Shown here: one piece after another, positions 1 through 64,000 of the stretch
How the letters are laid out: each line of letters opens with the position of its first letter
How positions within the stretch are numbered: position 1 is the first letter of the stretch
Source: Pseudomonadota bacterium
Lineage (GTDB): Bacteria > Pseudomonadota > Alphaproteobacteria > Rhodobacterales > Rhodobacteraceae
Length of the DNA stretch: 64,000 nt
Direction: 5' to 3'
NCBI GenBank assembly: GCA_963205075.1
Contig: CAUJIU010000053.1
Coordinates: 1 to 64,000 of the forward strand
Made by a program: the position numbers and the translations under genes
The notes under the pieces: model-generated
What the model was told of the DNA's origin: nothing
Database searches by the model: none
What the model saw: only the letters and a program-made list of their open reading frames with translations

Positions 1-710
1 CCCACCGACCCGCCCGACAGCGTGGTCAGCGCCTCGGACTGCCCGGTTGCGTGGCCCGCGGCGGCCAGTGCCCGCGCCAGATCGGCAGGCAGAAGTTCGG
101 CAAAGCGCAATTCGCGGCAGCGCGAGCGGATGGTCGGCAACAGGCCCGCCGGCTGGTGCGAGATCAAAAGCAGCGTGCAGAGCTCTGGCGGTTCTTCCAG
201 CTCTTTCAGCAGCGCGTTGGCCGCACCCGCGGCCATGTCGTCAACACTGTCGACGATCACCACCCGGCGGCCGCCCTCGGCCGCAGACAGGTGAAAGAAC
301 CGCTTGAGATCGCGCACCCGGTCGACGGCGATGGTCTGGCTCAGCTTGTCGCCACGTTCGTTGGGGCCCCGCCGCAGCACGTGCAGGCGCGGATGCGCGT
401 CGGCGCGGATCAGGCGCATGTCCGGGTGGTCGGCGGGCAAGGCGAGCGTGGTTGGTGGCGGCGGCGCGCCAAAGAGGCCATCGCCGCTGCCCGCGACCTG
501 CGATAGCAGGAACCCGGCGATCCGGTAGGCCATGGTCGCCTTGCCCACCCCGCGCGGCCCCGTCAGAAGCCAGCCCGAATGCAACCGGTCCGAGGCGAAT
601 GCCGCCAGGAACTCGGCCTCGGCGCGGTCCTGCCCGATCAGCTCGGACGTGTCGCGCGGATGCGGGGCGCCTTCGATGCGGTCCGGCTCTGGCAGCAGCG
701 TGTCGCTCAC
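1..710 (-). CDS. holB: DNA polymerase III delta' subunit (C-terminus beyond window)
   Basis: Clamp-loader AAA+ subunit of the replicative polymerase. Translating the minus strand from the GTG at 710 gives about 236 residues before the window edge, so the C-terminal part is missing. A Walker A motif GPRGVGKA lies at about residues 51-58. The sensor-like stretch LLLISHQPAGLLPTIRSRC, followed by RELRF, is typical of HolB/DnaX proteins. The GTG start shares the bases GTGA with the stop of tmk (707-710), so the two are translationally coupled; tmk-holB is a common bacterial pairing. The start is supported by this overlap and by the lack of a nearby ATG. Confidence 0.93.
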   Translation of the reverse strand, partial: MSDTLLPEPDRIEGAPHPRDTSELIGQDRAEAEFLAAFASDRLHSGWLLTGPRGVGKATMAYRIAGFLLSQVAGSGDGLFGAPPPPTTLALPADHPDMRLIRADAHPRLHVLRRGPNERGDKLSQTIAVDRVRDLKRFFHLSAAEGGRRVVIVDSVDDMAAGAANALLKELEEPPELCTLLLISHQPAGLLPTIRSRCRELRFAELLPADLARALAAAGHATGQSEALTTLSGGSV

Positions 711-1351
711 GCCAGGTCCCCGATCCGCTCCAGCGCCAGGGCGGCCACTTCGGCGGCGACCGCCTCGGGCTCGCGCTGGCCGTCGATCAGCAGGCAGCGG
801 TCGGCATGTTCGCGCGCCAGCGCCAGAAAGCCGTGGCGCAAGGTTTCCTGAAAGCCCAGGCCGAACTCCTCGAACCGGTCCTCGCCCGACTTGCGGGCAA
901 GGCCGCGCGCCAGTGCCGCCGCCGGGTCCATGTCGATCACGAAGGTCAGGTCCGGCTCGCGCCCGATCACCATCTTGTGCAGCCGGTCGACGATGGAGCG
1001 CAGATCGCCGCGGGTGGCGCCCTGATAGATGCGGGTCGAATCCGCGAAACGGTCCGAGATGACGATGGCGCCGCGCGCCAGCGCCGGCTCGATGGTCTTT
1101 TCCAGATGGTCGCGGCGGGCGGCGGTGAACAGCAATATCTCGGTCTCGGCGGACCAGCGGCCCGGCTCGCCGGTCAGCACCAGCGCGCGGATCTCTTCGG
1201 CGCCGGGGCTGCCGCCCGGTTCGCGGGTCAGCACCACGTCACGATGTTGCTGGCGCAGCCTTTCGGCCAGCATCCGGGCCTGGGTCGACTTGCCCGAGCC
1301 GTCGATCCCCTCGAACGAGATGAACAGACCCGGCCCCATCGGCCCGGTCAC
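707..1351 (-). CDS. tmk: Thymidylate kinase
   Basis: Phosphorylates dTMP to dTDP in the cytoplasm. The 214-residue length is normal for the family. The P-loop is at residues 15-23 (GIDGSGKST), the TREPGG substrate loop follows near residue 42, and the DRFADSTRIYQG segment matches the dTMP-binding DR region. The start is a GTG at 1351 that overlaps the carboxypeptidase stop by four bases (GTGA); an in-frame ATG at 1339 is the alternative. The gene sits in a minus-strand operon between the carboxypeptidase and holB. Confidence 0.96.
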   Translation of the reverse strand: MTGPMGPGLFISFEGIDGSGKSTQARMLAERLRQQHRDVVLTREPGGSPGAEEIRALVLTGEPGRWSAETEILLFTAARRDHLEKTIEPALARGAIVISDRFADSTRIYQGATRGDLRSIVDRLHKMVIGREPDLTFVIDMDPAAALARGLARKSGEDRFEEFGLGFQETLRHGFLALAREHADRCLLIDGQREPEAVAAEVAALALERIGDLA

Positions 1352-2544
1352 GCGGGCGCGGCGGTGTCGGCGGTGTCGGCCGGGGCGACCTTGCCCAGAA
1401 GCAGGCCCGCCGCCGTCCGCAGTTTGACCAGGATGCCGCCGCGCGCCACCGACCGGTCGGCGACCAGATCGACGCGAGTTTCCGGCAGGCCCTCGGCGGT
1501 GACCACCAGTTCGGCCAGCCGCTGGCCCTGGGCGATCGGGGCCTCGATCGGCCCGGTATAGCGGATTTCGGCGGTGACGCTGCCGGTGACCGAAACCGGC
1601 AGCAGCAGGCTCAGGTTCTCGGCCACCGTCAGCCCTACCGCATCTTCCGCCCCCATCCAGACCGGAGCCTGCGCGATCTGGGTGCCCGAGGTGGCGACCT
1701 CGCGCAGCGCGAATTGCCGGAACGCCCAGGTCAGGATGCGCTCGCCTTCCTCGGCCCTCTCGGCCTGGCTCGACAGGCCCGAGACCACGAAGATCACCCG
1801 CCGGTCGCCCTGCTTGGCCGAGCCGACCAGCCCAGACCCGGCCTCGGAGGTGTGCCCGGTCTTCAGGCCATCGGCGCCGATGCCCAGCCCCAGGATCGGG
1901 TTGCGGTTCTGGGTGTTGGCGGGCACCCGCCCGTCATAGAGGAATTCCTGCTCGGAGAAGATCGGGTAGAAGGTCGGATAGTCGCGGATGATGTGGTCGG
2001 CCAGGATGCCCAGATCATGCATCGACATCACGTGACCCTCGGCAGGCCAGCCGTTGGAATTGACGAAATGCGAGTTGGTCAGCCCCAGTTGCTGCGCCCG
2101 CGCGTTCATCAGCCGCGCAAATCCCGCCTCGGTCCCGTCGGGTGACAGCGCCTCGGCCATCACCGCGCTGGCATCGTTGCCCGACAGCACGATGATACCG
2201 CGCAGCAATTCCTCGACCGTCGGCCGGTCGCGCGGATCGAGGAACATCGACGAGCCGCCATAGGCGGCGGCGTGCTCCGAGACCGGCAGCGTCTCGTCAA
2301 TGCGCAACTGCCCGTTGGCGACCGCCTCGAAGGCCATGTAGATGGTCATCAGCTTGGACATCGAGGCCGGCGGCAGCGGCTCGTCGGCGTTCTTGGCCAT
2401 CAGCACGGTCTGCGTCGTCTGGTCATAGACCCAGGCCGCGCGGGCGCGGGTCTCGAAGGATTGTGCGGCCAGCGTTGCCGCCCAGCCGATCAGCAAAGCC
2501 ACGGGCAGGGCCAGTCTGGCCAGTCTTGTCAGGTTGACGCTCAC
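1348..2544 (-). CDS. D-alanyl-D-alanine carboxypeptidase (penicillin-binding protein, S11 family)
   Basis: Trims the terminal D-Ala from peptidoglycan stem peptides in the periplasm. The 398-residue protein has an N-terminal signal segment ending near residue 28. The three serine-acyltransferase motifs are present: SxxK at 61-64 (SMSK), SGN at 121-123 and KTG at 228-230. A C-terminal beta-rich PBP5-type domain follows. The start is a GTG at 2544 with a GGAGGAG ribosome site about ten bases upstream. It lies 17 bases after the SPOR lipoprotein gene and overlaps tmk by four bases, so all four genes probably share a transcript. DacA/DacF class; the exact paralogue cannot be fixed from sequence alone. 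Confidence 0.93.
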   Translation of the reverse strand: MSVNLTRLARLALPVALLIGWAATLAAQSFETRARAAWVYDQTTQTVLMAKNADEPLPPASMSKLMTIYMAFEAVANGQLRIDETLPVSEHAAAYGGSSMFLDPRDRPTVEELLRGIIVLSGNDASAVMAEALSPDGTEAGFARLMNARAQQLGLTNSHFVNSNGWPAEGHVMSMHDLGILADHIIRDYPTFYPIFSEQEFLYDGRVPANTQNRNPILGLGIGADGLKTGHTSEAGSGLVGSAKQGDRRVIFVVSGLSSQAERAEEGERILTWAFRQFALREVATSGTQIAQAPVWMGAEDAVGLTVAENLSLLLPVSVTGSVTAEIRYTGPIEAPIAQGQRLAELVVTAEGLPETRVDLVADRSVARGGILVKLRTAAGLLLGKVAPADTADTAAPA

Positions 2545-2561
2545 GGGGCGCGCTCCTCCCG

Positions 2562-3401
2562 TCAGTTGGTGACAAAATAGGCGTCGGCGAAGCCCTGCGC
2601 CTTGACCTGGGTCAGCAGGGCCGCGCGCTCTTCGGCGGTTTGCGCCGGACCAACCAGCACCCGCCAGAACTTCCGGCCCTGGCTTTCCTGTTCCAGCACC
2701 GTGGGCTGCAGCCCGATGCCCCGCAGCTGTTCGGCCGTGCGGTTGGCATTGGCCTCGACCGAAAAGATGCCCAGCTGGATGAAGGGTTTCTCCAGCGCCG
2801 AGGCGCCGGCCGAAACCGATGCAACCGGGGCGGTCGCGGCCTCGGCATTGGCGATGGCGGCCGCGGCGCCGCTGGCGACCGGGTCGATCGGGGTGGTCTG
2901 GATCTCGCCCGGGGCATCGAAATCGGTGACGGCGGCGGTGGTCTGGGGCGCGGGCGCCTCCTCGCGGCGCAGCGCGGTGACGTTGAGCGTGGCCGGAGCG
3001 CCCGCCAGCATGCCGAGCGCATCGGCGGCGTCCGACGAAACCTGAAGGATCGGGCCGGGATTGTCGCGTTCGCGCCGGAACAGCGCGCCGATCACGAAAC
3101 GGCCATTGGCCTCGTTGCGGATGATGACCCGCTCGGGGTCCTGCACATCGGGATGCGCGACCCAGACCCCGCCCAGCGAGGGGCGGCCATCCCAGAGGCC
3201 CTGGTCGGTCACCTGGAACACCTGCGGCGCCTCGACATCCCGCTCGACCAGCTCGACGCTGCGCGCCGCGGTATCGGTGCCGCCGCCCGGGTTGGCGCGA
3301 AAGGGGTTGTTGGCCTCGTCACAGCCGGCAAGCGCCAGCGGCAGCGCAATCAACGCGGCCAGGCCGCCGGTCCGAAAAGCTGATCTTGCTGCGCCTGTCA
3401 T
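2562..3401 (-). CDS. SPOR-domain lipoprotein
   Basis: A 279-residue envelope protein. The start chosen is the ATG at 3401, because it places a lipoprotein signal directly at the N-terminus: two arginines, a hydrophobic run and the lipobox LALAGC with Cys27. The central part is rich in Ala, Pro and Thr and probably disordered. The last 75 or so residues form a SPOR domain (from EKPFIQLGIFS to AYFVTN), a fold that binds denuded glycan strands at the division septum. Its position just before a carboxypeptidase gene supports a role in cell-wall remodelling. A longer reading frame upstream to 3485 lacks a signal peptide and is unlikely. Confidence 0.88.
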   Translation of the reverse strand: MTGAARSAFRTGGLAALIALPLALAGCDEANNPFRANPGGGTDTAARSVELVERDVEAPQVFQVTDQGLWDGRPSLGGVWVAHPDVQDPERVIIRNEANGRFVIGALFRRERDNPGPILQVSSDAADALGMLAGAPATLNVTALRREEAPAPQTTAAVTDFDAPGEIQTTPIDPVASGAAAAIANAEAATAPVASVSAGASALEKPFIQLGIFSVEANANRTAEQLRGIGLQPTVLEQESQGRKFWRVLVGPAQTAEERAALLTQVKAQGFADAYFVTN

Positions 3402-3587
3402 TGAGTGCCTCTGACCTCTTGTCCACATGCGGCGTTCGGCCGTTTCCCGACCGTATGAGTGCCCGCCGGGGCAAGATAGCGCCACAACGGCACCATTGAA
3501 AGGCCCCAGGGCCCGCCATCGGCCGTTTTCCCCGGCGCCGGTAGGGGCTTACCGAATCGCCCGACCGGCCTTAAGTCAGGCCCGCAC

Positions 3588-3677
3588 GGAGGAGTGGCAG
3601 AGTGGTCGATTGCGACGGTCTTGAAAACCGTTGAACGTGAAAGCGTTCCGTGGGTTCGAATCCCACCTCCTCCGCCA
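3588..3677 (+). tRNA. tRNA-Ser (anticodon TGA)
   Basis: A 90-base type II tRNA. The acceptor arms GGAGGAG (3588-3594) and CTCCTCC (3667-3673) pair, followed by G and an encoded CCA at 3675-3677. The anticodon stem ACGGT/ACCGT encloses the loop CTTGAAA, giving anticodon TGA. A long variable arm (AACGTGAAAGCGTT region) is as expected for tRNA-Ser. The T arm contains GGGTTCGAATCCC. It stands alone between the SPOR lipoprotein and the RuBisCO-like gene; no integrase lies next to it. Confidence 0.97.
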
Positions 3678-3764
3678 CCCGAACGCCCCGGACGGCGGAA
3701 CATGGCGTAGTTGCGCTCCTCGGGATGCTGCCCTGGGATTGCGGATGGCCGGGCCGGGGCGCGT

Positions 3765-4883
3765 TCAGTCGCGTGGCGTGACCCGGCGGCGCAGGTCGGC
3801 GATCACTTCGCCCATGGCGTCGCCGTGCCGCAGCAGGCTGCCGCCCAAGAGGAACATGGTGTCCGGACCGTACATCGCCACCATCTCGTCGGCCCGCTCC
3901 GGCGTCATGCCGCCGCCCGGGCCGGGCATCATCGGCGGGCCGATCCCGCCTGGATCCTGACAGGCACGGGCGATCTCGGTGCATTCCTGCGCGGAAAACC
4001 CGAACCGCCCGCCCACATTGGGAAATACCGAGATGTCGGCCCCGGCGAGCCGTTGCAGGGTGCCGAACATCATCGCATGGGTAAACCCGGTATCGCCTGA
4101 CAGCACATAGGGGCCCAGAAAGCTGGGATGGGTCATGATCGGCAGGCCGAGCGTCTTGTCCCGCGCCAGCCGGTTGACCAGATCGAAGCCGAACAGCCCC
4201 GGCATCACCAAAAGCCCGTCCACCCCCGCCGCCCTGGCATGGGCCGCGTGGCCGTCAAGGTCGGCCGAATGTCCGGCCAGTCCGGCGAAGTAGAGGCAGG
4301 CATTGCCGGTTTCGGCATTGGCGCGCGCCACGGCGGCGGTGATCCGGTCCACCCGCTCGCGGAACGGCGCGCAGGGCTGGTCGCTCAGCCCGTGATCTTC
4401 CTTGACGATATGGGCGCCGCTCCGGGCGCAAATATAGGCGATCTCGGCCAGACGTTCGGCGCTGGAGCCCTGGGGTTTCAGGACCGGCGCGATCAGCGGC
4501 CCGGCGGGCGTGCGCGCCAGACGGCGCAGCCCGGCAATGCCGAAGCGTGGGCCGGCAAACACCTCTGCCAGCGGTCCAAGCTCAAGGCCGGTGACCTTGA
4601 TCCCCTTCTGGATGCTCGAATTGCCGAAGATCACGTTCAGCAATTGCGGCAGTTCGGCGCCACAGCTTTCCGGCGAATAGCTGATGGTCGCGCGAAAGCA
4701 CCCCTCGCCCTCGCGGCCCAGATCCTCGACCCGGCCCAGGATGACATCCTCGATGAAGCCGCGCGGAACCACCTCGCGCGGGATCTCGACCGTCTGTTCC
4801 AGCGCGATGCCCTGCGCCCGCAGCATGGCCGCCGCGCGGTCCGGCGCGAAGATGCGGTAGGTGACGCGGAAGCGGTCGGTCAT
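3765..4883 (-). CDS. RuBisCO-like protein (form IV RLP)
   Basis: A 372-residue RuBisCO superfamily protein, shorter than true large subunits (about 460-475). The barrel contains LKPQG (Lys136), matching the first active-site lysine region, and IVKEDHGL (Lys161, Asp163), matching the carbamylated-lysine loop. The Glu of the usual K-D-D-E is His164, the second lysine of KPK is Gln, and the loop-6 region reads GGRFGFS with no lysine. It is therefore not a CO2-fixing enzyme. Known RLPs are enolases, isomerases (methylthioribulose-1-phosphate) or decarboxylases (3-oxo-isoapionate-4-phosphate, OiaX). It directly follows the transketolase subunit genes (stop-to-start overlap 4880-4883) and is the last gene of that operon. 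Neighbouring MtnK and MtnA homologues suggest a 5-modified pentulose phosphate as substrate; this is inference. Confidence 0.88.
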   Translation of the reverse strand: MTDRFRVTYRIFAPDRAAAMLRAQGIALEQTVEIPREVVPRGFIEDVILGRVEDLGREGEGCFRATISYSPESCGAELPQLLNVIFGNSSIQKGIKVTGLELGPLAEVFAGPRFGIAGLRRLARTPAGPLIAPVLKPQGSSAERLAEIAYICARSGAHIVKEDHGLSDQPCAPFRERVDRITAAVARANAETGNACLYFAGLAGHSADLDGHAAHARAAGVDGLLVMPGLFGFDLVNRLARDKTLGLPIMTHPSFLGPYVLSGDTGFTHAMMFGTLQRLAGADISVFPNVGGRFGFSAQECTEIARACQDPGGIGPPMMPGPGGGMTPERADEMVAMYGPDTMFLLGGSLLRHGDAMGEVIADLRRRVTPRD

Positions 4884-5884
4884 AGCCCCTCGGCCTTGGC
4901 GGCGGAATGCACCGCCTCGATCCGCGCGGCGGACAGGTCCGCTTCGGAAATGCCGAATTCGGCGCCCAGCAGCCGCTCGACCCCGCGCACCAGCGCCATG
5001 GCGTCCAGACCGTAGTATTTCATCAGGTAGGGCCGCGAGCCGCCATGGGCATAGCTGTCCTTCAGCCCCAGCCTGATCAGCCGCTTGCCGACCCCGGCAT
5101 CGGCCATGATCTCGGCCAGCAGCGACCCGATCCCGCCTTCGGTGACGTGGTTTTCCAGCGTCACCACCCCGGCGCGCACCGACTGGACATGGTCCAGCAT
5201 CGCCGCCGCATCGAACGGCTTGATGGTGTTCAGATGCAGGTGGCGGACCGACACGCCGGCCGCCTCAAGGGCGGTCCGCGCACGCAGGGCCTCTTCGGTG
5301 GTGATGCCCGAGGTCACGATCAGCACATCCTCGCCCAGCGCCAGTTCGCGCATCTGCCCGACCACGATCGGCGTGTGGAACAGCCGCGGCACCGAGCCGC
5401 GCAGCACCCGGGAATAGACCGGGCCGTCGATGCTGTCGGCGGCCTCGCAGATGCTTTCGACCTCGGTGGCGTCGCCGGTCTCGAGGATCGTCATGTTCGG
5501 GATTGACCGCATCACCGCGATGTCCTCGATCGCCTGATGGGTCATGCCACCCGGCGTGGTGATGCCCGGCAGGAACCCCATCAGCCGCACCTTGCGGCGC
5601 GGATAGGCGATGGAGGCCATCAGCTGGTCATAGGGCCGCCGGTAGAGGAACACGCCAAAGCTGTGCACGAAGGGCCGATACCCCGCCAGCCCCAGGCCGC
5701 CGGCGAAGGACAGCATGTTCTGTTCGGCCATGCCCAGGCTGAGGAACTGGTCGGGGTGCTGGTCGCGGAACTTGTCGATCTCGCACGAACTGGTGAGGTC
5801 GGCGGACAGGCAGAGCACATCGGGATTGGCGAGCGCATGTTTCTCGAAAGCCCGTTCGTAGGGGCGGTTGACCATTTCGACCAT
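4880..5884 (-). CDS. Transketolase, C-terminal subunit (split enzyme)
   Basis: 334 residues carrying the pyrimidine-binding and C-terminal domains of a thiamine-diphosphate transketolase. The catalytic glutamate lies in SLGMAEQN (Glu54), which activates the cofactor aminopyrimidine. The substrate-binding His is in GGMTHQAIED. Start ATG at 5884 has a GGAGG site just upstream, overlapping the end region of the partner gene (stop at 5896). It is encoded immediately after the N-terminal subunit and before the RLP gene. Two-subunit transketolases of this kind are known for unusual sugars (apulose-4-phosphate, sulfofructose). The exact donor sugar here is not known. Confidence 0.9.
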   Translation of the reverse strand: MVEMVNRPYERAFEKHALANPDVLCLSADLTSSCEIDKFRDQHPDQFLSLGMAEQNMLSFAGGLGLAGYRPFVHSFGVFLYRRPYDQLMASIAYPRRKVRLMGFLPGITTPGGMTHQAIEDIAVMRSIPNMTILETGDATEVESICEAADSIDGPVYSRVLRGSVPRLFHTPIVVGQMRELALGEDVLIVTSGITTEEALRARTALEAAGVSVRHLHLNTIKPFDAAAMLDHVQSVRAGVVTLENHVTEGGIGSLLAEIMADAGVGKRLIRLGLKDSYAHGGSRPYLMKYYGLDAMALVRGVERLLGAEFGISEADLSAARIEAVHSAAKAEGL

Positions 5885-5895
5885 GTCGCGGCCTC

Positions 5896-6831
5896 CTAAT
5901 AGGTCACGGGCGGCACGCCCAGCGATGCGGCGATGTCGCGGTTCATGTCGGCGCGCTCTTTCTCGGACTTGAAGCGCACGTAGTGCAGACGCGGGAACCG
6001 CGCTTCCAGTGCGGGCATGCCCCGGAACGGGCTGGTATTTGCGAGGATGATCAGCGGCTTGCCCGGATGCGGCGTCCTGACCGCCGCGCGCATGGCATCG
6101 AGGTCGTGGCCATCCACCCAGACCGCGACGCCGCCGAAGGCGGTGATCTTTTCGGCGATGTCGCCCACTTCCATCACCGAGTCCATCGCGCCGTCGCATT
6201 GCTGGCGGTTCACGTCCATGATCGCATGAAGGCTGTCGATCCCGTGATGCGACGCGGCGGCGATTGCCTCCCAGGTCTGGCCCTCCTGCACCTCGCCGTC
6301 GGACATGTAGACCCAGGTGCGTCCGGTGTCGCCGCGCCGCCTGCGGCCCCAGGCAAGGCCGGCGGCGGTGGAAAACCCGATGCCGAGGGTGCCGTTATGC
6401 ACCTCCATGCCGGGCGAATGTTCGGCGCCGATCATCTCGACGCTGGAGCCGTCCTGGTTGAACATCTCCAGACCCTCGGGCGCCATGCGGCCGACCTCGA
6501 TCAGGGTGGCATAGGCGACCAGCGCATAATGCGCCGGCGCGATGAACAGCCGGTCGAATTGCGGTTCTGCCGGGCCGTTGTAGCCGGCGCCGGTATGATA
6601 GTCGGGATTGGTCGCCGACGGCACGCCGGCGAACGGCTTGGGGATCATCGGCAGCGTCGGCGCGCCCAGGTTCAGCTCTTCGTTATAGAGCCAGGCCAGC
6701 TGCTCGGCGGCCGAGCAGGCCTGGCTGAGATAGCCGCCATTGTTGCGGATCGAATGCTCGAACACCCGGCAGCGGATGCCATGCGCCACCTCCTCGGTGC
6801 TGCGGGCGTTGCGGCGGTCACTGTCGAGCAT
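5896..6831 (-). CDS. Transketolase, N-terminal (diphosphate-binding) subunit
   Basis: 311 residues forming the PP domain of a split transketolase. The thiamine-diphosphate motif reads SDGEVQEG (177-184), with Asn208 in VNRQQ about 30 residues on; the usual first Gly is Ser. The conserved SGHPG of transketolases is replaced by NNGGYL (30-35), so one active-site His is missing. His101 (APAHYAL) and His138 (AEHSPG) are kept. The start at 6831 has an AGGAGG site and is the first gene of a three-gene operon with the C-terminal subunit and the RLP. An inverted repeat 32 bases upstream matches one at the mtnK promoter, suggesting shared control. The altered His suggests a non-standard donor, which is inference. 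Confidence 0.88.
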   Translation of the reverse strand: MLDSDRRNARSTEEVAHGIRCRVFEHSIRNNGGYLSQACSAAEQLAWLYNEELNLGAPTLPMIPKPFAGVPSATNPDYHTGAGYNGPAEPQFDRLFIAPAHYALVAYATLIEVGRMAPEGLEMFNQDGSSVEMIGAEHSPGMEVHNGTLGIGFSTAAGLAWGRRRRGDTGRTWVYMSDGEVQEGQTWEAIAAASHHGIDSLHAIMDVNRQQCDGAMDSVMEVGDIAEKITAFGGVAVWVDGHDLDAMRAAVRTPHPGKPLIILANTSPFRGMPALEARFPRLHYVRFKSEKERADMNRDIAASLGVPPVTY

Positions 6832-6862
6832 GAACTATCCTCCTGCCGAGAGTTTGGCATAA

Positions 6863-6877
6863 GTCAAATACTTTGAC
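6863..6877. promoter_or_regulatory. Putative SorC-family operator ahead of the transketolase-RLP operon
   Basis: Perfect inverted repeat GTCAAA-TAC-TTTGAC, 32 bases upstream of the transketolase start. The surrounding AAGTCAA-N5-TTGACAATTG (6861-6882) recurs with a 6-base spacer at 10642-10664 in the mtnK/importer divergent region. The SorC-type regulator encoded at 15120-16094 is the natural candidate to bind both. Confidence 0.68.
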
Positions 6878-6898
6878 AATTGTAAAGGATCAAACGGC

Positions 6899-6941
6899 GC
6901 GCCGACGGCGCGGGGGGATGCGGGGGGATTGCGCCCCCCGC
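6899..6941 (-). terminator. Tandem GC-rich hairpins after the sugar importer operon
   Basis: Just past the stop of the binding-protein gene (6950), read on the minus strand, an 8-bp perfect stem (6920-6927 with 6934-6941, 6-base loop) is followed by a 5-bp stem (6899-6903 with 6907-6911). The second stem is followed by GTTTG only, so a long T tract is lacking. They probably separate the importer transcript from the transketolase-RLP promoter. Confidence 0.55.
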
Positions 6942-6949
6942 AAGTCGTA

Positions 6950-8005
6950 TCAGTTGCGCGCCGGCAGCGGCATCCAGTCGGGAACGGCCACATCGGCATG
7001 GGCGAACTGCGGCATTTTCGCCGACAGGGTTTCCATGTTGGTGATGTCATTGTCGTTCAGGAACGCCTGGGTGATCAGGGTCGGCGGCACGATGACCGAC
7101 GCCCCCGGATCCTCGCCCGCCAGCAACATCGCCAGCGCGCGCACGCTCACCTCGCCGACCACGGCGGGGTTGGTGGCCACGGTCGCGGCCCATGCGCTGT
7201 CCGGTTCGCGCATGGCCGAGATGTCGGCGGTCGACACGTCGGCGGAGTAGATGTCGATGTCCTGGCTCAGCCCGGCCTCGTCCACGGCAATCTTCACGCC
7301 CTTGGCGAATTCGTCATAGGGGGCAAAAATGACCGTGATGTTCGGGTTGGCCTGCAGGACCGAGCGGGCCTGGTTGGCGACCGAGTTGGCGATCGGGTTG
7401 TCGAGAGTTCCGAACACCGCCACTTCCTCGATGCCGGGGTTTTCGGCGCGCACGTCCTGCCAGGCCTGGTCGCGACGATCCAGCGGCGCGATGCCGGGCA
7501 CGTAGACATAGCCCGCCGCCCAGGTGTCGCCGTTGTCGGCAATCGCCTGCTCCAGCGCCAGTTTGCCCAGCAGGTAGTCCGACTGCTCGATCTGCGGAAT
7601 TGCCGGGTTCTCGACGTTCACGTCAAAGGCCACGACCTTGATCCCGGCATCGATGGCGCGCTGGGCGGCCTCTTGCATGGATTCGGTCAGCCCGTGCTGG
7701 ATGATGATGCCGTCCACGCCCAGGGCAATGGCCTGATCGACCATGTCGGCCTGAAGGGCGGCATCCTGCCGGCTGTCGAACACCCGCAGATCGACACCAA
7801 GTGCCGCCGCCTGCGCCTCGACACCGGCCAGAGAGGCCTGGAAGAAGTCGCCGGTGGACAGGTAGCGCACCAGCGCGATCTGCACCTCGCCGGGATTGTC
7901 GAACGGGGCGGGCATGTCCGCCGCCAGCGCCGCGCTGGTCAGCGCGGTGCCCGAAAGCAGCGCCGCCCCCGCCAGTTTGATGATTTCGCGTCGAAATAGT
8001 TTCAT
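6950..8005 (-). CDS. Sugar ABC transporter periplasmic binding protein (RbsB/RhaS type)
   Basis: 351-residue type I periplasmic binding protein of the ribose/AI-2/rhamnose class. It starts MKLFRREIIKLAG at the ATG at 8005, which has GGGAGG upstream, and has a signal peptide ending near ALAAD (about residue 29). The two-lobe fold is visible from repeated Rossmann-like segments (VQIALVRYLSTGDF; GVDGIIIQHG; IKVVAFDV). It is the last gene of the importer operon 10598-6950 (ATPase, permease, binding protein). Given the adjacent kinase and isomerase, the ligand is probably a free 5-modified ribose such as 5-methylthioribose or 5-deoxyribose (inference). Confidence 0.9.
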   Translation of the reverse strand: MKLFRREIIKLAGAALLSGTALTSAALAADMPAPFDNPGEVQIALVRYLSTGDFFQASLAGVEAQAAALGVDLRVFDSRQDAALQADMVDQAIALGVDGIIIQHGLTESMQEAAQRAIDAGIKVVAFDVNVENPAIPQIEQSDYLLGKLALEQAIADNGDTWAAGYVYVPGIAPLDRRDQAWQDVRAENPGIEEVAVFGTLDNPIANSVANQARSVLQANPNITVIFAPYDEFAKGVKIAVDEAGLSQDIDIYSADVSTADISAMREPDSAWAATVATNPAVVGEVSVRALAMLLAGEDPGASVIVPPTLITQAFLNDNDITNMETLSAKMPQFAHADVAVPDWMPLPARN

Positions 8006-8045
8006 GGTTATCCTCCCATATGTAGCAAAATGCGGTTGCCCGCGG

Positions 8046-9068
8046 TCAATGCCCTCCGCCGCGCTTGCGCGAGGAAAGAGCGAAGGTGAAGACAAGAGCG
8101 ACCACCAGCACGGCGCCCTTGACGAAATCCTGCGTGTAATAGGGTGCGTTCATCATCGTCAGCCCCTGCAGGAGGACGCCGACAAACAGCGCTCCGATGG
8201 CGGTGCCGAAGGCGTTGGGCTTGGCCGCGCCCAGCACCGCAAAGCCGATCAGCGCGGCGGCCACACTGTCCAGAAGCAGGTTGTTGCCGCTGGCGATATC
8301 GCCGCGTCCCAGCCGCGCCGCCAGCAAAATGCCCCCGACCGAGGCAAGCACGCCCGAGATCATGTAGGCCAGGATCTTGTAGCGGTTGACATTGGTCCCC
8401 GCCAGCCTGGCCGCCCGCTCGTTGGAGCCGATCGCATACATCAGCCGCCCGTGGCGCGTCAGTTCCAGAAACACCCAGACCAGCAGCCCGACGATCAGGA
8501 ACACCACGACCGGCACCGGAATGAGATCGTCCAGCACCAGATCGAACCGATGCCGCCCCAGCCACAGGAAGCCCGCCGAGAAGGTTCCCTCGGTGGTCGA
8601 GCCGTCGGGCATGGTCATCCCGGTCGAGATCGACCGGCCCTCGGTCGGGATCCGTTGCAGGCCCACCAGCAGGAACATCATGCCCAGCGTCGCCAGCAGG
8701 TCGGGCACCTTCATCTTGACGATCAGAAGCCCGTTCACCAGCCCGACCAGCGCCCCCATGGCCAGACAGGCAACCACCGCGACGAAGGCGGATTGCTCCA
8801 TCACCACCATCACATAGGCCGACAGCATCAGCGCCGAGGTGGCCACCGACCCGATCGACAGGTCGAACCCGCCCACCACCAGCGTCGCCGTCACCCCCAA
8901 TGCCAGGATGCCGGTGATCGCCACCGACTGGAACACGAACACCGCCGAGCGCGCCCCGGCAAAGCCGCTGGCGGCGATGCTGAAGAAGACCACCAACCCC
9001 AGCAGCAGGATCAGGAAACCGAAGCGAATGGCAAAACGAAGGAGCGGTTGGTCTTGGACGGATTTCAT
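8046..9068 (-). CDS. Sugar ABC transporter permease (RbsC type)
   Basis: 340-residue inner-membrane permease of the BPD_transp_2 family with about eight to ten hydrophobic helices. The EAA-like region GSNERAARLAGTNVNRYKILAYMISG is characteristic of RbsC-type subunits. Start is the ATG at 9068; a TTG one codon earlier is possible. Three bases separate it from the ATPase stop. It forms the channel with the ATPase at 9072-10598 and the binding protein at 6950-8005. Confidence 0.92.
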   Translation of the reverse strand: MKSVQDQPLLRFAIRFGFLILLLGLVVFFSIAASGFAGARSAVFVFQSVAITGILALGVTATLVVGGFDLSIGSVATSALMLSAYVMVVMEQSAFVAVVACLAMGALVGLVNGLLIVKMKVPDLLATLGMMFLLVGLQRIPTEGRSISTGMTMPDGSTTEGTFSAGFLWLGRHRFDLVLDDLIPVPVVVFLIVGLLVWVFLELTRHGRLMYAIGSNERAARLAGTNVNRYKILAYMISGVLASVGGILLAARLGRGDIASGNNLLLDSVAAALIGFAVLGAAKPNAFGTAIGALFVGVLLQGLTMMNAPYYTQDFVKGAVLVVALVFTFALSSRKRGGGH

Positions 9069-9071
9069 CAA

Positions 9072-10598
9072 TCAAGCCTGCATGTGGTGGGTGGTCTGTT
9101 CTTGCGCCGTCAGGCCGGATACCTCTGCCAGCATCCGGTTCAGATCGACGTTTTCATTGCGGTGCTCGCCGACCAGCGCCTGCTCGTTCAGCACCAGGAT
9201 GCGGTCGGCGATTTCCAGCGCCTCGTCCAGTTCGGCGGCGAAAACGATGGTGGCCCGGTCCGCCGCCGTTTCGCGGATCCGGTGGCCGATATCGCGGCGG
9301 GCGCGAATGTCGACGCCCTGAAACGGCTCGTCCAGCACCAGCACCTGCGATGGTTCGGCCAGCCAGCGGCCGACCATCACCTTCTGCTGGTTGCCGCCCG
9401 ACAGGGTGCCGATGGCATCATCTGGCCCCTGGCAGACGATGCCCAGCAGCTCGATCATGGCGCCGGTCCTGGCCCGCTCACTGCGACCCGACAGGAACGA
9501 CAGCCGCGAATGGCGCCGGGTGAAGGGCAGGGTCAGGTTGCCGGAGATATCGAATTCGGGGATCACGCCGTTGCTGGCCCGGTCCTTGGCGCACAGAAAC
9601 ACCCCCGCCCGGATCGCTTCGCGCGGGGTGCGCGGCGCGTAGGGCGCGCCGTTCAGCGTCATGGCGCCGCCCGCGGCCGGTTGCATCCCGAACAGCACCG
9701 AGGCCAGCGCCGTCTTGCCGCTGCCAAGCAGCCCGGTGATCGCCACCACCTCGTTGCGATGCACCGTCAGGTCGATCGGCCGGCCGGTGGCCGACAGGCG
9801 CAGCCCGTTCAGTGCCAGCACGGGCGCCCCGACCGGCGGAATGGTGATGTCGGCCGCCGTCAGCCCATGGCCCAGCATGGCCGTGACCGCCCCCTCGTAA
9901 TCCAGCGTCGGGCCTTCGAACAGGCCGGCGATCTGGCCGTCGCGCATCGCCACGATGCGGTCGGCGATGCGCCGGATATCCGACATCCGGTGCGAGATAT
10001 ACAGGATCGCCACCCCTTGCCCGCGCAGCCGTTCCAGGAGCGCAAACAGCCGCTCGGCTTCGGTGGCCGACAGCGACGAGGTCGGTTCGTCCAGGATCAG
10101 CACCCGGGCGTCGCGGGCCATGGCGCGGGCGATGGCGATCAGCTGCCGCTCGGCCACGCCGAGGTCGCCCACCGTCGCGCGCACGTCGAGGTCAAGCGAC
10201 ATCGCGTCCGCGATTTCCTGCGCCCCGGCCCGCATCGCCCGCGACCGCACGAAGAAGCCCGACCCGGGCTGGGTCAGGCGGTCCAGCATCAGGTTCGAGG
10301 CGACATCGAGATCGGGGATCACCCCGTCGTTGATCGACTGGTGCACGGTGACCACACCGGCGGCAATGGCCTCGGAGGGCGTGGCCGGCGCATAGGGCTG
10401 GCCGAACAGCTCGATCCGCCCCGCATCGGCCCGGTGCACGCCGCACAGGATCTTGACCAGCGTCGACTTGCCCGCGCCGTTGGCGCCCATCAGGACGGTG
10501 ATCTGCCCCGAGGCAATCTCGAGGTCGATCCCGCGCAGGACCTTGTTCGGCCCGAACGCCTTTTCGATCCCCGACAGGCGGCATGCTGTGGCTGACAT
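9072..10598 (-). CDS. Sugar ABC transporter ATPase, double-domain (RbsA type)
   Basis: 508 residues with two ABC domains in tandem, as in RbsA. Domain one has Walker A GANGAGKST and Walker B LILDEPTSS; its signature region reads GVAERQ in place of LSGGQ. Domain two has Walker A GSGKT in GLLGSGKTALA, signature LSGGNQQK and Walker B VLVLDEPFQGVD. The start is the ATG at 10598 (MSATACRLSG), preceded by GGGGGAGG. It is the first gene of the importer operon and diverges from mtnK across 114 bases that hold a predicted operator and a minus-strand promoter. Confidence 0.94.
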   Translation of the reverse strand: MSATACRLSGIEKAFGPNKVLRGIDLEIASGQITVLMGANGAGKSTLVKILCGVHRADAGRIELFGQPYAPATPSEAIAAGVVTVHQSINDGVIPDLDVASNLMLDRLTQPGSGFFVRSRAMRAGAQEIADAMSLDLDVRATVGDLGVAERQLIAIARAMARDARVLILDEPTSSLSATEAERLFALLERLRGQGVAILYISHRMSDIRRIADRIVAMRDGQIAGLFEGPTLDYEGAVTAMLGHGLTAADITIPPVGAPVLALNGLRLSATGRPIDLTVHRNEVVAITGLLGSGKTALASVLFGMQPAAGGAMTLNGAPYAPRTPREAIRAGVFLCAKDRASNGVIPEFDISGNLTLPFTRRHSRLSFLSGRSERARTGAMIELLGIVCQGPDDAIGTLSGGNQQKVMVGRWLAEPSQVLVLDEPFQGVDIRARRDIGHRIRETAADRATIVFAAELDEALEIADRILVLNEQALVGEHRNENVDLNRMLAEVSGLTAQEQTTHHMQA

Positions 10599-10620
10599 CC
10601 GATCCTCCCCCAACGACCCG

Positions 10621-10648
10621 ATGTTATGGGCGTGCCGACAAAAGTCAA
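10621..10648 (-). promoter_or_regulatory. Predicted promoter of the sugar importer operon
   Basis: On the minus strand TTGACT (10648-10643) and TAACAT (10626-10621) are separated by 16 bases, a plausible sigma-70 promoter 23 bases ahead of the ATPase start. The -35 element lies inside the inverted repeat at 10644-10659, so a bound repressor would block it. Confidence 0.5.
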
Positions 10649-10659
10649 CAGCTCTTGAC
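10644..10659. promoter_or_regulatory. Putative SorC-family operator in the divergent mtnK/importer region
   Basis: Inverted repeat GTCAA-CAGCTC-TTGAC, embedded in AAGTCAA-N6-TTGACAATTG (10642-10664). It matches the repeat at 6861-6882 apart from the spacer. It lies between the importer ATPase start (10598) and the mtnK start (10713), so it could control both directions. Confidence 0.68.
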
Positions 10660-10712
10660 AATTGGCAATGACCGGGCAGACTTTGAACGAAAGCGACAAG
10701 GGGGGAGTTTCG

Positions 10713-11968
10713 ATGGAGGTGAGTGCTGACGGCTATGCGCCGCTGAGCGTGGAAACACTCGGCGCCCGGCTTGGCGGCTTGCCGGACGTGGCCGACCGGA
10801 TCGGCGGAACACCGTCCGAATGGCAGGTGCGCGAGGTCGGCGACGGCAACCTGAACCTGGTGTTCGTGGTCCGGGGACCGGCTGGCACGGTGATCGTCAA
10901 GCAGGCTTTGCCCTATGTCAGGCTGGTCGGAGACAGCTGGCCCCTGCCGCTGAAACGGGCGTTCTTCGAATATCACGCGCTGACCCGTCAGGCCGCGCGC
11001 GACCCCGGCCGGGTGCCGCAGATCTACCATTTCGACGCGGTGCAGGCGCTGATCGTGATGGAGTTCCTCTCACCCCACACCATCCTGCGCGGCAAGCTGA
11101 TCGCCGGCGACCACGTCGCGGGCCTGGGCGAGGCCCTGGGGCGGTTTGTCGCACGCACGGCATTTCGCGGTTCCGATCTGTCGATGCCCACCGCCACGCG
11201 CAAGGCCGATGCCGCGCTGTTTCTGGGCAATGTCGAACTGTGCGACATCACCGAGGGGCTGGTGTTCACCGATCCCTATCACGACGCCCCGCGCAACCAC
11301 CACACGCCCGAACTGGCGCCGGTCGTGGCCGCCCTGCGCGGCGACGTGGCGATGAAGGTTCAGGTCCAGCACATGCTGGCGCGATTTGCCTCCAACGCCG
11401 AAACCATGCTGCACGGCGACCTGCATACCGGCTCGGTCATGTGCACCGGCAGCGAAACCAGGGTCATCGACCCGGAATTCGCCTTCTACGGCCCGATGGG
11501 GTTCGATCTGGGGATGCTGATCGCCAATTTCCTGATGGCGTTCTTCAGCCAGCCCGCGCATCGCAAGCCCGGCGAGGTCGACGCCTACCAGACATGGATC
11601 CTGCAGGTGATCGGAGATCTGTGCGCGGCCTTCGATGCCGAGTTCCGGCATCTGTGGACCACCGAAAGAACCGGCATGCTGTATCCGGCGGCGCTGTTCG
11701 AGGATCAGGGCCACGGCTCGGACGCGGCGCTGAACGACCGGCTGGCGATAATCTGGGACGACGCGATGGGGTTTTGCGGCATCGAGATGCACCGGCGGAT
11801 CCTGTCGCTTGCCCATAATGCCGATTTCGAGAGTATTACCGATACCGGCCTGCGGGCCCGGCTCGAGGCGCGGAGCCTGACCATGGGCCGTGACCTGATC
11901 CTGGATCGCCCCGCCGATCCGGCCACACTGATCGCGCGGGCCCGCGCGACCCACACCAAGGATATCCT

Positions 11969-11972
<4 letters not shown>
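10713..11972 (+). CDS. mtnK: 5-methylthioribose kinase family protein
   Basis: 419-residue choline/aminoglycoside-kinase-fold enzyme of the MtnK family, which phosphorylates the anomeric C1 hydroxyl of 5-methylthioribose with ATP. The family hallmarks are present: [13 protein letters not shown] in the N-lobe, the catalytic loop HGDLHTGS near residue 233, and the metal motif [14 protein letters not shown]. The start is the ATG at 10713 with a strong GGGGGG-AG site (10700-10707). It overlaps mtnA by four bases (ATGA). It begins a plus-strand operon: kinase, isomerase, aldolase-SDR, SorC regulator. Relatives may act on 5-deoxyribose, so substrate is not certain. Confidence 0.9.
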
Positions 11973-13065
<1,093 letters not shown>

Positions 13066-13066
<1 letters not shown>

Positions 13067-15108
13067 TGGCGATGATCGCCAACAGATGGTCCGACGCCGA
13101 GGCGCAGGTCTGGCTCGACAAGGCCGGCAACGATCCGGCAGAACGTGATCTCGCCTTGCGGGTCTATTCCAGCCGGATCATCGGCGGCGACCCCGATCTG
13201 GTCATGCATGGCGGTGGCAATACCTCGGTCAAGGTGCGCCGGCCCGACCTGTTCGGGCGGATGCAGGAGGTGCTGCACGTCAAGGGCTCGGGCTGGGATC
13301 TGGACACCATCCTGGCGCCCGGCCTGCCGGGGGTGCGCCTGGCCCCGCTGCTGGCGCTGCGCGATCTGGGCGCATTGTCGGACGAGGCCATGGTCAACGT
13401 CCAGCGCCAGAACCTGCTGGACAGCTCCGCCCCCAACCCTTCGGTTGAGGCGCTGCTGCACGCCTTCCTGCCGCACAGATACGTGGACCATACCCATGCC
13501 ACGCCGTTCCTGATCCTGGCCAACCTGCCCAATGCGATCGAAGCGGCGCGCGAGATCTTCGGCAACCGGCTGGGCATCGTGCCCTACATCATGCCCGGTT
13601 TCGGTCTGGCCAAGGCGGCCGCCGAAGTCTACGAGGCCGACCCCTCGGTCGAGGGGCTGCTCTTGCTCAATCACGGGCATTTCGCCTTTGGCGACAGCGC
13701 GCGCGCCAGCTACGACCTGATCGTCAAGCACACCAACGAGGTGGCGGAGTATCTCGGCCTGTCGGTGCCGACACCGCTGAAACAGCGCCAGCCGACCCTG
13801 GCCGCGTCGATCCTGCCGACCCTGCGCGGGGTCTTGGGCGACATGAGCGGCGACCGTGACGCCGCCATGCCGGTGTTCGACCTGCGCAACGGGCCGCAGG
13901 TGATGGCGTTCCTGGACCGGCCCGACCTGGCCGATCTTGCCACCCGCGGCACCGCCTCGCCGGATCACGTGATCCGCATCAAGCCGGCGCCGCTGGTACT
14001 GACCGCCGCCGATCTGGCGGCCGGTCGCGCGGGCATCGCCGCCGCGGCCGCGGCCTTCGCCGACAACTATCGCAGCTATTTCGACCGCCAGAACGCGCGT
14101 GTCGGCGGGATCAAGACCATGCTGCCGACCACGCCCGCGCTGGCCTGGGTCGCGGGCCTGGGGCTGATCGGCATCGGCGCCACGGCCGGCGGCGCCAGCA
14201 TCGCCGCCGATATCGGCGAACAGAACATCGCGGTGCGCGCCACGGGCGAGGATGCGGGCGGGTTCCGGCCCATCGGACCCGACGATCTGTTCGATCTGGA
14301 ATACTGGTCGCTCGAACAGGCCAAGCTGGGCAAGGGCAAGGCCGCCGCGATGCAGGGCCGGATCGTCATGGTGACCGGCGGGGCCGGGGCGATCGGGCTG
14401 GCCACCGCGCGGGCCTTTGCCGGGCAGGGCGCGCAGGTGATGCTGGTGGACCGCGACCGCGCCGCGCTCGACCGGGCGCTGGCCCAGCTTGGTGCCGGCC
14501 ATGACGCGGCCGTCCTCGACGTGACCGACCCCGATGCCGCCGATGCCGCGATGCGCGCCACGACCGGGCGGTTCGGTGGCCTCGACATTCTGGTGTCCAA
14601 CGCCGGCGCGGCGATGTCGGGCGCGCTGCTCGAACTGCCTGACGCTGACCTGCGCGCGGCGTTCGAGCTGAATTTCTTTTCCCACCAGCGCTTTGCCAGA
14701 TCCGCGGCACGGCTGTTCTGCGACCAGAACCGGGGCGGCCAGATCCTGTTCAACATCTCCAAGCAGGCGGTAAATCCGGGGCGCAACTTCGGCGCCTATG
14801 GCCTGCCCAAGGCGACGACGCTGTTCCTGATGCGGCAACTGGCGCTGGAACTGGGCGAGCACGGCATCCGCGTCAACGGCATCAACGCCGACCGCATCCG
14901 CTCGGGCCTGCTGACCGAGGATTTCATCGCCGAACGTGCCGGGGCGCGGGGCACCGACGCCGCGACCTACATGGCCGGCAACCTGCTGCGCCGCGAGGTC
15001 GAGGCGCGCCATGTCGCGGCGGCTTTCGTCGCACTTGCCGGTTGCGAACGCACGACGGCGCATGTCATGACGGTGGATGGCGGCAACATCGAAGCCGCCC
15101 TGCGATAG
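13066..15108 (+). CDS. Bifunctional class II aldolase / short-chain dehydrogenase
   Basis: 680-residue fusion. Residues 1 to about 400 form a class II aldolase of the fuculose/rhamnulose-phosphate type, with metal ligands in HTHATP (His142, His144) and HGHFAFG (His203) and a HGGGNTS phosphate-binding loop. Residues from about 430 form an SDR domain with the NAD-binding TGGAGAIG (437-444), NAGA and the catalytic YxxxK (Tyr578, Lys582). RhaD-type fusions cleave rhamnulose 1-phosphate to DHAP and lactaldehyde. Here the MtnK/MtnA context predicts cleavage of a 5-modified ribulose 1-phosphate to DHAP and a two-carbon aldehyde, with the SDR acting on the aldehyde. That assignment is inference; rhamnose genes are absent. 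Confidence 0.9.
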
Positions 15109-15119
15109 GAGCGACCACC

Positions 15120-16094
15120 ATAGCTGATCCCCGGCCGCACAAGGAAGGTGTCGATCCGGCGACCGCGCTGGCCCATGCCGCGATGCTCTATTACCGCGAG
15201 GGCCTGACCCAGGGCGCGGTTGCCCGGCGCATGGGCGTGTCGCGCGCGACTATCGTCAACTACCTGCGTCTGGCGCGCGAGATGGGCATCGTCGAGATCC
15301 GGATCCGCGGCGAGAGCTTCGCCGCCTCGTCTCTGGCCCGCCGTCTGGCAGATCGCTATGGCCTCATCGATGCCTATGTCGCCCATGACGACATCACGCC
15401 GCTCGATGCCGGGGCCGCCGCCCTGCGGGTCGCGGGTCTGGCCGCGGCCGCCCTGCTCGACATTCTGGAGCCGGGCGACCGGCTGGGCGTGGCCTGGGGG
15501 CTGACGGTGCAGCATCTGGCGCAGGTGTTTCCGATCAGCACCGTGCGCAACCTGACCGTCTACCAGATGCTGGGGTCGATGTATGCGCATCACCATTTCG
15601 CGGCCGAGACCTGTTCGATCGAGATCGCGCGCAAGACGTCCGCCGAATGCCGCACCCTGCATGCCCCCGCCGTGGTGTCGACGCCCGAGCTGGCCGAAAA
15701 GCTGCGCCGCGAGCCGATCATCGCCCAGCAGATCGCCGAATTCGGCGCTTTGACGCGGGCGGTGTTCTCGGTCGGGGATGTCAGCCCGCAAACCACGCTG
15801 GTCGCCTCCGGTGTGGTGACGGCGGCCGAACTGGCAAAGGCCAAGGCGCGCGGCGCGGTCGCGGTCCTGTGCGGCCATTTCATCGATACCGCCGGGCAGC
15901 CGCTGGCCGGAGACCTGCGTGACCGGATGCTCGGGATCACGCCCGAGGTCCTGCGCGCCATCCCGGCGCGGATGCTGGTGGTCTCGGGCGCGGAAAAGCG
16001 TGCCGCGACGCTGGCGATCCTGACCGGCGGCTATGTCAGCCACCTGGTGCTGGACGAGCCGATGGCGGTCTGGCTGCTGGAACAGGCAGGCTGA
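15120..16094 (+). CDS. SorC/DeoR-type sugar-responsive transcriptional regulator
   Basis: About 324 residues. An N-terminal helix-turn-helix (LYYREGLTQGAVARRMGVSRATIVNYL) is followed by a SorC sugar-phosphate-binding domain resembling NagB folds (GDRLGVAWGLTVQHLA). The start is unusual. A good AGGAG site at 15107-15111 is followed eight bases later by ATA (15120), not ATG. Alternatives are TTG at 15042, overlapping the aldolase gene by 67 bases, or ATG at 15183, which would clip the HTH. ATA is preferred on spacing, but a sequence error in an ATG is possible. As last gene of the kinase-isomerase-aldolase operon it is likely the local regulator, binding the inverted repeats at 6863 and 10644. 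Confidence 0.88.
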   Translation: MADPRPHKEGVDPATALAHAAMLYYREGLTQGAVARRMGVSRATIVNYLRLAREMGIVEIRIRGESFAASSLARRLADRYGLIDAYVAHDDITPLDAGAAALRVAGLAAAALLDILEPGDRLGVAWGLTVQHLAQVFPISTVRNLTVYQMLGSMYAHHHFAAETCSIEIARKTSAECRTLHAPAVVSTPELAEKLRREPIIAQQIAEFGALTRAVFSVGDVSPQTTLVASGVVTAAELAKAKARGAVAVLCGHFIDTAGQPLAGDLRDRMLGITPEVLRAIPARMLVVSGAEKRAATLAILTGGYVSHLVLDEPMAVWLLEQAG

Positions 16095-16131
16095 TCCCGG
16101 TCCGGGTGGAGGACCTTCGGCAGGTTCCCGG

Positions 16132-17532
16132 CTAGGTCACGTCAAAACGGGTGACGCCACGGCGCAGCATATCGACCGGCTGGGTCAGGATCGCCGCCTG
16201 ATAGGCCCGCTGGTCGCAATTGGCGCGCGGGCAGATGCGGCAGTTGATCCCGATCTTGGTCATGCGGGCATGGGCCATCGAAAAGCCTTCGGCATAGCCG
16301 ATCTCCGGCGCGTATTGGATCGCGCAGCCCATGGCGACGGCAAGGCGGTTGTCCTGCGCGTGGCGCGCCCAGGTCGGTCGGTCCACGGTGCGGGAAAACA
16401 CGAAGAACTGGCTGCGGTCGGGCATCTCGACGAATTGCGGGATGATCCGGCCGGGGGTCCGGAACGAGGTATGCACATCAAGGCGCGGGCAGGCGCCGCC
16501 ATATTCGGCCAGGTGAAAATCCGTCGCGTTGAAGCGCTTGGAAACGTTGCCGCCCTTGTCGATGCGCAGGAAGAAGAACGGCACGCCCTGATCGCCCTCG
16601 CGTTGCAGGGTGGTGGCCCGGTGGCAGGCCTGCTCGAAGCTGACGCCAAAGCGGGTGGCGATATGGTCGAAATCGTATTTGGAGGCCTTGGCCTCGGCCA
16701 TGAAGGCGGCGTAGGGCATCAGCACGGCGGCGGCGAAATAGTTCCCCAGTTCGACCCTGAGGCGGGCAACGCCGCGCGGATCAAGGATGCCGCTGCGCCT
16801 TATCAGGGTATCGAGCAAGGCGCGTTGCTCCAGAAGCCCCGCCACATGCACCAGCTGGAAAGTGCGGTTGGGTTGGTCCAGCGCCTCCGACAGCAGGATT
16901 TCCCGGCGCTTCTCGTCATATTGGCGCAAGGCGCCGGGCAGGTCCTCGACCGGGCAGAGGCGGACCTTGACCCCCAGCCGGTCACGCAGGCGATGTTTGA
17001 GGGTAACGTAGATCTCGTCCCGCTCGATCTGGCCTTCGGGCCAGAAGGACATGGCCGCCTCCTCCAGTTCGCGAAAGTGGTTGCGATTGGTGCGAAAGAC
17101 GTCGTGAACGGCGGCTTCGGGCGGCGCGTGCAACTGCGGCACGCCGCTTTCGGTCAGCGACAACAGCTGGTCAGAGATCACTTCATAGCTGCGATAGAGG
17201 GTCTTGAACGCCTGCACCAGGCCCGGCGCATGCACCAGCGCCGCCCGCAGCTGCGGCAGATCGGGGCGCGTTTGCGCAAACAGTGGCCCCTGAATGATCG
17301 CCCGCAGGTCAGCCAGCTGGGTGGTGCTGTCTTCTTCGGCAATCTCGCGCCAATCGACTCCATAGGCCTCGAAGACCCGCAGCAACACCCGGACCGAAAC
17401 CGATCTTTCGTTGTTTTCCAGCAGGTTGACATAGGACGGGCTGATGCCCAGCACCCGGGCCATCGCCCCCTGAGTCTCGCCCCGTTCCAGCCGCAACCGC
17501 CGCAAATGGGGCCCGATGAAGGTCTTCCGCAT
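16132..17532 (-). CDS. XRE-family regulator of the RamB/ScfR (short-chain acyl-CoA responsive) type
   Basis: 466 residues. The N-terminal XRE helix-turn-helix (LRRLRLERGETQGAMARVLGISPSYVNLLENNER) is followed by an IrrE/ImmA-like middle part (FQLVHVAGLLEQ) without an intact HExxH. The C-terminal domain ends with a cysteine cluster CRICPRANC. This architecture is that of RamB, PrpC-regulator and ScfR proteins, which sense acetyl- or propionyl-CoA metabolism. ATG at 17532 is chosen; a GTG at 17544 is possible. It diverges from sgaA-mcl-mtkAB, which it probably controls. RamB of Paracoccus activates an ethylmalonyl-CoA pathway gene, which makes this pairing sensible. Confidence 0.88.
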   Translation of the reverse strand: MRKTFIGPHLRRLRLERGETQGAMARVLGISPSYVNLLENNERSVSVRVLLRVFEAYGVDWREIAEEDSTTQLADLRAIIQGPLFAQTRPDLPQLRAALVHAPGLVQAFKTLYRSYEVISDQLLSLTESGVPQLHAPPEAAVHDVFRTNRNHFRELEEAAMSFWPEGQIERDEIYVTLKHRLRDRLGVKVRLCPVEDLPGALRQYDEKRREILLSEALDQPNRTFQLVHVAGLLEQRALLDTLIRRSGILDPRGVARLRVELGNYFAAAVLMPYAAFMAEAKASKYDFDHIATRFGVSFEQACHRATTLQREGDQGVPFFFLRIDKGGNVSKRFNATDFHLAEYGGACPRLDVHTSFRTPGRIIPQFVEMPDRSQFFVFSRTVDRPTWARHAQDNRLAVAMGCAIQYAPEIGYAEGFSMAHARMTKIGINCRICPRANCDQRAYQAAILTQPVDMLRRGVTRFDVT

Positions 17533-17560
17533 ACCGTCGCACACAATCCATAGTTTGTCG

Positions 17561-17593
17561 TGTTTACAATATTACATTAATCGCAATCTGTAA
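17561..17593. promoter_or_regulatory. Putative operator between the RamB-like regulator and sgaA
   Basis: The 145-base divergent region contains an AT-rich island unlike its surroundings, with TTTACA (from 17563) and TGTAAA (to 17594) as inverted arms about 20 bases apart. It lies upstream of both divergent genes, as an activator or autoregulation site would. The sequence of a ScfR/RamB site in this group was not compared. Confidence 0.4.
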
Positions 17594-17677
17594 ATTCTCG
17601 CGTTCACAGCGCAACCTGTTTTCGGTTTGCATGATCGGGCCGTGGTGCAACAGGTCGTCCAAACCAAGGAGAACCCC

Positions 17678-18874
17678 ATGCGCACCGGCATCAATCACCT
17701 GTTCATTCCCGGCCCGACCAATGTGCCCGAGCGCGTGCGCCAGGCCGTGAACGTGCCGATGCAGGACCATCGGGCGCATGATTTCGGCGCTCCCAACCTG
17801 GGGATCTTCCGCGACCTCAAGGCGCTCCTGCGCACCAGGGACGGCCGGGTGCTGCTGTTTCCGGGCTCCGGCACCGGCGCCTGGGAAGCGGCGATCACCA
17901 ACACGCTTTCGCCCGGCGACCGCGTGCTGATGGCGCGCCACGGGCAGTTCTCCGCCCTGTGGGTGCAGATGGCGCAGCGCCTCGGGCTGAGCGTTGACCT
18001 GATCGACCTGCCCTGGGGCGCGGGCGCGCCGATCAGCGAGTTTGAACGTCGCCTGGGCGCCGACACCAAGAACGAGATCAAGGCGGTTTTCGTCACCCAT
18101 AACGAAACCGCCACCGGCGTCACCTCGGACATCGGTGCGGTGCGCCGGGTCCTGGACGAAACCTTCCACGACGCGCTGTTGTTCGTCGATGCCGTGTCCT
18201 CGATCGGGTGTCTGCCCTTCGAGATGGACCTCTGGGGCGTCGATCTGGCGGTGACCGGCAGCCAGAAGGGGCTGATGATGCCGCCGGGCCTGGGGATCCT
18301 CGGGGTCAGTCCCAAGGCACTCAAGGCCGCCGAAACCGCCACCATGCGTCGGGCCTATTTCAACTTCGCCGACCAGATCGAGAACAACGACAAGGGCTAT
18401 TTCCCCTATACCCCGCCGGTGCAGCTGCTGCACGGGCTGCGCGCGGCACTGGACCTGATGCTCGAGGAAGGGCTGGACAACGTCATCGCCCGCCACCGGC
18501 GCCTTGCCGCCGGCGTGCGTGCCGCCGTGCAGGCCTGGGGGCTGGAGGTCTGCGCCGAAAGCCCGTCGCTTTACTCCGACACCGTCACCGCCATCCGCAC
18601 GCCTGCGGGCGTCGATGCCCGCGACGTGATCCGCATCGGCTATGACCGCTACAACGCCTCGTTCGGGTCCGGCCTCGGGCCGCTTGCGGGCAAGGTGTTC
18701 CGCATCGGCCATATCGGCGACAGCAACGAGGGCATGTGCCTGACCGCCATCGCTCTGGCCGAACTGTCGCTGGCAGCGGCAGGCGCCTCGATCCGCTTTG
18801 GCGCGGGCGTTGCCGCCGCCCAGCAGGTCTACGCCCTGCCGCAGGCACAAGCCGCCCAAATCGCAGCCCAGTAA
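17678..18874 (+). CDS. sgaA: Serine-glyoxylate aminotransferase
   Basis: 398-residue class V PLP enzyme that transfers the amino group of serine to glyoxylate, giving glycine and hydroxypyruvate, a serine-cycle step. It starts MRTGINHLFIPGPTNVPERV at the ATG at 17678, with AAGGAG upstream. The PLP lysine lies in TGSQKGLMMPPGLGI, preceded by VDAVSSIG. It is the first gene of a four-gene operon with mcl, mtkA and mtkB. Aspartate-glyoxylate aminotransferase BhcA is a close relative, but none of the bhcB, bhcC, bhcD or bhcR partners are here, so the serine-cycle role is preferred. Confidence 0.88.
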   Translation: MRTGINHLFIPGPTNVPERVRQAVNVPMQDHRAHDFGAPNLGIFRDLKALLRTRDGRVLLFPGSGTGAWEAAITNTLSPGDRVLMARHGQFSALWVQMAQRLGLSVDLIDLPWGAGAPISEFERRLGADTKNEIKAVFVTHNETATGVTSDIGAVRRVLDETFHDALLFVDAVSSIGCLPFEMDLWGVDLAVTGSQKGLMMPPGLGILGVSPKALKAAETATMRRAYFNFADQIENNDKGYFPYTPPVQLLHGLRAALDLMLEEGLDNVIARHRRLAAGVRAAVQAWGLEVCAESPSLYSDTVTAIRTPAGVDARDVIRIGYDRYNASFGSGLGPLAGKVFRIGHIGDSNEGMCLTAIALAELSLAAAGASIRFGAGVAAAQQVYALPQAQAAQIAAQ

Positions 18875-18886
18875 CCGGAGACCGTC

Positions 18887-19825
18887 ATGAGCCATATCCT
18901 GCACCCGATGCGCAAGGCGCGCCTGCAACGTTCGGAACTGGCGGTTCCGGCCTCCAACCCCGCGATGATCGACAAGGCGGCGGACGGGCCGGCGGATTAC
19001 GTGTTTCTGGATCTGGAAGACGCCATTGCGCCTTCGGAAAAGGTGCAGGCCCGCAAGAACGCCATCCAGGCGCTGAACGACATCGACTGGCGGGCCAGGG
19101 GCAAGACCGTTTCGGTGCGAATCAACGGGCTGGACACCCATTACATGTACCGCGACGTGGTCGATGTGATGGAGCAGGCCGGCGACCGGGTCGATACGCT
19201 GCTGGTGCCCAAGGTAGGGGTGACCGGCGATCTCTACATGGTCGAGGCGCTGGTCAACCAGATCGAGCAGGCCAGGGGGTTTTCCACGCGCGTCGGGCTG
19301 GAGGCGCTTATTGAAACCGCCCTCGGCATGGCCAATGTCGAGGCCATTGCCCGGTTTGGCGGCCGGCTGGAGGCCTTGCACTTCGGGGTGGCGGATTTTG
19401 CGGCCTCGATGCGGGCGCGCACGACGAATATCGGCGGGCTGAACCCGCATTATCCCGGCGACCAGTGGCACGCCTCGATCAGTCGCATGGTGGTGGCGTG
19501 CCGGGCCTATGGCTTGCGGGCAATCGACGGGCCGTTTGGCGATTTCAGCGATCCGGAAGGCTACAAGGACGGCGCCAACCGGGCGGCGGCGCTCGGATGC
19601 GAGGGGAAATGGGCCATCCATCCCTCGCAGATTTCCCTGGCCAACGAGGTGTTCTCGCCGCCCGAAGCCGAAGTGACCCGCGCAAGGCGGATCATCGAGG
19701 AACTGCGCAAGGCCGAGGCGATGGGCAAGGGCGCGGCCCAGCTGGACGGGCGGATGATCGATGCCGCCTCCGAACGCATGGCCATGAACGTGCTGGTGCT
19801 GGCAGACGCGATCGCGGCGCGCTAG
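18887..19825 (+). CDS. mcl: L-malyl-CoA lyase
   Basis: 312-residue HpcH/HpaI-family lyase that splits malyl-CoA into glyoxylate and acetyl-CoA. Motifs agree closely with recalled Methylorubrum Mcl: LHRSELAVP-like N-terminus (LQRSELAVPASNP), FLDLEDA, INGLDTHYMYRDVVD, LIETALGMANVEAIA, FGVADFAAS, and RPIDGPFGDFSDP-like RAIDGPFGDFSDP. The Mg-binding acidic residues sit in ALIETA and GVADFA. It follows sgaA by 12 bases and precedes mtkA by 77. Together with malate-CoA ligase it converts malate to glyoxylate plus acetyl-CoA. Confidence 0.93.
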   Translation: MSHILHPMRKARLQRSELAVPASNPAMIDKAADGPADYVFLDLEDAIAPSEKVQARKNAIQALNDIDWRARGKTVSVRINGLDTHYMYRDVVDVMEQAGDRVDTLLVPKVGVTGDLYMVEALVNQIEQARGFSTRVGLEALIETALGMANVEAIARFGGRLEALHFGVADFAASMRARTTNIGGLNPHYPGDQWHASISRMVVACRAYGLRAIDGPFGDFSDPEGYKDGANRAAALGCEGKWAIHPSQISLANEVFSPPEAEVTRARRIIEELRKAEAMGKGAAQLDGRMIDAASERMAMNVLVLADAIAAR

Positions 19826-19902
19826 AGGGCAGGTTTCCGAGCGGACCGTAACGGGCAGGCCACTGGATTTGCACCAGAAAATCGTGGGGCGAGGGGGACA
19901 AG

Positions 19903-21090
19903 TTGGATATTCACGAATATCAGGCCAAGGAGATACTGGCGCGTTTCGGCGTGCAGGTGCCGCGGGGCGGGCTGGCCTACAGCCCTGAACAGGCCGGCTA
20001 CCGGGCGCGGGAACTGGGCGGCAATGCCTGGGTCGTCAAGGCGCAGATCCATTCCGGCGGGCGCGGGGCTGCGGGCGGCGTCAAGCTGTGCAAGACCCCC
20101 GACGAGGTGCATGCCTTCGCGGCCACCTTGTTTGGCAGGCAGCTCGTCACCAAGCAGACGGACGCCAATGGCAAGGGCGTCTACCGCGTCTGGGTCGAGG
20201 GCGCCTCGGACATCGCCCGGGAGCTCTATCTCGGCTTCGTTCTCGACCGCAAATCCGAACGCATCATGATCGTGGCCTCTGCCCATGGCGGGATGGAGAT
20301 CGAGGATCTGGCGGACAAGGACCCGGCCTCGCTGTGCCGCATGACCATAGACCCTGCCGCTGGTCTGTCCGAGTTTCAGGCCCGCGAACTGGCCTTTCAA
20401 CTGGGCCTGAAGGGCGGCCAGATCGCCCAGATGGTCACCACTTTGCGCGCCTGCTATCGCGCCTACCGCGACCTCGATGCCGTGATGGTCGAGATCAACC
20501 CCCTGGTCGTCACCGGCGCGGGCGACCTGGTGGCGCTGGATGCCAAGATGAGCTTCGATGCCAACGCCCTGTTCCGGCAGTCGCAGATCGCCGAATTGCG
20601 CGACCGCAGCCAGGAAGACCCGCGCGAAAGCACCGCCTGCGACCACGGGCTGTCCTATGTGGGTCTTGACGGCGATATCGGCTGCATCATCAACGGCGCG
20701 GGCCTGGCGATGGCCACGATGGACATGATCAAGCTGGCCGGCGGCGAGCCTGCCAACTTCCTCGATATCGGCGGCGGCGCGTCGCCCGAACGGGTGGTGC
20801 GGGCCTTTCGCACCGTGCTGGCGCATGGAGATGTCTCGGTGGTTCTGGTCAACATCTTTGCCGGCATCAACCGCTGCGACTGGGTCGCGCAAGGCGTGGT
20901 GCAGGCCTACAAGGAAGTGGGCCTGACCATCCCCGTGGTGGTGCGACTGGCGGGCACCAATGTCGAGGCGGGCAAGGCCATCATCAAGGCCTCAGGCCTG
21001 CCGCTGATCAGCGCCGACTCGCTGGCCGAGGCCGCCGCCGCCGCCATTGCCGCGCGCCCCCCGCAACCCGTCGCGCCCCACGCAGCCTGA
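19903..21090 (+). CDS. mtkA: Malate-CoA ligase, beta subunit
   Basis: 395-residue ATP-grasp subunit of the succinyl-CoA synthetase superfamily. The start is a TTG at 19903 with GAGGGGG upstream; the standard N-terminus [12 protein letters not shown] begins exactly there. ATP-grasp features [24 protein letters not shown] and the [15 protein letters not shown] segment are present. Neighbouring mcl and sgaA, and many segments shared with recalled Methylorubrum MtkA (such as [13 protein letters not shown] and GGEPANFLD), favour malate thiokinase over succinyl-CoA synthetase. With MtkB it makes malyl-CoA from malate, CoA and ATP. Confidence 0.92.
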
Positions 21091-21101
21091 ACGAGGACAT
21101 C

Positions 21102-21998
21102 ATGGCCATTCTCATCACCGAACAGACCCGCGTCATCGTGCAAGGGATGTCCGGCCGGATCGGCGCCTTTCATGCCGCCGACATGATCAGGCACGGCACC
21201 AATGTCGTGGGTGGCGTCACCCCCGGCAAGGGCGGCGAAACCCTGCTGGACCGCCCGATCTTCAACACCGTGCGCGAGGCGGTGGCGCAGGCTGGCGCCG
21301 AGGCCTCGCTGATCTTCGTGCCCCCGCCCTTCGCCGCCGATGCGATCATGGAGGCGGCCGATGCCGGCATCAGGACCGCCGTCTGCGTGACCGACGGCAT
21401 TCCCAGCCAGGACATGATGCGGGTCAAGCGGTTCCTGCGCCGCTACCCGGCCGAGCGCAAGCTGCGGCTGATCGGGCCGAACTGCGCGGGCATCATCTCG
21501 CCCGGCAAGGGCTTCATGGGCATCATGCCGCCGCATATCTATCTGGCCGGGCGGGTCGGCATCGTCGGGCGCTCGGGGACGCTGGGCTATGAGGCCGCGG
21601 CGCAGATGCAAGCCCTGGGGATCGGCGTTTCCACCTCGGTTGGCATCGGCGGCGACCCGATCAACGGCTCGAGTTTCCGTGACATACTGGAGCTGTTCGA
21701 GGCCGACCCCGAGACCGATGCCGTCATGATGATCGGTGAGATCGGCGGCCCGCAGGAGGCCGAGGCCGCCGCCTATTCCCGCGACCACATGAGCAAGCCC
21801 GTCGTCGCCTATATCGCGGGACTGTCGGCGCCCAAGGGCCGCAAGATGGGCCATGCCGGGGCCATCGTGTCGGCGTTTGGCGAAAGCGCGCAGGAAAAGG
21901 TCGAAATCCTCGCCGCCGCCGGGATCACCGTGGCGCCCAACCCCTCGGCCATGGGGCAGACGATGGCCATGGTGCTGGCCCGCCATCAGGCCGCGTGA
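21102..21998 (+). CDS. mtkB: Malate-CoA ligase, alpha subunit
   Basis: 298-residue SucD-like subunit with the CoA-binding Rossmann domain at the N-terminus ([16 protein letters not shown]...[14 protein letters not shown]). The phosphohistidine is in [16 protein letters not shown] (about residue 250), and [11 protein letters not shown] lies mid-protein. It follows mtkA by 11 bases and ends the operon, with a hairpin terminator 13 bases after the stop. It completes the two-step conversion malate to malyl-CoA to glyoxylate plus acetyl-CoA. Confidence 0.93.
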
Positions 21999-22011
21999 CG
22001 CGCCTGCCCCG

Positions 22012-22035
22012 GGGGCGGCACCGCCGCCCCTTGTT
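22012..22035 (+). terminator. Intrinsic terminator after mtkB
   Basis: Stem GGGGCGGC (22012-22019) and GCCGCCCC (22023-22030) with a 3-base ACC loop, followed by TTGTT. It sits 13 bases after the mtkB stop, a normal position for the end of the sgaA-mcl-mtkA-mtkB transcript. Confidence 0.72.
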
Positions 22036-22148
22036 GCGCGGGTCTGCTGATGGCAAGCTGGGCGCGATCATGCGTGACCCGTCGGGTCGCGCCTTTCCGC
22101 CACCGCGCCGCGGCGGCACCACCACTCGGACAGCAAGGAACCTGCCCC

Positions 22149-22871
22149 ATGGCCATGGAATGCGACCCGGTGACCGGTCTGTGCCTTCTGCCGGGGGCAG
22201 AAGCGCCAAGCGGTGACGCCGCTGCCCGCGATCAGATGCAGGTCTATTACGTTGGCGATCCGATGTGTTCCTGGTGCTGGGGCATGTCGCCGGTCATCGA
22301 TGCCCTGGCCCGGCACTGTGAGGACGAGGCGATGGGCTTTCGCCTGGTGATGGGCGGATTGCGGGCCGGCGGCGGCGACCCCTGGAACGATGGCTTTCGC
22401 GACTTTCTCCGGCAGGAATGGACCCATATCGCGGCGCGAACCGGCCAGCCCTTCGGCTTTCGGCTGCTCGAGCGACCCGCATTCACCTACGACACCGAAC
22501 CGGCATGCCGCGCCGTCGTGACCGCGCGCGAGCTTTTCGGCGAGGCGCCCGATGCCAACCGCCGGGAGCTTGCCTTCTTCGCGGCGGTTCAGCGGAAATT
22601 CTATGTCGAGGGCGAAGACCCCAAGGAACCGGGCTTCTACCACGAGATCTGCACGGCCACCGGCATCGAGCCGGCCATATTCGGGGCGCGCTTTGCCAGC
22701 CCCGAATCCCAGGCCGCCACGCGGCAGGACTTCCGGCTGGCGCGGCAACTCGGGGTGCGGGGGTTTCCGACAGTGATGCTGCAGATCCCGGCGGGCCTGC
22801 ATGAGCTGGCGGTGGGCTATGCGTCCTTCGCGGCCCTGCGCGAGCGCATCCGGCAGCTCTCCAGGGTCTGA
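22149..22871 (+). CDS. DsbA-family (FrnE-like) thioredoxin-fold protein
   Basis: 240-residue thioredoxin-fold protein with the active-site CxxC as Cys-Ser-Trp-Cys in VGDPMCSWCWGMSP, typical of the cytosolic DsbA/FrnE group. No signal peptide is visible; the short N-terminal extension contains two further cysteines (MAMECDPVTGLCLLP). The cis-proline loop is GVRGFPTVML. ATG at 22149 is chosen over longer readings because it gives a compact N-terminus near an AAGGA site. It stands after the mtk terminator and has its own upstream region. Substrate unknown; FrnE-like proteins act as disulfide isomerases in stress responses. Confidence 0.82.
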   Translation: MAMECDPVTGLCLLPGAEAPSGDAAARDQMQVYYVGDPMCSWCWGMSPVIDALARHCEDEAMGFRLVMGGLRAGGGDPWNDGFRDFLRQEWTHIAARTGQPFGFRLLERPAFTYDTEPACRAVVTARELFGEAPDANRRELAFFAAVQRKFYVEGEDPKEPGFYHEICTATGIEPAIFGARFASPESQAATRQDFRLARQLGVRGFPTVMLQIPAGLHELAVGYASFAALRERIRQLSRV

Positions 22872-23174
22872 CCGCACCTCGCGGCCCGCGGCGGCTGGCC
22901 GGAGGGTTGAGAAAACCCGAATGCAGCCCTCAGCCTTTCCTGCTTGATCGGGTGCGGCAATCGCCCTTGTGTTTCGGGCAAGGTGCCGCCAGCGGTCCGG
23001 CGTCCGAAGGGGCGCGCGATCCGATATCGGCCCGGAGCAGTTGGAACGCCGATCCTGGTGAGGTTCGACGCCCGGCAGTTGAAATCGGCCCCGGCGGGCA
23101 TGTTCCTGCCACCGGGCCGGGGCACTGGCGGCGCGCCACCGGGGAAGACGCGTCGATAGTTGGGATGCAGTGCC
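22872..23174. other. Intergenic region without recognisable gene
   Basis: 303 bases between the DsbA-like gene and the GMC oxidoreductase. Open frames here lack ribosome sites and protein-like composition. No clear promoter or operator was identified. Confidence 0.5.
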
Positions 23175-24773
23175 ATGGTCTACCAATACGTAATCGTCGG
23201 CGCCGGCTCGGCCGGATGCGTGCTGGCGGACCGGCTGAGCGAGGACCCCGACAATCAGGTCCTGCTGCTGGAGGCCGGTAGCTGGGACCGCAACCCGCTG
23301 ATCCATATTCCCGCCGCACTTCCGGCCGTGGCCCCGGCGCCGAAACTCAACTGGGGCTATCACACCGAACCGGAGGCCCGGTTGGGCAACCGCCGCCTGT
23401 TCTGGCCGCGCGGCAAGACCGTTGGCGGGTCCAGCTCGATCAACGGCATGGTCTATACCCGCGGCAATCGCGGCGATTACGACCGCTGGGCGGCCCTGGG
23501 GGCCGAGGGCTGGTCCTATGACGAGGTGCTGCCCTATTTCAAGCGGGTCGAGGCCAGCGAGCGCGGCGCCAACAGCTATCACGGGACAAGCGGCCGGCTC
23601 AACGTCACGCGGGCACGGCGGACCTCGCAGCTTTGCGATATGTTCGTCGAGGCCGGCCGGCAGGCGGGTTACAAGTACAGCGACGATTTCAACGGCGAAG
23701 ACCAGGAGGGTTTTGGCGATTTCGACGCGACGGTCTATCGGGGCCGCCGCTGGAGCACCGCGACCGCCTTCCTGCGCCATGCCCGGCCGCGCCGCAACCT
23801 CACGGTCATTACCGCCGCGCTGGCGTCGCGCATCCTGTGGCGGGGGACGCGGGCCGTCGGCGTCGAATACCGCCGGGCCGGCAAGACCGAACGGGCCGAT
23901 TGCGACGGCGAGGTGATCCTGTCGGGCGGCGCGATCAATTCGCCGCAACTGCTGCAATTGTCCGGTGTCGGTCCGGCCGCGCAGCTTCACGGCCTCGGGA
24001 TCAAGGTGGTCGCGGATCGCGCCGGGGTGGGCGAGAACCTGCAAGATCACCTCTGCGTCTGCATCATGTCGCGGATCACCAAGCCGATCAGCCACTACCG
24101 CTGGCTGCATCCGCTGCGCGGCGCGATGGCTGCGGCGCAATATGCCGCCGGGCGCAGGGGCGTCGCGGCGCAGGCGCCGCTTTCCACAGGCGCCTTCCTG
24201 AAAAGCGATCCGGCGCTCGATTTCCCCGACCTGCAACTGCACCTCACGCCGGCGCTGGTCACCAGTCACGACAGCTCCTGGCCCAAAGAGCACGGCCTGA
24301 CGATCTATGTGAACCACGGCAATCCCAGGAGCCGCGGGTCGGTGCGCATCGCCAGCGCCGATGCCGGCGATCACCCGAGGATCTTTGCCAATTACCTGTC
24401 GGCACCCGAAGACCTGCCGATCCTGCGCCAAGGGGTCAGGATGACCCGCGAGGTGCTGGCGCAATCCGCCTTCGACGATGCAAGGGGCGAGGGTATCGCC
24501 CTGCCGCATGGCCGCGTGACCGATGCGGATATCGACGATTTCATCCGCGACGGCGGCGAAACCGTCTATCACCCGGTCGGCAGCTGCCGGATGGGCAGCG
24601 ATGCCGATGCGGTGGTGGACACCCGGCTGCGGGTCAACGGGGTCGAGGGGCTGCGCGTGGTCGATGCCTCGGTCATTCCGGCACTGATCAACGGCAATAC
24701 CAATGCCCCGACGATCATGATCGCCGACCGCGCCGCCGACATGATCCTGGCCAAAGGTGGTCCGGCCCGCTAG
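23175..24773 (+). CDS. GMC-family oxidoreductase (choline dehydrogenase-like)
   Basis: 532-residue FAD enzyme. The N-terminal ADP-binding motif is [15 protein letters not shown], followed by the GMC signature region [21 protein letters not shown] and the second signature [16 protein letters not shown]. The C-terminal active-site histidine is in [10 protein letters not shown], with the partner Asn in INGNTNAPT. Length and motifs fit alcohol dehydrogenases of the BetA group. The ATG at 23175 is chosen over an upstream TTG. It converges with the LuxR gene and shares a CTAG with its stop. The nearby aminotransferase and betaine-type importer suggest an amino-alcohol or choline-like substrate, which is inference. 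Confidence 0.9.
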
Positions 24774-25630
24774 GCGGCGCGACCGGGACGGGCGGACCCG
24801 CCATCATGGCCCGGATCCGGGGCGCCCATGCCTGCCTGCGGCGTGCCCAGCAGCGGGAACAGCAGCGCGAACAGTTCCGCCTGCGAGGAGATCGCGCATT
24901 TGCGGTACAACTGGCGGCGCAGCACCTTGACGGTCTGGGGGCTGATGCCCAGCCTGAGGCCGATCGAGACCGTCGAATGACCCCGCAGGACCAGTAGCGC
25001 CACCTCGGCCTGTCGCGGGCTCAGGCGGATCCCGCGCTCGCTTTCGGCGGCCTCGGCCAGCTGGCGCATCACGACGGTGTCGTCAAACACCCCGGTCGAT
25101 TTCAGCGTCGACCACTGCGCCCTGGCCAGCGCACAGACAACCGGCGCAATGAGCCGGGCCTGCCTGACCTCGGCGCGGCTGAATTTGCGTTGCGAGGTGC
25201 TGTCGCGGCCAAGGGTTATCTGAACGGATACGCCGGCACTTGGCATGACGTGGAAAACCGCTTCGTCCAGCATCGAGGTTCCGCGGTAGTACTCCAGATA
25301 ATACTGATGTTTCAGGAACTTGTCCGGTGCGGATTCGGACAGCATATAGGCGCCCTGTTCGGCGCGCTGGACGTGCAGTTCGTGAAACGGGTCCAGCAGA
25401 TAGGCGCGGCTGCGGTAATCGGTCTGTATTCTGGCATGGACCCGCGGTTCCGAGGAATAGGCAGCCAGGATCTCCGGCAACTGGTTCTGATAGAAGGCCA
25501 GGATGGTGAAATTGTCGAAGGCCAGATGGCACCCGACCCAATCGCGCAAGGCGCTCAGGAACCCCTCGGTCGAAAGCGCGTCAATGGCCAGGCCCAGTTG
25601 GGTTTCGGCGGAGTCCGGTTGCACCGACAT
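24770..25630 (-). CDS. LuxR-type transcriptional regulator
   Basis: 286 residues. The N-terminal 190 or so residues form a sensory domain of unclear family (with an ILAFYQNQLPEILAAY segment). The C-terminal LuxR/GerE helix-turn-helix is clear: LSPRQAEVALLVLRGHSTVSIGLRLGISPQTVKVLRRQLYRK. A glycine- and proline-rich tail follows. The stop overlaps that of the convergent GMC gene at CTAG. Its start is 14 bases from a perfect 16-base palindrome, suggesting autoregulation. It diverges from the class III aminotransferase and probably controls the surrounding uptake and oxidation genes. Confidence 0.87.
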   Translation of the reverse strand: MSVQPDSAETQLGLAIDALSTEGFLSALRDWVGCHLAFDNFTILAFYQNQLPEILAAYSSEPRVHARIQTDYRSRAYLLDPFHELHVQRAEQGAYMLSESAPDKFLKHQYYLEYYRGTSMLDEAVFHVMPSAGVSVQITLGRDSTSQRKFSRAEVRQARLIAPVVCALARAQWSTLKSTGVFDDTVVMRQLAEAAESERGIRLSPRQAEVALLVLRGHSTVSIGLRLGISPQTVKVLRRQLYRKCAISSQAELFALLFPLLGTPQAGMGAPDPGHDGGSARPGRAA

Positions 25631-25644
25631 GTCATAACCCTCTG

Positions 25645-25660
25645 GGGGTATATACCCCCG
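25645..25660. promoter_or_regulatory. Perfect palindrome at the luxR/aminotransferase divergent promoter
   Basis: GGGGGTATATACCCCC is a 16-base perfect palindrome, 14 bases upstream of the LuxR-type start (25630) and 98 bases upstream of the aminotransferase start (25758). Position and symmetry suggest an operator for the LuxR-type protein, whose family binds dyad sites. No second copy was seen in the window. Confidence 0.65.
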
Positions 25661-25757
25661 AAACAGACGGATCGTAAACTAATTCCGGCATTCAGGGACT
25701 ACCCACGCCCGACCTGCGCCAGTGTGTCAGGCCGAAAATGCGAGCGGGAGAGCGACG

Positions 25758-27161
25758 ATGGACATTCGGAATTTCAACTATGACACGGAAGCGATCCGCA
25801 AGAAGGACCGCGACCACTTTCTGCATCCCTTCACGGATTTCGCGACCTTCAAGGACGAGGGGTCGATGGTCGTGGTCGACTCCGAGGGCCCCTACATCTT
25901 CGATTCCGAAGGCAACCGCTATCTGGACGGGGTAGGCGGGCTGTGGTGCGTCAACGTCGGCTACAATCGCGGCGAGATCGCCGACGCGATGGCCGACCAG
26001 GCGCGGCGCATGGTGTTCTATTCGCCGTTCGGGGCGCAGACCTCGATTCCGGCCGCCGAACTGGCCGCCAAGCTGGCGCAACTGGCTCCCGGCTCACTCA
26101 ACCACGTGTTCTTCGGCACCGGCGGCTCGATGGCCAACGATTCCGCCGCGCGGATCATCCATTTCTACTTCAACCAGCTGGGCAAGCCGACCAAGAAGAA
26201 GTTCATCACCAGGCACGATGGCTATCACGGCTCCACCTATCTGACGATGACGCTGACCGGGGTGGCGTTTGACCATATCGGCTTCGATCTTGCCCCCGAT
26301 CTGGTGCACCGCATCGCCAATCCAAACCCCTACCGGCGCCCAGAGGGCATGTCGATGGACGCATTCCTCGACAGTCTGATGGCCGAATTCGAGGCCAAGA
26401 TCCTTGAACTCGGCCCCGACAATGTCGCCGCCTTCTTCGCCGAGCCGATCATGGGGGCGGGCGGGGTGATCGTGCCGCCGCCGGGCTATCACAAGCGCAC
26501 CAAGGAGATCTGCGAGAAATACGGCATGCTCTATGTCTCGGACGAGGTGGTCACCGCCTTTGGCCGGCTCGGGCATTTCTTCGCCTCCAGGGACATGTTC
26601 GGCATCGAGCCGGATATCATCGTTGCCGCCAAGGGTCTGACCTCGGGCTATGCGCCGCTTTCGGCGACCATCCTGAGCGACCAGATCTATGACGTGATCA
26701 GCGTGCCGCAGGCGGATGGCGCCATGTTCACCCACGGCTTCACCTTTTCCGGCCACCCGGTCTGTTGTGCCGCGGCGCTGAAGAACATCGAGATCATCGA
26801 GCGCGAGGACCTGTGCGGGCATATCCGCAAGGTCGGTCCCTATCTGGAACGCAAGCTGGCAGAGCTCGATGACCTCGAGATCGTCGGCGATGTCCGCGGC
26901 AGCCATTTCATGATGTGCATCGAAAGCGTCGCCGACAAGGTGACCAAGGAGCTGCTGGCGCCCGAGGCGCGGGTCGGCAAACGGATCGCCGATGCCTGCC
27001 AGAAACGCGGACTGATCGTGCGTCCGATCGCCCATCTCAACGTGATGTCGCCGCCGCTGATCCTGACGGAAGCGCAGATCGACGAGATGGTCGGGATCCT
27101 GCGCGATGCAATCGTCGAGGTCACCCAGGGCCTCAGGCGCGAAGGTTTCCTCAAGCCCTGA
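25758..27161 (+). CDS. Class III PLP-dependent aminotransferase
   Basis: 467-residue omega-aminotransferase. The start MDIRNFNYDTEAIRKKD at 25758 follows a GGGAGAG site. PLP-binding features are present: GTGGSMANDSAARI, the HDGYHGSTYLTM region, SDEVVTAFGR with the cofactor Asp, and the Schiff-base lysine in AAKGLTSGYAPL. Its length and the long N-terminus fit the taurine/putrescine/beta-alanine-pyruvate group; the exact amine is not visible. The divergent LuxR regulator, the GMC dehydrogenase and the betaine-type ABC importer downstream suggest it acts on an imported amine or amino acid. Confidence 0.9.
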   Translation: MDIRNFNYDTEAIRKKDRDHFLHPFTDFATFKDEGSMVVVDSEGPYIFDSEGNRYLDGVGGLWCVNVGYNRGEIADAMADQARRMVFYSPFGAQTSIPAAELAAKLAQLAPGSLNHVFFGTGGSMANDSAARIIHFYFNQLGKPTKKKFITRHDGYHGSTYLTMTLTGVAFDHIGFDLAPDLVHRIANPNPYRRPEGMSMDAFLDSLMAEFEAKILELGPDNVAAFFAEPIMGAGGVIVPPPGYHKRTKEICEKYGMLYVSDEVVTAFGRLGHFFASRDMFGIEPDIIVAAKGLTSGYAPLSATILSDQIYDVISVPQADGAMFTHGFTFSGHPVCCAAALKNIEIIEREDLCGHIRKVGPYLERKLAELDDLEIVGDVRGSHFMMCIESVADKVTKELLAPEARVGKRIADACQKRGLIVRPIAHLNVMSPPLILTEAQIDEMVGILRDAIVEVTQGLRREGFLKP

Positions 27162-27545
27162 AACCGGGCGCGCCCGCGCCCATCACACCAGCAGAAAGCG
27201 GACCGAGCCCTGGTTGATCTGACCCAAGACGCCAACAAGACCCGCGCCGCCTTCGAACAAGGCCATCGGCAGGGCATGGCGACGGGGCACCGCAAGACGA
27301 CAGGCCGCCCGTTCCGGCTGTTGCCCATGCCGCCTGCCGGAGCGGCCCGGTACCTGCATCGCGCGCAAGATCACCCGGAACAAGACCCGGAAACCGGACG
27401 CCGGCCCGCAGCGCCGGCCGGGTCAGAAATCCTGATGTGGGCATTCGGAAATTCAAGCTACCTGCTCCGTCCCACAAGTTTAGCCTTCCAGCATCAGGGA
27501 CCAAGCTGCGGAACAGGTTGCATCAACAACAAGGAGTATAACCCA
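27162..27545. other. Intergenic region, no recognisable gene
   Basis: 384 bases between the aminotransferase and the importer binding protein. Short open frames exist on both strands but none has a ribosome site or recognisable protein. The last 100 bases are less GC-rich and carry AAGGAG ahead of the binding-protein start, so the importer promoter probably lies here; no clear -10/-35 pair was picked out. Confidence 0.5.
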
Positions 27546-28514
27546 ATGGGAAGCAAGGAAAAATCAAGGTTCACATTCACCAGGCGACTGGTTGGTGCGG
27601 CCGCATTGGCGGCGAGCATGGCCATCGGGATCGGATTGCCGGTCGCATCGGCCCAGGCCGAAGTGCCGGAATCGAACGACCCGATCCGCATTTCCCTGCA
27701 TGACTGGACCGGCAGCGTGTTCACCTCGACGCTGGCGGCGCGGATTCTGGGCGAGATGGGCTACAATGTCGAACTGATCCCGATCGACGCGGCGGCGGTG
27801 AACTCGGCGCTGGAATCGGGCGACATCACCTTTCAGACCGAGGCCTGGACCAGCGTTCACCCCGAAGTGGCGGGCCTGATCGCGGAAGGTCGCTACACCA
27901 ATGTCGGCGAAACCGGACTGGTGGGCATGGACCGCTGGTGGTACCCGGCCTATGTCGAAGACCTCTGCCCCGGGCTGCCCGACTACACGGCGCTGAACGA
28001 CTGCGCCTCGGTATTCGCCACCGCCGAGACCGGCGACAAGGGCCGGCTGTTGCTCTATTCCGCCGACTGGGGCGGCAATGACGACGAGCGCGTCGCCAGC
28101 CTGGGCCTCAACTACCAGATCGTCCGCGTCGGGTCCGAGGCCGCCCTGCTGGCCGAGGTGCAATCGGCAGTGCAGCGTCAGGCGCCGATCCTGGCCTGGC
28201 TCTACGAGCCGCATTGGGCGCCGGTCAAGTTCGATGGCCGCTATGTCGAACTGCCGCCCTATACCGAGGAATGCGCCGCATCGGGACGCTACGATTGCGA
28301 AAAGCCCTCGGGGCCGATCCTGAAGCTGGCCTGGAACGGCATGGCCGACAAATGGCCCGCCGCCTTCGCCGCGATGCAGAAGTTTACCCTCAGCAATCGG
28401 GAATATGGCGAAGTGATCCAGCAGGTCGATCTGGACGGGGTGCCGATGGACGATGTGGTTGACGCCTGGATGGCGGAAAACACCGATCGCTGGTCGGCCT
28501 GGATCGCCCAGTAA
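27546..28514 (+). CDS. Quaternary-amine ABC transporter binding protein (OpuAC/ProX type)
   Basis: 322 residues with a signal peptide (FTRRLVGAAALAASMAIGIGL, cut near AQA-EV). The mature part belongs to the glycine betaine/proline-type periplasmic binding family, with aromatic-rich ligand segments (LHDWTGSVFTS; MDRWWYPAY; YEPHWAPVKFDGRYVELPPY) that form Trp cages in such proteins. Start at 27546 is preceded by AAGGAG. It is followed by the fused permease and ATPase. Ligand not determined; betaine, choline or a related compound is likely. Confidence 0.9.
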   Translation: MGSKEKSRFTFTRRLVGAAALAASMAIGIGLPVASAQAEVPESNDPIRISLHDWTGSVFTSTLAARILGEMGYNVELIPIDAAAVNSALESGDITFQTEAWTSVHPEVAGLIAEGRYTNVGETGLVGMDRWWYPAYVEDLCPGLPDYTALNDCASVFATAETGDKGRLLLYSADWGGNDDERVASLGLNYQIVRVGSEAALLAEVQSAVQRQAPILAWLYEPHWAPVKFDGRYVELPPYTEECAASGRYDCEKPSGPILKLAWNGMADKWPAAFAAMQKFTLSNREYGEVIQQVDLDGVPMDDVVDAWMAENTDRWSAWIAQ

Positions 28515-28591
28515 CCCACGCAAATGCGGCATCCGCAGGAACGATCCTGCCGGGTGCCGCAGCAGTCTTGACGGCCAACGACGATCGGAAC

Positions 28592-30571
28592 ATGCCTCGA
28601 ATGCGGTATCGCGGGATTGCCCTCCTGACAGCCCTTGCGCTGGTGGCTCTGGCCATGCAGCGCGGCCTGGCTGAAGGGCATTGGGCGCTGACCTGGCCGC
28701 AAGGCTGGCAATTGCCGTTCGCGGACTGGCTGAATGCCGTGTTCAGGTTTCTCAGTGAATTCGAGTTCGCCGGTTCCGGGACCGGGCGCGACCTGACGCG
28801 CCTGGCCGTGCCGCTGTTCGAAATGCCGACCGATCTGTTGTCCAACCTGTTCTTTGAGGGGTTCACCAGCGGGTTCGGCGCCAACAAGCAGGTGCTGTTT
28901 CCGCCGCTGTCCTGGCTGGCGCTGACGGTCGGGGTGGTGCTGAGCTGTTACCGGGTGGGCGGGGTGAAGCTGGCCACGCTGGGGGCCGCGACCGCCGCCT
29001 ATCTCCTGGTCTTCGGGCTGTGGTCCAGCGCGATGCTGACCATGGCCCAGCTTGCCGTGGCGGTGCCGATCGGGCTGGTTGTCGGGCTTCTGATGGGGGT
29101 CTGGGTGTGGCGTTCGCCCCGGATCAGGCCCGGCGTGCTGCTGGCGCTCGATCAGCTACAGACCATCCCGATATTTGCCTATCTGGTGCCGGTGGTGGTG
29201 TTCTTTGGTCTCGGCGTCGCGCCGGCCATCATCGTGACGGTGATCTTCGCCTTGCCGACCATGGTGCGCACCACCGTGGTCGGGCTGGAGGAAGCCGCCA
29301 GAACCACCGGCGAACTGGCCGTGTCCATCGGCTGCAACAAGCGTCAGGCGCTGTGGAAGGTGGTGCTGCCGACGGCGCAGGACATGTTGCGGGTGGGCCT
29401 GAACCAGGTGGTGATGCTGTCGTTTTCCTCGGTCATCATCGCCTCGCTGGTGGGGGCCGGGGGCCTCGGCTACGATGTTCTGGTGGCGCTGCGCCGGCTT
29501 GCCATCGGGCGCGGGCTCGAGGCCGGGTTTGCCATCACCCTGATGGCGATCACGCTGAACAGTTTCCTGCAGCACTATTCGACCGGCAGGGTTGCCGGTC
29601 TGGCCGCTTTGGGCAGCCGGCAGTTTCTGGCCCTGATCGGCGCGCTGGTGCTGGGCTTGACGCTCCTGTCGCTGGTGCTGCCCTGGCTCGCGGTGTTTCC
29701 CGAGCAACTGGTGCTGTCGACGGGGCCGTTTTTCGACAACGTGATCGAATGGGTGAACCTGAACCTCTACAGCATCACCGACGGGGTGAAGACCGCGCTG
29801 CTGATCTACCTGTTCCTGCCGCTCAAGCACCTGCTGACCTCGCTGCCCTGGCTGGTCGTGGTCCTGGCGGTAACCATTGCCGGATACCTGGTGGGCGGCG
29901 TGAAGCGCGGTCTGTTCCTGGGCGGCCTGACGCTCTTGATCGCCGCCAGCGGCCTGTGGCACAAGGCCATGCTGACGGTCTATCTGTGCGCGGTCGCGGT
30001 GAGCTTCTCGGCCCTTGTCGGCATCCCCACCGGCATCTGGGCCGGCCGCAGCCGCAACGTCGCGCGGATCGTGATGCCGATCATCGACACGTTGCAGACC
30101 CTGCCGGCCTTCGTCTATCTGATCCCGGCGATCATGCTGTTTGGCACCGGCGACTTTCCCTCCTTCGTGGCCATCGTGGCCTATTCGATCAGCCCGGCGA
30201 TCCGCTATGCCGAGCTGGGCATACGGACCGTCCCCGAGCACTTGCGCGAGGCCGGCGTCCAGTTCGGCTGCCGGCCGTTCCAGCGCCTGTGGATGATCGA
30301 GCTGCCGGCGGCGGCGCCGCAGATCCTGCTGGGGCTGAACCGGACGATCATGCTGGGGCTTTCGATGCTGATCGTCACCGCGCTGATCGGCACTGACGAT
30401 CTGGGCCAGGAAACCGTCACGGCGTTGGCCAAGGTCGACGCGGGGCGCGGATTGGCGGCGGGCTTTGCCGTCGCCTTCATCGCCATCATCGCCGACCGGT
30501 TGGTGGGCGGGCTGGCCGAACGAAAAAGCCAGCCGCAGCGGGCGGGCATGACAGCAGCGGGGGCGGATTGA
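28592..30571 (+). CDS. Quaternary-amine ABC transporter permease with two fused permease domains
   Basis: About 659 residues, twice the size of ProW. Each half carries a BPD transport domain: the first ends with the EAA-type loop EAARTTGELAVSIGCNKRQALWKVVLPTAQ, the second with LREAGVQFGCRPFQRLWMIELPAAAP. Both contain the LDxLQTxPxF motif (ALDQLQTIPIFAYL; IIDTLQTLPAFVYL). The fusion would supply both membrane subunits from one chain. Start ATG at 28592 is chosen; ATG at 28601 or TTG at 28568 are possible. Its TGA overlaps the TTG start of the ATPase. Confidence 0.88.
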   Translation: MPRMRYRGIALLTALALVALAMQRGLAEGHWALTWPQGWQLPFADWLNAVFRFLSEFEFAGSGTGRDLTRLAVPLFEMPTDLLSNLFFEGFTSGFGANKQVLFPPLSWLALTVGVVLSCYRVGGVKLATLGAATAAYLLVFGLWSSAMLTMAQLAVAVPIGLVVGLLMGVWVWRSPRIRPGVLLALDQLQTIPIFAYLVPVVVFFGLGVAPAIIVTVIFALPTMVRTTVVGLEEAARTTGELAVSIGCNKRQALWKVVLPTAQDMLRVGLNQVVMLSFSSVIIASLVGAGGLGYDVLVALRRLAIGRGLEAGFAITLMAITLNSFLQHYSTGRVAGLAALGSRQFLALIGALVLGLTLLSLVLPWLAVFPEQLVLSTGPFFDNVIEWVNLNLYSITDGVKTALLIYLFLPLKHLLTSLPWLVVVLAVTIAGYLVGGVKRGLFLGGLTLLIAASGLWHKAMLTVYLCAVAVSFSALVGIPTGIWAGRSRNVARIVMPIIDTLQTLPAFVYLIPAIMLFGTGDFPSFVAIVAYSISPAIRYAELGIRTVPEHLREAGVQFGCRPFQRLWMIELPAAAPQILLGLNRTIMLGLSMLIVTALIGTDDLGQETVTALAKVDAGRGLAAGFAVAFIAIIADRLVGGLAERKSQPQRAGMTAAGAD

Positions 30572-31653
30572 ACAAGGTGAGCACATTTGCAAAGACTGAG
30601 GGCCGCGCGCCGCGCAGTCCGCCCGGTCCGGACCCGATCATCACCGTGCGCCATCTGTGGAAGCTCTACGGGGCGCGGGCCGACAGTTTCGCCAAAAGCC
30701 GGGCAACTCCGCCCGGCGACGCCGAAATCAGCGAGCGCCACCTGTTCGCGGCGGTGCGCGATGTCAGCTTCGATGTCCACGAGGGCGAAACGCTGGTGGT
30801 CATGGGCCTGTCGGGCAGCGGCAAGTCGACGCTGCTGCGATGCGTCAGCAACCTGATCACCCCGTCATTCGGCGAAGTGGTCGTCGAGGGCTGCGACCTG
30901 ATGCGCGCCAGCAGGGCAGAACTGGTGCAATTGCGGCGCTACAAGATGGGCATGGTGTTTCAGCACTATGCCCTGCTGCCGCACCGCACGGTGCTCGAGA
31001 ATGTCGCGCTGCCGCTGGAGATCCGTGGCGAGCCGAAAGCCTCGCGCGAGGCGCGGGCGCTGGAGATGATCGATCTGGTCAGCCTGAGCGACAAGGCGGC
31101 ATCCTATCCGGCCGGACTGTCGGGCGGCCAGCAGCAACGGGTGGGGATCGCCCGCAGCCTGGCCGTCGATCCCGATATCTGGTTTCTGGACGAGCCGTTC
31201 TCGGCGCTGGACCCGCTGATCCGGCGCGAATTGCAGGACGAGTTCATCCGGCTGCAGAAGATCGTGCGCAAGACCATCCTGTTCGTTACCCACGATTTCG
31301 ACGAGGCCATTCGCCTGGCCAACCGCATCGCGATCATGCAGAACGGCCGCATCGTCCAGATCGGAACCCCGGAGGAACTGGTCCTGCACCCCGCCGACGA
31401 TTACGTCGCCAGCTTCACCGAACATGTCAACCTGACCCAGGTGGTCACGGTCGGGTCGGTCATGGTTGCGGACCGCGGCGCGGTGGCCGGACCGGGGGCG
31501 GTGCGGTCCTCGGCCAGGCTCGGTGACGTGGCAGAGCAGATCATGGGCCAGTCGATGCCGGTCTGCGTGATCGACGACGGCGGCAGGCCGGTCGGAACCA
31601 TCAGCCAGCAAACCGTCCTCAAGATGCTGCTGGACCGGGCGAAAACCGGCTAG
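30568..31653 (+). CDS. Quaternary-amine ABC transporter ATPase (ProV type)
   Basis: 361 residues. The ABC domain carries Walker A GLSGSGKST, the signature LSGGQQQRVGIARSLA and Walker B IWFLDEPFSALD, followed by the H-loop FVTHDFDEA. The C-terminal region resembles a single CBS-like domain with VCVIDDGGRPVGTISQQ. The start is a TTG sharing TTGA with the permease stop (30568-30571); GTG at 30577 is an alternative. An N-terminal extension (DSFAKSRATPPGDA) is typical of ProV/OpuAA proteins. Confidence 0.9.
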   Translation: MNKVSTFAKTEGRAPRSPPGPDPIITVRHLWKLYGARADSFAKSRATPPGDAEISERHLFAAVRDVSFDVHEGETLVVMGLSGSGKSTLLRCVSNLITPSFGEVVVEGCDLMRASRAELVQLRRYKMGMVFQHYALLPHRTVLENVALPLEIRGEPKASREARALEMIDLVSLSDKAASYPAGLSGGQQQRVGIARSLAVDPDIWFLDEPFSALDPLIRRELQDEFIRLQKIVRKTILFVTHDFDEAIRLANRIAIMQNGRIVQIGTPEELVLHPADDYVASFTEHVNLTQVVTVGSVMVADRGAVAGPGAVRSSARLGDVAEQIMGQSMPVCVIDDGGRPVGTISQQTVLKMLLDRAKTG

Positions 31654-31708
31654 CGGCCATTGCGGCACCTTCAGGGGGGACAGGTTTCGCGCAAGCGGGC
31701 GGGTTGTC

Positions 31709-32779
31709 CTAGCCTCGGGCCAGCGGCCAGGAATGCACCCGCGCCCCGGCGGCGTCGAACAGATGCACGAGGTCGGGGCCGGGGGCGACCGTCACCGCCT
31801 CGCCGGTGGTGACCGCCAGCGCTGCGGTTTGCTTCATCACCAGGTTGGGCCCGTTGGTCAGCCGCAGTTCTGCCAACACCTCGTTGCCCAGATGTTCGAC
31901 CAGCGTCACCGTGGCGGGCGCGCCGCCCGGTGCGTGCAGGACCAGGTTTTCGGGGCGCAGGCCCAGGGTCATGGCGCCCGACCCCAGATCCGCTGGCAGG
32001 CCGAACCGCCCCAGCGCGCCGGCGTCCAGCGTCCGGCCCGATACCGTGACCGGGATCAGGTTCATCCGGGGGCTGCCGATGAACCCGGCGACAAAGACAT
32101 TGGCCGGGCTGTTGTAGAGGTCCAGCGGCCGCCCGGTCTGCTGCACGCCGCCACCGTTGAGCACCACGATCTTGTCGGCCAGGGTCATCGCCTCGACCTG
32201 GTCGTGGGTCACATAGATCATCGTGGTGCCCAACTGCCGGTGCAGGTCCGCGATCTCGCGCCGGGTATCGACCCGCAGCGCCGCGTCAAGGTTCGACAGC
32301 GGCTCGTCGAACAGGAACACTTCGGGTTCGCGCACGATGGCCCGCCCGATCGCCACCCGCTGCCGCTGCCCGCCCGACAGTTGCGACGGCCGCCGGTCAA
32401 GCAGGCCCTCGATCTGCAGCATGCGCGCCGCGCGGGTGATCCGCTGGTCGATCTCGTCCCGGGCCATGCGCGACAGCCTAAGGCCGAACTCCATGTTCCC
32501 CCGGACCGTCCGGTGCGGATAGAGCGCATAGGACTGGAATACCATCGCGATGCCCCGCTCTCGCGGCGAGGCGTCGTTCACCCGAACCCCGCCAATGCTC
32601 AGGTCGCCGCCGCTGATCTCCTCGAGCCCGGCAATCATCCGCAGCAGGGTGGACTTGCCACAGCCCGAGGGGCCGACGAACACGCAGAACTCGCCGTCCT
32701 CGATCACCAGGTTGATGTCCCTGAGCACTTCGGTCGCGCCGAAGGCCTTGGACAGGTTGGTAAGGGTCACGCCCGCCAT
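31709..32779 (-). CDS. Sugar ABC transporter ATPase (MalK/UgpC type)
   Basis: 356 residues. Walker A is GPSGCGKST, the signature is LSGGQRQRVAIGRAIV and Walker B is VFLFDEPLSNLD; a C-terminal TOBE-like regulatory domain follows (LGLRPENLVL and MNLIPVTVSG). It is the last gene of a seven-gene minus-strand operon (binding protein, two permeases, ROK kinase, GntR regulator, SIS protein, ATPase). It energises the amino-sugar importer encoded at its head. Confidence 0.93.
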   Translation of the reverse strand: MAGVTLTNLSKAFGATEVLRDINLVIEDGEFCVFVGPSGCGKSTLLRMIAGLEEISGGDLSIGGVRVNDASPRERGIAMVFQSYALYPHRTVRGNMEFGLRLSRMARDEIDQRITRAARMLQIEGLLDRRPSQLSGGQRQRVAIGRAIVREPEVFLFDEPLSNLDAALRVDTRREIADLHRQLGTTMIYVTHDQVEAMTLADKIVVLNGGGVQQTGRPLDLYNSPANVFVAGFIGSPRMNLIPVTVSGRTLDAGALGRFGLPADLGSGAMTLGLRPENLVLHAPGGAPATVTLVEHLGNEVLAELRLTNGPNLVMKQTAALAVTTGEAVTVAPGPDLVHLFDAAGARVHSWPLARG

Positions 32780-32839
32780 CGATTTCCTTCCTGCGCGGCT
32801 GCCGCGCGCCCGTTCCGGGCGGGCGCGGGGCGCCGTCGG

Positions 32840-33631
32840 TTATGCCTTGCCGCTCATCCGCTGCTCGAAATAGGGCAGGTGCTTGTGCTGCGCCTCGATC
32901 AGCCGGGCCTTGTATTGCGCATAGACCTGATCGGTGTCGTTCAGCGTCACCCCCGGAATGGTGGGCGAGGCGAAGACCGGCAGCTCGATCCCGCGCCCGG
33001 CAAGCACCTGTGCCGCGCGGGCGGCCATTTCGTGCATCAGCATCATCGCCAGCACGGTCGACGATCCGCCGACCGGGCGGCTCCAGCCCTCGATGGGCAC
33101 AATCGCATCCTCGACCGGGGCGCAGGTGTCGATGGCGATATCGGCGCAATCGGCCAGCACCTTGCCGGATGAATGCCGGGAAACCTTGCCGCGATTGGCC
33201 GAGGCATTGACCGCGATCACGGTCAGACCGCGCTTCTTGCAATAAAGCGCCGTGTCGATGCCGGAGGCGTTGGTGCCCGAATGGCCGAACACGATCAGGG
33301 TGTCGCCGGGATTGATCGGCTGGTGGTCAAGGAACTTGTCGGCGTAGCCCTCGGTCCGTTCCAGCCACAACAGCTCGCGCACCCCACCGGCGGCAAGCAC
33401 CGAATGCCACATCAGTCGCGGGTCGGTCAGCGGGTGAAAGGCGATGAAGGCGCCGTAGCGCGGAAAGGTCTCCTGCGCGGGCAGGACGGAATGACCCGAG
33501 CCGTAAAGATGGATCAGGCCGCCCCTGGCGGCGGTATCGGCCATGACCTCGGCCGCTTCGTTCATGGCCGCATCGTTCAGGTCGGCGGCCTTGGCGGCCA
33601 GCTCGGCCAGTCTGCTGATATAGAGAGACAT
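32840..33631 (-). CDS. SIS-domain phosphosugar-binding protein
   Basis: 263 residues with a single SIS fold (COG4821-like). The phosphosugar loop is LIHLYGSGHSVLPAQE, and the second SIS strand is DTLIVFGHSGTNASGIDTALYCKKRGLTVIAVNAS. Start MSLYISRLAELAAKA at 33631 follows an AGGA site; longer readings run into the GntR gene. It lies between the GntR regulator and the ATPase of an amino-sugar operon. No separate glucosamine-6-phosphate deaminase is visible nearby, so this protein may fill that isomerase/deaminase step, or act on N-acetylmuramate-like substrates. Both are inference. Confidence 0.85.
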   Translation of the reverse strand: MSLYISRLAELAAKAADLNDAAMNEAAEVMADTAARGGLIHLYGSGHSVLPAQETFPRYGAFIAFHPLTDPRLMWHSVLAAGGVRELLWLERTEGYADKFLDHQPINPGDTLIVFGHSGTNASGIDTALYCKKRGLTVIAVNASANRGKVSRHSSGKVLADCADIAIDTCAPVEDAIVPIEGWSRPVGGSSTVLAMMLMHEMAARAAQVLAGRGIELPVFASPTIPGVTLNDTDQVYAQYKARLIEAQHKHLPYFEQRMSGKA

Positions 33632-33647
33632 GCAATTTCCTTTTGGG

Positions 33648-34394
33648 TCAGTAGAAGAGCTTTGAGCGGATCTCGTAGCGATCGGCCCGCATGGTGGACC
33701 GGACGTATTCGAACACGCCCTGGTCGTCGGAGGTGATGCGCCGCACTTCGAAGGCGGGGCTGCCCGCCGGCACGGCCAGATCGGCCGCATCCTCGGCAGT
33801 AACGGTGCCGACGCGGTACAATTCATCGGCGCGGTGGGGCACGATGCCCCAGCGCTCCTTGAGCAGCGCATAGAGCGACGGCAACTCGCCGGTGACCGGC
33901 AGGAAGCCCGGCACCCGTTCGGTGGGCAGAAAGGCCGTCTGCACGCCCAGCGGGTTGCCGTTGGCCAGCCTGATGCGGCGCAGCACGATGACGGGGGCGC
34001 CGACTTCGATCTGCAGGGCCTCGGCCACGTCGTCATCGGCGGCAGTCTCGCTGGCGCGCGTGCCCAGGGTGCCCACTTCTTCGCCGAGAATGGCCATTTC
34101 CTGGGTAAAACTGGTCAGCCCGCGAATACCCGCAACGATCGTGGAGCGTCGCACGAAGGTGCCCCTGCCGTGCTCGCGGCGCAGAAAACCGGACTCCTCG
34201 AGCCGGCGCAGCGCATGGCGCAGGGTGATGCGGCTGACCCCCAGAAGGTCGGTCAGCCGGGTTTCGTTGGGCAACTGGTCGCCATCCTGCCAGTCGCCGC
34301 GCAAGATCATGTCGCGCAGGGCCTTTTCCGTCTGGTGCCACAGGGGCTCGGGGCGGTTTCGGTCTGGCTTGCGCAGAGGAAGTCCGGTGTTCAA
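33648..34394 (-). CDS. GntR-family regulator with UTRA domain (NagR/HutC type)
   Basis: 248 residues. An N-terminal winged helix (PNETRLTDLLGVSRITLRHALRRLEESGFLRREHGRGTFV) is followed by a UTRA ligand-binding domain with PLGVQTAFLPTERVPGF. The start is a TTG at 34394 that overlaps the ROK kinase stop by four bases (TTGA) and has GAGGAG about seven bases upstream. Members of this group bind glucosamine-6-phosphate or its N-acetyl form. Palindromes between the operon head and nagA (38371-38389) are its likely sites. Confidence 0.88.
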   Translation of the reverse strand: MNTGLPLRKPDRNRPEPLWHQTEKALRDMILRGDWQDGDQLPNETRLTDLLGVSRITLRHALRRLEESGFLRREHGRGTFVRRSTIVAGIRGLTSFTQEMAILGEEVGTLGTRASETAADDDVAEALQIEVGAPVIVLRRIRLANGNPLGVQTAFLPTERVPGFLPVTGELPSLYALLKERWGIVPHRADELYRVGTVTAEDAADLAVPAGSPAFEVRRITSDDQGVFEYVRSTMRADRYEIRSKLFY

Positions 34395-35263
34395 GCTGGG
34401 GTCTCCTCGAATACAGGGTGGCCGGAGGCCGCAAGCGCGGCGCCCGCAAGGCTTGCCCCGGAACCGAAGGCGGCCGGGACAAGAATGACATTGCGCAGAT
34501 GGGGCGGCAAATGCGCAGTCAGGCGGGCCCGGATCACCGGCCCCATGACATCCATGGCGCCCGCCACGCCACCCGCGACGATCACCATGGCCACCCCGGT
34601 CAGCGCCACGGCGCCGGCCAGCGCGGTGCCAAGGGCGATGCAGGCCGGCCGCAATGCCGCCGCTGCCGCCGGCTTGCCGGCGCGGGCGGCAACGATCAGT
34701 GCCGGCCCGTCGGCCAGGCCGATCGACTGCGCCGCCCGGTCCAGCGCCGGGCCGGCCGCGACGCTTTCCAGCCAGCCGTGAACGGAGGCGCCGGGGGCCG
34801 ACAGGTCGGCGCAGGCCCAGCCAAACGAGGTGGCCCCGCCGCGCATGACCCGCCCATGGGCCAGAACCGCCGACCCGATCCCGGTGCCGATTGCCAGCAG
34901 GATCGCCGCGCGCTGCCCTTTTGCGGCGCCGGCCGCGGCTTCGGCCCCCAGGGCCATATGGGCGTCATTGGCCAGACGCACCGGCTGCGCGGGAAACAGC
35001 GCGGCCAGATCGACGCCATCCAGCCAGGGCAGGTTGGGCACCCAGTCGCAGACGGTGCCGCGGGCCAGGCCGGGTATGGCCACGCCGATCGCCTCGGGCC
35101 GATGCCGGGCGATCAGGTCGTCGACCGCCCGCCGGAACGCGGCAAGGCCGGCCGGCGCGGGCAGGTGCAGGACCGGGCGCGGCAAGGCATCGGGCGCAAC
35201 CGGCCCGCAGGCCAGCCCCGCGCGCAGGTTGGTGCCGCCAAGGTCGAGGGCCAGGACGGTCAT
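34391..35263 (-). CDS. ROK-family sugar kinase (N-acetylglucosamine kinase-like)
   Basis: 290-residue ROK kinase. The ATP-binding phosphate motif LALDLGGTNLRAGL is at the N-terminus; the catalytic aspartate is in LANDAHMALGAEA. The typical ROK CxCGxxGC zinc motif is not seen; the corresponding region reads GWACADLSAPGASVHGWLES. It overlaps the upstream permease gene by four bases and the GntR gene by four. With NagA and the importer it would phosphorylate an amino sugar such as GlcNAc. Confidence 0.85.
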   Translation of the reverse strand: MTVLALDLGGTNLRAGLACGPVAPDALPRPVLHLPAPAGLAAFRRAVDDLIARHRPEAIGVAIPGLARGTVCDWVPNLPWLDGVDLAALFPAQPVRLANDAHMALGAEAAAGAAKGQRAAILLAIGTGIGSAVLAHGRVMRGGATSFGWACADLSAPGASVHGWLESVAAGPALDRAAQSIGLADGPALIVAARAGKPAAAAALRPACIALGTALAGAVALTGVAMVIVAGGVAGAMDVMGPVIRARLTAHLPPHLRNVILVPAAFGSGASLAGAALAASGHPVFEETPA

Positions 35264-36096
35264 CCCTTCACCGCCGCGCTGACCATGCTGTCGACGAAGA
35301 AGCGTTGCAGGAAGACGAACATCACCAGCGGCGGCAGCACCGCCAGCGTTGCCCCGGCCATCACCAGGGGCGTGTTCATCGCACCGCGGTTGTAGCTCAG
35401 CAGACGCCCCAGGCTCAGCACGATCGGATAATCCTCGCTTGCGCCCTGCAGGACCGTCAGCGGCCAGAGATAGGTGTTCCAGTGATAGACGAATGCAAAC
35501 AGCGCCAGCGCCGCGATGGCGGGCAGCACCGCGGGCGCCACGACCGAAAACACCACGCGCAGTTCCGATGCCCCATCGACTCGCGCCGCGTCGATCAGGT
35601 CGTCGGGCACCCCGGCGATGAACTGCCGCATCAGGAAGATGCCGAAGGCGTTGGCCAGGTTCGGCAGGATCACCCCCGCCAGCGATCCGTTGAGCCCCAT
35701 CTCGCTGACCATGCGGAACAGCGGGATCAGCGTCACGATGGGCGGCAGGAACATGGCGGCGATCATCAGCCCGAACAGCGTGTCGCGCCCGCGAAACCGG
35801 TACTTGGCAAAGGCGAACCCGGCCATGATCGAGGTGACGAGGATGCCGGCGGTGGTGAGCGTCGCGATGATGGCGGAATTCAGCAGCGATCGTCCGGCCT
35901 GAATCACGTCCGAAACGGCGCCATAGGACTCCAGGCTGGCCGCGGCCGGGATCCAGACCGGCGGGGTCCGCATCGATTCCTCGGCGGTCTTGAAGCTCGA
36001 CAGGACCATCCAAAGGAACGGAAATGCCGACATCACCGCCAGCGCCACGATCAGCGAGACCAGCAGGGCGCGGACGATGCGGGGCTGGCGGGTCAT
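35260..36096 (-). CDS. Sugar ABC transporter permease (MalG type)
   Basis: 278-residue inner-membrane permease with six predicted helices and the EAA loop DAARVDGASELRVVFSVVAPAVLPAIAAL near the middle-to-end. Start ATG at 36096 overlaps the stop of the first permease. It pairs with the permease at 36093-37046 and the ATPase at 31709. Confidence 0.9.
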   Translation of the reverse strand: MTRQPRIVRALLVSLIVALAVMSAFPFLWMVLSSFKTAEESMRTPPVWIPAAASLESYGAVSDVIQAGRSLLNSAIIATLTTAGILVTSIMAGFAFAKYRFRGRDTLFGLMIAAMFLPPIVTLIPLFRMVSEMGLNGSLAGVILPNLANAFGIFLMRQFIAGVPDDLIDAARVDGASELRVVFSVVAPAVLPAIAALALFAFVYHWNTYLWPLTVLQGASEDYPIVLSLGRLLSYNRGAMNTPLVMAGATLAVLPPLVMFVFLQRFFVDSMVSAAVKG

Positions 36097-37046
36097 GCCC
36101 GGTCCCCGCGGCGGTAGAGCGCGAAGATGGCGGTGACGGCGACGATCAGCGCCAGCATCAGGGTGACGGCCATGGCCGAACCCAGCCCCCCGTCCGACCG
36201 TTCGATGCCGACGCGGCGGATATGGTAGGTCAGGACATTGGTGGACCCGGCCGGCCCGCCCTGGGTGATCAGCGCCACCGGCTCGAATACCTGCACCGCG
36301 TTGATGATCGAGATGACCGTCGAAAACAGCAGCGTTCGCCGCAGCAGCGGCAGCGTCACCCCGAAGAATGCCTGCACCGGACCCGCCCCGTCGATCCGCG
36401 CCGCCTCGTAGAGCGGTGCCGGTATCTGCGTCAGACCGGCAACCGCCAGCACGGTGAAATAGCCGATCTGCTGCCAGACGTTCAACAGGACCAGAGCATA
36501 GAGCGCGGTGGTCGGGGATGACAGCCAGGGCTGCGGCCCGATGCCGGCCCAGCCGAGGATCTGGTTCAGCGGTCCTTCGGTCGGGGCAAAGAGCTTGGAC
36601 CAGACCAGCGCGACCGCGATCATCGGCACCATGTAGCTTGCGAACAGGATGGTGCGCAGCACCTGCCCGCCAGGCACGGTCCGCTGATGCACCAGAAGGC
36701 CCAGCAGCACCGAAAGCGGCAGCAACAGCGCAACCGACAGGGCGGTATAGAGGGCCGTGTTCCGCAGCGCCGCCTTGAAATCGCGGCCCACCGACAGCTG
36801 GCTGAAGATGTCGTGATAATTGCGCAGCCCCACGAAGCGGGCGGTGCCGAAGGGGGTTTGCGTCGACCAGTCCTGGAATGACAGCCAGATCGTCAGCGCC
36901 ATCGGGATCAGCACGAAGACCCCGATGAACAGGGCTGCCGGGCCGATCATCAGGGCTGGTGCGGACAGTCGGGTGCGTTGCATTGCGGGCTGGTAACCTG
37001 GAGCGCGGGGAGCGCGGACCGGCCGCGCGCCCCGATGGTATGTCAC
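36093..37046 (-). CDS. Sugar ABC transporter permease (MalF type)
   Basis: 317 residues (296 if ATG at 36983 is used) with six helices and the EAA motif YEAARIDGAGPVQAFFGVTLPLLRRT. The GTG at 37046 shares GTGA with the stop of the binding-protein gene; the internal ATG at 36983 begins just before the first helix. Both are plausible; the coupled GTG is given here. Confidence 0.87.
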   Translation of the reverse strand: MTYHRGARPVRAPRAPGYQPAMQRTRLSAPALMIGPAALFIGVFVLIPMALTIWLSFQDWSTQTPFGTARFVGLRNYHDIFSQLSVGRDFKAALRNTALYTALSVALLLPLSVLLGLLVHQRTVPGGQVLRTILFASYMVPMIAVALVWSKLFAPTEGPLNQILGWAGIGPQPWLSSPTTALYALVLLNVWQQIGYFTVLAVAGLTQIPAPLYEAARIDGAGPVQAFFGVTLPLLRRTLLFSTVISIINAVQVFEPVALITQGGPAGSTNVLTYHIRRVGIERSDGGLGSAMAVTLMLALIVAVTAIFALYRRGDRA

Positions 37047-38323
37047 TGTGCGGCACGTTCCAAGATCGACACCGCGTCGGCCTGGATGCTGGCCTGTGCC
37101 TCGGCGGCGGTCATCTGGCCGTATTCCAGCGCTTCAAGCGTCTGCTGCAGGGCCTCGCTGAATTCCTGGCCCCCCAGAACGACCGGGAAGGCGCGGGCAT
37201 TTGCCAGCACGCTGACATAGCCCGACAGGAAGTCGCGGCCCAGAACATCGGCATGCGCCGCCACGTCCGAGGTGCGCGAGGGCAGGATGCCCATCGACAT
37301 CAGGATGTCCGACATGGCCGAGGCGCCGTTTTCGCCGGTGCCCTCGCCGTTGAGCCACTGCAGGAAGTCCCAGGCCGCGGCCTGTTCTTCGGGCGAGGCG
37401 CCGGCGCTGACGACCGTCTGCCAGGTATAGGAGATCGAGCTTGCCATCTCGCCCGACGGGCCGACGGGGATGGGCGCGGTGCCGATATTCTGGAACGCAT
37501 CGCCCATGCCGGCTTTCAGCGCGCTTTCCCACCAGTTCGCCATGACGATCATGCCGGTCTTGCCCGACACGAAGTTGTCGAGGAACGGGCCGGTGGTGTT
37601 GGCGTCGGCCGTGCCCATGGCGGGCACCGACCAGCCGCTGCTGACCAGCGTTTCATAAAGCCCGAAGGCCTCGCCCGCCTGCGGGCTGTCCAGCGTCGGC
37701 ACGCCGTCGGTAATCAGCGCGCCGCCGTTGGAGGCCAGGAACGATGCGAAGGGATGCACGACGCCCGCGGCCCAGGAGTTGATCAGCCCGAATCCCTGTT
37801 GCCCTTTCGAGGCGTCGGTCAGGGCTTCGGCCGCGGCAAGGAACTCGTCCCAGGTCGCGGGCGGCCCGGCGATGCCGGCTTCGGCAAAGAGGGCCTTGTT
37901 GTAGTTCAGCGCGTAGACGTTCACTTCGTTCGGGATCCCGTAGACGGTGCCGCCCACCTGCGCGGCGGCGGCGATGCCTGCGGGCCATGCCGCAAGAACC
38001 TCGGCCGAGACCGCATCCGGAGCGGGGGCGGTCAGGCCATCGCGCACCAGTTCGGGCAGCCACAGGTCATAAATACCTGAAATCGTGGGCGCATCCGCCC
38101 CGGCGCCGGAGCGGATCGTGGTCAGCAGGTCGCCGAAGGGCACGGCGCGGACGGTGATGGCCACGTCCGGGTTGTCTGCGGAATAGCGGGTCGCCGCCGC
38201 CTCAAGCAGCGCGACAGTCTCGGGCGACCAATGGGTCAGATAGCTCACCTCGACGGACTGGGCGGCGAGCGCACTCGCAGCGCAGCTCAGAACTAGGGCG
38301 GGCAGGGCCTTCCGGATTTTCAT
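37043..38323 (-). CDS. Extracellular sugar-binding protein (family 1)
   Basis: 426-residue periplasmic binding protein with a signal peptide (MKIRKALPALVLSCAASALAA). The mature start VEVSYLTHWSPETVALLE and the YGIPNEVNVYALNYNKALFAEAG segment are typical of family 1 carbohydrate-binding proteins. ATG at 38323 has AGGAGAG upstream. It heads the operon and diverges from nagA. The neighbouring NagA, ROK kinase and UTRA regulator point to N-acetylglucosamine or its oligomers, which is inference. Confidence 0.9.
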   Translation of the reverse strand: MKIRKALPALVLSCAASALAAQSVEVSYLTHWSPETVALLEAAATRYSADNPDVAITVRAVPFGDLLTTIRSGAGADAPTISGIYDLWLPELVRDGLTAPAPDAVSAEVLAAWPAGIAAAAQVGGTVYGIPNEVNVYALNYNKALFAEAGIAGPPATWDEFLAAAEALTDASKGQQGFGLINSWAAGVVHPFASFLASNGGALITDGVPTLDSPQAGEAFGLYETLVSSGWSVPAMGTADANTTGPFLDNFVSGKTGMIVMANWWESALKAGMGDAFQNIGTAPIPVGPSGEMASSISYTWQTVVSAGASPEEQAAAWDFLQWLNGEGTGENGASAMSDILMSMGILPSRTSDVAAHADVLGRDFLSGYVSVLANARAFPVVLGGQEFSEALQQTLEALEYGQMTAAEAQASIQADAVSILERAAQ

Positions 38324-38370
38324 TGCAGCACTCTCCTATGGACAGCGGCTCCCCGCCGCTTGATGAAGAC

Positions 38371-38389
38371 GTTATAACGACATAATGTC
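38371..38389. promoter_or_regulatory. Putative GntR operator between importer operon and nagA
   Basis: Adjacent palindromes GTTATAAC (38371-38378) and GACATAATGTC (38379-38389) lie in the 99-base gap between the divergent binding-protein and nagA starts. They stand out from GC-rich flanks. The GntR/UTRA protein at 33648-34394 is the obvious candidate to bind them. Confidence 0.6.
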
Positions 38390-38422
38390 ATAATCAAGTA
38401 GCATGACAGCAGGGGCCGGAGA

Positions 38423-39517
38423 ATGCGCAGACTGACGGGACTGGCGATGATGCCGACGGGATCGCGTCCGGTGACGCTGACGATCGAGGGGGACCGCATC
38501 GCCTCGGTCGGGCCGGCCGGCGCCGGGGCAGGGGGCGCGCTGATCCTGCCGGGCTTCATCGATCTGCATTGCCACGGTGGCGGCGGGATGGATGTGATGG
38601 ATGGCGGCGACGCCGCCGCGCGTCTGGCGGCGCTGCATGCCGAAAATGGAACGACCGCTCTGCTGGCCACCACCATGACCGCCAGGCCGGACCAGCTGCG
38701 CCGGGTGCTCGACGACATCGCCGCCGCCATGGCCGCGCCCCGGACGGGTAGTGCCGAGATACTCGGCGTCCATCTGGAGGGCCCGTTCATCAGTCCCGAT
38801 CTGCTGGGGGCGCAGCCGCCCCATGCCTGCACCGTCGACACGGCGCTGCTGGACGAACTTTGCGCCCGCGCTCCGGTAAGGGTCCTCACCTACGCGCCCG
38901 AGGCCGATCCCGATGGCGTTCTGCTGGCCTATGCCCGCGCCCGCGGAATCCGCGCGCAACTGGGTCACAGCCCCTGCACCTACGAGGTGGCAGAGGCCGC
39001 CTTTCGTGACGGAGCCGCCGGGACCACCCATCTGTTCAACGCCATGTCGGGCCTGCACCACCGCAGGCCCGGCCTCGTCGGGGCCGCCATGGCCTGCGCC
39101 ACCCATGCCGAGATCATCCCCGACCTGCTGCATGTCCATCCCGGTGCAATCCGGGCGGCGCTGCGGGCGATCCCCGGCCTCTACGCGGTGACCGATGCCA
39201 CCCGCGCCACCTTCATGGCGGACGGCAGCTTTCCCTTCGGTGAGCTGACGGCCACGAAATGCGGCAACGGCCTGCGCCTGCCTGACGGCACGCTGGCCGG
39301 GTCGTGCCTGTCGATGTTGCAGGCCTTCCGCAATCTGGTCGAGATCGACCTGCCCCTGCACGATGCCGCGGCCCGCTGCGCCACCATTGCGGCCGATTAT
39401 CTCGGCCTGTCCGGCCGTGGCCGGATCGCCGCCGGCGCAGTTGCCGATCTGGTGGTGCTGTCACCCGACCTGCGGCTTTCCGAAGTCATCCTCGGGGGGC
39501 AGCGCCTGGGCGGGTGA
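38423..39517 (+). CDS. nagA: N-acetylglucosamine-6-phosphate deacetylase
   Basis: 364-residue amidohydrolase that removes acetate from GlcNAc-6-phosphate. Family motifs are in order: LPGFIDLHCHGGGGMDVMDG, the metal-binding Glu in GVHLEGPFIS, LGHSPCTYE, THLFNAMSGLHHRRPGLVG and the catalytic Asp in AVTDATRA. Start ATG at 38423 has a GGAG-like site. It diverges from the sugar importer operon. The next step normally needs a GlcN-6-P deaminase, which is not visible here; the SIS protein may serve. Confidence 0.94.
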   Translation: MRRLTGLAMMPTGSRPVTLTIEGDRIASVGPAGAGAGGALILPGFIDLHCHGGGGMDVMDGGDAAARLAALHAENGTTALLATTMTARPDQLRRVLDDIAAAMAAPRTGSAEILGVHLEGPFISPDLLGAQPPHACTVDTALLDELCARAPVRVLTYAPEADPDGVLLAYARARGIRAQLGHSPCTYEVAEAAFRDGAAGTTHLFNAMSGLHHRRPGLVGAAMACATHAEIIPDLLHVHPGAIRAALRAIPGLYAVTDATRATFMADGSFPFGELTATKCGNGLRLPDGTLAGSCLSMLQAFRNLVEIDLPLHDAAARCATIAADYLGLSGRGRIAAGAVADLVVLSPDLRLSEVILGGQRLGG

Positions 39518-39574
39518 TACGGGCCGATGGCGACCGCGCCGCACCGGGCAAATGCCGCACCTGCCGCGCGCAGT

Positions 39575-42500
39575 TCAGCTGCGCCCGGCCTGGAGCGGCG
39601 CGCCGTCCGGCGTCTCGTCTTCCGGCGCCTTGGGGAACCACCGCCGCGCCATCCGGCCGAAGCTGTCGACATAGGTCAGCACCACCGGCACCACCACCAG
39701 CGTGAGGATGGTCGACGAGATCAGGCCGCCGATCACGGCATGGGCCATGGGGGCGTTCTGGCCCGAGCCCTCGTGAATGTTGAGCGCCAGCGGCAACATC
39801 CCGAAAATCATCGCCAGACTGGTCATGATGATCGGGCGGAACCGGGTCGTTCCGGCCGCCAGCAGGGCATCGTAGAGGTTCATCCCCTGTTCGCGCATCT
39901 GCTGGTTGGCGTTGTCCACCAGCAGGATGGCGTTCTTGACCACCAGGCCCATCAGCATGATGAAGCCGATCATCGAGAACATGTTGAGCGTCGAGCCGCC
40001 CGCCATCAGCCCCAGCATCACCCCCACCAGCGCCAGCGGCAGCGAGGCCATGATGGCGACGGGCTGCAGGAAGCTGCCGAATTGCGATGCCAGCACCAGG
40101 TAGATGAACACCACCGCCAGAACCAGCGCCAGACCGGCCGCCGCGGCGGTCTCGGCCAGCTGTTCGGCGTCGCCGCCGGCGCTGACGCGGTAGCCGGTCG
40201 GCAGGTCGAGCGCATCCATCGCCGCCTGCACCTGCGGCATCACATCGCCAAGCGTCACGCCCGAGAGGTTGGCGCTGACCAGCACCTGGCGCGACAGGTC
40301 GCGCCGCAGGATCTCGGACGGGCCAAAGGATTGCACGATATCGGCAACCTGATCGAGCCGCACCATGCCCGCGCCGCCACTCTGGGCGACCGGCAGCGCG
40401 CGGAGCACGTCGATATCGTGGCGCATCTCCTCGGGCAGGCGCACCGTCACCGAAAAGCTGCGCCCGTCGGGCGAGGTCCAGTCACTGACGTCATCGCCGC
40501 CCAGCATCGGGCGCAGGGTCGCGCCGATCTGCTGCAGCGACACGCCAAGATCGCTGGCCGCGTCGCGGTTGATGCGCACGCCCAGCACCGGCTGGGCGGC
40601 ATCGAGGCTGGACGAGACGTCTTCCAGCCCGTCAATGGTCTGCAGCGCGCGCACCAGCCGGTCCGCCAGCGGCCCCAGCACATCGAGATTGTCGCCGTAG
40701 ATGTTGATCTGCACCGGCGCCGAGACCCCGCCGAGCCCCCCGGCCGCGCCGACCGTAACCTCGATGCCGGGGATCGCGGCAAGCGCATCGCGCACCGGCA
40801 GCGTCATGTCCTGCGGGCTGCGGACGCGCTCGGAGGCGCTGACCATGGTCACGGCGACGGTGGCGCTGTTCTGGCCGTTGGAACCCGCACCCGCGATGGT
40901 GGCATAGGTGCCGGTCACCTCCGGAAAGGCGCGCAGCACCCGGTCAACCTGACGGACCTTGGTGGTGGTATAGGCAAGCGACGAGCCGACCGGGGTCTCG
41001 ACCTGCACCTGGAAGGTGCTGTTGTCGACCGCGGGGGCGAATTCGACCCCGACATAGGGCACCAGGAAGAAGCTGCCGACAAAGGCCGCCAGCGCCACGC
41101 CAAGCGTGGTGATCCGGTGGCGCAGGCTCCAGCGCAAGAGCGCCCGGTAGCCCTGGCCCAGCCAGTCGAAGAACCGGCCGAACCGCGCCACCAGCCGCCC
41201 CAGCGGGCCGCGCCTGGCATCGGGCCGGCCCGCCGGGTCATACCAGACCGAGGACATCATCGGGTCGAGCGTGAAGGCCACGAACAGCGAGATCAGCACG
41301 GCGACCGATACGGTCACGCCGAATTGCAGGAAGAACCTGCCGATGATGCCGTCCATGAAGGCGACCGGCAGGAACACCGCCACGATCGACAGCGTGGTGG
41401 CGAGCACGGCGAGGCCGATCTCGTTGGTGCCCTCCAGCGCGGCCTGCCGGTGCGACTTGCCCATATGCAGATGGCGCATGATGTTTTCGCGCACCACGAT
41501 GGCGTCGTCGATCAGCAGGCCAATGGCCAGGCTGAGCGCCAGTAGCGTCATGATGTTGAGCGTGAAGCCAAGGAAATACAGCACCGTCATGGTGCCGATC
41601 ACCGAGATCGGCAGCGTCAGCCCGGTGATGACGGTCGATCGCCACGAGTTGAGAAACAGGAACACGATGAGCACCGCGAGGGCCGCGCCCTCGACCATCA
41701 TGTTCTGGACCCCGTGATAGCTTTCCTCGACCGCCACCGCATTGTCGCGCACGATCTCGACCGACACGCTCGCGGGCAGGTCTCCGGCCATCAGTCCTGC
41801 CACCGCATGGCGGATGTTCTCGGCCACCTCGACGGTGTTGGACCCTTGGGTCTTGACCACGTCCACCGCCAGGGCGGCCTCGCCGTTGAGCAGCGCGATG
41901 CTCTGGGCCTCGGCCTCGCCGTCAACCAGCGTCGCCACGTCGCGCAGGCGCACCGGCTGGCCGCCGCGCCGGGCGACGATGATGTCGAGGAAATCCGCCG
42001 CATTCTCGATCCGGCCCTCGACCTGGATCGACTGCACCGCCAGCCCGTCCTCGATGGAGCCCGCGGGCAGGTCCTGGTTGTCCTGCCCCAGCGCCGCCGT
42101 GACCTCTCCGACGCCGACGCCGAAGGCCGACAGGCGGTCGGGGTCGACCAGCACGTTGAGCTGGCGCGGGATGCCGCCCACGACCGAGGCCCGCCCGACC
42201 CCCTGGATCGCGGATATGCGCGGCTGGATCACATCCTCGGTCAGCGCCGTCAGGTCGCGCAGCGACATCTCGTCCGAACTGACCGCCAGCGACACCACCG
42301 GCAGTTCGGCCGGGTCGAACTTGAACAAGAGCGGCGTGTTGGCATTGTCGGGAAACGCCGCCTGGATGGTGCCGAGGCGGTCGCGGACCTCCTGCATGGC
42401 GGTGGCGCTGTCCACATCCATCTCGAAGAACAGGATCACCAGCGCCTCGCCGGCGCGGGCGGTCGACTGGATGTAGTCGATGCCGCTGATGGTGTTCACC

Positions 42501-42709
42501 GATTGCTCGATGGGCTCGATGATGTCGCTCTCCACCGCCTCGGGGGCGGCGCCGGGGTAGCTCACCACCACCGCGACCACCGGGAAATCCACGTCCGGCA
42601 GTTGCTCGATGGGCAGGCGCATGAAGGAGTAGCCGCCGATGACCATCAGGGCGACCATGATCATGGTGGCGAAAACCGGGGCGTTGACGCTGATGCGGGT
42701 CAGGAACAT
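39575..42709 (-). CDS. RND efflux transporter, inner-membrane pump subunit
   Basis: 1044-residue proton-driven RND pump of the AcrB/MexF kind. The N-terminus is MFLTRISVNAPVFATMIMVALMVIGGYSFMRLPIEQLPDVDFP; proton-relay aspartates are in LSLAIGLLIDDAIVVREN; the second half carries MLMGLVVKNAILLVDNANQQ. Start at 42709 is chosen because the first helix begins there; it follows the membrane-fusion gene stop (42714) by four bases. The pump exports hydrophobic compounds with the partner protein at 42714-43949; no outer-membrane TolC-type gene is next to it. Confidence 0.95.
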   Translation of the reverse strand: MFLTRISVNAPVFATMIMVALMVIGGYSFMRLPIEQLPDVDFPVVAVVVSYPGAAPEAVESDIIEPIEQSVNTISGIDYIQSTARAGEALVILFFEMDVDSATAMQEVRDRLGTIQAAFPDNANTPLLFKFDPAELPVVSLAVSSDEMSLRDLTALTEDVIQPRISAIQGVGRASVVGGIPRQLNVLVDPDRLSAFGVGVGEVTAALGQDNQDLPAGSIEDGLAVQSIQVEGRIENAADFLDIIVARRGGQPVRLRDVATLVDGEAEAQSIALLNGEAALAVDVVKTQGSNTVEVAENIRHAVAGLMAGDLPASVSVEIVRDNAVAVEESYHGVQNMMVEGAALAVLIVFLFLNSWRSTVITGLTLPISVIGTMTVLYFLGFTLNIMTLLALSLAIGLLIDDAIVVRENIMRHLHMGKSHRQAALEGTNEIGLAVLATTLSIVAVFLPVAFMDGIIGRFFLQFGVTVSVAVLISLFVAFTLDPMMSSVWYDPAGRPDARRGPLGRLVARFGRFFDWLGQGYRALLRWSLRHRITTLGVALAAFVGSFFLVPYVGVEFAPAVDNSTFQVQVETPVGSSLAYTTTKVRQVDRVLRAFPEVTGTYATIAGAGSNGQNSATVAVTMVSASERVRSPQDMTLPVRDALAAIPGIEVTVGAAGGLGGVSAPVQINIYGDNLDVLGPLADRLVRALQTIDGLEDVSSSLDAAQPVLGVRINRDAASDLGVSLQQIGATLRPMLGGDDVSDWTSPDGRSFSVTVRLPEEMRHDIDVLRALPVAQSGGAGMVRLDQVADIVQSFGPSEILRRDLSRQVLVSANLSGVTLGDVMPQVQAAMDALDLPTGYRVSAGGDAEQLAETAAAAGLALVLAVVFIYLVLASQFGSFLQPVAIMASLPLALVGVMLGLMAGGSTLNMFSMIGFIMLMGLVVKNAILLVDNANQQMREQGMNLYDALLAAGTTRFRPIIMTSLAMIFGMLPLALNIHEGSGQNAPMAHAVIGGLISSTILTLVVVPVVLTYVDSFGRMARRWFPKAPEDETPDGAPLQAGRS

Positions 42710-42713
42710 GGGG

Positions 42714-43949
42714 TCAGTCCTCGACGATCTGGACGGCATCGCCATCGTTGAGCGACGGCAGCGGTGCGGTCACGACGGTCTGCCCGGCCTCCACGCCCCG
42801 GAGGATGCGGATCAAGCCGCCGGACCAGTCGCCGCCGGTCTCGACCGGACGGCGCACCAGCCGGCCATCGGCGATCTGCAACAGGTGGTAGCCGTCCGCA
42901 TCCTCGCGCAGGGCCGCCGCCGGAACGGCCAGCGAGTCCGGCGCCTCCTCGACCACGATCTGGCCGACGCCGAACATGCCGCCCAGCAGCACCCCGTCGG
43001 CGTTGTCGATGCGGATATAGACCGGGATGGTGCGGGTTCCCGGCTCGGCCACCGGGTTGATGCGGGTGACGGTGCCGGCGAACTCGCGGCCGTGAATGCC
43101 GTCGACCCGGACCGAGACCTTCTGGCCCGGCGCCAGCAGCGCCCCCGAGCCGACCGCCGCGCTCGCCTGCATCTCGACCGTGGTCAGATCGACCACGCTG
43201 AGCAGCGGCGTGCCGAGGGCAACATATTGCCCCGGCTCCGCCGACCGCGCCGAGACCACGCCGTCATAGGGCGCAAGCACCGTGGCGTTGCGCAGCCGCA
43301 GTTCCGCCCCGGCAACCTGATCGGCCAGCGCGCTGACACTGGCGCGCAGCTGCGCGACGGTGCTGCGCGCCTCGTCGAGGCTCGATGTGGTGCTGACGCC
43401 GCGCTCGATGAGCTGCTGGGCCCGCTCCAGTTGAACCTCGGCCAGCCCCAGCTGGGCGCGGGCGGCATCGGTGTTGCTGCGGACCTGCCGCAGTTCGAGC
43501 GTCAGGGTCTCGACATCGACCTGCGCCAGCACATCGCCTTCGCGCACCCGGTTGCCGGGCTGGACCAGCACCGTTTCGATCCGGCCATTCACCTGCGCCG
43601 AAAGCTGGGTCTGGCGCGCCGGTTCAAGGGTGCCGATCACCCGCACGGTCCGTTGCAGGGTCTGCGGCTGCAGCACCGCCATCTCGACCGGGTTGATCTG
43701 CATCACCGGCTCGGACGGCGCCGCAGAGGTCGCAACCAGCGCGTCCGGCGCCGGGGCGAGGGTGGCGCGGTTGTAGGAATAGGCCGCGCCGATCGCCAGC
43801 AGCCCGGCCAGAACGATCCACGGCCATTTGCGACGCCGGGGCGGCAGCCCCGCCTGGGCGCGCCGGGCGCGTTCGGCCTCGCGCCTGCTCATCGCCCAGT
43901 CCGGCTTGGCCTGCGCGCGCGTGTCGGTGGAGTGCTCTGGGGTGGTCAT
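42714..43949 (-). CDS. RND efflux periplasmic adaptor (membrane-fusion protein)
   Basis: 411-residue HlyD/AcrA-type adaptor. A cytoplasmic basic N-terminus is followed by one membrane helix (WPWIVLAGLLAIGAAYSY). Next come the lipoyl-like halves RVIGTLEPARQTQLSAQVNGRIETVLVQPGNRVREGDVLAQVD and APYDGVVSARSAEPGQYV, separated by a coiled coil (LTLELRQVRSNTDAARAQLGLAEVQLERAQQL), then beta-barrel and membrane-proximal domains. It precedes the pump gene and follows the TetR regulator by 97 bases. Confidence 0.94.
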   Translation of the reverse strand: MTTPEHSTDTRAQAKPDWAMSRREAERARRAQAGLPPRRRKWPWIVLAGLLAIGAAYSYNRATLAPAPDALVATSAAPSEPVMQINPVEMAVLQPQTLQRTVRVIGTLEPARQTQLSAQVNGRIETVLVQPGNRVREGDVLAQVDVETLTLELRQVRSNTDAARAQLGLAEVQLERAQQLIERGVSTTSSLDEARSTVAQLRASVSALADQVAGAELRLRNATVLAPYDGVVSARSAEPGQYVALGTPLLSVVDLTTVEMQASAAVGSGALLAPGQKVSVRVDGIHGREFAGTVTRINPVAEPGTRTIPVYIRIDNADGVLLGGMFGVGQIVVEEAPDSLAVPAAALREDADGYHLLQIADGRLVRRPVETGGDWSGGLIRILRGVEAGQTVVTAPLPSLNDGDAVQIVED

Positions 43950-44046
43950 GGGCCGTCTCCGGGGTCAGGTCTGGGTCAATTGCTGTCGGCGGCCGTCATG
44001 GCATGCAGCATCGGTGGTGCTTGTGCGAAACCGGTTCGCCGTTCGG

Positions 44047-44799
44047 TCAGGGGTCGGTGCGGGCGGTTATCGCGGTCAGTGTCCGGCGGTTGTCGTCGGG
44101 GTCGGACAGGGCGACGCTGCCGGGCGGCAGGCCGAGTAGCCGGTCGATCAGCCGCCCCTCGGCGATCAACCGGTCCTCGAGGATCTGCGTCGCCGCCTCG
44201 AGGTCGCCGGCGCCGGCCGCGGCAATCGCCGAGCGCAGATGGGCGCGACGGCCCTGCAACAGCGCCAGGATCGCCTCGGCGACCAGGCCTGCGTCGGGTG
44301 CATCGAAACGTCCTTCACCGATCCCGGCGCCGATCATGTCCCGCAGGACCGGCAGGGTCGCCTCGGTCGACGCGGTGTTGATGCGTTGAAACAGCAAGTC
44401 GTTGCCCGGCCGCAGCATCACATCGACGAAGAACCGCAATTCGGGGCCGCGCTCGGCCTTCCACTGGTTGGTTGCCGCGATGAAGGCGTTGAAGCGCGAC
44501 AGCGCGTCGCCGTCCGCCGCCGCGCGGGCATTGGCGGTGTCTTCCAGCGCCTGCACGGTGAATCGTTCGACGATGCCGTCAAGCAGATCCTCCTTGGCGG
44601 TGAAATGGTGGTAGAAGCCGCCCTTCGAGATGCCGGCCCGCGCGATCACGTCGGCCAGCGTCACGCCATCCCAGCCGCGTTCGAAGAACAGCGTCTGCGC
44701 CGCGTCCAGGATCTGGGTCCGCCGCGCGTCCGGCGCCATCCGCACCCGGCGGCGAAGGTTGCCGCTGCTGTCCGGAACCGCCGCATCACTGCGCATCAT
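44047..44799 (-). CDS. TetR-family transcriptional regulator
   Basis: 250 residues. The N-terminal helix-turn-helix is clear: [51 protein letters not shown] at 44799 has a GAGG site at a normal distance; GTG at 44802 is an alternative. A perfect dyad ACCGACGGTCGGT lies 22 bases upstream. The gene precedes the RND adaptor and pump in the same direction, so it probably represses the whole unit including itself. Confidence 0.9.
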
Positions 44800-44820
44800 C
44801 ACCGCCTCGTCAAGTTAAAG

Positions 44821-44833
44821 ACCGACGGTCGGT
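44821..44833. promoter_or_regulatory. Putative TetR operator
   Basis: ACCGAC-G-GTCGGT, a perfect 13-base dyad upstream of the tetR start (44799). Position fits autoregulation and repression of the downstream RND pump genes. Confidence 0.65.
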
Positions 44834-44870
44834 ATGTAAGAGATCAATGCCGGTGTCAAGACCGGCGGGG

Positions 44871-44920
44871 CCGTGTTGGGGCCGGTGGCGGGGCCAGCCT
44901 CACAACCGGCCCCAACACGG
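44871..44920. repeat. Long perfect hairpin between tetR and the ABC-2 operon
   Basis: Arms CCGTGTTGGGGCCGGT (44871-44886) and ACCGGCCCCAACACGG (44905-44920) are perfect reverse complements, with an 18-base loop. It lies 31 bases past the stop of the minus-strand calcium-repeat gene (44952), so it may end that transcript, though no T tract follows. It also lies upstream of the tetR promoter. Confidence 0.75.
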
Positions 44921-44951
44921 GCCCGACCACCGGCCCCCGCTGCGCCGGCCG

Positions 44952-45563
44952 TCAGTCCGCGGTCTCGGCGCCGCCGGCGTCCTTTTCCACCGTCGCGGTG
45001 ACGGGCTGGAACCCGTCGGCCTGCACGGCCACGGTCACATGCTTGGCGGCCAGACTGGTCACATAGATCGAGTTCGGATTGGCCCGCAGATGCTCCGGCA
45101 GCGTGCCGTCATCCACATTTATGCGCGCCTCGCCATTGGCCGGAACGACGACGGCGGGCCTGAGAATATAGGCTTCGGTTTCGCCGCTATCGGCATCGGT
45201 AAAGGTATAATACAGCGTGAAGCCCGCCAGATCGGCGGGGCCGTCGTTGAAGATCTGGATCTCGAGATGGTCGGGCGCATCGGTGTGGGTGGCGGGATCG
45301 ACGTTGTTTTCCACCAGAACCTCGCCGAGCCGATAGGGCGCGGGCATCCCCGCCTGCGTCATCGGGTCGGGTGCCACGACCGGCGCGGCATCGGCCAGGT
45401 CGTTCTGGCCGTCGCCGTCGGTATCGGCGTTCATCGGGTCGGTGTGCAGCAGTGGCTCGGCCGCGTCGGGGACGCCGTCGCCATCCGCATCCGGGCCGGC
45501 CGCATGGGCCATGCCGGCACTCAGGACCAGCGCAAGCAGTGTCGCGGTATGTATCGGTTTCAT
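44952..45563 (-). CDS. Secreted protein with thrombospondin type 3-like calcium repeats
   Basis: 203 residues. Signal peptide MKPIHTATLLALVLSAGMAHA is followed directly by acidic repeats PDADGDGVPDAAE and NADTDGDGQNDLADA, which match calcium-binding TSP3 repeats. The C-terminal part resembles a beta-sandwich (QIFNDGPADLAGFTLYYTFTD) of unknown family. It starts two bases after the ABC permease stop, so it is the last gene of the ABC-2 operon. Its function is unknown; co-transcription suggests it is a substrate-side or surface partner of the exporter. Confidence 0.75.
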   Translation of the reverse strand: MKPIHTATLLALVLSAGMAHAAGPDADGDGVPDAAEPLLHTDPMNADTDGDGQNDLADAAPVVAPDPMTQAGMPAPYRLGEVLVENNVDPATHTDAPDHLEIQIFNDGPADLAGFTLYYTFTDADSGETEAYILRPAVVVPANGEARINVDDGTLPEHLRANPNSIYVTSLAAKHVTVAVQADGFQPVTATVEKDAGGAETAD

Positions 45564-45565
45564 GG

Positions 45566-46552
45566 TCAGGTCTCCTGGGTCAGTTGGTCAGGGTTGATGC
45601 GGCGCATAAGGACAAGCCCGCCCAGCGCCGCGGTGAAGAGAAGGAGGAACAAGGCATCGCCCTTCTTGTCGGCCCAGATCACCGACAGGGGCTTGCCGGT
45701 ATAGCTGTCCTTGATGCCGAGAAGGGCGAAGGTGAGCCGCTCGAAATGCTTGGTGACCGAGGCGACCTCGATGCCGTTGCGAAAGGTTTCATAGCCGGCA
45801 AATCCCGCCTTGATCCGGTCCTGCTCGGCCTTGGGGATCTGCAGCGACGCGAAGACGCCGCCGGCCACCTGATTGTCGGGGTCCATGGTGTCACCGATCT
45901 GCGGTGCGACCAGCACCACCACCAGCCAGAGGGCAAAGGCATAGACCAGCCCGCTGACCGAAGACCGCAGCCACAGCGCCAGGGCAAAGCCCAGCGTGTA
46001 GATGCCGGTCAGATAGAGGGTTCCCGCCGCCCAGGTCAGCACCAGCCTGCCGAGGTCCGACAGGGTCAGGGGCACCCCCGAGATGCCGTTGAGCACCAGC
46101 GCGGTCAGCGCGAAGACCACCGCGAGCGTCATGGCCGAAAGCATCAGCCCGCCCGCCAGCTTGGCGGCAAGAAACTGCCAGTGCCGGACCGGCCGCGTCA
46201 GGATCAGCGCCAGCGTCTGCCGGCCCCGTTCGGCAACGGCCGCGCGGTAGCCCGCGATCAGGGCAATCACCGCCCCCATGATCTCGATCTGCTCGAGCGT
46301 GCCGCGCAACAGCTTGAGCGGCCAGAATTCGGGCGCGGCAATCGCCGCCGCGTCCTTGCCCAGCGCCAGCAGCGTGGCGCGGGCCGCCGCATAGGTCGCC
46401 GCGTCCCCCTTGAGCGCGATGGCGCCGGTCACCAGCGATACCAGCGCCGCCAGCGACAGGGCGCTGATCGCCACCAGCAGGAAGCGGTCGCGCAGCGCCT
46501 CGCGGGCATCCCGCCGGGCGATGATCCGGATCGGTGAGCGCAAGTCAGGCAT
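45566..46552 (-). CDS. ABC-2 type transporter permease
   Basis: 328-residue membrane protein with about six helices and an ABC-2 (NosY-like) layout: RRDAREALRDRFLLVAISALSLAALVSLV at the start and a large periplasmic loop with AAPEFWPLKLLRGTLEQIEIM. Start ATG at 46552 overlaps the previous permease stop by eight bases. It forms the exporter with the permease at 46545-47477 and the ATPase at 47474-48217. Confidence 0.85.
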   Translation of the reverse strand: MPDLRSPIRIIARRDAREALRDRFLLVAISALSLAALVSLVTGAIALKGDAATYAAARATLLALGKDAAAIAAPEFWPLKLLRGTLEQIEIMGAVIALIAGYRAAVAERGRQTLALILTRPVRHWQFLAAKLAGGLMLSAMTLAVVFALTALVLNGISGVPLTLSDLGRLVLTWAAGTLYLTGIYTLGFALALWLRSSVSGLVYAFALWLVVVLVAPQIGDTMDPDNQVAGGVFASLQIPKAEQDRIKAGFAGYETFRNGIEVASVTKHFERLTFALLGIKDSYTGKPLSVIWADKKGDALFLLLFTAALGGLVLMRRINPDQLTQET

Positions 46553-47477
46553 CGGGGCCTCCGGCGTTGGGATCGAGGGCAAGACCGCTGCGCAGGGCAA
46601 AGACCAGCGCGGCGGCGACCAGGACGATCAGCGACAAGAAGGGCGGCACGACCCCCCGCGGGACAAGCCCGGCAGGCAGATAGCCCATCAGGCCGGCGGC
46701 CAGATACGCGTAGGCTTCCGACAGCGAGACGGGGCCGAGCACCGTTCCCAGTATCGTGAAAACCGGGGTCTCGGGCGTTGCCACCAGGGCCGAGATCGGG
46801 TTGATCGCCGCCGTGGGGTTCACGTTGCCGGTCAGGGCCGGCAGCACGAAAGTCACCGCCAGCCACAGGATCGTGGCCGCCAGGAGGCCGCCTGCGGTTG
46901 CGGGGATGCGCGCGGCGGCACCCAGCGCCACCATCCCGAACAGGGTCACATAGGCCCAGGAAAGCAGGAAGAAGCCGCCCAGGCGCAGCCATTCCCCGGC
47001 CGTCACCGCAATTGCGGGCAGCAAGACCAGGGTGAGCCCCGAGATCACCGCGGCCAGCGTCACCAGCGCCGCCGTGGCAAGGGCCAGCGCCTGCATCTTG
47101 CCGGCGACATATGTCATCCGGGCGGGTGGCCGGGCGGCGATCAGCGGCAGCACCCCGGCGCGGCGGTCGGCCTCGATCAGGCGCTGGCCGGTGACGATGG
47201 CCGCGAAGGTGCCGATCAGGCTGACATAGACGGTCAGGTTGCGCAGCACGCCCAGCGCGGATGTCTGGCCCAGCGGATTTGCCGGGACGGGCTGGCCGAT
47301 GGATTGCAGGTAGATCACGGCATCGGCATAGATCCCGTTGACCGTGGCGGTGGCCGACCAGCCCATCCACGCCGAGACCAGCACCATCGCCGTGAAGATC
47401 CCGGCGATCAGCAGCACCGTGCGTTCGCGCAGCAAGGCGGCAAGGGACTGCGCGGCGACGATCGAGGCGGGGGTCAT
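46545..47477 (-). CDS. ABC-2 type transporter permease
   Basis: 310-residue inner-membrane protein with six or more helices; the N-terminal ERTVLLIAGIFTAMVLVSAW and the cytoplasmic RLIEADRRAGVLPLIAARPPARMTYVAGKM segment fit ABC-2 permeases. ATG at 47477 overlaps the ATPase stop (ATGA). It is a diverged partner of the next permease, giving a heterodimeric membrane part. Confidence 0.85.
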   Translation of the reverse strand: MTPASIVAAQSLAALLRERTVLLIAGIFTAMVLVSAWMGWSATATVNGIYADAVIYLQSIGQPVPANPLGQTSALGVLRNLTVYVSLIGTFAAIVTGQRLIEADRRAGVLPLIAARPPARMTYVAGKMQALALATAALVTLAAVISGLTLVLLPAIAVTAGEWLRLGGFFLLSWAYVTLFGMVALGAAARIPATAGGLLAATILWLAVTFVLPALTGNVNPTAAINPISALVATPETPVFTILGTVLGPVSLSEAYAYLAAGLMGYLPAGLVPRGVVPPFLSLIVLVAAALVFALRSGLALDPNAGGPDA

Positions 47478-48217
47478 GCCGTCACCTCGGAAAGTCCGAC
47501 GCCCAGGTAGAGGTCTTCGAGCGCCCGTTCGTCGCCGTATTTCGCCGTCACGGCCTCCATCCGGTCGTGATAGACCAGCCGGCCCTGGGCCAGGACGCCG
47601 ATCGAGGTGCAGGTCAGCGCGACCTCGCTCAGGAGGTGGGTGTTCATGAAGATGGTCATGCCGCTGGCATGCAGCCGCGCGACGATCTCGCGCAGCAGCC
47701 GCACCCCCATCGGGTCGAGCCCCGAGGTGGGCTCGTCGAGAAACAGCAGTTCCGGCCGGTGCAGGATGGCCTGCGCCAGGCCGACCCGCTGCCGCATCCC
47801 CTTGGAGAAGGTGCCGACGCGCCGATCGGCAAGCGCCTCGATCCCCAGAAAGGCGAGCGTGTCGGCCACCCGGTCCTCCACATCCGAAAGGCCGGACAGG
47901 CGGCCGAAGAAGACCAGGTTCTCCTGCGTGGTGAAACGGTCGTAGAGCCGGACGTTTTCGGGCAGGTAGCCGATGGCGGCCCGCAGGGCCATCGGGTCGG
48001 TCGCCAGATCGTGACCGGCGACGCTTGCCTGGCCGGCCGACGGCGCAAGCAGGGTCGTCAGCAGCCGGATCGTGGTGGTCTTGCCCGCGCCGTTATGCCC
48101 CAGAAATCCGAAGACCTCGCCCCTGGGAATGGTGATGGTCAGCGGATGCAGGATCGTGGCGGCGCCGTAGCTCTTGGTCAGATCGCGGGTCACGATGGCC
48201 GGGGTCGTGGTGGTCAT
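47474..48217 (-). CDS. ABC transporter ATPase (NosF/CcmA type)
   Basis: 247 residues. Walker A is GHNGAGKTTT, the signature is FSKGMRQRVGLAQAIL and Walker B is LLFLDEPTSGLD, followed by the H-loop NTHLLSEV. Start MTTTTPAIVTRDLTKSYGA at 48217; a longer in-frame reading upstream is out of family. First gene of an operon with two permeases and a secreted calcium-repeat protein. The exported substrate is unknown. nosD and nosZ are not present, so it is not a complete nos cluster. Confidence 0.92.
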   Translation of the reverse strand: MTTTTPAIVTRDLTKSYGAATILHPLTITIPRGEVFGFLGHNGAGKTTTIRLLTTLLAPSAGQASVAGHDLATDPMALRAAIGYLPENVRLYDRFTTQENLVFFGRLSGLSDVEDRVADTLAFLGIEALADRRVGTFSKGMRQRVGLAQAILHRPELLFLDEPTSGLDPMGVRLLREIVARLHASGMTIFMNTHLLSEVALTCTSIGVLAQGRLVYHDRMEAVTAKYGDERALEDLYLGVGLSEVTA

Positions 48218-48285
48218 GGCAGGTCTCCGGTTTGGCATGCGGGCAAAAGGTCGGGCAGCCGGGCCGTGCCGGCTGCCCGCGGGGG

Positions 48286-49065
48286 CTAGGATCGGTGCGC
48301 CCTCTGGCTCATCACCGCGACCGTTCCGGCGATCAGCACCAGAAAGACCAGGCTGGTCACGATGGTCCCCAGCCCCAGGCCGCCAAACTCGGTCGGCTGC
48401 GCCAGCAGGTCGCCGAAGGAGGCGCCAAGCGGGCGGGTGAAGATGTAGCAGAGCCAGAAGGCCCAGATACCGTCGAGACCGAAGGTGAAGTAGCCAAGGG
48501 CAAGCGAGGCGATGATCAGCCCGAACAGCAGCCCAGTGGCCGCGAACCCGACATTGAAGGCCTCGGAGACCAGGTCGCCGGCGGCGGTGCCGAGGGCAAA
48601 GGTGAACAGGATGGCCAGCCAGTAGAACGCTTCGCGCCGGAAGGTGAAGACCGCGTGGATCGACAAGGTGCGTTCGGAGGCGAACCACAGGGCAAAGGTT
48701 GCCGCCAGCGCGATCGTGAAGCCGATGGTCGATGCCAGCAGCGGGATGCCGAGCGCATCGGTCATGTTGTCGGTGATCAGGGTGCCGACAATCGAGATCA
48801 GCACGACGGCCAGCCAGTACCAGGACGGCACATAGCGCTGCTGGCGAAACTGGAGCACCATCGCCCCGACCAGCACCGCGGTCATCAGCACCGTGGTCGT
48901 GGCCAGCCCCAGGCCGAGATTGACCGCCAGGAAATCGGCGGCGGTCTCGCCCATGGTCACGGCCAGCAGCTTGATGAGCCAGAAGCCCGGGGTCACCTCG
49001 GGCACGCGGTTTACCGCCGGCCCGATCCCTCTGAAGCCGATATCGGTGAATGCAGCGTCGGTCAT
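48286..49065 (-). CDS. DUF347 (COG4705) multi-pass membrane protein
   Basis: 259 residues, about eight helices. Four internal repeats with a similar helix start are visible: VTMGETAADFLAVN, GTLITDNMTDALG, LGTAAGDLVSEAF and LGASFGDLLAQP. This is the DUF347 repeat, found in membrane proteins of unknown role (some near metal-resistance genes). It is four bases after the stop of the periplasmic protein at 49070-49702, so they are co-transcribed and share the CTTACA box upstream. Confidence 0.82.
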   Translation of the reverse strand: MTDAAFTDIGFRGIGPAVNRVPEVTPGFWLIKLLAVTMGETAADFLAVNLGLGLATTTVLMTAVLVGAMVLQFRQQRYVPSWYWLAVVLISIVGTLITDNMTDALGIPLLASTIGFTIALAATFALWFASERTLSIHAVFTFRREAFYWLAILFTFALGTAAGDLVSEAFNVGFAATGLLFGLIIASLALGYFTFGLDGIWAFWLCYIFTRPLGASFGDLLAQPTEFGGLGLGTIVTSLVFLVLIAGTVAVMSQRAHRS

Positions 49066-49069
49066 GGCT

Positions 49070-49702
49070 TTATCCCTTGATCAGTGAAAGCGCCTGCGCC
49101 GCGAAGGCGTCAGAGCGGGTGTCATCGTCGGCATTGCAGCGCTCGAGCGCCTTGGCCTGCAGATCGAGCATTTCGGCGGTGGGCGTGATGTCGACCAGCG
49201 CGTCACGCAGCCTGCCGGCCATCTCCTCGCAAGGAAGTGCATGACCGTTGGCATCGGTCACATCGATGCCCGCGACCTGCCGCACCGGGCCGGCCGCCGC
49301 GGCGGGCGCCGGATTGTCGAGGCTGGCCAGCAGGGCCGCGAGCGCGCCGTTGACCGCATCGGGATCGGGGGTTCGGGCGCGCAACGCCGAAAAGGCGTCG
49401 TCTGCGGCGGCATCTATCGTGCCCCAGGCGGCGGCATCGATCTGGCGCAGCGCCGAGGCGTTCTGATCCCAGAGGGTTTCGAGATCCGAAATGCGCGTTT
49501 CGGCCGCGCCCAGATCGCCGGCCGCGGCGATGGTCTGGGTATCTGTGATGATGGCGCGGTAGGCGGACATGTCGCCGAGGCCGGCGCTGGCGCTGGCGGA
49601 GCCACCATCGGGCACCAGCAGGATTTCGGCCAGGGTAAAGCCGGTGGCGGGCACAGCGATCAGGCTCGCTGACAGCAAGAGATTGCGAAGAGTCGGGTGC
49701 AT
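49070..49702 (-). CDS. Exported hypothetical protein
   Basis: 210 residues from the ATG at 49702. The N-terminus (LRNLLLSASLIAVPATGFTLA) is a signal peptide or membrane anchor. The rest is Ala- and Asp-rich, helical, with an SDLETLWDQNASALRQIDAAAWGTID stretch that resembles periplasmic helical proteins; no family recognised. Two cysteines occur in ALPCEEMAG and LERCNADD. A CTTACA-N4-TGTAAG box 88 bases upstream matches one ahead of the PepSY/mprF pair, suggesting control by the two-component system at 55157-57195. Confidence 0.75.
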   Translation of the reverse strand: MHPTLRNLLLSASLIAVPATGFTLAEILLVPDGGSASASAGLGDMSAYRAIITDTQTIAAAGDLGAAETRISDLETLWDQNASALRQIDAAAWGTIDAAADDAFSALRARTPDPDAVNGALAALLASLDNPAPAAAAGPVRQVAGIDVTDANGHALPCEEMAGRLRDALVDITPTAEMLDLQAKALERCNADDDTRSDAFAAQALSLIKG

Positions 49703-49789
49703 GGGATGACCTGTAAGTCCTGGACAACGCGCCATTCGGGTTGCAGTCCGATGACTGGCAGGTCCGGGCCCGAAAGCTCTGGCCGCGGT

Positions 49790-49805
49790 CTTACAGTTTT
49801 GTAAG
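49790..49805. promoter_or_regulatory. Putative response-regulator box (copy 1)
   Basis: CTTACAGTTTTGTAAG, inverted arms CTTACA/TGTAAG with a 4-base spacer, upstream of the 49070-49702/48286-49065 operon. It differs by one base from the box at 54572-54587. Confidence 0.7.
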
Positions 49806-49816
49806 AAACGGGGTTT

Positions 49817-51883
49817 TCAGGGCAGCAGGATGACGCTGACCGCGCCGTCAGAGGCAGTGGCCGCCGATATCTCGCCCTGACCGGCACTCGTCAACTGCCC
49901 CACCAGCCGGTCACGGGCCCGGGTTATCGCCAGGGGTGTGGGCGTCGTCTCGGCAATGCGGTCGTCCGGGGCGATCGAGGCGACCAGCACCTTCTGGCCA
50001 TTCGCGGTGACAAGGCGGGTCCGCCAGATCCGGATGATGCTGGTCCGGGCCCCCGAGGGCGCGGATTGCAGGCCGATGTCATTGGGCAGTCCGGACCAGA
50101 ACTGCGGAAACAGCATGGTTGTCGGGGGCACCTGGTCGCGGACGACCGCAATGGCGAGGTCGACCAGCTGCGACCCCGAAGGCGCATCGGTCAGGGTCCA
50201 GCCATCGTCTTGCAGGATCTGGATCAGCGTGCTTTCGTCCCCCACCGCCAGCACCAGATTGACGGGCGCCGCCACCTCGCCGGAAAGCGTCTCGGCCCAG
50301 GGCACGAAGCCGGGGTCCGTGAGCATGGCCTCGGGCCCGGCCACCACCTGAACCGACTGAAGCTGCGACTTGACCGCGAGCGCCTGGTCATAGGTCGCGA
50401 CCTGCCAGAGCCCGAAGCCCGCCAAGAGCGATACCGCCGCATGGCGGCCAATATTCGGCCAGAGCGAGGGGGCTGGCGCGGGCCCTTGCATAGGCCCAGG
50501 CATAGGTCCTGGCGCGGGGCCATCGGCGCTCCGGCTCAGGCGCCATTCCGCGATTGTCACGCCGACCAGCAGCCAGAGCCCGCCCACCAGCCAGCCGTTC
50601 AGGACATCCGACAGGTAGTGTTCGATCAGGACGATCCGGCTGGCGCCGATCAGAAAGCCGAAGATGCCCGCAAGCATCAGCGCCGGGATCTGGCCCAGCC
50701 GTCCGGACCGGGCCATCACATAGGCCAGCGTCCCGTAGAATGCCACCGATATGGCCGCGTGGCCTGACGGAAAGCTGCCCGAAGTCTCGACGAAATAGGC
50801 CAGCTCCGGACGCGGCCGCGCAAAGATCAGCTTCAGCGCGGTGACCGTCACCACATCGCCCAGCACCGCCACCGTCAGGCCGCTCGCCAGAGCCCAGCGC
50901 CGACCCGCCGCCAGCCAGACCAGTGCCGCAGCCAGCAGGGTCAGCACGACGCGGCCGTCGCCAAGGGCGGTCACATGGGCGGCGGCCCGCAGGACCGCGG
51001 GCGACCAGAACAGATGCATGAACTCGGCCATGTTGCGATCCAGCGCATGGGCCGGCCGGGCCAGCAGGTAATCCAGCGTCACATCCATCCAGACCGCCAG
51101 CACGTAGACGAAGACCACCGTCAGGCAGGTCAGGGGCAGGCCGAAAAAGCTGGTGGGATCGAGGCGCCCCGCCACCCGGCGCCGGGCGCGCGGATGCGCG
51201 GCCAGCCAGCGCGCCACCACGGGCCAGTCGGCCATGGCGGCCCATGCGGCCTGCGCCAGCGAGACGGCGAGCGGCAGCAGCCGGAACAGCCGGAACAGCA
51301 GCCACCAGACCAGCCCGATCAGCACCGCCAGCAAACCGCCAAGCACCGCCAGACGGGCAACGCCCGCCCCCATCTGCCCAAGCGCGCCGCCGATCGCGTA
51401 GCCGAACGCCACATGGGCCAGCGCAAAGGGAATGCTGCCGGCGAGGTTCCAGATCACGAAGGTCCGGCGCTCGATTCCGGCGAGCGCGGCCACCAGCGGC
51501 ACCAGCCCGGCGACCGGCCCCGAGAACCGGCCAAGAACCAGCGCCAGCCCGCCGCGCCGGGCAAACAGCTCGCGCGCCCGGGCATGGGCACGCGATTTCA
51601 TGAACCGCGAGCCGGCGCCCAGTCGCGATTTCGCCAGCCGGCCCGTCCAGTAGCTGATCTCGCTGCCCAGCACCGACCCGATGACGACAAACCACACCAG
51701 GTCAAGGAAATCGAGCACGCCGCGCTGCACGAGAATGCCCCCGGCATCGACAATCAGGGTGCCCGGTATCACCACGCCGGTGATGAAGAAGGCTTCCAGG
51801 GCCGATGCCAGGGCAATGATCCAGTAGCCCAGATCCCCCAGTGACTGGAGCGAGGGCAGGATCTGGTCGATCGAGAATCCCAC
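49817..51883 (-). CDS. DedA-PAP2-LssY fusion membrane protein
   Basis: 688 residues with three parts. Residues 1 to about 200 are a DedA/VTT domain (ASALEAFFITGVVIPGTLIVDAGG; RFSGPVAGLVPLVAALAG), a lipid-scramblase-like fold. The middle is a PAP2 phosphatase with all three motifs: KLIFARPRP, SFPSGHA and SRIVLIEHYLSDVLNG. The C-terminal 180 residues are a LssY-like periplasmic domain (VTYDQALAVKSQ...ILQDDGWTLTD). Together they suggest undecaprenyl-phosphate or phospholipid recycling. It follows mprF by four bases in the same operon. Confidence 0.9.
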   Translation of the reverse strand: MGFSIDQILPSLQSLGDLGYWIIALASALEAFFITGVVIPGTLIVDAGGILVQRGVLDFLDLVWFVVIGSVLGSEISYWTGRLAKSRLGAGSRFMKSRAHARARELFARRGGLALVLGRFSGPVAGLVPLVAALAGIERRTFVIWNLAGSIPFALAHVAFGYAIGGALGQMGAGVARLAVLGGLLAVLIGLVWWLLFRLFRLLPLAVSLAQAAWAAMADWPVVARWLAAHPRARRRVAGRLDPTSFFGLPLTCLTVVFVYVLAVWMDVTLDYLLARPAHALDRNMAEFMHLFWSPAVLRAAAHVTALGDGRVVLTLLAAALVWLAAGRRWALASGLTVAVLGDVVTVTALKLIFARPRPELAYFVETSGSFPSGHAAISVAFYGTLAYVMARSGRLGQIPALMLAGIFGFLIGASRIVLIEHYLSDVLNGWLVGGLWLLVGVTIAEWRLSRSADGPAPGPMPGPMQGPAPAPSLWPNIGRHAAVSLLAGFGLWQVATYDQALAVKSQLQSVQVVAGPEAMLTDPGFVPWAETLSGEVAAPVNLVLAVGDESTLIQILQDDGWTLTDAPSGSQLVDLAIAVVRDQVPPTTMLFPQFWSGLPNDIGLQSAPSGARTSIIRIWRTRLVTANGQKVLVASIAPDDRIAETTPTPLAITRARDRLVGQLTSAGQGEISAATASDGAVSVILLP

Positions 51884-51887
51884 CGGC

Positions 51888-54476
51888 CTATTTTCCGATC
51901 AGGCCCTTGGGGCCGCCCGCGATCAGCAGGGCCACGTCCGCCATCGCGCGCGTGGGGGACAGTCCGGGCGGGACCGCGATGTAGCTTGGCCGCCAGTGCG
52001 GGCGGAATTTCTGCTTGAAGGCGCGCAGGCCCTCGAAGTTGTAGAAGGCCCCGCCATGGCGGTAGATGAACCGCCCGAAACGGTTCCACAGCCGCTCGAC
52101 CGATTTGGACGACAGCCCCGACAGCGGCGCCATGCCCAGGCTCAGTTCCGCGGCCCCGGCCTCGCGATAGTGCTCGATCAGCGACAGGAACAGGAATTCC
52201 ATCATGCCCGAGGCTTCCTCGGGCCGGTAGCGCATCAGGTCGATGGCGACCTGTTGTCCGTCGCCGGGTGCCAGGATGTTGGCAAAGGCAAGGATCTCTC
52301 CCTCGCGGCGCACCAGGGCGATGGGAAACCGGTCGAGATATGCGGGGTCGAACTGCCCCACCGAAAAGCCCTTTTCGCGCCCCGCCTTGCCGCCCAGCCA
52401 GCTGTCCGAAATGGTCCTCAGCTCCCCGATCAGGGCGGCATCATGGGGCGGCTGCGCGATGGTCATCGACAGGCCCTCGCGCTGGCGCTTGTTATGGGCC
52501 GCGCGCATGGACTTGAAGCCCGATCCGCCCAGGCTGAACTCCTGCAGCGGCACCACCGCCTCCTCCCCGACCTTGTGCAGGCCAAGCCCGACATCGAGAA
52601 ACACCGGCAGGTTGCCGGTCCCGACCTCGTAGAGCACCGCCTGTCCGTTGGTCTTGCGCGCCAGGTCGATGAAGGCCCAGCACAGGCCCGGAAACTCGGC
52701 CGGGTCGCCGATCGGATCGCCGAAGGCCACGTATCGCGACCCCTGCACCGCATACATGATGAAGGAATTGGCGGATTCCGAGAACAGGAACTGCTTGTCG
52801 CCCGACAGCGCCAGGCATCCATGCGGCGGGCCGGTGCGCGCGAGGATCTCGCTGACTTGCTGCAGGATGCCGGGATCCTGCGCCGTCACCGACTTGCGGC
52901 GCACGGGCCGGAGCGCGGTGAAGATGGCAAAGAACAGCAGCAGCGCCGAGGCCAGCAATCCGGCCCGCAAGGCGCGTGGCGTGTTGGCGCCATGGGCGAT
53001 CTCGGTCCACAGGTCGTTGGAATAGGGCGTGGTGCGGTAAAGAAAGAAGAAAAACCCCAGCCCCGCGACCGCAACCCCCAGCACCAGTGCGAACCAGGCG
53101 AGGCTGAAGACCCCTTCGGTCAGTTTTGCCCGGCGGGTGAAGCCCCCGGCGAAGGGCATCAGCAACAGCATGCCCGCCAGCAGCAGGCCGGCGGTCTCGA
53201 GATCCAGATCGTTCAGCAGCGCCGCGACGGTTCCGCCGCCCAGTGCCAGCAGCGTCAGCAGGAACGCCGCCCTGATCCGGCGCGCCAGCCCGTGGGACAG
53301 GATCAGCAGGACCACACCGATCATGGACGACAGGAGCGTGCCGCCCTCGATCAGCAGCGCCGCGACGAATTCTCCCTCGACCATGGCGCCGGTGCGGACC
53401 GATGGCAGCACCGAGACCAGAAGCAGATAGACCCCGAAGCCGAATGTCACCAGGGCGGCAAGCGACGGGGCAAAGCCGTGCAGGGCCTCGACCGCCGGGC
53501 GCGAGGCCGCGGGAACCCCGCCGGCGATGCGGCTGACCGCCCCGCCGGCCAGCCGGGCCTCGTTGAGCGAAACCACCACGAAGCCGACAATGAAGGGCAG
53601 CAGGTAGTAGATGACCCGGAACAGCACGAGCGCCGCGGCGGCATCGCTGACGTCAACGGTGGCCGGCAGGGTCCCGATGACCACCGTTTCAAAGACGCCG
53701 ATGCCGCCCGGCACATGCGACAGCACCCCGACCATGGTGGCGATCGCGAAGATGGCGATGAAGGTCCCCAGATCGGGCGTGCCGTTCGGCATCAGGATCC
53801 ACAGGGCAAAGGCGGCGGCCGCCACGTCGATCAGCGTGATGGCCAGTTGCGCGGCCAGGCTGCGGGGCTCGGGCAGCCGCAGGTCGACCCGCCAGAACCG
53901 CAACTGCCGGTTCCCGGCGGAAATGAAGGCGATGATGCCCAGCGAGGCCAGAAGGATGGCCAGCGCGCCAAACCTTATGACATCCGGAGACAGGGCAACG
54001 ACCTGCGCCACCGCGGCCGGATAAAGGCTCAGCGCGGCAAGCCCGATCAGCGTCAGCCCGGTGCCCAGCGCCGCGGCGATATAGCCCGAAACGGTCGCGA
54101 CCTCGAACGCATCCAGCCCGAAGGCCGAATAGATCCGGTACCGGATCGCGCCGCCCGAAATGACGCTGACCCCGATGGTGTTTCCGAAGGCGTAGCCCAG
54201 AAACCCGCCCAGCGCGACCACCCGCGAGGGCAGCGATTTTCCGATGAACCGCAGGGCAAGGGCATCGTATCCGACCAGTGCGCCATAGCCGATGGCCGTC
54301 GCCCCGACGGCCATGGCCAGGACGCTGACCGGCGTGGACCTGATCTGCGCCATGACCGCGGCCGGGTCGACCGAATGCAGCAGATGGTTGAGCGCGTAGA
54401 CCCCGAGCCCGAACAGGACGATGCCGATGATGACCGGCAACAGGGGGCGCAGTGCGACCAGGACCCGGGTTTTCAT
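51888..54476 (-). CDS. mprF: Bifunctional aminoacyl-phosphatidylglycerol flippase/synthase (MprF/LpiA type)
   Basis: 862 residues. The N-terminal half is a multi-helix flippase region (GYALVGYDALALRFIGKSLPSRVVALGGFLGYAFGNTIGVS; PGGIGVFE). The C-terminal half from about residue 540 is a soluble GNAT-like synthase (DUF2156) with FRPHWRPSYIAVP near the end and SLGMAPLSGL. It uses aminoacyl-tRNA to modify phosphatidylglycerol, giving resistance to acid and cationic peptides; in rhizobia the homologue is LpiA. Start ATG at 54476. It diverges from the PepSY gene across a region holding the CTTACA box. Confidence 0.93.
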   Translation of the reverse strand: MKTRVLVALRPLLPVIIGIVLFGLGVYALNHLLHSVDPAAVMAQIRSTPVSVLAMAVGATAIGYGALVGYDALALRFIGKSLPSRVVALGGFLGYAFGNTIGVSVISGGAIRYRIYSAFGLDAFEVATVSGYIAAALGTGLTLIGLAALSLYPAAVAQVVALSPDVIRFGALAILLASLGIIAFISAGNRQLRFWRVDLRLPEPRSLAAQLAITLIDVAAAAFALWILMPNGTPDLGTFIAIFAIATMVGVLSHVPGGIGVFETVVIGTLPATVDVSDAAAALVLFRVIYYLLPFIVGFVVVSLNEARLAGGAVSRIAGGVPAASRPAVEALHGFAPSLAALVTFGFGVYLLLVSVLPSVRTGAMVEGEFVAALLIEGGTLLSSMIGVVLLILSHGLARRIRAAFLLTLLALGGGTVAALLNDLDLETAGLLLAGMLLLMPFAGGFTRRAKLTEGVFSLAWFALVLGVAVAGLGFFFFLYRTTPYSNDLWTEIAHGANTPRALRAGLLASALLLFFAIFTALRPVRRKSVTAQDPGILQQVSEILARTGPPHGCLALSGDKQFLFSESANSFIMYAVQGSRYVAFGDPIGDPAEFPGLCWAFIDLARKTNGQAVLYEVGTGNLPVFLDVGLGLHKVGEEAVVPLQEFSLGGSGFKSMRAAHNKRQREGLSMTIAQPPHDAALIGELRTISDSWLGGKAGREKGFSVGQFDPAYLDRFPIALVRREGEILAFANILAPGDGQQVAIDLMRYRPEEASGMMEFLFLSLIEHYREAGAAELSLGMAPLSGLSSKSVERLWNRFGRFIYRHGGAFYNFEGLRAFKQKFRPHWRPSYIAVPPGLSPTRAMADVALLIAGGPKGLIGK

Positions 54477-54571
54477 GTTGCTGCCTTTGCCATTTCGTCT
54501 TGCGGGTAGTTCACTCAGCTACGCCAGCGCGGCGCCCGCTGTAAACCGTGCGGGGTCCGATCCCCCTCCTT

Positions 54572-54587
54572 CTTACAGATTTGTAAG
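54572..54587. promoter_or_regulatory. Putative response-regulator box (copy 2)
   Basis: CTTACAGATTTGTAAG in the divergent region between mprF (start 54476) and the PepSY gene (start 54670). It matches the box at 49790-49805 in 15 of 16 positions. The OmpR-type regulator encoded at 55157-55828 is the likely binder. Confidence 0.72.
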
Positions 54588-54669
54588 TCCTTGGCAAAAC
54601 CGTCCCGGGACGTGGTGCCTATCTGTTGTTCGCAGGCAAGTTGGCCTGCAAACCCGAAAGGAAGATCAC

Positions 54670-55074
54670 ATGACACGCAAGGCAACACTACTGGCCGTTT
54701 CGATCGCGGCCCTGGGGCTGACCCCGCTGATGGCATCGGCCCAGCAGGCCGAGGTTTCCGAAAGCGCGCTGTTCCAGAGCGCCACGGTCAGCCTGAAGAC
54801 CGCAAGCGACACCGCCCTGGCGACCGTCGGCGGCACGCTGGCCGGCATCGAGTTCAATGACGAGAACGGCGCCGGCGTCTATGAAGCCACCATCATCGAC
54901 GCCAACGGGGTTTCCTGGACCGTCAAGATCGACGCGATGACCGGCCAGGTCCTGGCCCAGGGGCAATCCGCCCTGATGGATGACGAGGATGGCGGCGACG
55001 AGGGCGCCGAGGATGGCGACCAGAGCGCCGAGACCGAAGGCGGCGGCGAAGGCGGGGAGGGCTCGGGCGGCTGA
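54670..55074 (+). CDS. PepSY-domain periplasmic protein with acidic tail
   Basis: 134 residues. Signal peptide MTRKATLLAVSIAALGLTPLMASA (ending near AQQ). A PepSY-like domain follows (ALATVGGTLAGIEFNDENGAGVYEATIIDANGVSWTVKIDAMTGQVL). The last 33 residues are almost only Asp, Glu and Gly with two serines (DDEDGGDEGAEDGDQSAETEGG region), a likely cation-binding or flexible tail. ATG at 54670 has a GGAAGA site. Small PepSY proteins beside OmpR/histidine-kinase pairs are common and often modulate the sensor. Confidence 0.82.
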   Translation: MTRKATLLAVSIAALGLTPLMASAQQAEVSESALFQSATVSLKTASDTALATVGGTLAGIEFNDENGAGVYEATIIDANGVSWTVKIDAMTGQVLAQGQSALMDDEDGGDEGAEDGDQSAETEGGGEGGEGSGG

Positions 55075-55098
55075 ACGCCGTCGCTACTTGCAGCACCA

Positions 55099-55126
55099 TG
55101 TCCGGCCGCTCTAGGGTGGCCGGACA
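55099..55126 (+). terminator. Hairpin between the PepSY gene and the two-component pair
   Basis: Stem TGTCCGGCC (55099-55107) and GGCCGGACA (55118-55126), perfect 9 bp, with a 10-base loop. It lies 25 bases after the PepSY stop. No T tract follows, so termination is probably partial; it may lower expression of the regulator genes relative to the PepSY protein. Confidence 0.55.
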
Positions 55127-55156
55127 CCATTGTCCTGAACCTGCGAGAGCCCCGGG

Positions 55157-55828
55157 GTGAACATACTGCTGGCCGAAGACGACGCCGAGATCGCCGCCTA
55201 TCTCTGCAAGGGGCTGGCCGGGGAAGGCCATGTTGTCGACCATGTTCCCAACGGCCGGGACGCGCTTGGCCAGGCGATGTCCCAGCCCTATGACCTGCTG
55301 GTCCTGGACCGGATGATGCCCGGACTGGACGGGCTTTCGATGCTGAAATCGCTGCGCGCGGCACGGGTACGGACCCCGGTGATCCTGCTCACCGCAATGG
55401 GCAGCGTCGATGACCGCGTCGCCGGCCTGCGCGCCGGCGCCGATGACTACATGGTCAAGCCTTTCGCCTTCGCCGAACTGCTGGCGCGGATCGACACGAT
55501 ATCCCGCCGACCCGCCCTGAAGGACGAGATCACCGAACTGCGCGTCGGAGACCTGCACCTGGACCTGCTCACGCGATGCGCGACCCGCGAGGGCAAGTCC
55601 ATCGACCTGCAGCCCAAGGAATACCTGCTGCTCAAGCATTTCATGGAACGGCCGGGCCGGGTGCAGACGCGAACGATCCTGCTCGAAGCGGTCTGGGGGC
55701 TGCATTTCGACCCCAAGACCAGCGTTGTCGAAACCCATATCAGCCGGCTGCGCAACAAGATCGACAAACCCTTCGAGCGGCAGTTTCTCACGACCCTGCA
55801 CGGCGTTGGCTACGTGCTTCAGCCATGA
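55157..55828 (+). CDS. OmpR-family response regulator
   Basis: 223 residues. The receiver domain has acidic residues at 7-9 (AEDD), the phosphoacceptor Asp51 in LLVLDRMMPGLDG and Lys in VKPFAFAELLAR. The C-terminal winged helix (LLTRCATREGKSIDLQPKEYLLLKHFMERPGRVQTRTILLEAVWG) is of the OmpR type. The start is a GTG at 55157. It overlaps the histidine kinase by four bases (ATGA). Likely targets are the CTTACA boxes at 49790 and 54572. Confidence 0.94.
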   Translation: MNILLAEDDAEIAAYLCKGLAGEGHVVDHVPNGRDALGQAMSQPYDLLVLDRMMPGLDGLSMLKSLRAARVRTPVILLTAMGSVDDRVAGLRAGADDYMVKPFAFAELLARIDTISRRPALKDEITELRVGDLHLDLLTRCATREGKSIDLQPKEYLLLKHFMERPGRVQTRTILLEAVWGLHFDPKTSVVETHISRLRNKIDKPFERQFLTTLHGVGYVLQP

Positions 55829-57195
55829 CGCGCATTCCGTCATGGTCCATGCGCTTTGCCCTGGCGCTGTCGTCGGTTTTTGCCATCGGCGCCCTGTCCG
55901 CGGGCGGCATCTCCTATGTCCTGCAGGCGCGCGAGCTGTCGTCGCGCCTGGCAGGCGACGTCGAGGCCCTTGCCCAGGGGCTGGCCCATATCGCCGACGG
56001 CGGCGACCGGCAGGACCTGCGCGAGCAGATCCGCGCCCAGGCCCTGACGTCGCGCGACGGAACCACGCTGGTCGCCTGGATCGACGAGAGCACCGGCGAA
56101 CTGATCGGGAACTTCCGGCCCAAGGCCCTGTTCGAAGGCGCGCGCCGGCTCGATCCGGAGACGGATTTCCTGCAAGGCGACCAGTCGACCGGCGATTTCT
56201 CGGATGCCTATCTGGCCTTCGCCATCCGCACTCCGCTGGGCACGGTGATAGCCGCCCGCGATACCGTCTGGATCACCGACAGCGGCGAGATCCTGCTGCA
56301 ATCCACGATCTGGTCGCTGGGGACGGCGCTGATCCTTTCCATCGGGCTGGCCATCGTCATCGCGCGGCGCAACGAGCGGCGCATTCTGGCGATCGAACAG
56401 GTGCTCGAGGATGTCGGGCAGGGCCGGCTCGACCTGCGCATCCGCGACCCGGAACGCGACGATCTGGCCCGGGTCGCCAACAATGTCGATGCGACGCTGG
56501 ACCGGCTTGAGGCGGGCGTGGAGTCGATCAAGCAGGTGTCGACCGATGTTGCCCATGACCTGCGCGCCCCGCTGGCGCGCATGCGCGTCAAGATCGAGCC
56601 CTTTGCCACCGATCCGTCCGTGGCGCCGCCGTTGCGGCATGTGTTTGGCACCGCGCTGGCCGATATCGACGATATCTCGGCCACGTTCGACTCGATCCTG
56701 CGGCTGGCGCGGATGCAGTCCGGTACGGTCGAGATCAGGCACGAGGTCGTGGACCTGTGCGGCATCGCAAGCGAGGTGGCCGAATTGATGGCCCCGGTGG
56801 CCGAGGATGCCGGCCACGTCCTGACCCTCGAGGTCCCCGACCGGGCGCTGACCCTGACCGGCGACCCGGCGCTGCTGTCGCAGGCCCTGATCAACCTGGT
56901 GGACAATGCCATCCGGCACTGCACCGGCCCGACCCCGATCACCATTGGCCTTGCGGCCGACCAGACCGGCTGCCGTCTGTGGGTGGCCGACCACGGCCCC
57001 GGCATTCCCGCGGATGCACGGGCGGATGTGCTGGAGCGCTTTGTCCGCCTTGATCGCAGCAGATCGACCCCCGGAACCGGGCTTGGTCTCAGCCTGGTGC
57101 GCGCGATTGCCGCGCTCCACGGGGCCGAGATCTCGCTGGAGGACAACGCGCCCGGTCTGATCGTGACGCTGAGTTTTCCGGCCGCCCGGGGCTGA
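55825..57195 (+). CDS. Sensor histidine kinase
   Basis: 456 residues. Membrane helix one lies at about 10-32 and helix two at about 161-181, flanking a roughly 130-residue periplasmic sensor. A HAMP domain (RRNERRILAIEQVLEDVGQGRLDLRI) follows. The dimerisation/phosphorylation helix is STDVAHDLRAPLARMR with His244; the ATP-binding N box is LINLVDNAIRH, with G boxes DHGPGIP and GTGLGLSLV. Start ATG at 55825 overlaps the regulator stop. It probably responds to an envelope signal (acid, metal or peptide), as its likely targets are membrane-lipid genes. Confidence 0.93.
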   Translation: MTRIPSWSMRFALALSSVFAIGALSAGGISYVLQARELSSRLAGDVEALAQGLAHIADGGDRQDLREQIRAQALTSRDGTTLVAWIDESTGELIGNFRPKALFEGARRLDPETDFLQGDQSTGDFSDAYLAFAIRTPLGTVIAARDTVWITDSGEILLQSTIWSLGTALILSIGLAIVIARRNERRILAIEQVLEDVGQGRLDLRIRDPERDDLARVANNVDATLDRLEAGVESIKQVSTDVAHDLRAPLARMRVKIEPFATDPSVAPPLRHVFGTALADIDDISATFDSILRLARMQSGTVEIRHEVVDLCGIASEVAELMAPVAEDAGHVLTLEVPDRALTLTGDPALLSQALINLVDNAIRHCTGPTPITIGLAADQTGCRLWVADHGPGIPADARADVLERFVRLDRSRSTPGTGLGLSLVRAIAALHGAEISLEDNAPGLIVTLSFPAARG

Positions 57196-57263
57196 CGGGA
57201 GCTGACGGGGCTGTCGGGGGCTGACGGGCAGGTGCAAGGGTCATGGGCCGGGACGGCGTGCCC

Positions 57264-59039
57264 CTAGAGCGGCCAGACCAGCAGGATGGTCGGAATGGCC
57301 ACGCAGATCACGATGATTTCCAGCGGCAGGCCGATGCGCCAGTAATCGCCAAACCGGTAGCCGCCCGGCCCAAGGATCAGCGTGTTGTTCTTGTGCCCGA
57401 TCGGGGTGAGAAAGGCGCAGGACGCGGCCACCGCCACGGTCATCAGGTAGGTATCGGGGTTGGCCCCCGTCTCGGCTGCGATCGACATCGAGATCGGCGC
57501 GGCGATCAGGGTCGTCGCCACGTTGTTGAGGAAATCCGACAGGGTCATGGTGACGATCATCAGCGCCACCAGCGAGACCCAGGCAGGGTAGCCGTAACTC
57601 AGGGCGACGATCTGGTTGGCGATCAGGTCGGCGCCGCCGAAACGCTCGAAGGCCTCGGCCAGCGGGATCAGGCTGCCCAGCAGCACGATGACCTTCCATT
57701 CCACGGAAGTATAGACCTCGCGCCCGCTGACCAGACCAAGCGCGACATAGACGATGACCGCCCCGCCAAGCGCCACCGACAGCGGCACCAGCCCGAACAC
57801 CGCCAGCGCCACGGCCAGTAGGAACACGCCAATGGTCAGGCCGGCCTTGCTGCGCTGAACCACCTCGGTGGTGCGCCCCTCCAGCGGCAGCGCGCCCAGC
57901 CATTCGGTGGCGCTGGCGACATTGTCGGGGGTTCCCAGCAGCAACAGCACGTCGCCCGCCTTGATCGGTAACAGGCGGACCCGGTCCTGAAAGCTGCGTC
58001 CTTCGCGTGCGACACCCAGCAGCGTCACCGAATGCCGCCGCAGCAGTTGCAGGCTTTGCGAGGTGCGCCCCTGAATGCGCGCGCCGTCCGGCACGATGGC
58101 TTCCGCCAGCGTCAGGCCCGGAGCCACCACGCCGCCCTCATGTTTTTCGGAGCCGGCAAAATCGAGCCCGGCCTGCCCCGTGAAGGCCTCGATCGCCTTG
58201 GGGTCGCCCTCGACCACCAGAAAGTCGCCGGCGCGCAGCACTTCCCCTGGCACCAGCCCCGGCAGGCGCTTGCCGCGGCGCACCAGACCCAGCACATGAA
58301 CGTCGACCTCGCTGGCCCCGGCGTAGAGGTCGCGGACCGTCATGTCCTCCTTGGCCACCTTGTCGCCGATGCGCAGCTCGGCGATGTAGCGGCCGCTGGC
58401 GACCTTCTGTTCGGTTTCAAGCAGCGAGGCACGCGCGGGCAAGAGCCGCCAGCCAAGAAGCGAGACAAAGGCGATGCCGGCCACCGCGACCGCCAGCCCG
58501 ACCGGCGCGAAGTCGAACATGCCGAAGGGCGCGCCCAGCACGCCCTGCCGATATTCCGAGATGACGATGTTCGGCGGGGTGCCGATCAGGGTGATCATGC
58601 CGCCCAGAATGGTCGCGAAGGACAAGGGCATCAGGGTCTGCCCGGCCGAGCGCTTGGCCTTCTTGGCCGCTTCCATGTCCAAGGGCATCAACAGCGCCAG
58701 CGCCGCCACGTTGTTGATGATCGCCGACAGGCCGGCGGCTAGCGCCGAGACGATGGCGATATGCAAAGGCAGCCGCCGCTCCGGGTCGATCAGCCGGGCC
58801 GCCAGCAGCTCGACCGCGCCCGAGGAGGACAGCCCCCGGCTGACGATCAGCACCAGCGCGATGATGGCCACCGCCGAATGGCCAAAGCCGGAAAAGACTT
58901 CGTGGCCGGGCACCAGCCCCATCGTCGCGGCAATCACCAGCGCGCCAAAGGCCACCAGGTCGTAGCGGATGCGCCCCCAGATCAGGAGCGCGAACACCGC
59001 GCCCAGCAGTATGAAGATTTCGGTCAGTTCGATCTGCAT
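57264..59039 (-). CDS. DASS/SLC13-type anion transporter with TrkA-C domains
   Basis: 591-residue membrane carrier. The N-terminal half has helices (FILLGAVFALLIWGRIRYDLVAFGALVIAATMGLVPGHEVFSGFGHSAVAIIALVLIVSRGLS) and the SLC13 motif LIGTPPNIVISEY. A soluble insert of about 190 residues contains two RCK_C/TrkA-C-like domains (DLYAGASEVDVHVLGLVRRG; GRTSQSLQLLRRHSVTLLGVAREGRSF). The C-terminal half has helices and the SDFLNNVATTLIAAP motif. Family members move sulfate, C4-dicarboxylates or other anions with sodium; the substrate here is not determined. Confidence 0.9.
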   Translation of the reverse strand: MQIELTEIFILLGAVFALLIWGRIRYDLVAFGALVIAATMGLVPGHEVFSGFGHSAVAIIALVLIVSRGLSSSGAVELLAARLIDPERRLPLHIAIVSALAAGLSAIINNVAALALLMPLDMEAAKKAKRSAGQTLMPLSFATILGGMITLIGTPPNIVISEYRQGVLGAPFGMFDFAPVGLAVAVAGIAFVSLLGWRLLPARASLLETEQKVASGRYIAELRIGDKVAKEDMTVRDLYAGASEVDVHVLGLVRRGKRLPGLVPGEVLRAGDFLVVEGDPKAIEAFTGQAGLDFAGSEKHEGGVVAPGLTLAEAIVPDGARIQGRTSQSLQLLRRHSVTLLGVAREGRSFQDRVRLLPIKAGDVLLLLGTPDNVASATEWLGALPLEGRTTEVVQRSKAGLTIGVFLLAVALAVFGLVPLSVALGGAVIVYVALGLVSGREVYTSVEWKVIVLLGSLIPLAEAFERFGGADLIANQIVALSYGYPAWVSLVALMIVTMTLSDFLNNVATTLIAAPISMSIAAETGANPDTYLMTVAVAASCAFLTPIGHKNNTLILGPGGYRFGDYWRIGLPLEIIVICVAIPTILLVWPL

Positions 59040-59176
59040 GGTCCAGACATAGCCGAGATCAATGGCGGTCGGAATGGCCGACCGCGCCCGCGCGCCCGAA
59101 AATCCCGTTTCACGCCCTGGCTTGCGCGGCGCAACATGTCAGGTCGGCCGGCCGTCCGGTTTTGGCGTCTGGCCCC

Positions 59177-59662
59177 CTATCGCTTCCGGTTTCCGGCGAA
59201 GGGTATCGCGGCGGCCTGCCGCATCCACGATGCCACCTGGCCGGCGTCGAGATCGTCCGCGCCGGCCAGTTCGACCCCGCGGGTCGCCTTGCCCATCCCG
59301 ACCGGCCTGACCGGCGGCTCGGGGATCAGCTCGGTGCCACGGATGAACATCAGCTTGAGATGGCCGACAAAGGCGCCGGACGAAAAGCACCATCCCCCCG
59401 CGACGCCGTAATAGGCCATCCCCCATTTCACCGCGCGGCGGAGATCCGGCAGGGCCGCGCTCGCCAGCGCATCGACCTGCCCGGCAAGGCCGCGCTGGGG
59501 CTGGGGCAAGCTGGCGATATAGTCGAAGACCGGCTTGTCGCCTCCTGCTGTTCTGGCATCGCTGGCCCTGCCGGTCATGGCGACCAGCAGTCTCGGCGGG
59601 TTGCCGCCCGGGTCCGGTTTACCCGTTGCCGTCTCGCTTTCGGTGCCGGTCGTCTTCTTCAT
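59177..59662 (-). CDS. DUF1801 domain protein
   Basis: 161 residues. The core PVFDYIASLPQPQRGLAGQVDALASAALPDLRRAVKWGMAYYGVAGGWCFSSGAFVGHLKLMFIRG matches the DUF1801 (YdhG-like) pattern: small alpha/beta proteins of unknown role. The N-terminal 30 residues are charged and probably disordered. It is separated by 48 bases from the CocE-type gene in the same direction and may share its transcript. Confidence 0.85.
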   Translation of the reverse strand: MKKTTGTESETATGKPDPGGNPPRLLVAMTGRASDARTAGGDKPVFDYIASLPQPQRGLAGQVDALASAALPDLRRAVKWGMAYYGVAGGWCFSSGAFVGHLKLMFIRGTELIPEPPVRPVGMGKATRGVELAGADDLDAGQVASWMRQAAAIPFAGNRKR

Positions 59663-59710
59663 CCTGATCTCCCTGGTCGCGCGCGCGGGTCTGGCCGGCC
59701 CCGCTGCCGC

Positions 59711-61732
59711 CTAGACCAGATCCCTGGGGATCCTGTCCGTCCAGTCCCGCGCAAAGACCTCGGTGCCGTTTTCCGACAGGCGCACCTGCATCCGGATGAC
59801 GAAATGCGTGGCGTCGCAGGTCAGGCTGCCGGTCGAATGGTGAACGATGGTGGCATCCTCGCGCCGGATCTCGACCCGGTTGTCGGTATGGGTCGCGGCG
59901 CTGAGCGGGTCGCCTTCGGTGATCTCGTGCCGGCAGACGCCGGTCGAAATCTGGGTCTGGCCGATATCGGTCATTTCCATCGCATAGGTCCAGCGCGGAA
60001 AGTCGACGACGATCGTGCCGCTCAAAAGGTCGCGGGTGACCCGGCGTCCGGTCGTCGCCGGGGCCGTGTGATGCACCACCGGGGTCTGCGCGGCGGTTTC
60101 GGGCGGGTCGAAGGCGCGCAGGCCGGCGTCTTCGGCGCGCGGCGGCCGGACGGGGAGGTGAAGTTCCGAGGCACCGCACTGCACCGTCAGCGTCACCAGT
60201 TCGGGCGAGGGCCAGACCAGCGGATAGTAGACCGTCGACAGCGCCACCGCGATCCGGTGCCCGGCGGGAAAGCGATGCGCGATATCGTCCAGCTCGACCA
60301 CCGTGTCATGGACCTTGCCCGGCTCCAGCGGGGTCGGGTTCTCATGGCTGTCGCGATGGGTCAGGTTGAGCATCCCCAGGCTGACGCGGGCGCTCTGGCC
60401 GTCGGGCCAGACATCGTTCAGCCGAGCCGCGACCAGCGCCAGCGGCTTGTCGGAGGCAAAGCGCAGGGCAATGCGCGGCGCGCCGAGGATCTCGAGGTCT
60501 TCGGGCAGCGGATCGGACAGGAACACCAGGCTGCCGCCGTCATCCTCACGCTGGTCGGTGGGCCAGTCGGCATCGCCGCCATAGCGCCCGACCTCGCCCG
60601 AGGCCATCCCGACCCAGAGCGGCGAGCAGATGCTGCGCTGCCCCTCGGTGCCGCCCAGCCGCCCGTCCGCGCCCAAGGCCAGGCGGCGGGTCTCGATGCG
60701 GGGCGAGGGCCAGGTATCTTCGCCAACCCATCGGCCGGGGCGGTGGTCGTAGCAGGTGGCGGCGCGGACCGAGTCCTGCATCCAGACCCGGTACATCGGC
60801 TCGTCCATGATGCCGGTGGCGCGGCCCTTCATCCAGTGGTCGCACCAGCGCAGCACCTCTTGCAGCCAGCCGATGGCCGGCTCAACGGTCACGTCATGGG
60901 GATAGGAATGGGCCCATGGCCCGTCCAGTCCCAGACGCGGCACCGACAGTCCGGCCAAGAGGCGCGGCACGCTTTCCGAGTAATTGTCGGCCCAGCCCGA
61001 GACCGCGTAGACCGGCACCCTGATGGCGCTGAAATCCTCGCAGACCGAGCCTTGCTGCCAGTAGCCGTCGCGCCGCTGGTGGCGCAGCCAGTCAGAGATC
61101 CAGGGCCGTTGATGGTTCATCCGCGCCTGCCACATCTCGCGCCAGCGCGCGCCGACATTGGCCGGGTCGGGCGGCAGGTCATTGGTGGCCATCATGGTGG
61201 CCGACCAGTCGAAATTGTCCTTGCTCAGGCAGCCGCCGACCCAGTGGACATCGGTGGCATAGCGGTCATCGGTCGAGCCGACGGTGATGACGGTCCTCAG
61301 CGCGGGCGGCTGGCGCGCGGCAATCTGCAAGCCGTTGAAACCGCCCCAGGAGATGCCGATCATCGTCACCTGACCGTCGCACCAGTCCTGCGCGGCCAGC
61401 CAGGCGATGGCCTCGCAGCCGTCAAGCTGCTCCTGCACCGTGTATTCGTCATCCAGCAACCCGTCGCTGTCGCCCGAGCCTCTGATGTCAAGCCGGATGC
61501 AGGCATAGCCGTGGCCGGCCAGATAGCCGTGCAGCCCCTGATCGCGGTAGCGGGTGCCGTCATGCTTGCGATAGGGCAGGTATTCGAGAATGGCAGGCAC
61601 CGGGCCGGCGCCCTCGGGCAGCCACGCCTTGGCCGCCAGCCGGGTGCCATCGGGCAACGGCACGAACAGGCTTTCGATGACCCGCACCTTGTAGGGGAAA
61701 TCGGTTCTGACTGGCAAAGTTCCGGCGGACAT
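59711..61732 (-). CDS. CocE/NonD-family alpha/beta hydrolase (X-Pro dipeptidyl-peptidase fold)
   Basis: 673 residues. The alpha/beta-hydrolase part carries the nucleophile in MIGISWGGFNGLQ, the Asp in YAVSGWADNYSES and the His in GPWAHSYPHD. A C-terminal jelly-roll X-Pro dipeptidyl-peptidase domain follows (DLPPR-like PVRPPRAEDAG, TVVVDFPRW-like region). Start ATG at 61732 (MSAGTLPVRTDFPYKVRVIES). Family members cleave esters or acyl-amides, including glutarylamidases and cocaine esterase. It diverges from an aminotransferase-BKACE operon; no signal peptide is seen. Confidence 0.9.
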   Translation of the reverse strand: MSAGTLPVRTDFPYKVRVIESLFVPLPDGTRLAAKAWLPEGAGPVPAILEYLPYRKHDGTRYRDQGLHGYLAGHGYACIRLDIRGSGDSDGLLDDEYTVQEQLDGCEAIAWLAAQDWCDGQVTMIGISWGGFNGLQIAARQPPALRTVITVGSTDDRYATDVHWVGGCLSKDNFDWSATMMATNDLPPDPANVGARWREMWQARMNHQRPWISDWLRHQRRDGYWQQGSVCEDFSAIRVPVYAVSGWADNYSESVPRLLAGLSVPRLGLDGPWAHSYPHDVTVEPAIGWLQEVLRWCDHWMKGRATGIMDEPMYRVWMQDSVRAATCYDHRPGRWVGEDTWPSPRIETRRLALGADGRLGGTEGQRSICSPLWVGMASGEVGRYGGDADWPTDQREDDGGSLVFLSDPLPEDLEILGAPRIALRFASDKPLALVAARLNDVWPDGQSARVSLGMLNLTHRDSHENPTPLEPGKVHDTVVELDDIAHRFPAGHRIAVALSTVYYPLVWPSPELVTLTVQCGASELHLPVRPPRAEDAGLRAFDPPETAAQTPVVHHTAPATTGRRVTRDLLSGTIVVDFPRWTYAMEMTDIGQTQISTGVCRHEITEGDPLSAATHTDNRVEIRREDATIVHHSTGSLTCDATHFVIRMQVRLSENGTEVFARDWTDRIPRDLV

Positions 61733-61860
61733 TGCTGCACCTCGAGATTGTCGGGCGAGTGTACAGGGCGGCGGCATGGGCGCAACGGCGATGCTGCCCC
61801 CTGTTCAACTCCGCGCGCCCGTGCCAGTGTTGCGCGTCCTCAGCCAGCCAGAGACATACC

Positions 61861-63219
61861 ATGTCGCCAGACAGCCTGCTCAACCGGCCTTCCTACCTGT
61901 TCTACCAGAACGAACATCCGCGCCCGATGCTCGACCGGGCGGAAGGCATCTATATGTGGGATACCACGGGGCGGCGCTTCATCGACGGCTCGTCAGGGGC
62001 GATGGTGTGCAATATCGGCCACTCCAACCCGGCGGTGCTGGCGGCGATGCGGGCGCAGATGGAGAAATCGACCTTCGGCTACCGGCTGCATTTCGTCACC
62101 GAACCCGCCGAACTGCTGGCCGAGCGCACGGTCGAGCTGATGTGGCCGGGGATGAACCGGGTGTTCTTCGTCTCGGGCGGTTCCGAGGCGGTGGAATCGG
62201 CGATGAAGCTGGCGCGCTCGCATGCGGTTGCCACCGGGCAGGACAGCCGCTGGAAGGTGATCTCGCGCTGGCCGTCCTATCACGGCTGCACGCTGGGCGC
62301 GCTGGCGGTCACCGGCTATGACAGCCTGACCGAGCCCTTCGCGCCGATGATGCAGGCCATGCCCAAGGTGCCCGCGCCGCGCGCCTGGCTTGACGGGCTG
62401 GACCCGACAGACCCGGCAACCGGCGCCCATTACGCGGCCATGCTTGAGGCCGCTATCCTGGCCGAAGGCCCCGAGACGGTGCTGGCCTTTCTGGTCGAGC
62501 CCATCGGCGGCGCCTCGACCGGGGCGCTGGTGCCGCCTGAGGGCTACATGGAGGCGGTGCGCGAGATCTGCACCCGCCACGGGGTGCTGCTGATCCATGA
62601 CGAGGTGATGTCGGGCGGCGGGCGCACCGGCAGGTTCCTCGGCGGCCAGCACTGGAATGGCGCGCCCGATATCCTGGCCTTGTCCAAGGGTTTTGGCGCC
62701 GGCTACATCCCGCTCGGGGCCATCGTGGCGCGCGGCGAGATCGTCGAGGCGGTGATGGCCAGGGGCGGCTTTGCCCATGGCTTTACCTATGCCGGCAATC
62801 CCTTGGCCTGTGCCACCGGGCTGGCGGTGCTGGACGAGATCGCGCGGCTGGGCATGATCGACAATGCCCGCGTGGTCGGCGACCACCTCAAGGCCGGCCT
62901 GACTGGTCTGATGGACCGCTTTCCCTTCATCGGCGACGTGCGCGGCAAGGGGCTGCTTCTGGCGCTGGAACTGGTGGCCGACCGCGCAAGCCGCGAGCCG
63001 CTGCCTGCGGGCCTCAAGGCCTTCGACCGGCTGACCGAGGCCGCCTATGCGCGCGGCCTGATCGTCTATCCGCGCCGTTCGCGCGGGGGTTATTCGGGCG
63101 ACCACATCCTGGTGGCGCCGCCGATGATCACCACCCGCGAACAGGCTGACGAGATCGTGGCGATCCTCACCGAGGCTTTGGCGGCCTTCGCCACCGACTG
63201 CGGGCTGCCGGTCACATGA
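61861..63219 (+). CDS. Class III PLP-dependent aminotransferase
   Basis: 452 residues. Start MSPDSLLNRPSYLFYQNEHPRPM at 61861. PLP residues are visible: SGGSEAVESAMKLAR, RWPSYHGCTLGALAVTGYD, the Asp in LIHDEVMSGGGRTG and the Schiff-base lysine in LSKGFGAGYIPLGA. It overlaps the BKACE gene by four bases (ATGA at 63216). Coupled aminotransferase-BKACE pairs suggest an amino acid is converted to a beta-keto acid and then cleaved with acetyl-CoA; the particular substrate is not known. Confidence 0.9.
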   Translation: MSPDSLLNRPSYLFYQNEHPRPMLDRAEGIYMWDTTGRRFIDGSSGAMVCNIGHSNPAVLAAMRAQMEKSTFGYRLHFVTEPAELLAERTVELMWPGMNRVFFVSGGSEAVESAMKLARSHAVATGQDSRWKVISRWPSYHGCTLGALAVTGYDSLTEPFAPMMQAMPKVPAPRAWLDGLDPTDPATGAHYAAMLEAAILAEGPETVLAFLVEPIGGASTGALVPPEGYMEAVREICTRHGVLLIHDEVMSGGGRTGRFLGGQHWNGAPDILALSKGFGAGYIPLGAIVARGEIVEAVMARGGFAHGFTYAGNPLACATGLAVLDEIARLGMIDNARVVGDHLKAGLTGLMDRFPFIGDVRGKGLLLALELVADRASREPLPAGLKAFDRLTEAAYARGLIVYPRRSRGGYSGDHILVAPPMITTREQADEIVAILTEALAAFATDCGLPVT

Positions 63220-64000
63220 GCAAGATCCTGATCACCTGCGCGATCACCGGCTCGATCCATGTGCCCTCGCAATCGCCCTATCTGCCGGTGACCGCCGACC
63301 AGATCGCCACCCAGGCGATCGACGCCGCCAGGGCCGGCGCGGCGATCCTGCATCTGCATGCCCGCGATCCGGCAACCGGGCGGCCCTCGTCCGATCCCGC
63401 CCATTGGCAGGGCTTCCTGCCGCGCATCGCCCAGGGGACCGACGCGGTCGTCAACATGACCACCGGCGGCTCCGCGGTCATGACGCTCGACCAGCGGCTG
63501 GCCGCGCCGCGCGCGGTGGCGCCCGAGATGTGCAGCCTCAACATGGGCACGATGAACTTCGCCCTCTATCCGATGGCGCAGCGGATCAGGACCTATCTGC
63601 ACGACTGGGAACAGCCGTTTCTGGAAGGCTCGGACGATCTGGTGTTCAAGAACACCCCCCGCGACATCGCCCATGTGCTGGACGAGATGGGGCAGAAGCG
63701 CGGCGCGCGGTTCGAGTTCGAATGCTATGACCTGTCGCATCTGACCATGCTGCGGCACTTCGTCGATCGGGGTCTGGTCAGGCCGCCCTATTTCATCCAG
63801 TTCGTCTTTGGCGTGCTGGGCGGCATGGCCGCCGAGCCCGACACGCTGACCCATCTGGTGCGCACCGCCGACCGTCTGTTTGGCGCCGACTACCTGTTCT
63901 CGGTGCTGGCCGCCGGGCGGATGCAGATCCCCATGGCCACCATGTCGGCGGCGATGGGCGGGCATGTCCGGGTGGGGCTGGAGGATAATCTCCATGCCGC
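63216..64000 (+). CDS. BKACE-family beta-keto acid cleavage enzyme (C-terminus beyond window)
   Basis: The visible 261 residues begin MSKILITCAITGSIHVPSQSPYLPVTADQIATQAIDAARAGAAILHLHARDPATGRPS, the DUF849/BKACE start, with zinc-binding His46 and His48 in HLHARD. Further features are VVNMTTGGSA and FECYDLSHL. Enzymes of this group condense a beta-keto acid with acetyl-CoA and cleave it to acetoacetate and an acyl-CoA. It is translationally coupled to the aminotransferase. The last 50 or so residues lie outside the window. Confidence 0.9.
   Translation, partial: MSKILITCAITGSIHVPSQSPYLPVTADQIATQAIDAARAGAAILHLHARDPATGRPSSDPAHWQGFLPRIAQGTDAVVNMTTGGSAVMTLDQRLAAPRAVAPEMCSLNMGTMNFALYPMAQRIRTYLHDWEQPFLEGSDDLVFKNTPRDIAHVLDEMGQKRGARFEFECYDLSHLTMLRHFVDRGLVRPPYFIQFVFGVLGGMAAEPDTLTHLVRTADRLFGADYLFSVLAAGRMQIPMATMSAAMGGHVRVGLEDNLHA

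Follow-up and report, generated by a model that had tools for sequence, protein, structure and literature searches.

A conserved palindrome as predicted operator of an MtnR-like SorC repressor in a salvage island with a RuBisCO-like protein and a split transketolase

RuBisCO-like proteins (RLPs) of unassigned function are hard to assign. We are interested in one that is encoded, together with a transketolase, near genes of S-methyl-5-thioribose salvage on a Rhodobacteraceae contig. Do the RLP and the transketolase share a regulon with the salvage genes, and which protein would control it? Throughout, "the window" is the whole stretch of DNA analyzed, 64,000 nucleotides long.

Two palindromes in the island

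The genes of the island can be read as three transcription units. On the minus strand, the ATPase (9072..10598), permease (8046..9071) and substrate-binding protein (6950..8005) of a sugar ABC importer, all recognized by profile matches, form one unit. The next, also on the minus strand, consists of tktN (5896..6831; N-terminal part of a transketolase, thiamine diphosphate domain), tktC (4880..5899; C-terminal part, pyrimidine-binding and C-terminal domains) and the RLP gene (3765..4883); tktN starts at ATG 6831 with the Shine-Dalgarno sequence AGGAGG. On the plus strand follow mtnK (10713..11972; S-methyl-5-thioribose kinase, 466 bits, cut-off 275), mtnA (11969..13066; S-methyl-5-thioribose-1-phosphate isomerase, 408 bits, cut-off 279), a bifunctional gene (13066..15108) in which domain matches show a class II aldolase fused to a short-chain dehydrogenase, and a SorC-family regulator gene (15117..16094; with an uncertain start codon in a frame that is open from 15042). 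The SorC protein has a DeoR-type helix-turn-helix (residues 20-62) and a SorC sugar-binding domain (PF04198, 181 bits, cut-off 27), and is the sole regulator inside the island. The RLP reaches the cut-off of no named RLP model (MtnW, NF007095: 169.8 bits against 409; OiaX: 55 against 700). None of mtnB, mtnX and mtnD is among the island genes examined. An earlier reading made from the sequence only had called the genes correctly in outline; its transketolase is two open reading frames, followed by the RLP gene.

Upstream of the minus-strand tktN-tktC-RLP unit, with the 3' end of the binding-protein gene on its other side, lies site A (6858..6882; CATAAGTCAA-atact-TTGACAATTG, spacer 5 bp), approximately 26 nucleotides before the tktN ATG. 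Site B (10639..10664; CAAAAGTCAA-cagctc-TTGACAATTG, spacer 6 bp) is flanked by the importer ATPase gene (ATG 10598, minus strand) and mtnK (ATG 10713, plus strand). Both are predicted operators, with no strand assigned. The conserved unit is a palindrome of 10+10 bp, CAWWWGTCAA-N5/6-TTGACWWWTG. The sequence-only reading had placed the two repeats at 6861-6882 and 10642-10664, with identical arms and spacers differing by one base. AAGTCAA-N3..9-TTGACAATTG does match the window at these two places and nowhere else, and has 0 matches in 100 dinucleotide shuffles of it. The spacer difference is as described; the quoted arms of 7 and 10 nucleotides are too short, and the full 10-nucleotide left arms of A and B differ at one base. 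Far from being common genome-wide, the motif occurs in two places only: in pattern searches of the available genome (2.92 Mb in 192 contigs, 88% complete, so that a third site could fall in the remainder), sites A and B are the sole matches both to GTCAA-N4..7-TTGACAATTG (reversed-pattern control: 0) and, on both strands, to GTCAA-N5..6-TTGACWWWTG.

How do the sites lie with respect to promoters? At site B, a sigma-70 scan gives one promoter-like match for the importer, TTGACT-N16-TAACAT, whose -35 hexamer is the left arm; the right arm has the position expected of an mtnK -35 box. Weak -10-like sequences occur 16-17 bp beyond the arms, on both sides, in many of the related loci described below. 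With its arms at both -35 positions, an occupied palindrome B would therefore block both promoters. Around site A, generic sigma-70 and terminator scans detect no promoter and no T-run terminator. An untranslated leader would not fit between the ATG and the arm of site A if that arm served as a -35 box; operator A therefore probably overlaps a promoter situated slightly upstream. Between the importer 3' end and site A is a GC hairpin (TGCGGGGGG-N6-CCCCCCGCA, 6919..6942, no strand assigned), which lacks a T-run and is at most a possible transcript boundary.

The palindrome in related loci

Relatives of the island were fetched via the SorC protein and the RLP, and the island genes were placed in them by tblastn. 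Divergent importer/mtnK promoters carry the palindrome in 28 of 29 loci. The 56 half-sites give the consensus TTGACWWWTG and do not vary at positions 1-5 and 10; as only TTGA was demanded of a half-site in the search, the invariance of C5 and G10 was not imposed. The spacer is 6 bp in 17 loci and 5 bp in 11. We considered the spacer mismatch between A and B as an argument against a single binding protein and rejected it: because orthologous promoters use both spacers, a difference of one base is no objection.

A matrix of the half-site, applied to 940 kb of related loci, finds 44 sites with a score of at least 20 (none in shuffles) and 52 with at least 16 (0.4 in shuffles), both counts including the loci from which the matrix was built. 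Site A scores 34.9 (best of 30 shuffles, -7.5) and site B 34.8. The sites cluster at four places: between importer and mtnK, before tktN, between divergent sorC and aldolase genes, and before sorC or transporter genes in SorC loci that lack mtnK. The divergent sorC/aldolase pairs have a weaker site in 12 of 19 cases, which suggests autoregulation. Eight more loci, fetched by matching the pattern itself and hence not independent evidence, agree in context. Most loci have one palindrome per promoter. In locus L067 (8114-8193) tktN is preceded by two operators in tandem at a distance of 54 bp, a spacing that a SorC tetramer could bridge. The tblastn matches to the importer genes of L077 and to mtnK of L102 are split, suggesting frameshifts or assembly errors.

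Distant relatives, too, carry the palindrome at the same promoters, so that it is found in rhizobia as well as in Rhodobacterales. Loci of Mariluticola, Shinella, Sinorhizobium and Pararhizobium, picked by mtnK alone, have a perfect 10+10 palindrome before mtnK (4/4), and each has a SorC gene, whose frame is interrupted in the record for Sinorhizobium. The genes mtnK-mtnA-tktN-tktC-RLP follow each other on one strand in three of these four rhizobial/devosial loci. These operons show, the motif aside, that mtnK and mtnA are accompanied by the transketolase and RLP genes. In Halomonas, an mtnK locus without a nearby SorC gene has no site.

When does the transketolase unit have a site of its own? 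Where the transketolase is separate from the importer, a site scoring at least 14.8 is present within 200 bp upstream in 10 of 14 loci. Directly behind the importer (11 loci), the window alone has one; at a distance of 575-609 bp behind it, no locus does (0/5). Apart from the window, in-line or spaced units are thus without a site (0/15), and all of these counts depend on where the tblastn matches begin. The site is usually present at separate units and mostly absent from in-line ones, and therefore goes with units that need a switch of their own. In the window, an in-line unit does have a site, of full strength and preceded by a GC hairpin. This is a lineage feature, which L007 and L008, the window's nearest relatives, do not share. 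An RbsD/FucU-like gene, identified by eye, fills both of the importer-transketolase gaps that were read (L039, 16167-16610; L084, 7769-8212); these genes are sugar mutarotase-like.

We also asked whether the motif follows the SorC gene. Among 395 genomes of the family, 59 have a SorC homologue at a threshold of E 1e-40. The two-armed pattern is found in 23 genomes, all of which (23/23) have the homologue, and in none of the 336 genomes without it (Fisher p-value 1.4e-21). The RLP is likewise tied to SorC (23/25, p-value 3e-19). Both p-values count genomes as independent and are weakened by their relatedness. Nearly all SorC proteins from motif-bearing loci have the recognition-helix residues SR[AP][TS][IV]VN in common, and SorC relatives in four loci that lack mtnK (L090, L105, L107, L108) adjoin similar sites. 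A class-wide scan for close SorC homologues at E 1e-75 found none outside the window genome.

A SorC tree led us to reject the idea that all mtnK-linked SorC proteins form one orthologous clade. They fall into more than one; the motif therefore goes with a wider SorC subfamily and not with strict orthologues. The window clade (with L007, L008, L039 and L040) stands apart from most other mtnK-linked SorC proteins, nearer to those of other sugar loci; E. coli YjhU is a long branch of unsure placement. Different clades with the same operator might reflect regulator replacement with operator retention. Cross-talk between paralogues is possible. In L107 and L108, on plasmids of Paracoccus seriniphilus and Marinovum algicola, the same split transketolase occurs with a related SorC gene among other sugar genes, namely a molybdopterin oxidoreductase, a kinase, an aldolase and an ABC transporter, without mtnK; similar palindromes stand there before tktN (L107) and before ABC binding-protein genes.

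A proposed regulon and its alternatives

We propose, with a probability of roughly 0.88, that palindromes A and B are operators of the island's own SorC regulator, which would repress 5-deoxypentose/methylthioribose salvage in the manner of MtnR. As long as inducer is absent, SorC would bind each palindrome via paired helix-turn-helix domains. At site B it would cover the back-to-back -35 boxes of the importer and mtnK-mtnA-aldolase-sorC promoters, and at site A the promoter region of tktN-tktC-RLP; that it would repress rather than activate is taken from E. coli MtnR. A phosphorylated pathway intermediate, the likely effector by analogy with DeoR and CggR (PMC11229326), would release SorC, and the importer, kinase, isomerase, aldolase, transketolase, RLP and the regulator itself would be induced together. 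The sequence-only reading had called the two repeats direct evidence of co-regulation. Co-regulation is supported by the rarity and conservation of the motif, its co-occurrence with SorC, the sites at separate transketolase-RLP units and the inclusion of these genes in the rhizobial mtnKA operon, but "direct" is too strong a word for binding and regulation that we infer. Counting against the proposal are the spread of mtnK-linked SorC proteins over more than one clade, the lack of site A in L007 and L008, and the differences from the B. subtilis DeoR operator described below.

Could the arms be nothing but the back-to-back -35 hexamers (TTGACA) of divergent promoters, read by no regulator? TTGAC is a -35 core, the -10-like sequences lie at promoter distance on both sides in many loci, and the left arm of site B forms part of the promoter-like match. 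However, conservation extends past the hexamer into WWWTG, with G10 invariant and the spacer fixed at 5-6 bp; site A and several transketolase sites are two-armed although no island gene diverges there; and the presence of the motif tracks the SorC gene. We regard this explanation as the least probable of those considered here. Hardly more probable is that the palindromes are operators of some other transcription factor. It would accommodate the separation, in the tree, of the window SorC from most other SorC proteins linked to mtnK, and SorC binding at A and B is itself our inference. Yet SorC is the only regulator in the island, every genome with a two-armed site encodes a homologue, SorC loci that lack mtnK have similar sites, the Halomonas mtnK locus without SorC nearby is also without a site, and E. 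coli MtnR is a member of the SorC family.

It is somewhat less improbable, but still unlikely, that site B is a true operator and site A an accidental or non-functional copy, the RLP unit being controlled only by read-through from the importer. The lack of a transketolase site in the closest relatives, L007 and L008, and in other in-line loci would fit such an accident. Against it, site A matches site B in strength and lies close to an ATG and behind a GC hairpin, and in other loci separate transketolase units have sites in a comparable position. Even with read-through from the importer, the RLP would still be under site B.

If A and B are SorC operators, what would the RLP be doing in such a regulon? 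We give an even chance to a broader proposal, that 5-deoxypentose/methylthioribose salvage has an as yet undescribed branch, encoded by the island, where the RLP and the split transketolase process the products of MtnK, MtnA and the aldolase, under one MtnR-like SorC repressor, and that the same operator logic would locate the MtnR site of E. coli. In the literature searched we found no publication on this regulon or operator, and nothing relevant on an RLP plus transketolase in methylthioribulose metabolism. A repressor operator is an ordinary kind of element; what is revealing is its place, with the RLP and the split transketolase joining the MtnK/MtnA salvage regulon. The common conserved operator ties both to MtnK/MtnA substrates and leads to a short list of candidate inducers and substrates.

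Comparison with known systems

Among solved structures, the best match to the window SorC is B. subtilis DeoR (8r7y), which has the same domain architecture, a palindromic operator over the -35 region and a phosphosugar effector (PMC11229326). Its half-sites, TTGAA...TTCAA, face the opposite way to those of the island. The DeoR operator consists of a palindrome plus a direct repeat and is bound by a tetramer that needs two half-operators (PMC11229326), an arrangement that CggR shares; in the island one 25-26 bp palindrome is evident per promoter. For the RLP, the nearest named model is MtnW (2,3-diketo-5-methylthiopentyl-1-phosphate enolase); MtnW and OiaX belong to the same RuBisCO-like fold family. 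We rejected an identification as MtnW on the score given above, the cut-off being that of an equivalog.

A close parallel is the DHAP shunt of E. coli, in which MtnR (YjhU) is the proven repressor of the mtnK-mtnA-ald2 operon; deletion of mtnR raises expression of the operon by approximately 5 log2 units (PMC12632272). MtnR and the window SorC are 37% identical over 309 amino acids, and both are SorC-type proteins encoded beside mtnK and mtnA. Island mtnK and mtnA score above the curated cut-offs; the class II aldolase domain, a possible counterpart of Ald2, shares its polypeptide with a short-chain dehydrogenase. RLP, transketolase and a divergent importer are all missing from the E. coli operon, to which CRP control is added. 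A Proteus YjhU homologue has no mtnK within 8 kb. For the recognition sequence of MtnR, PMC12632272 gives only a guess, CAAATxxxxxxxxxATTTG over P1. In the P1 region our matrix matches best at CATGTGTCAC-aaataat-TTTACATTTG (L140, 15794-15820), 61 bp before the ATG. This match has mismatches and a 7-bp spacer, overlaps the guessed sequence, and was not bettered in 200 shuffles. Here, too, a candidate site lies over the regulated promoter. As a prediction only, CATGTGTCAC-N7-TTTACATTTG may be the MtnR site, overlapping sequence that CRP may use. More generally, the palindrome suggests what sequence is recognized by a SorC subfamily to which the newly described E. coli MtnR belongs.
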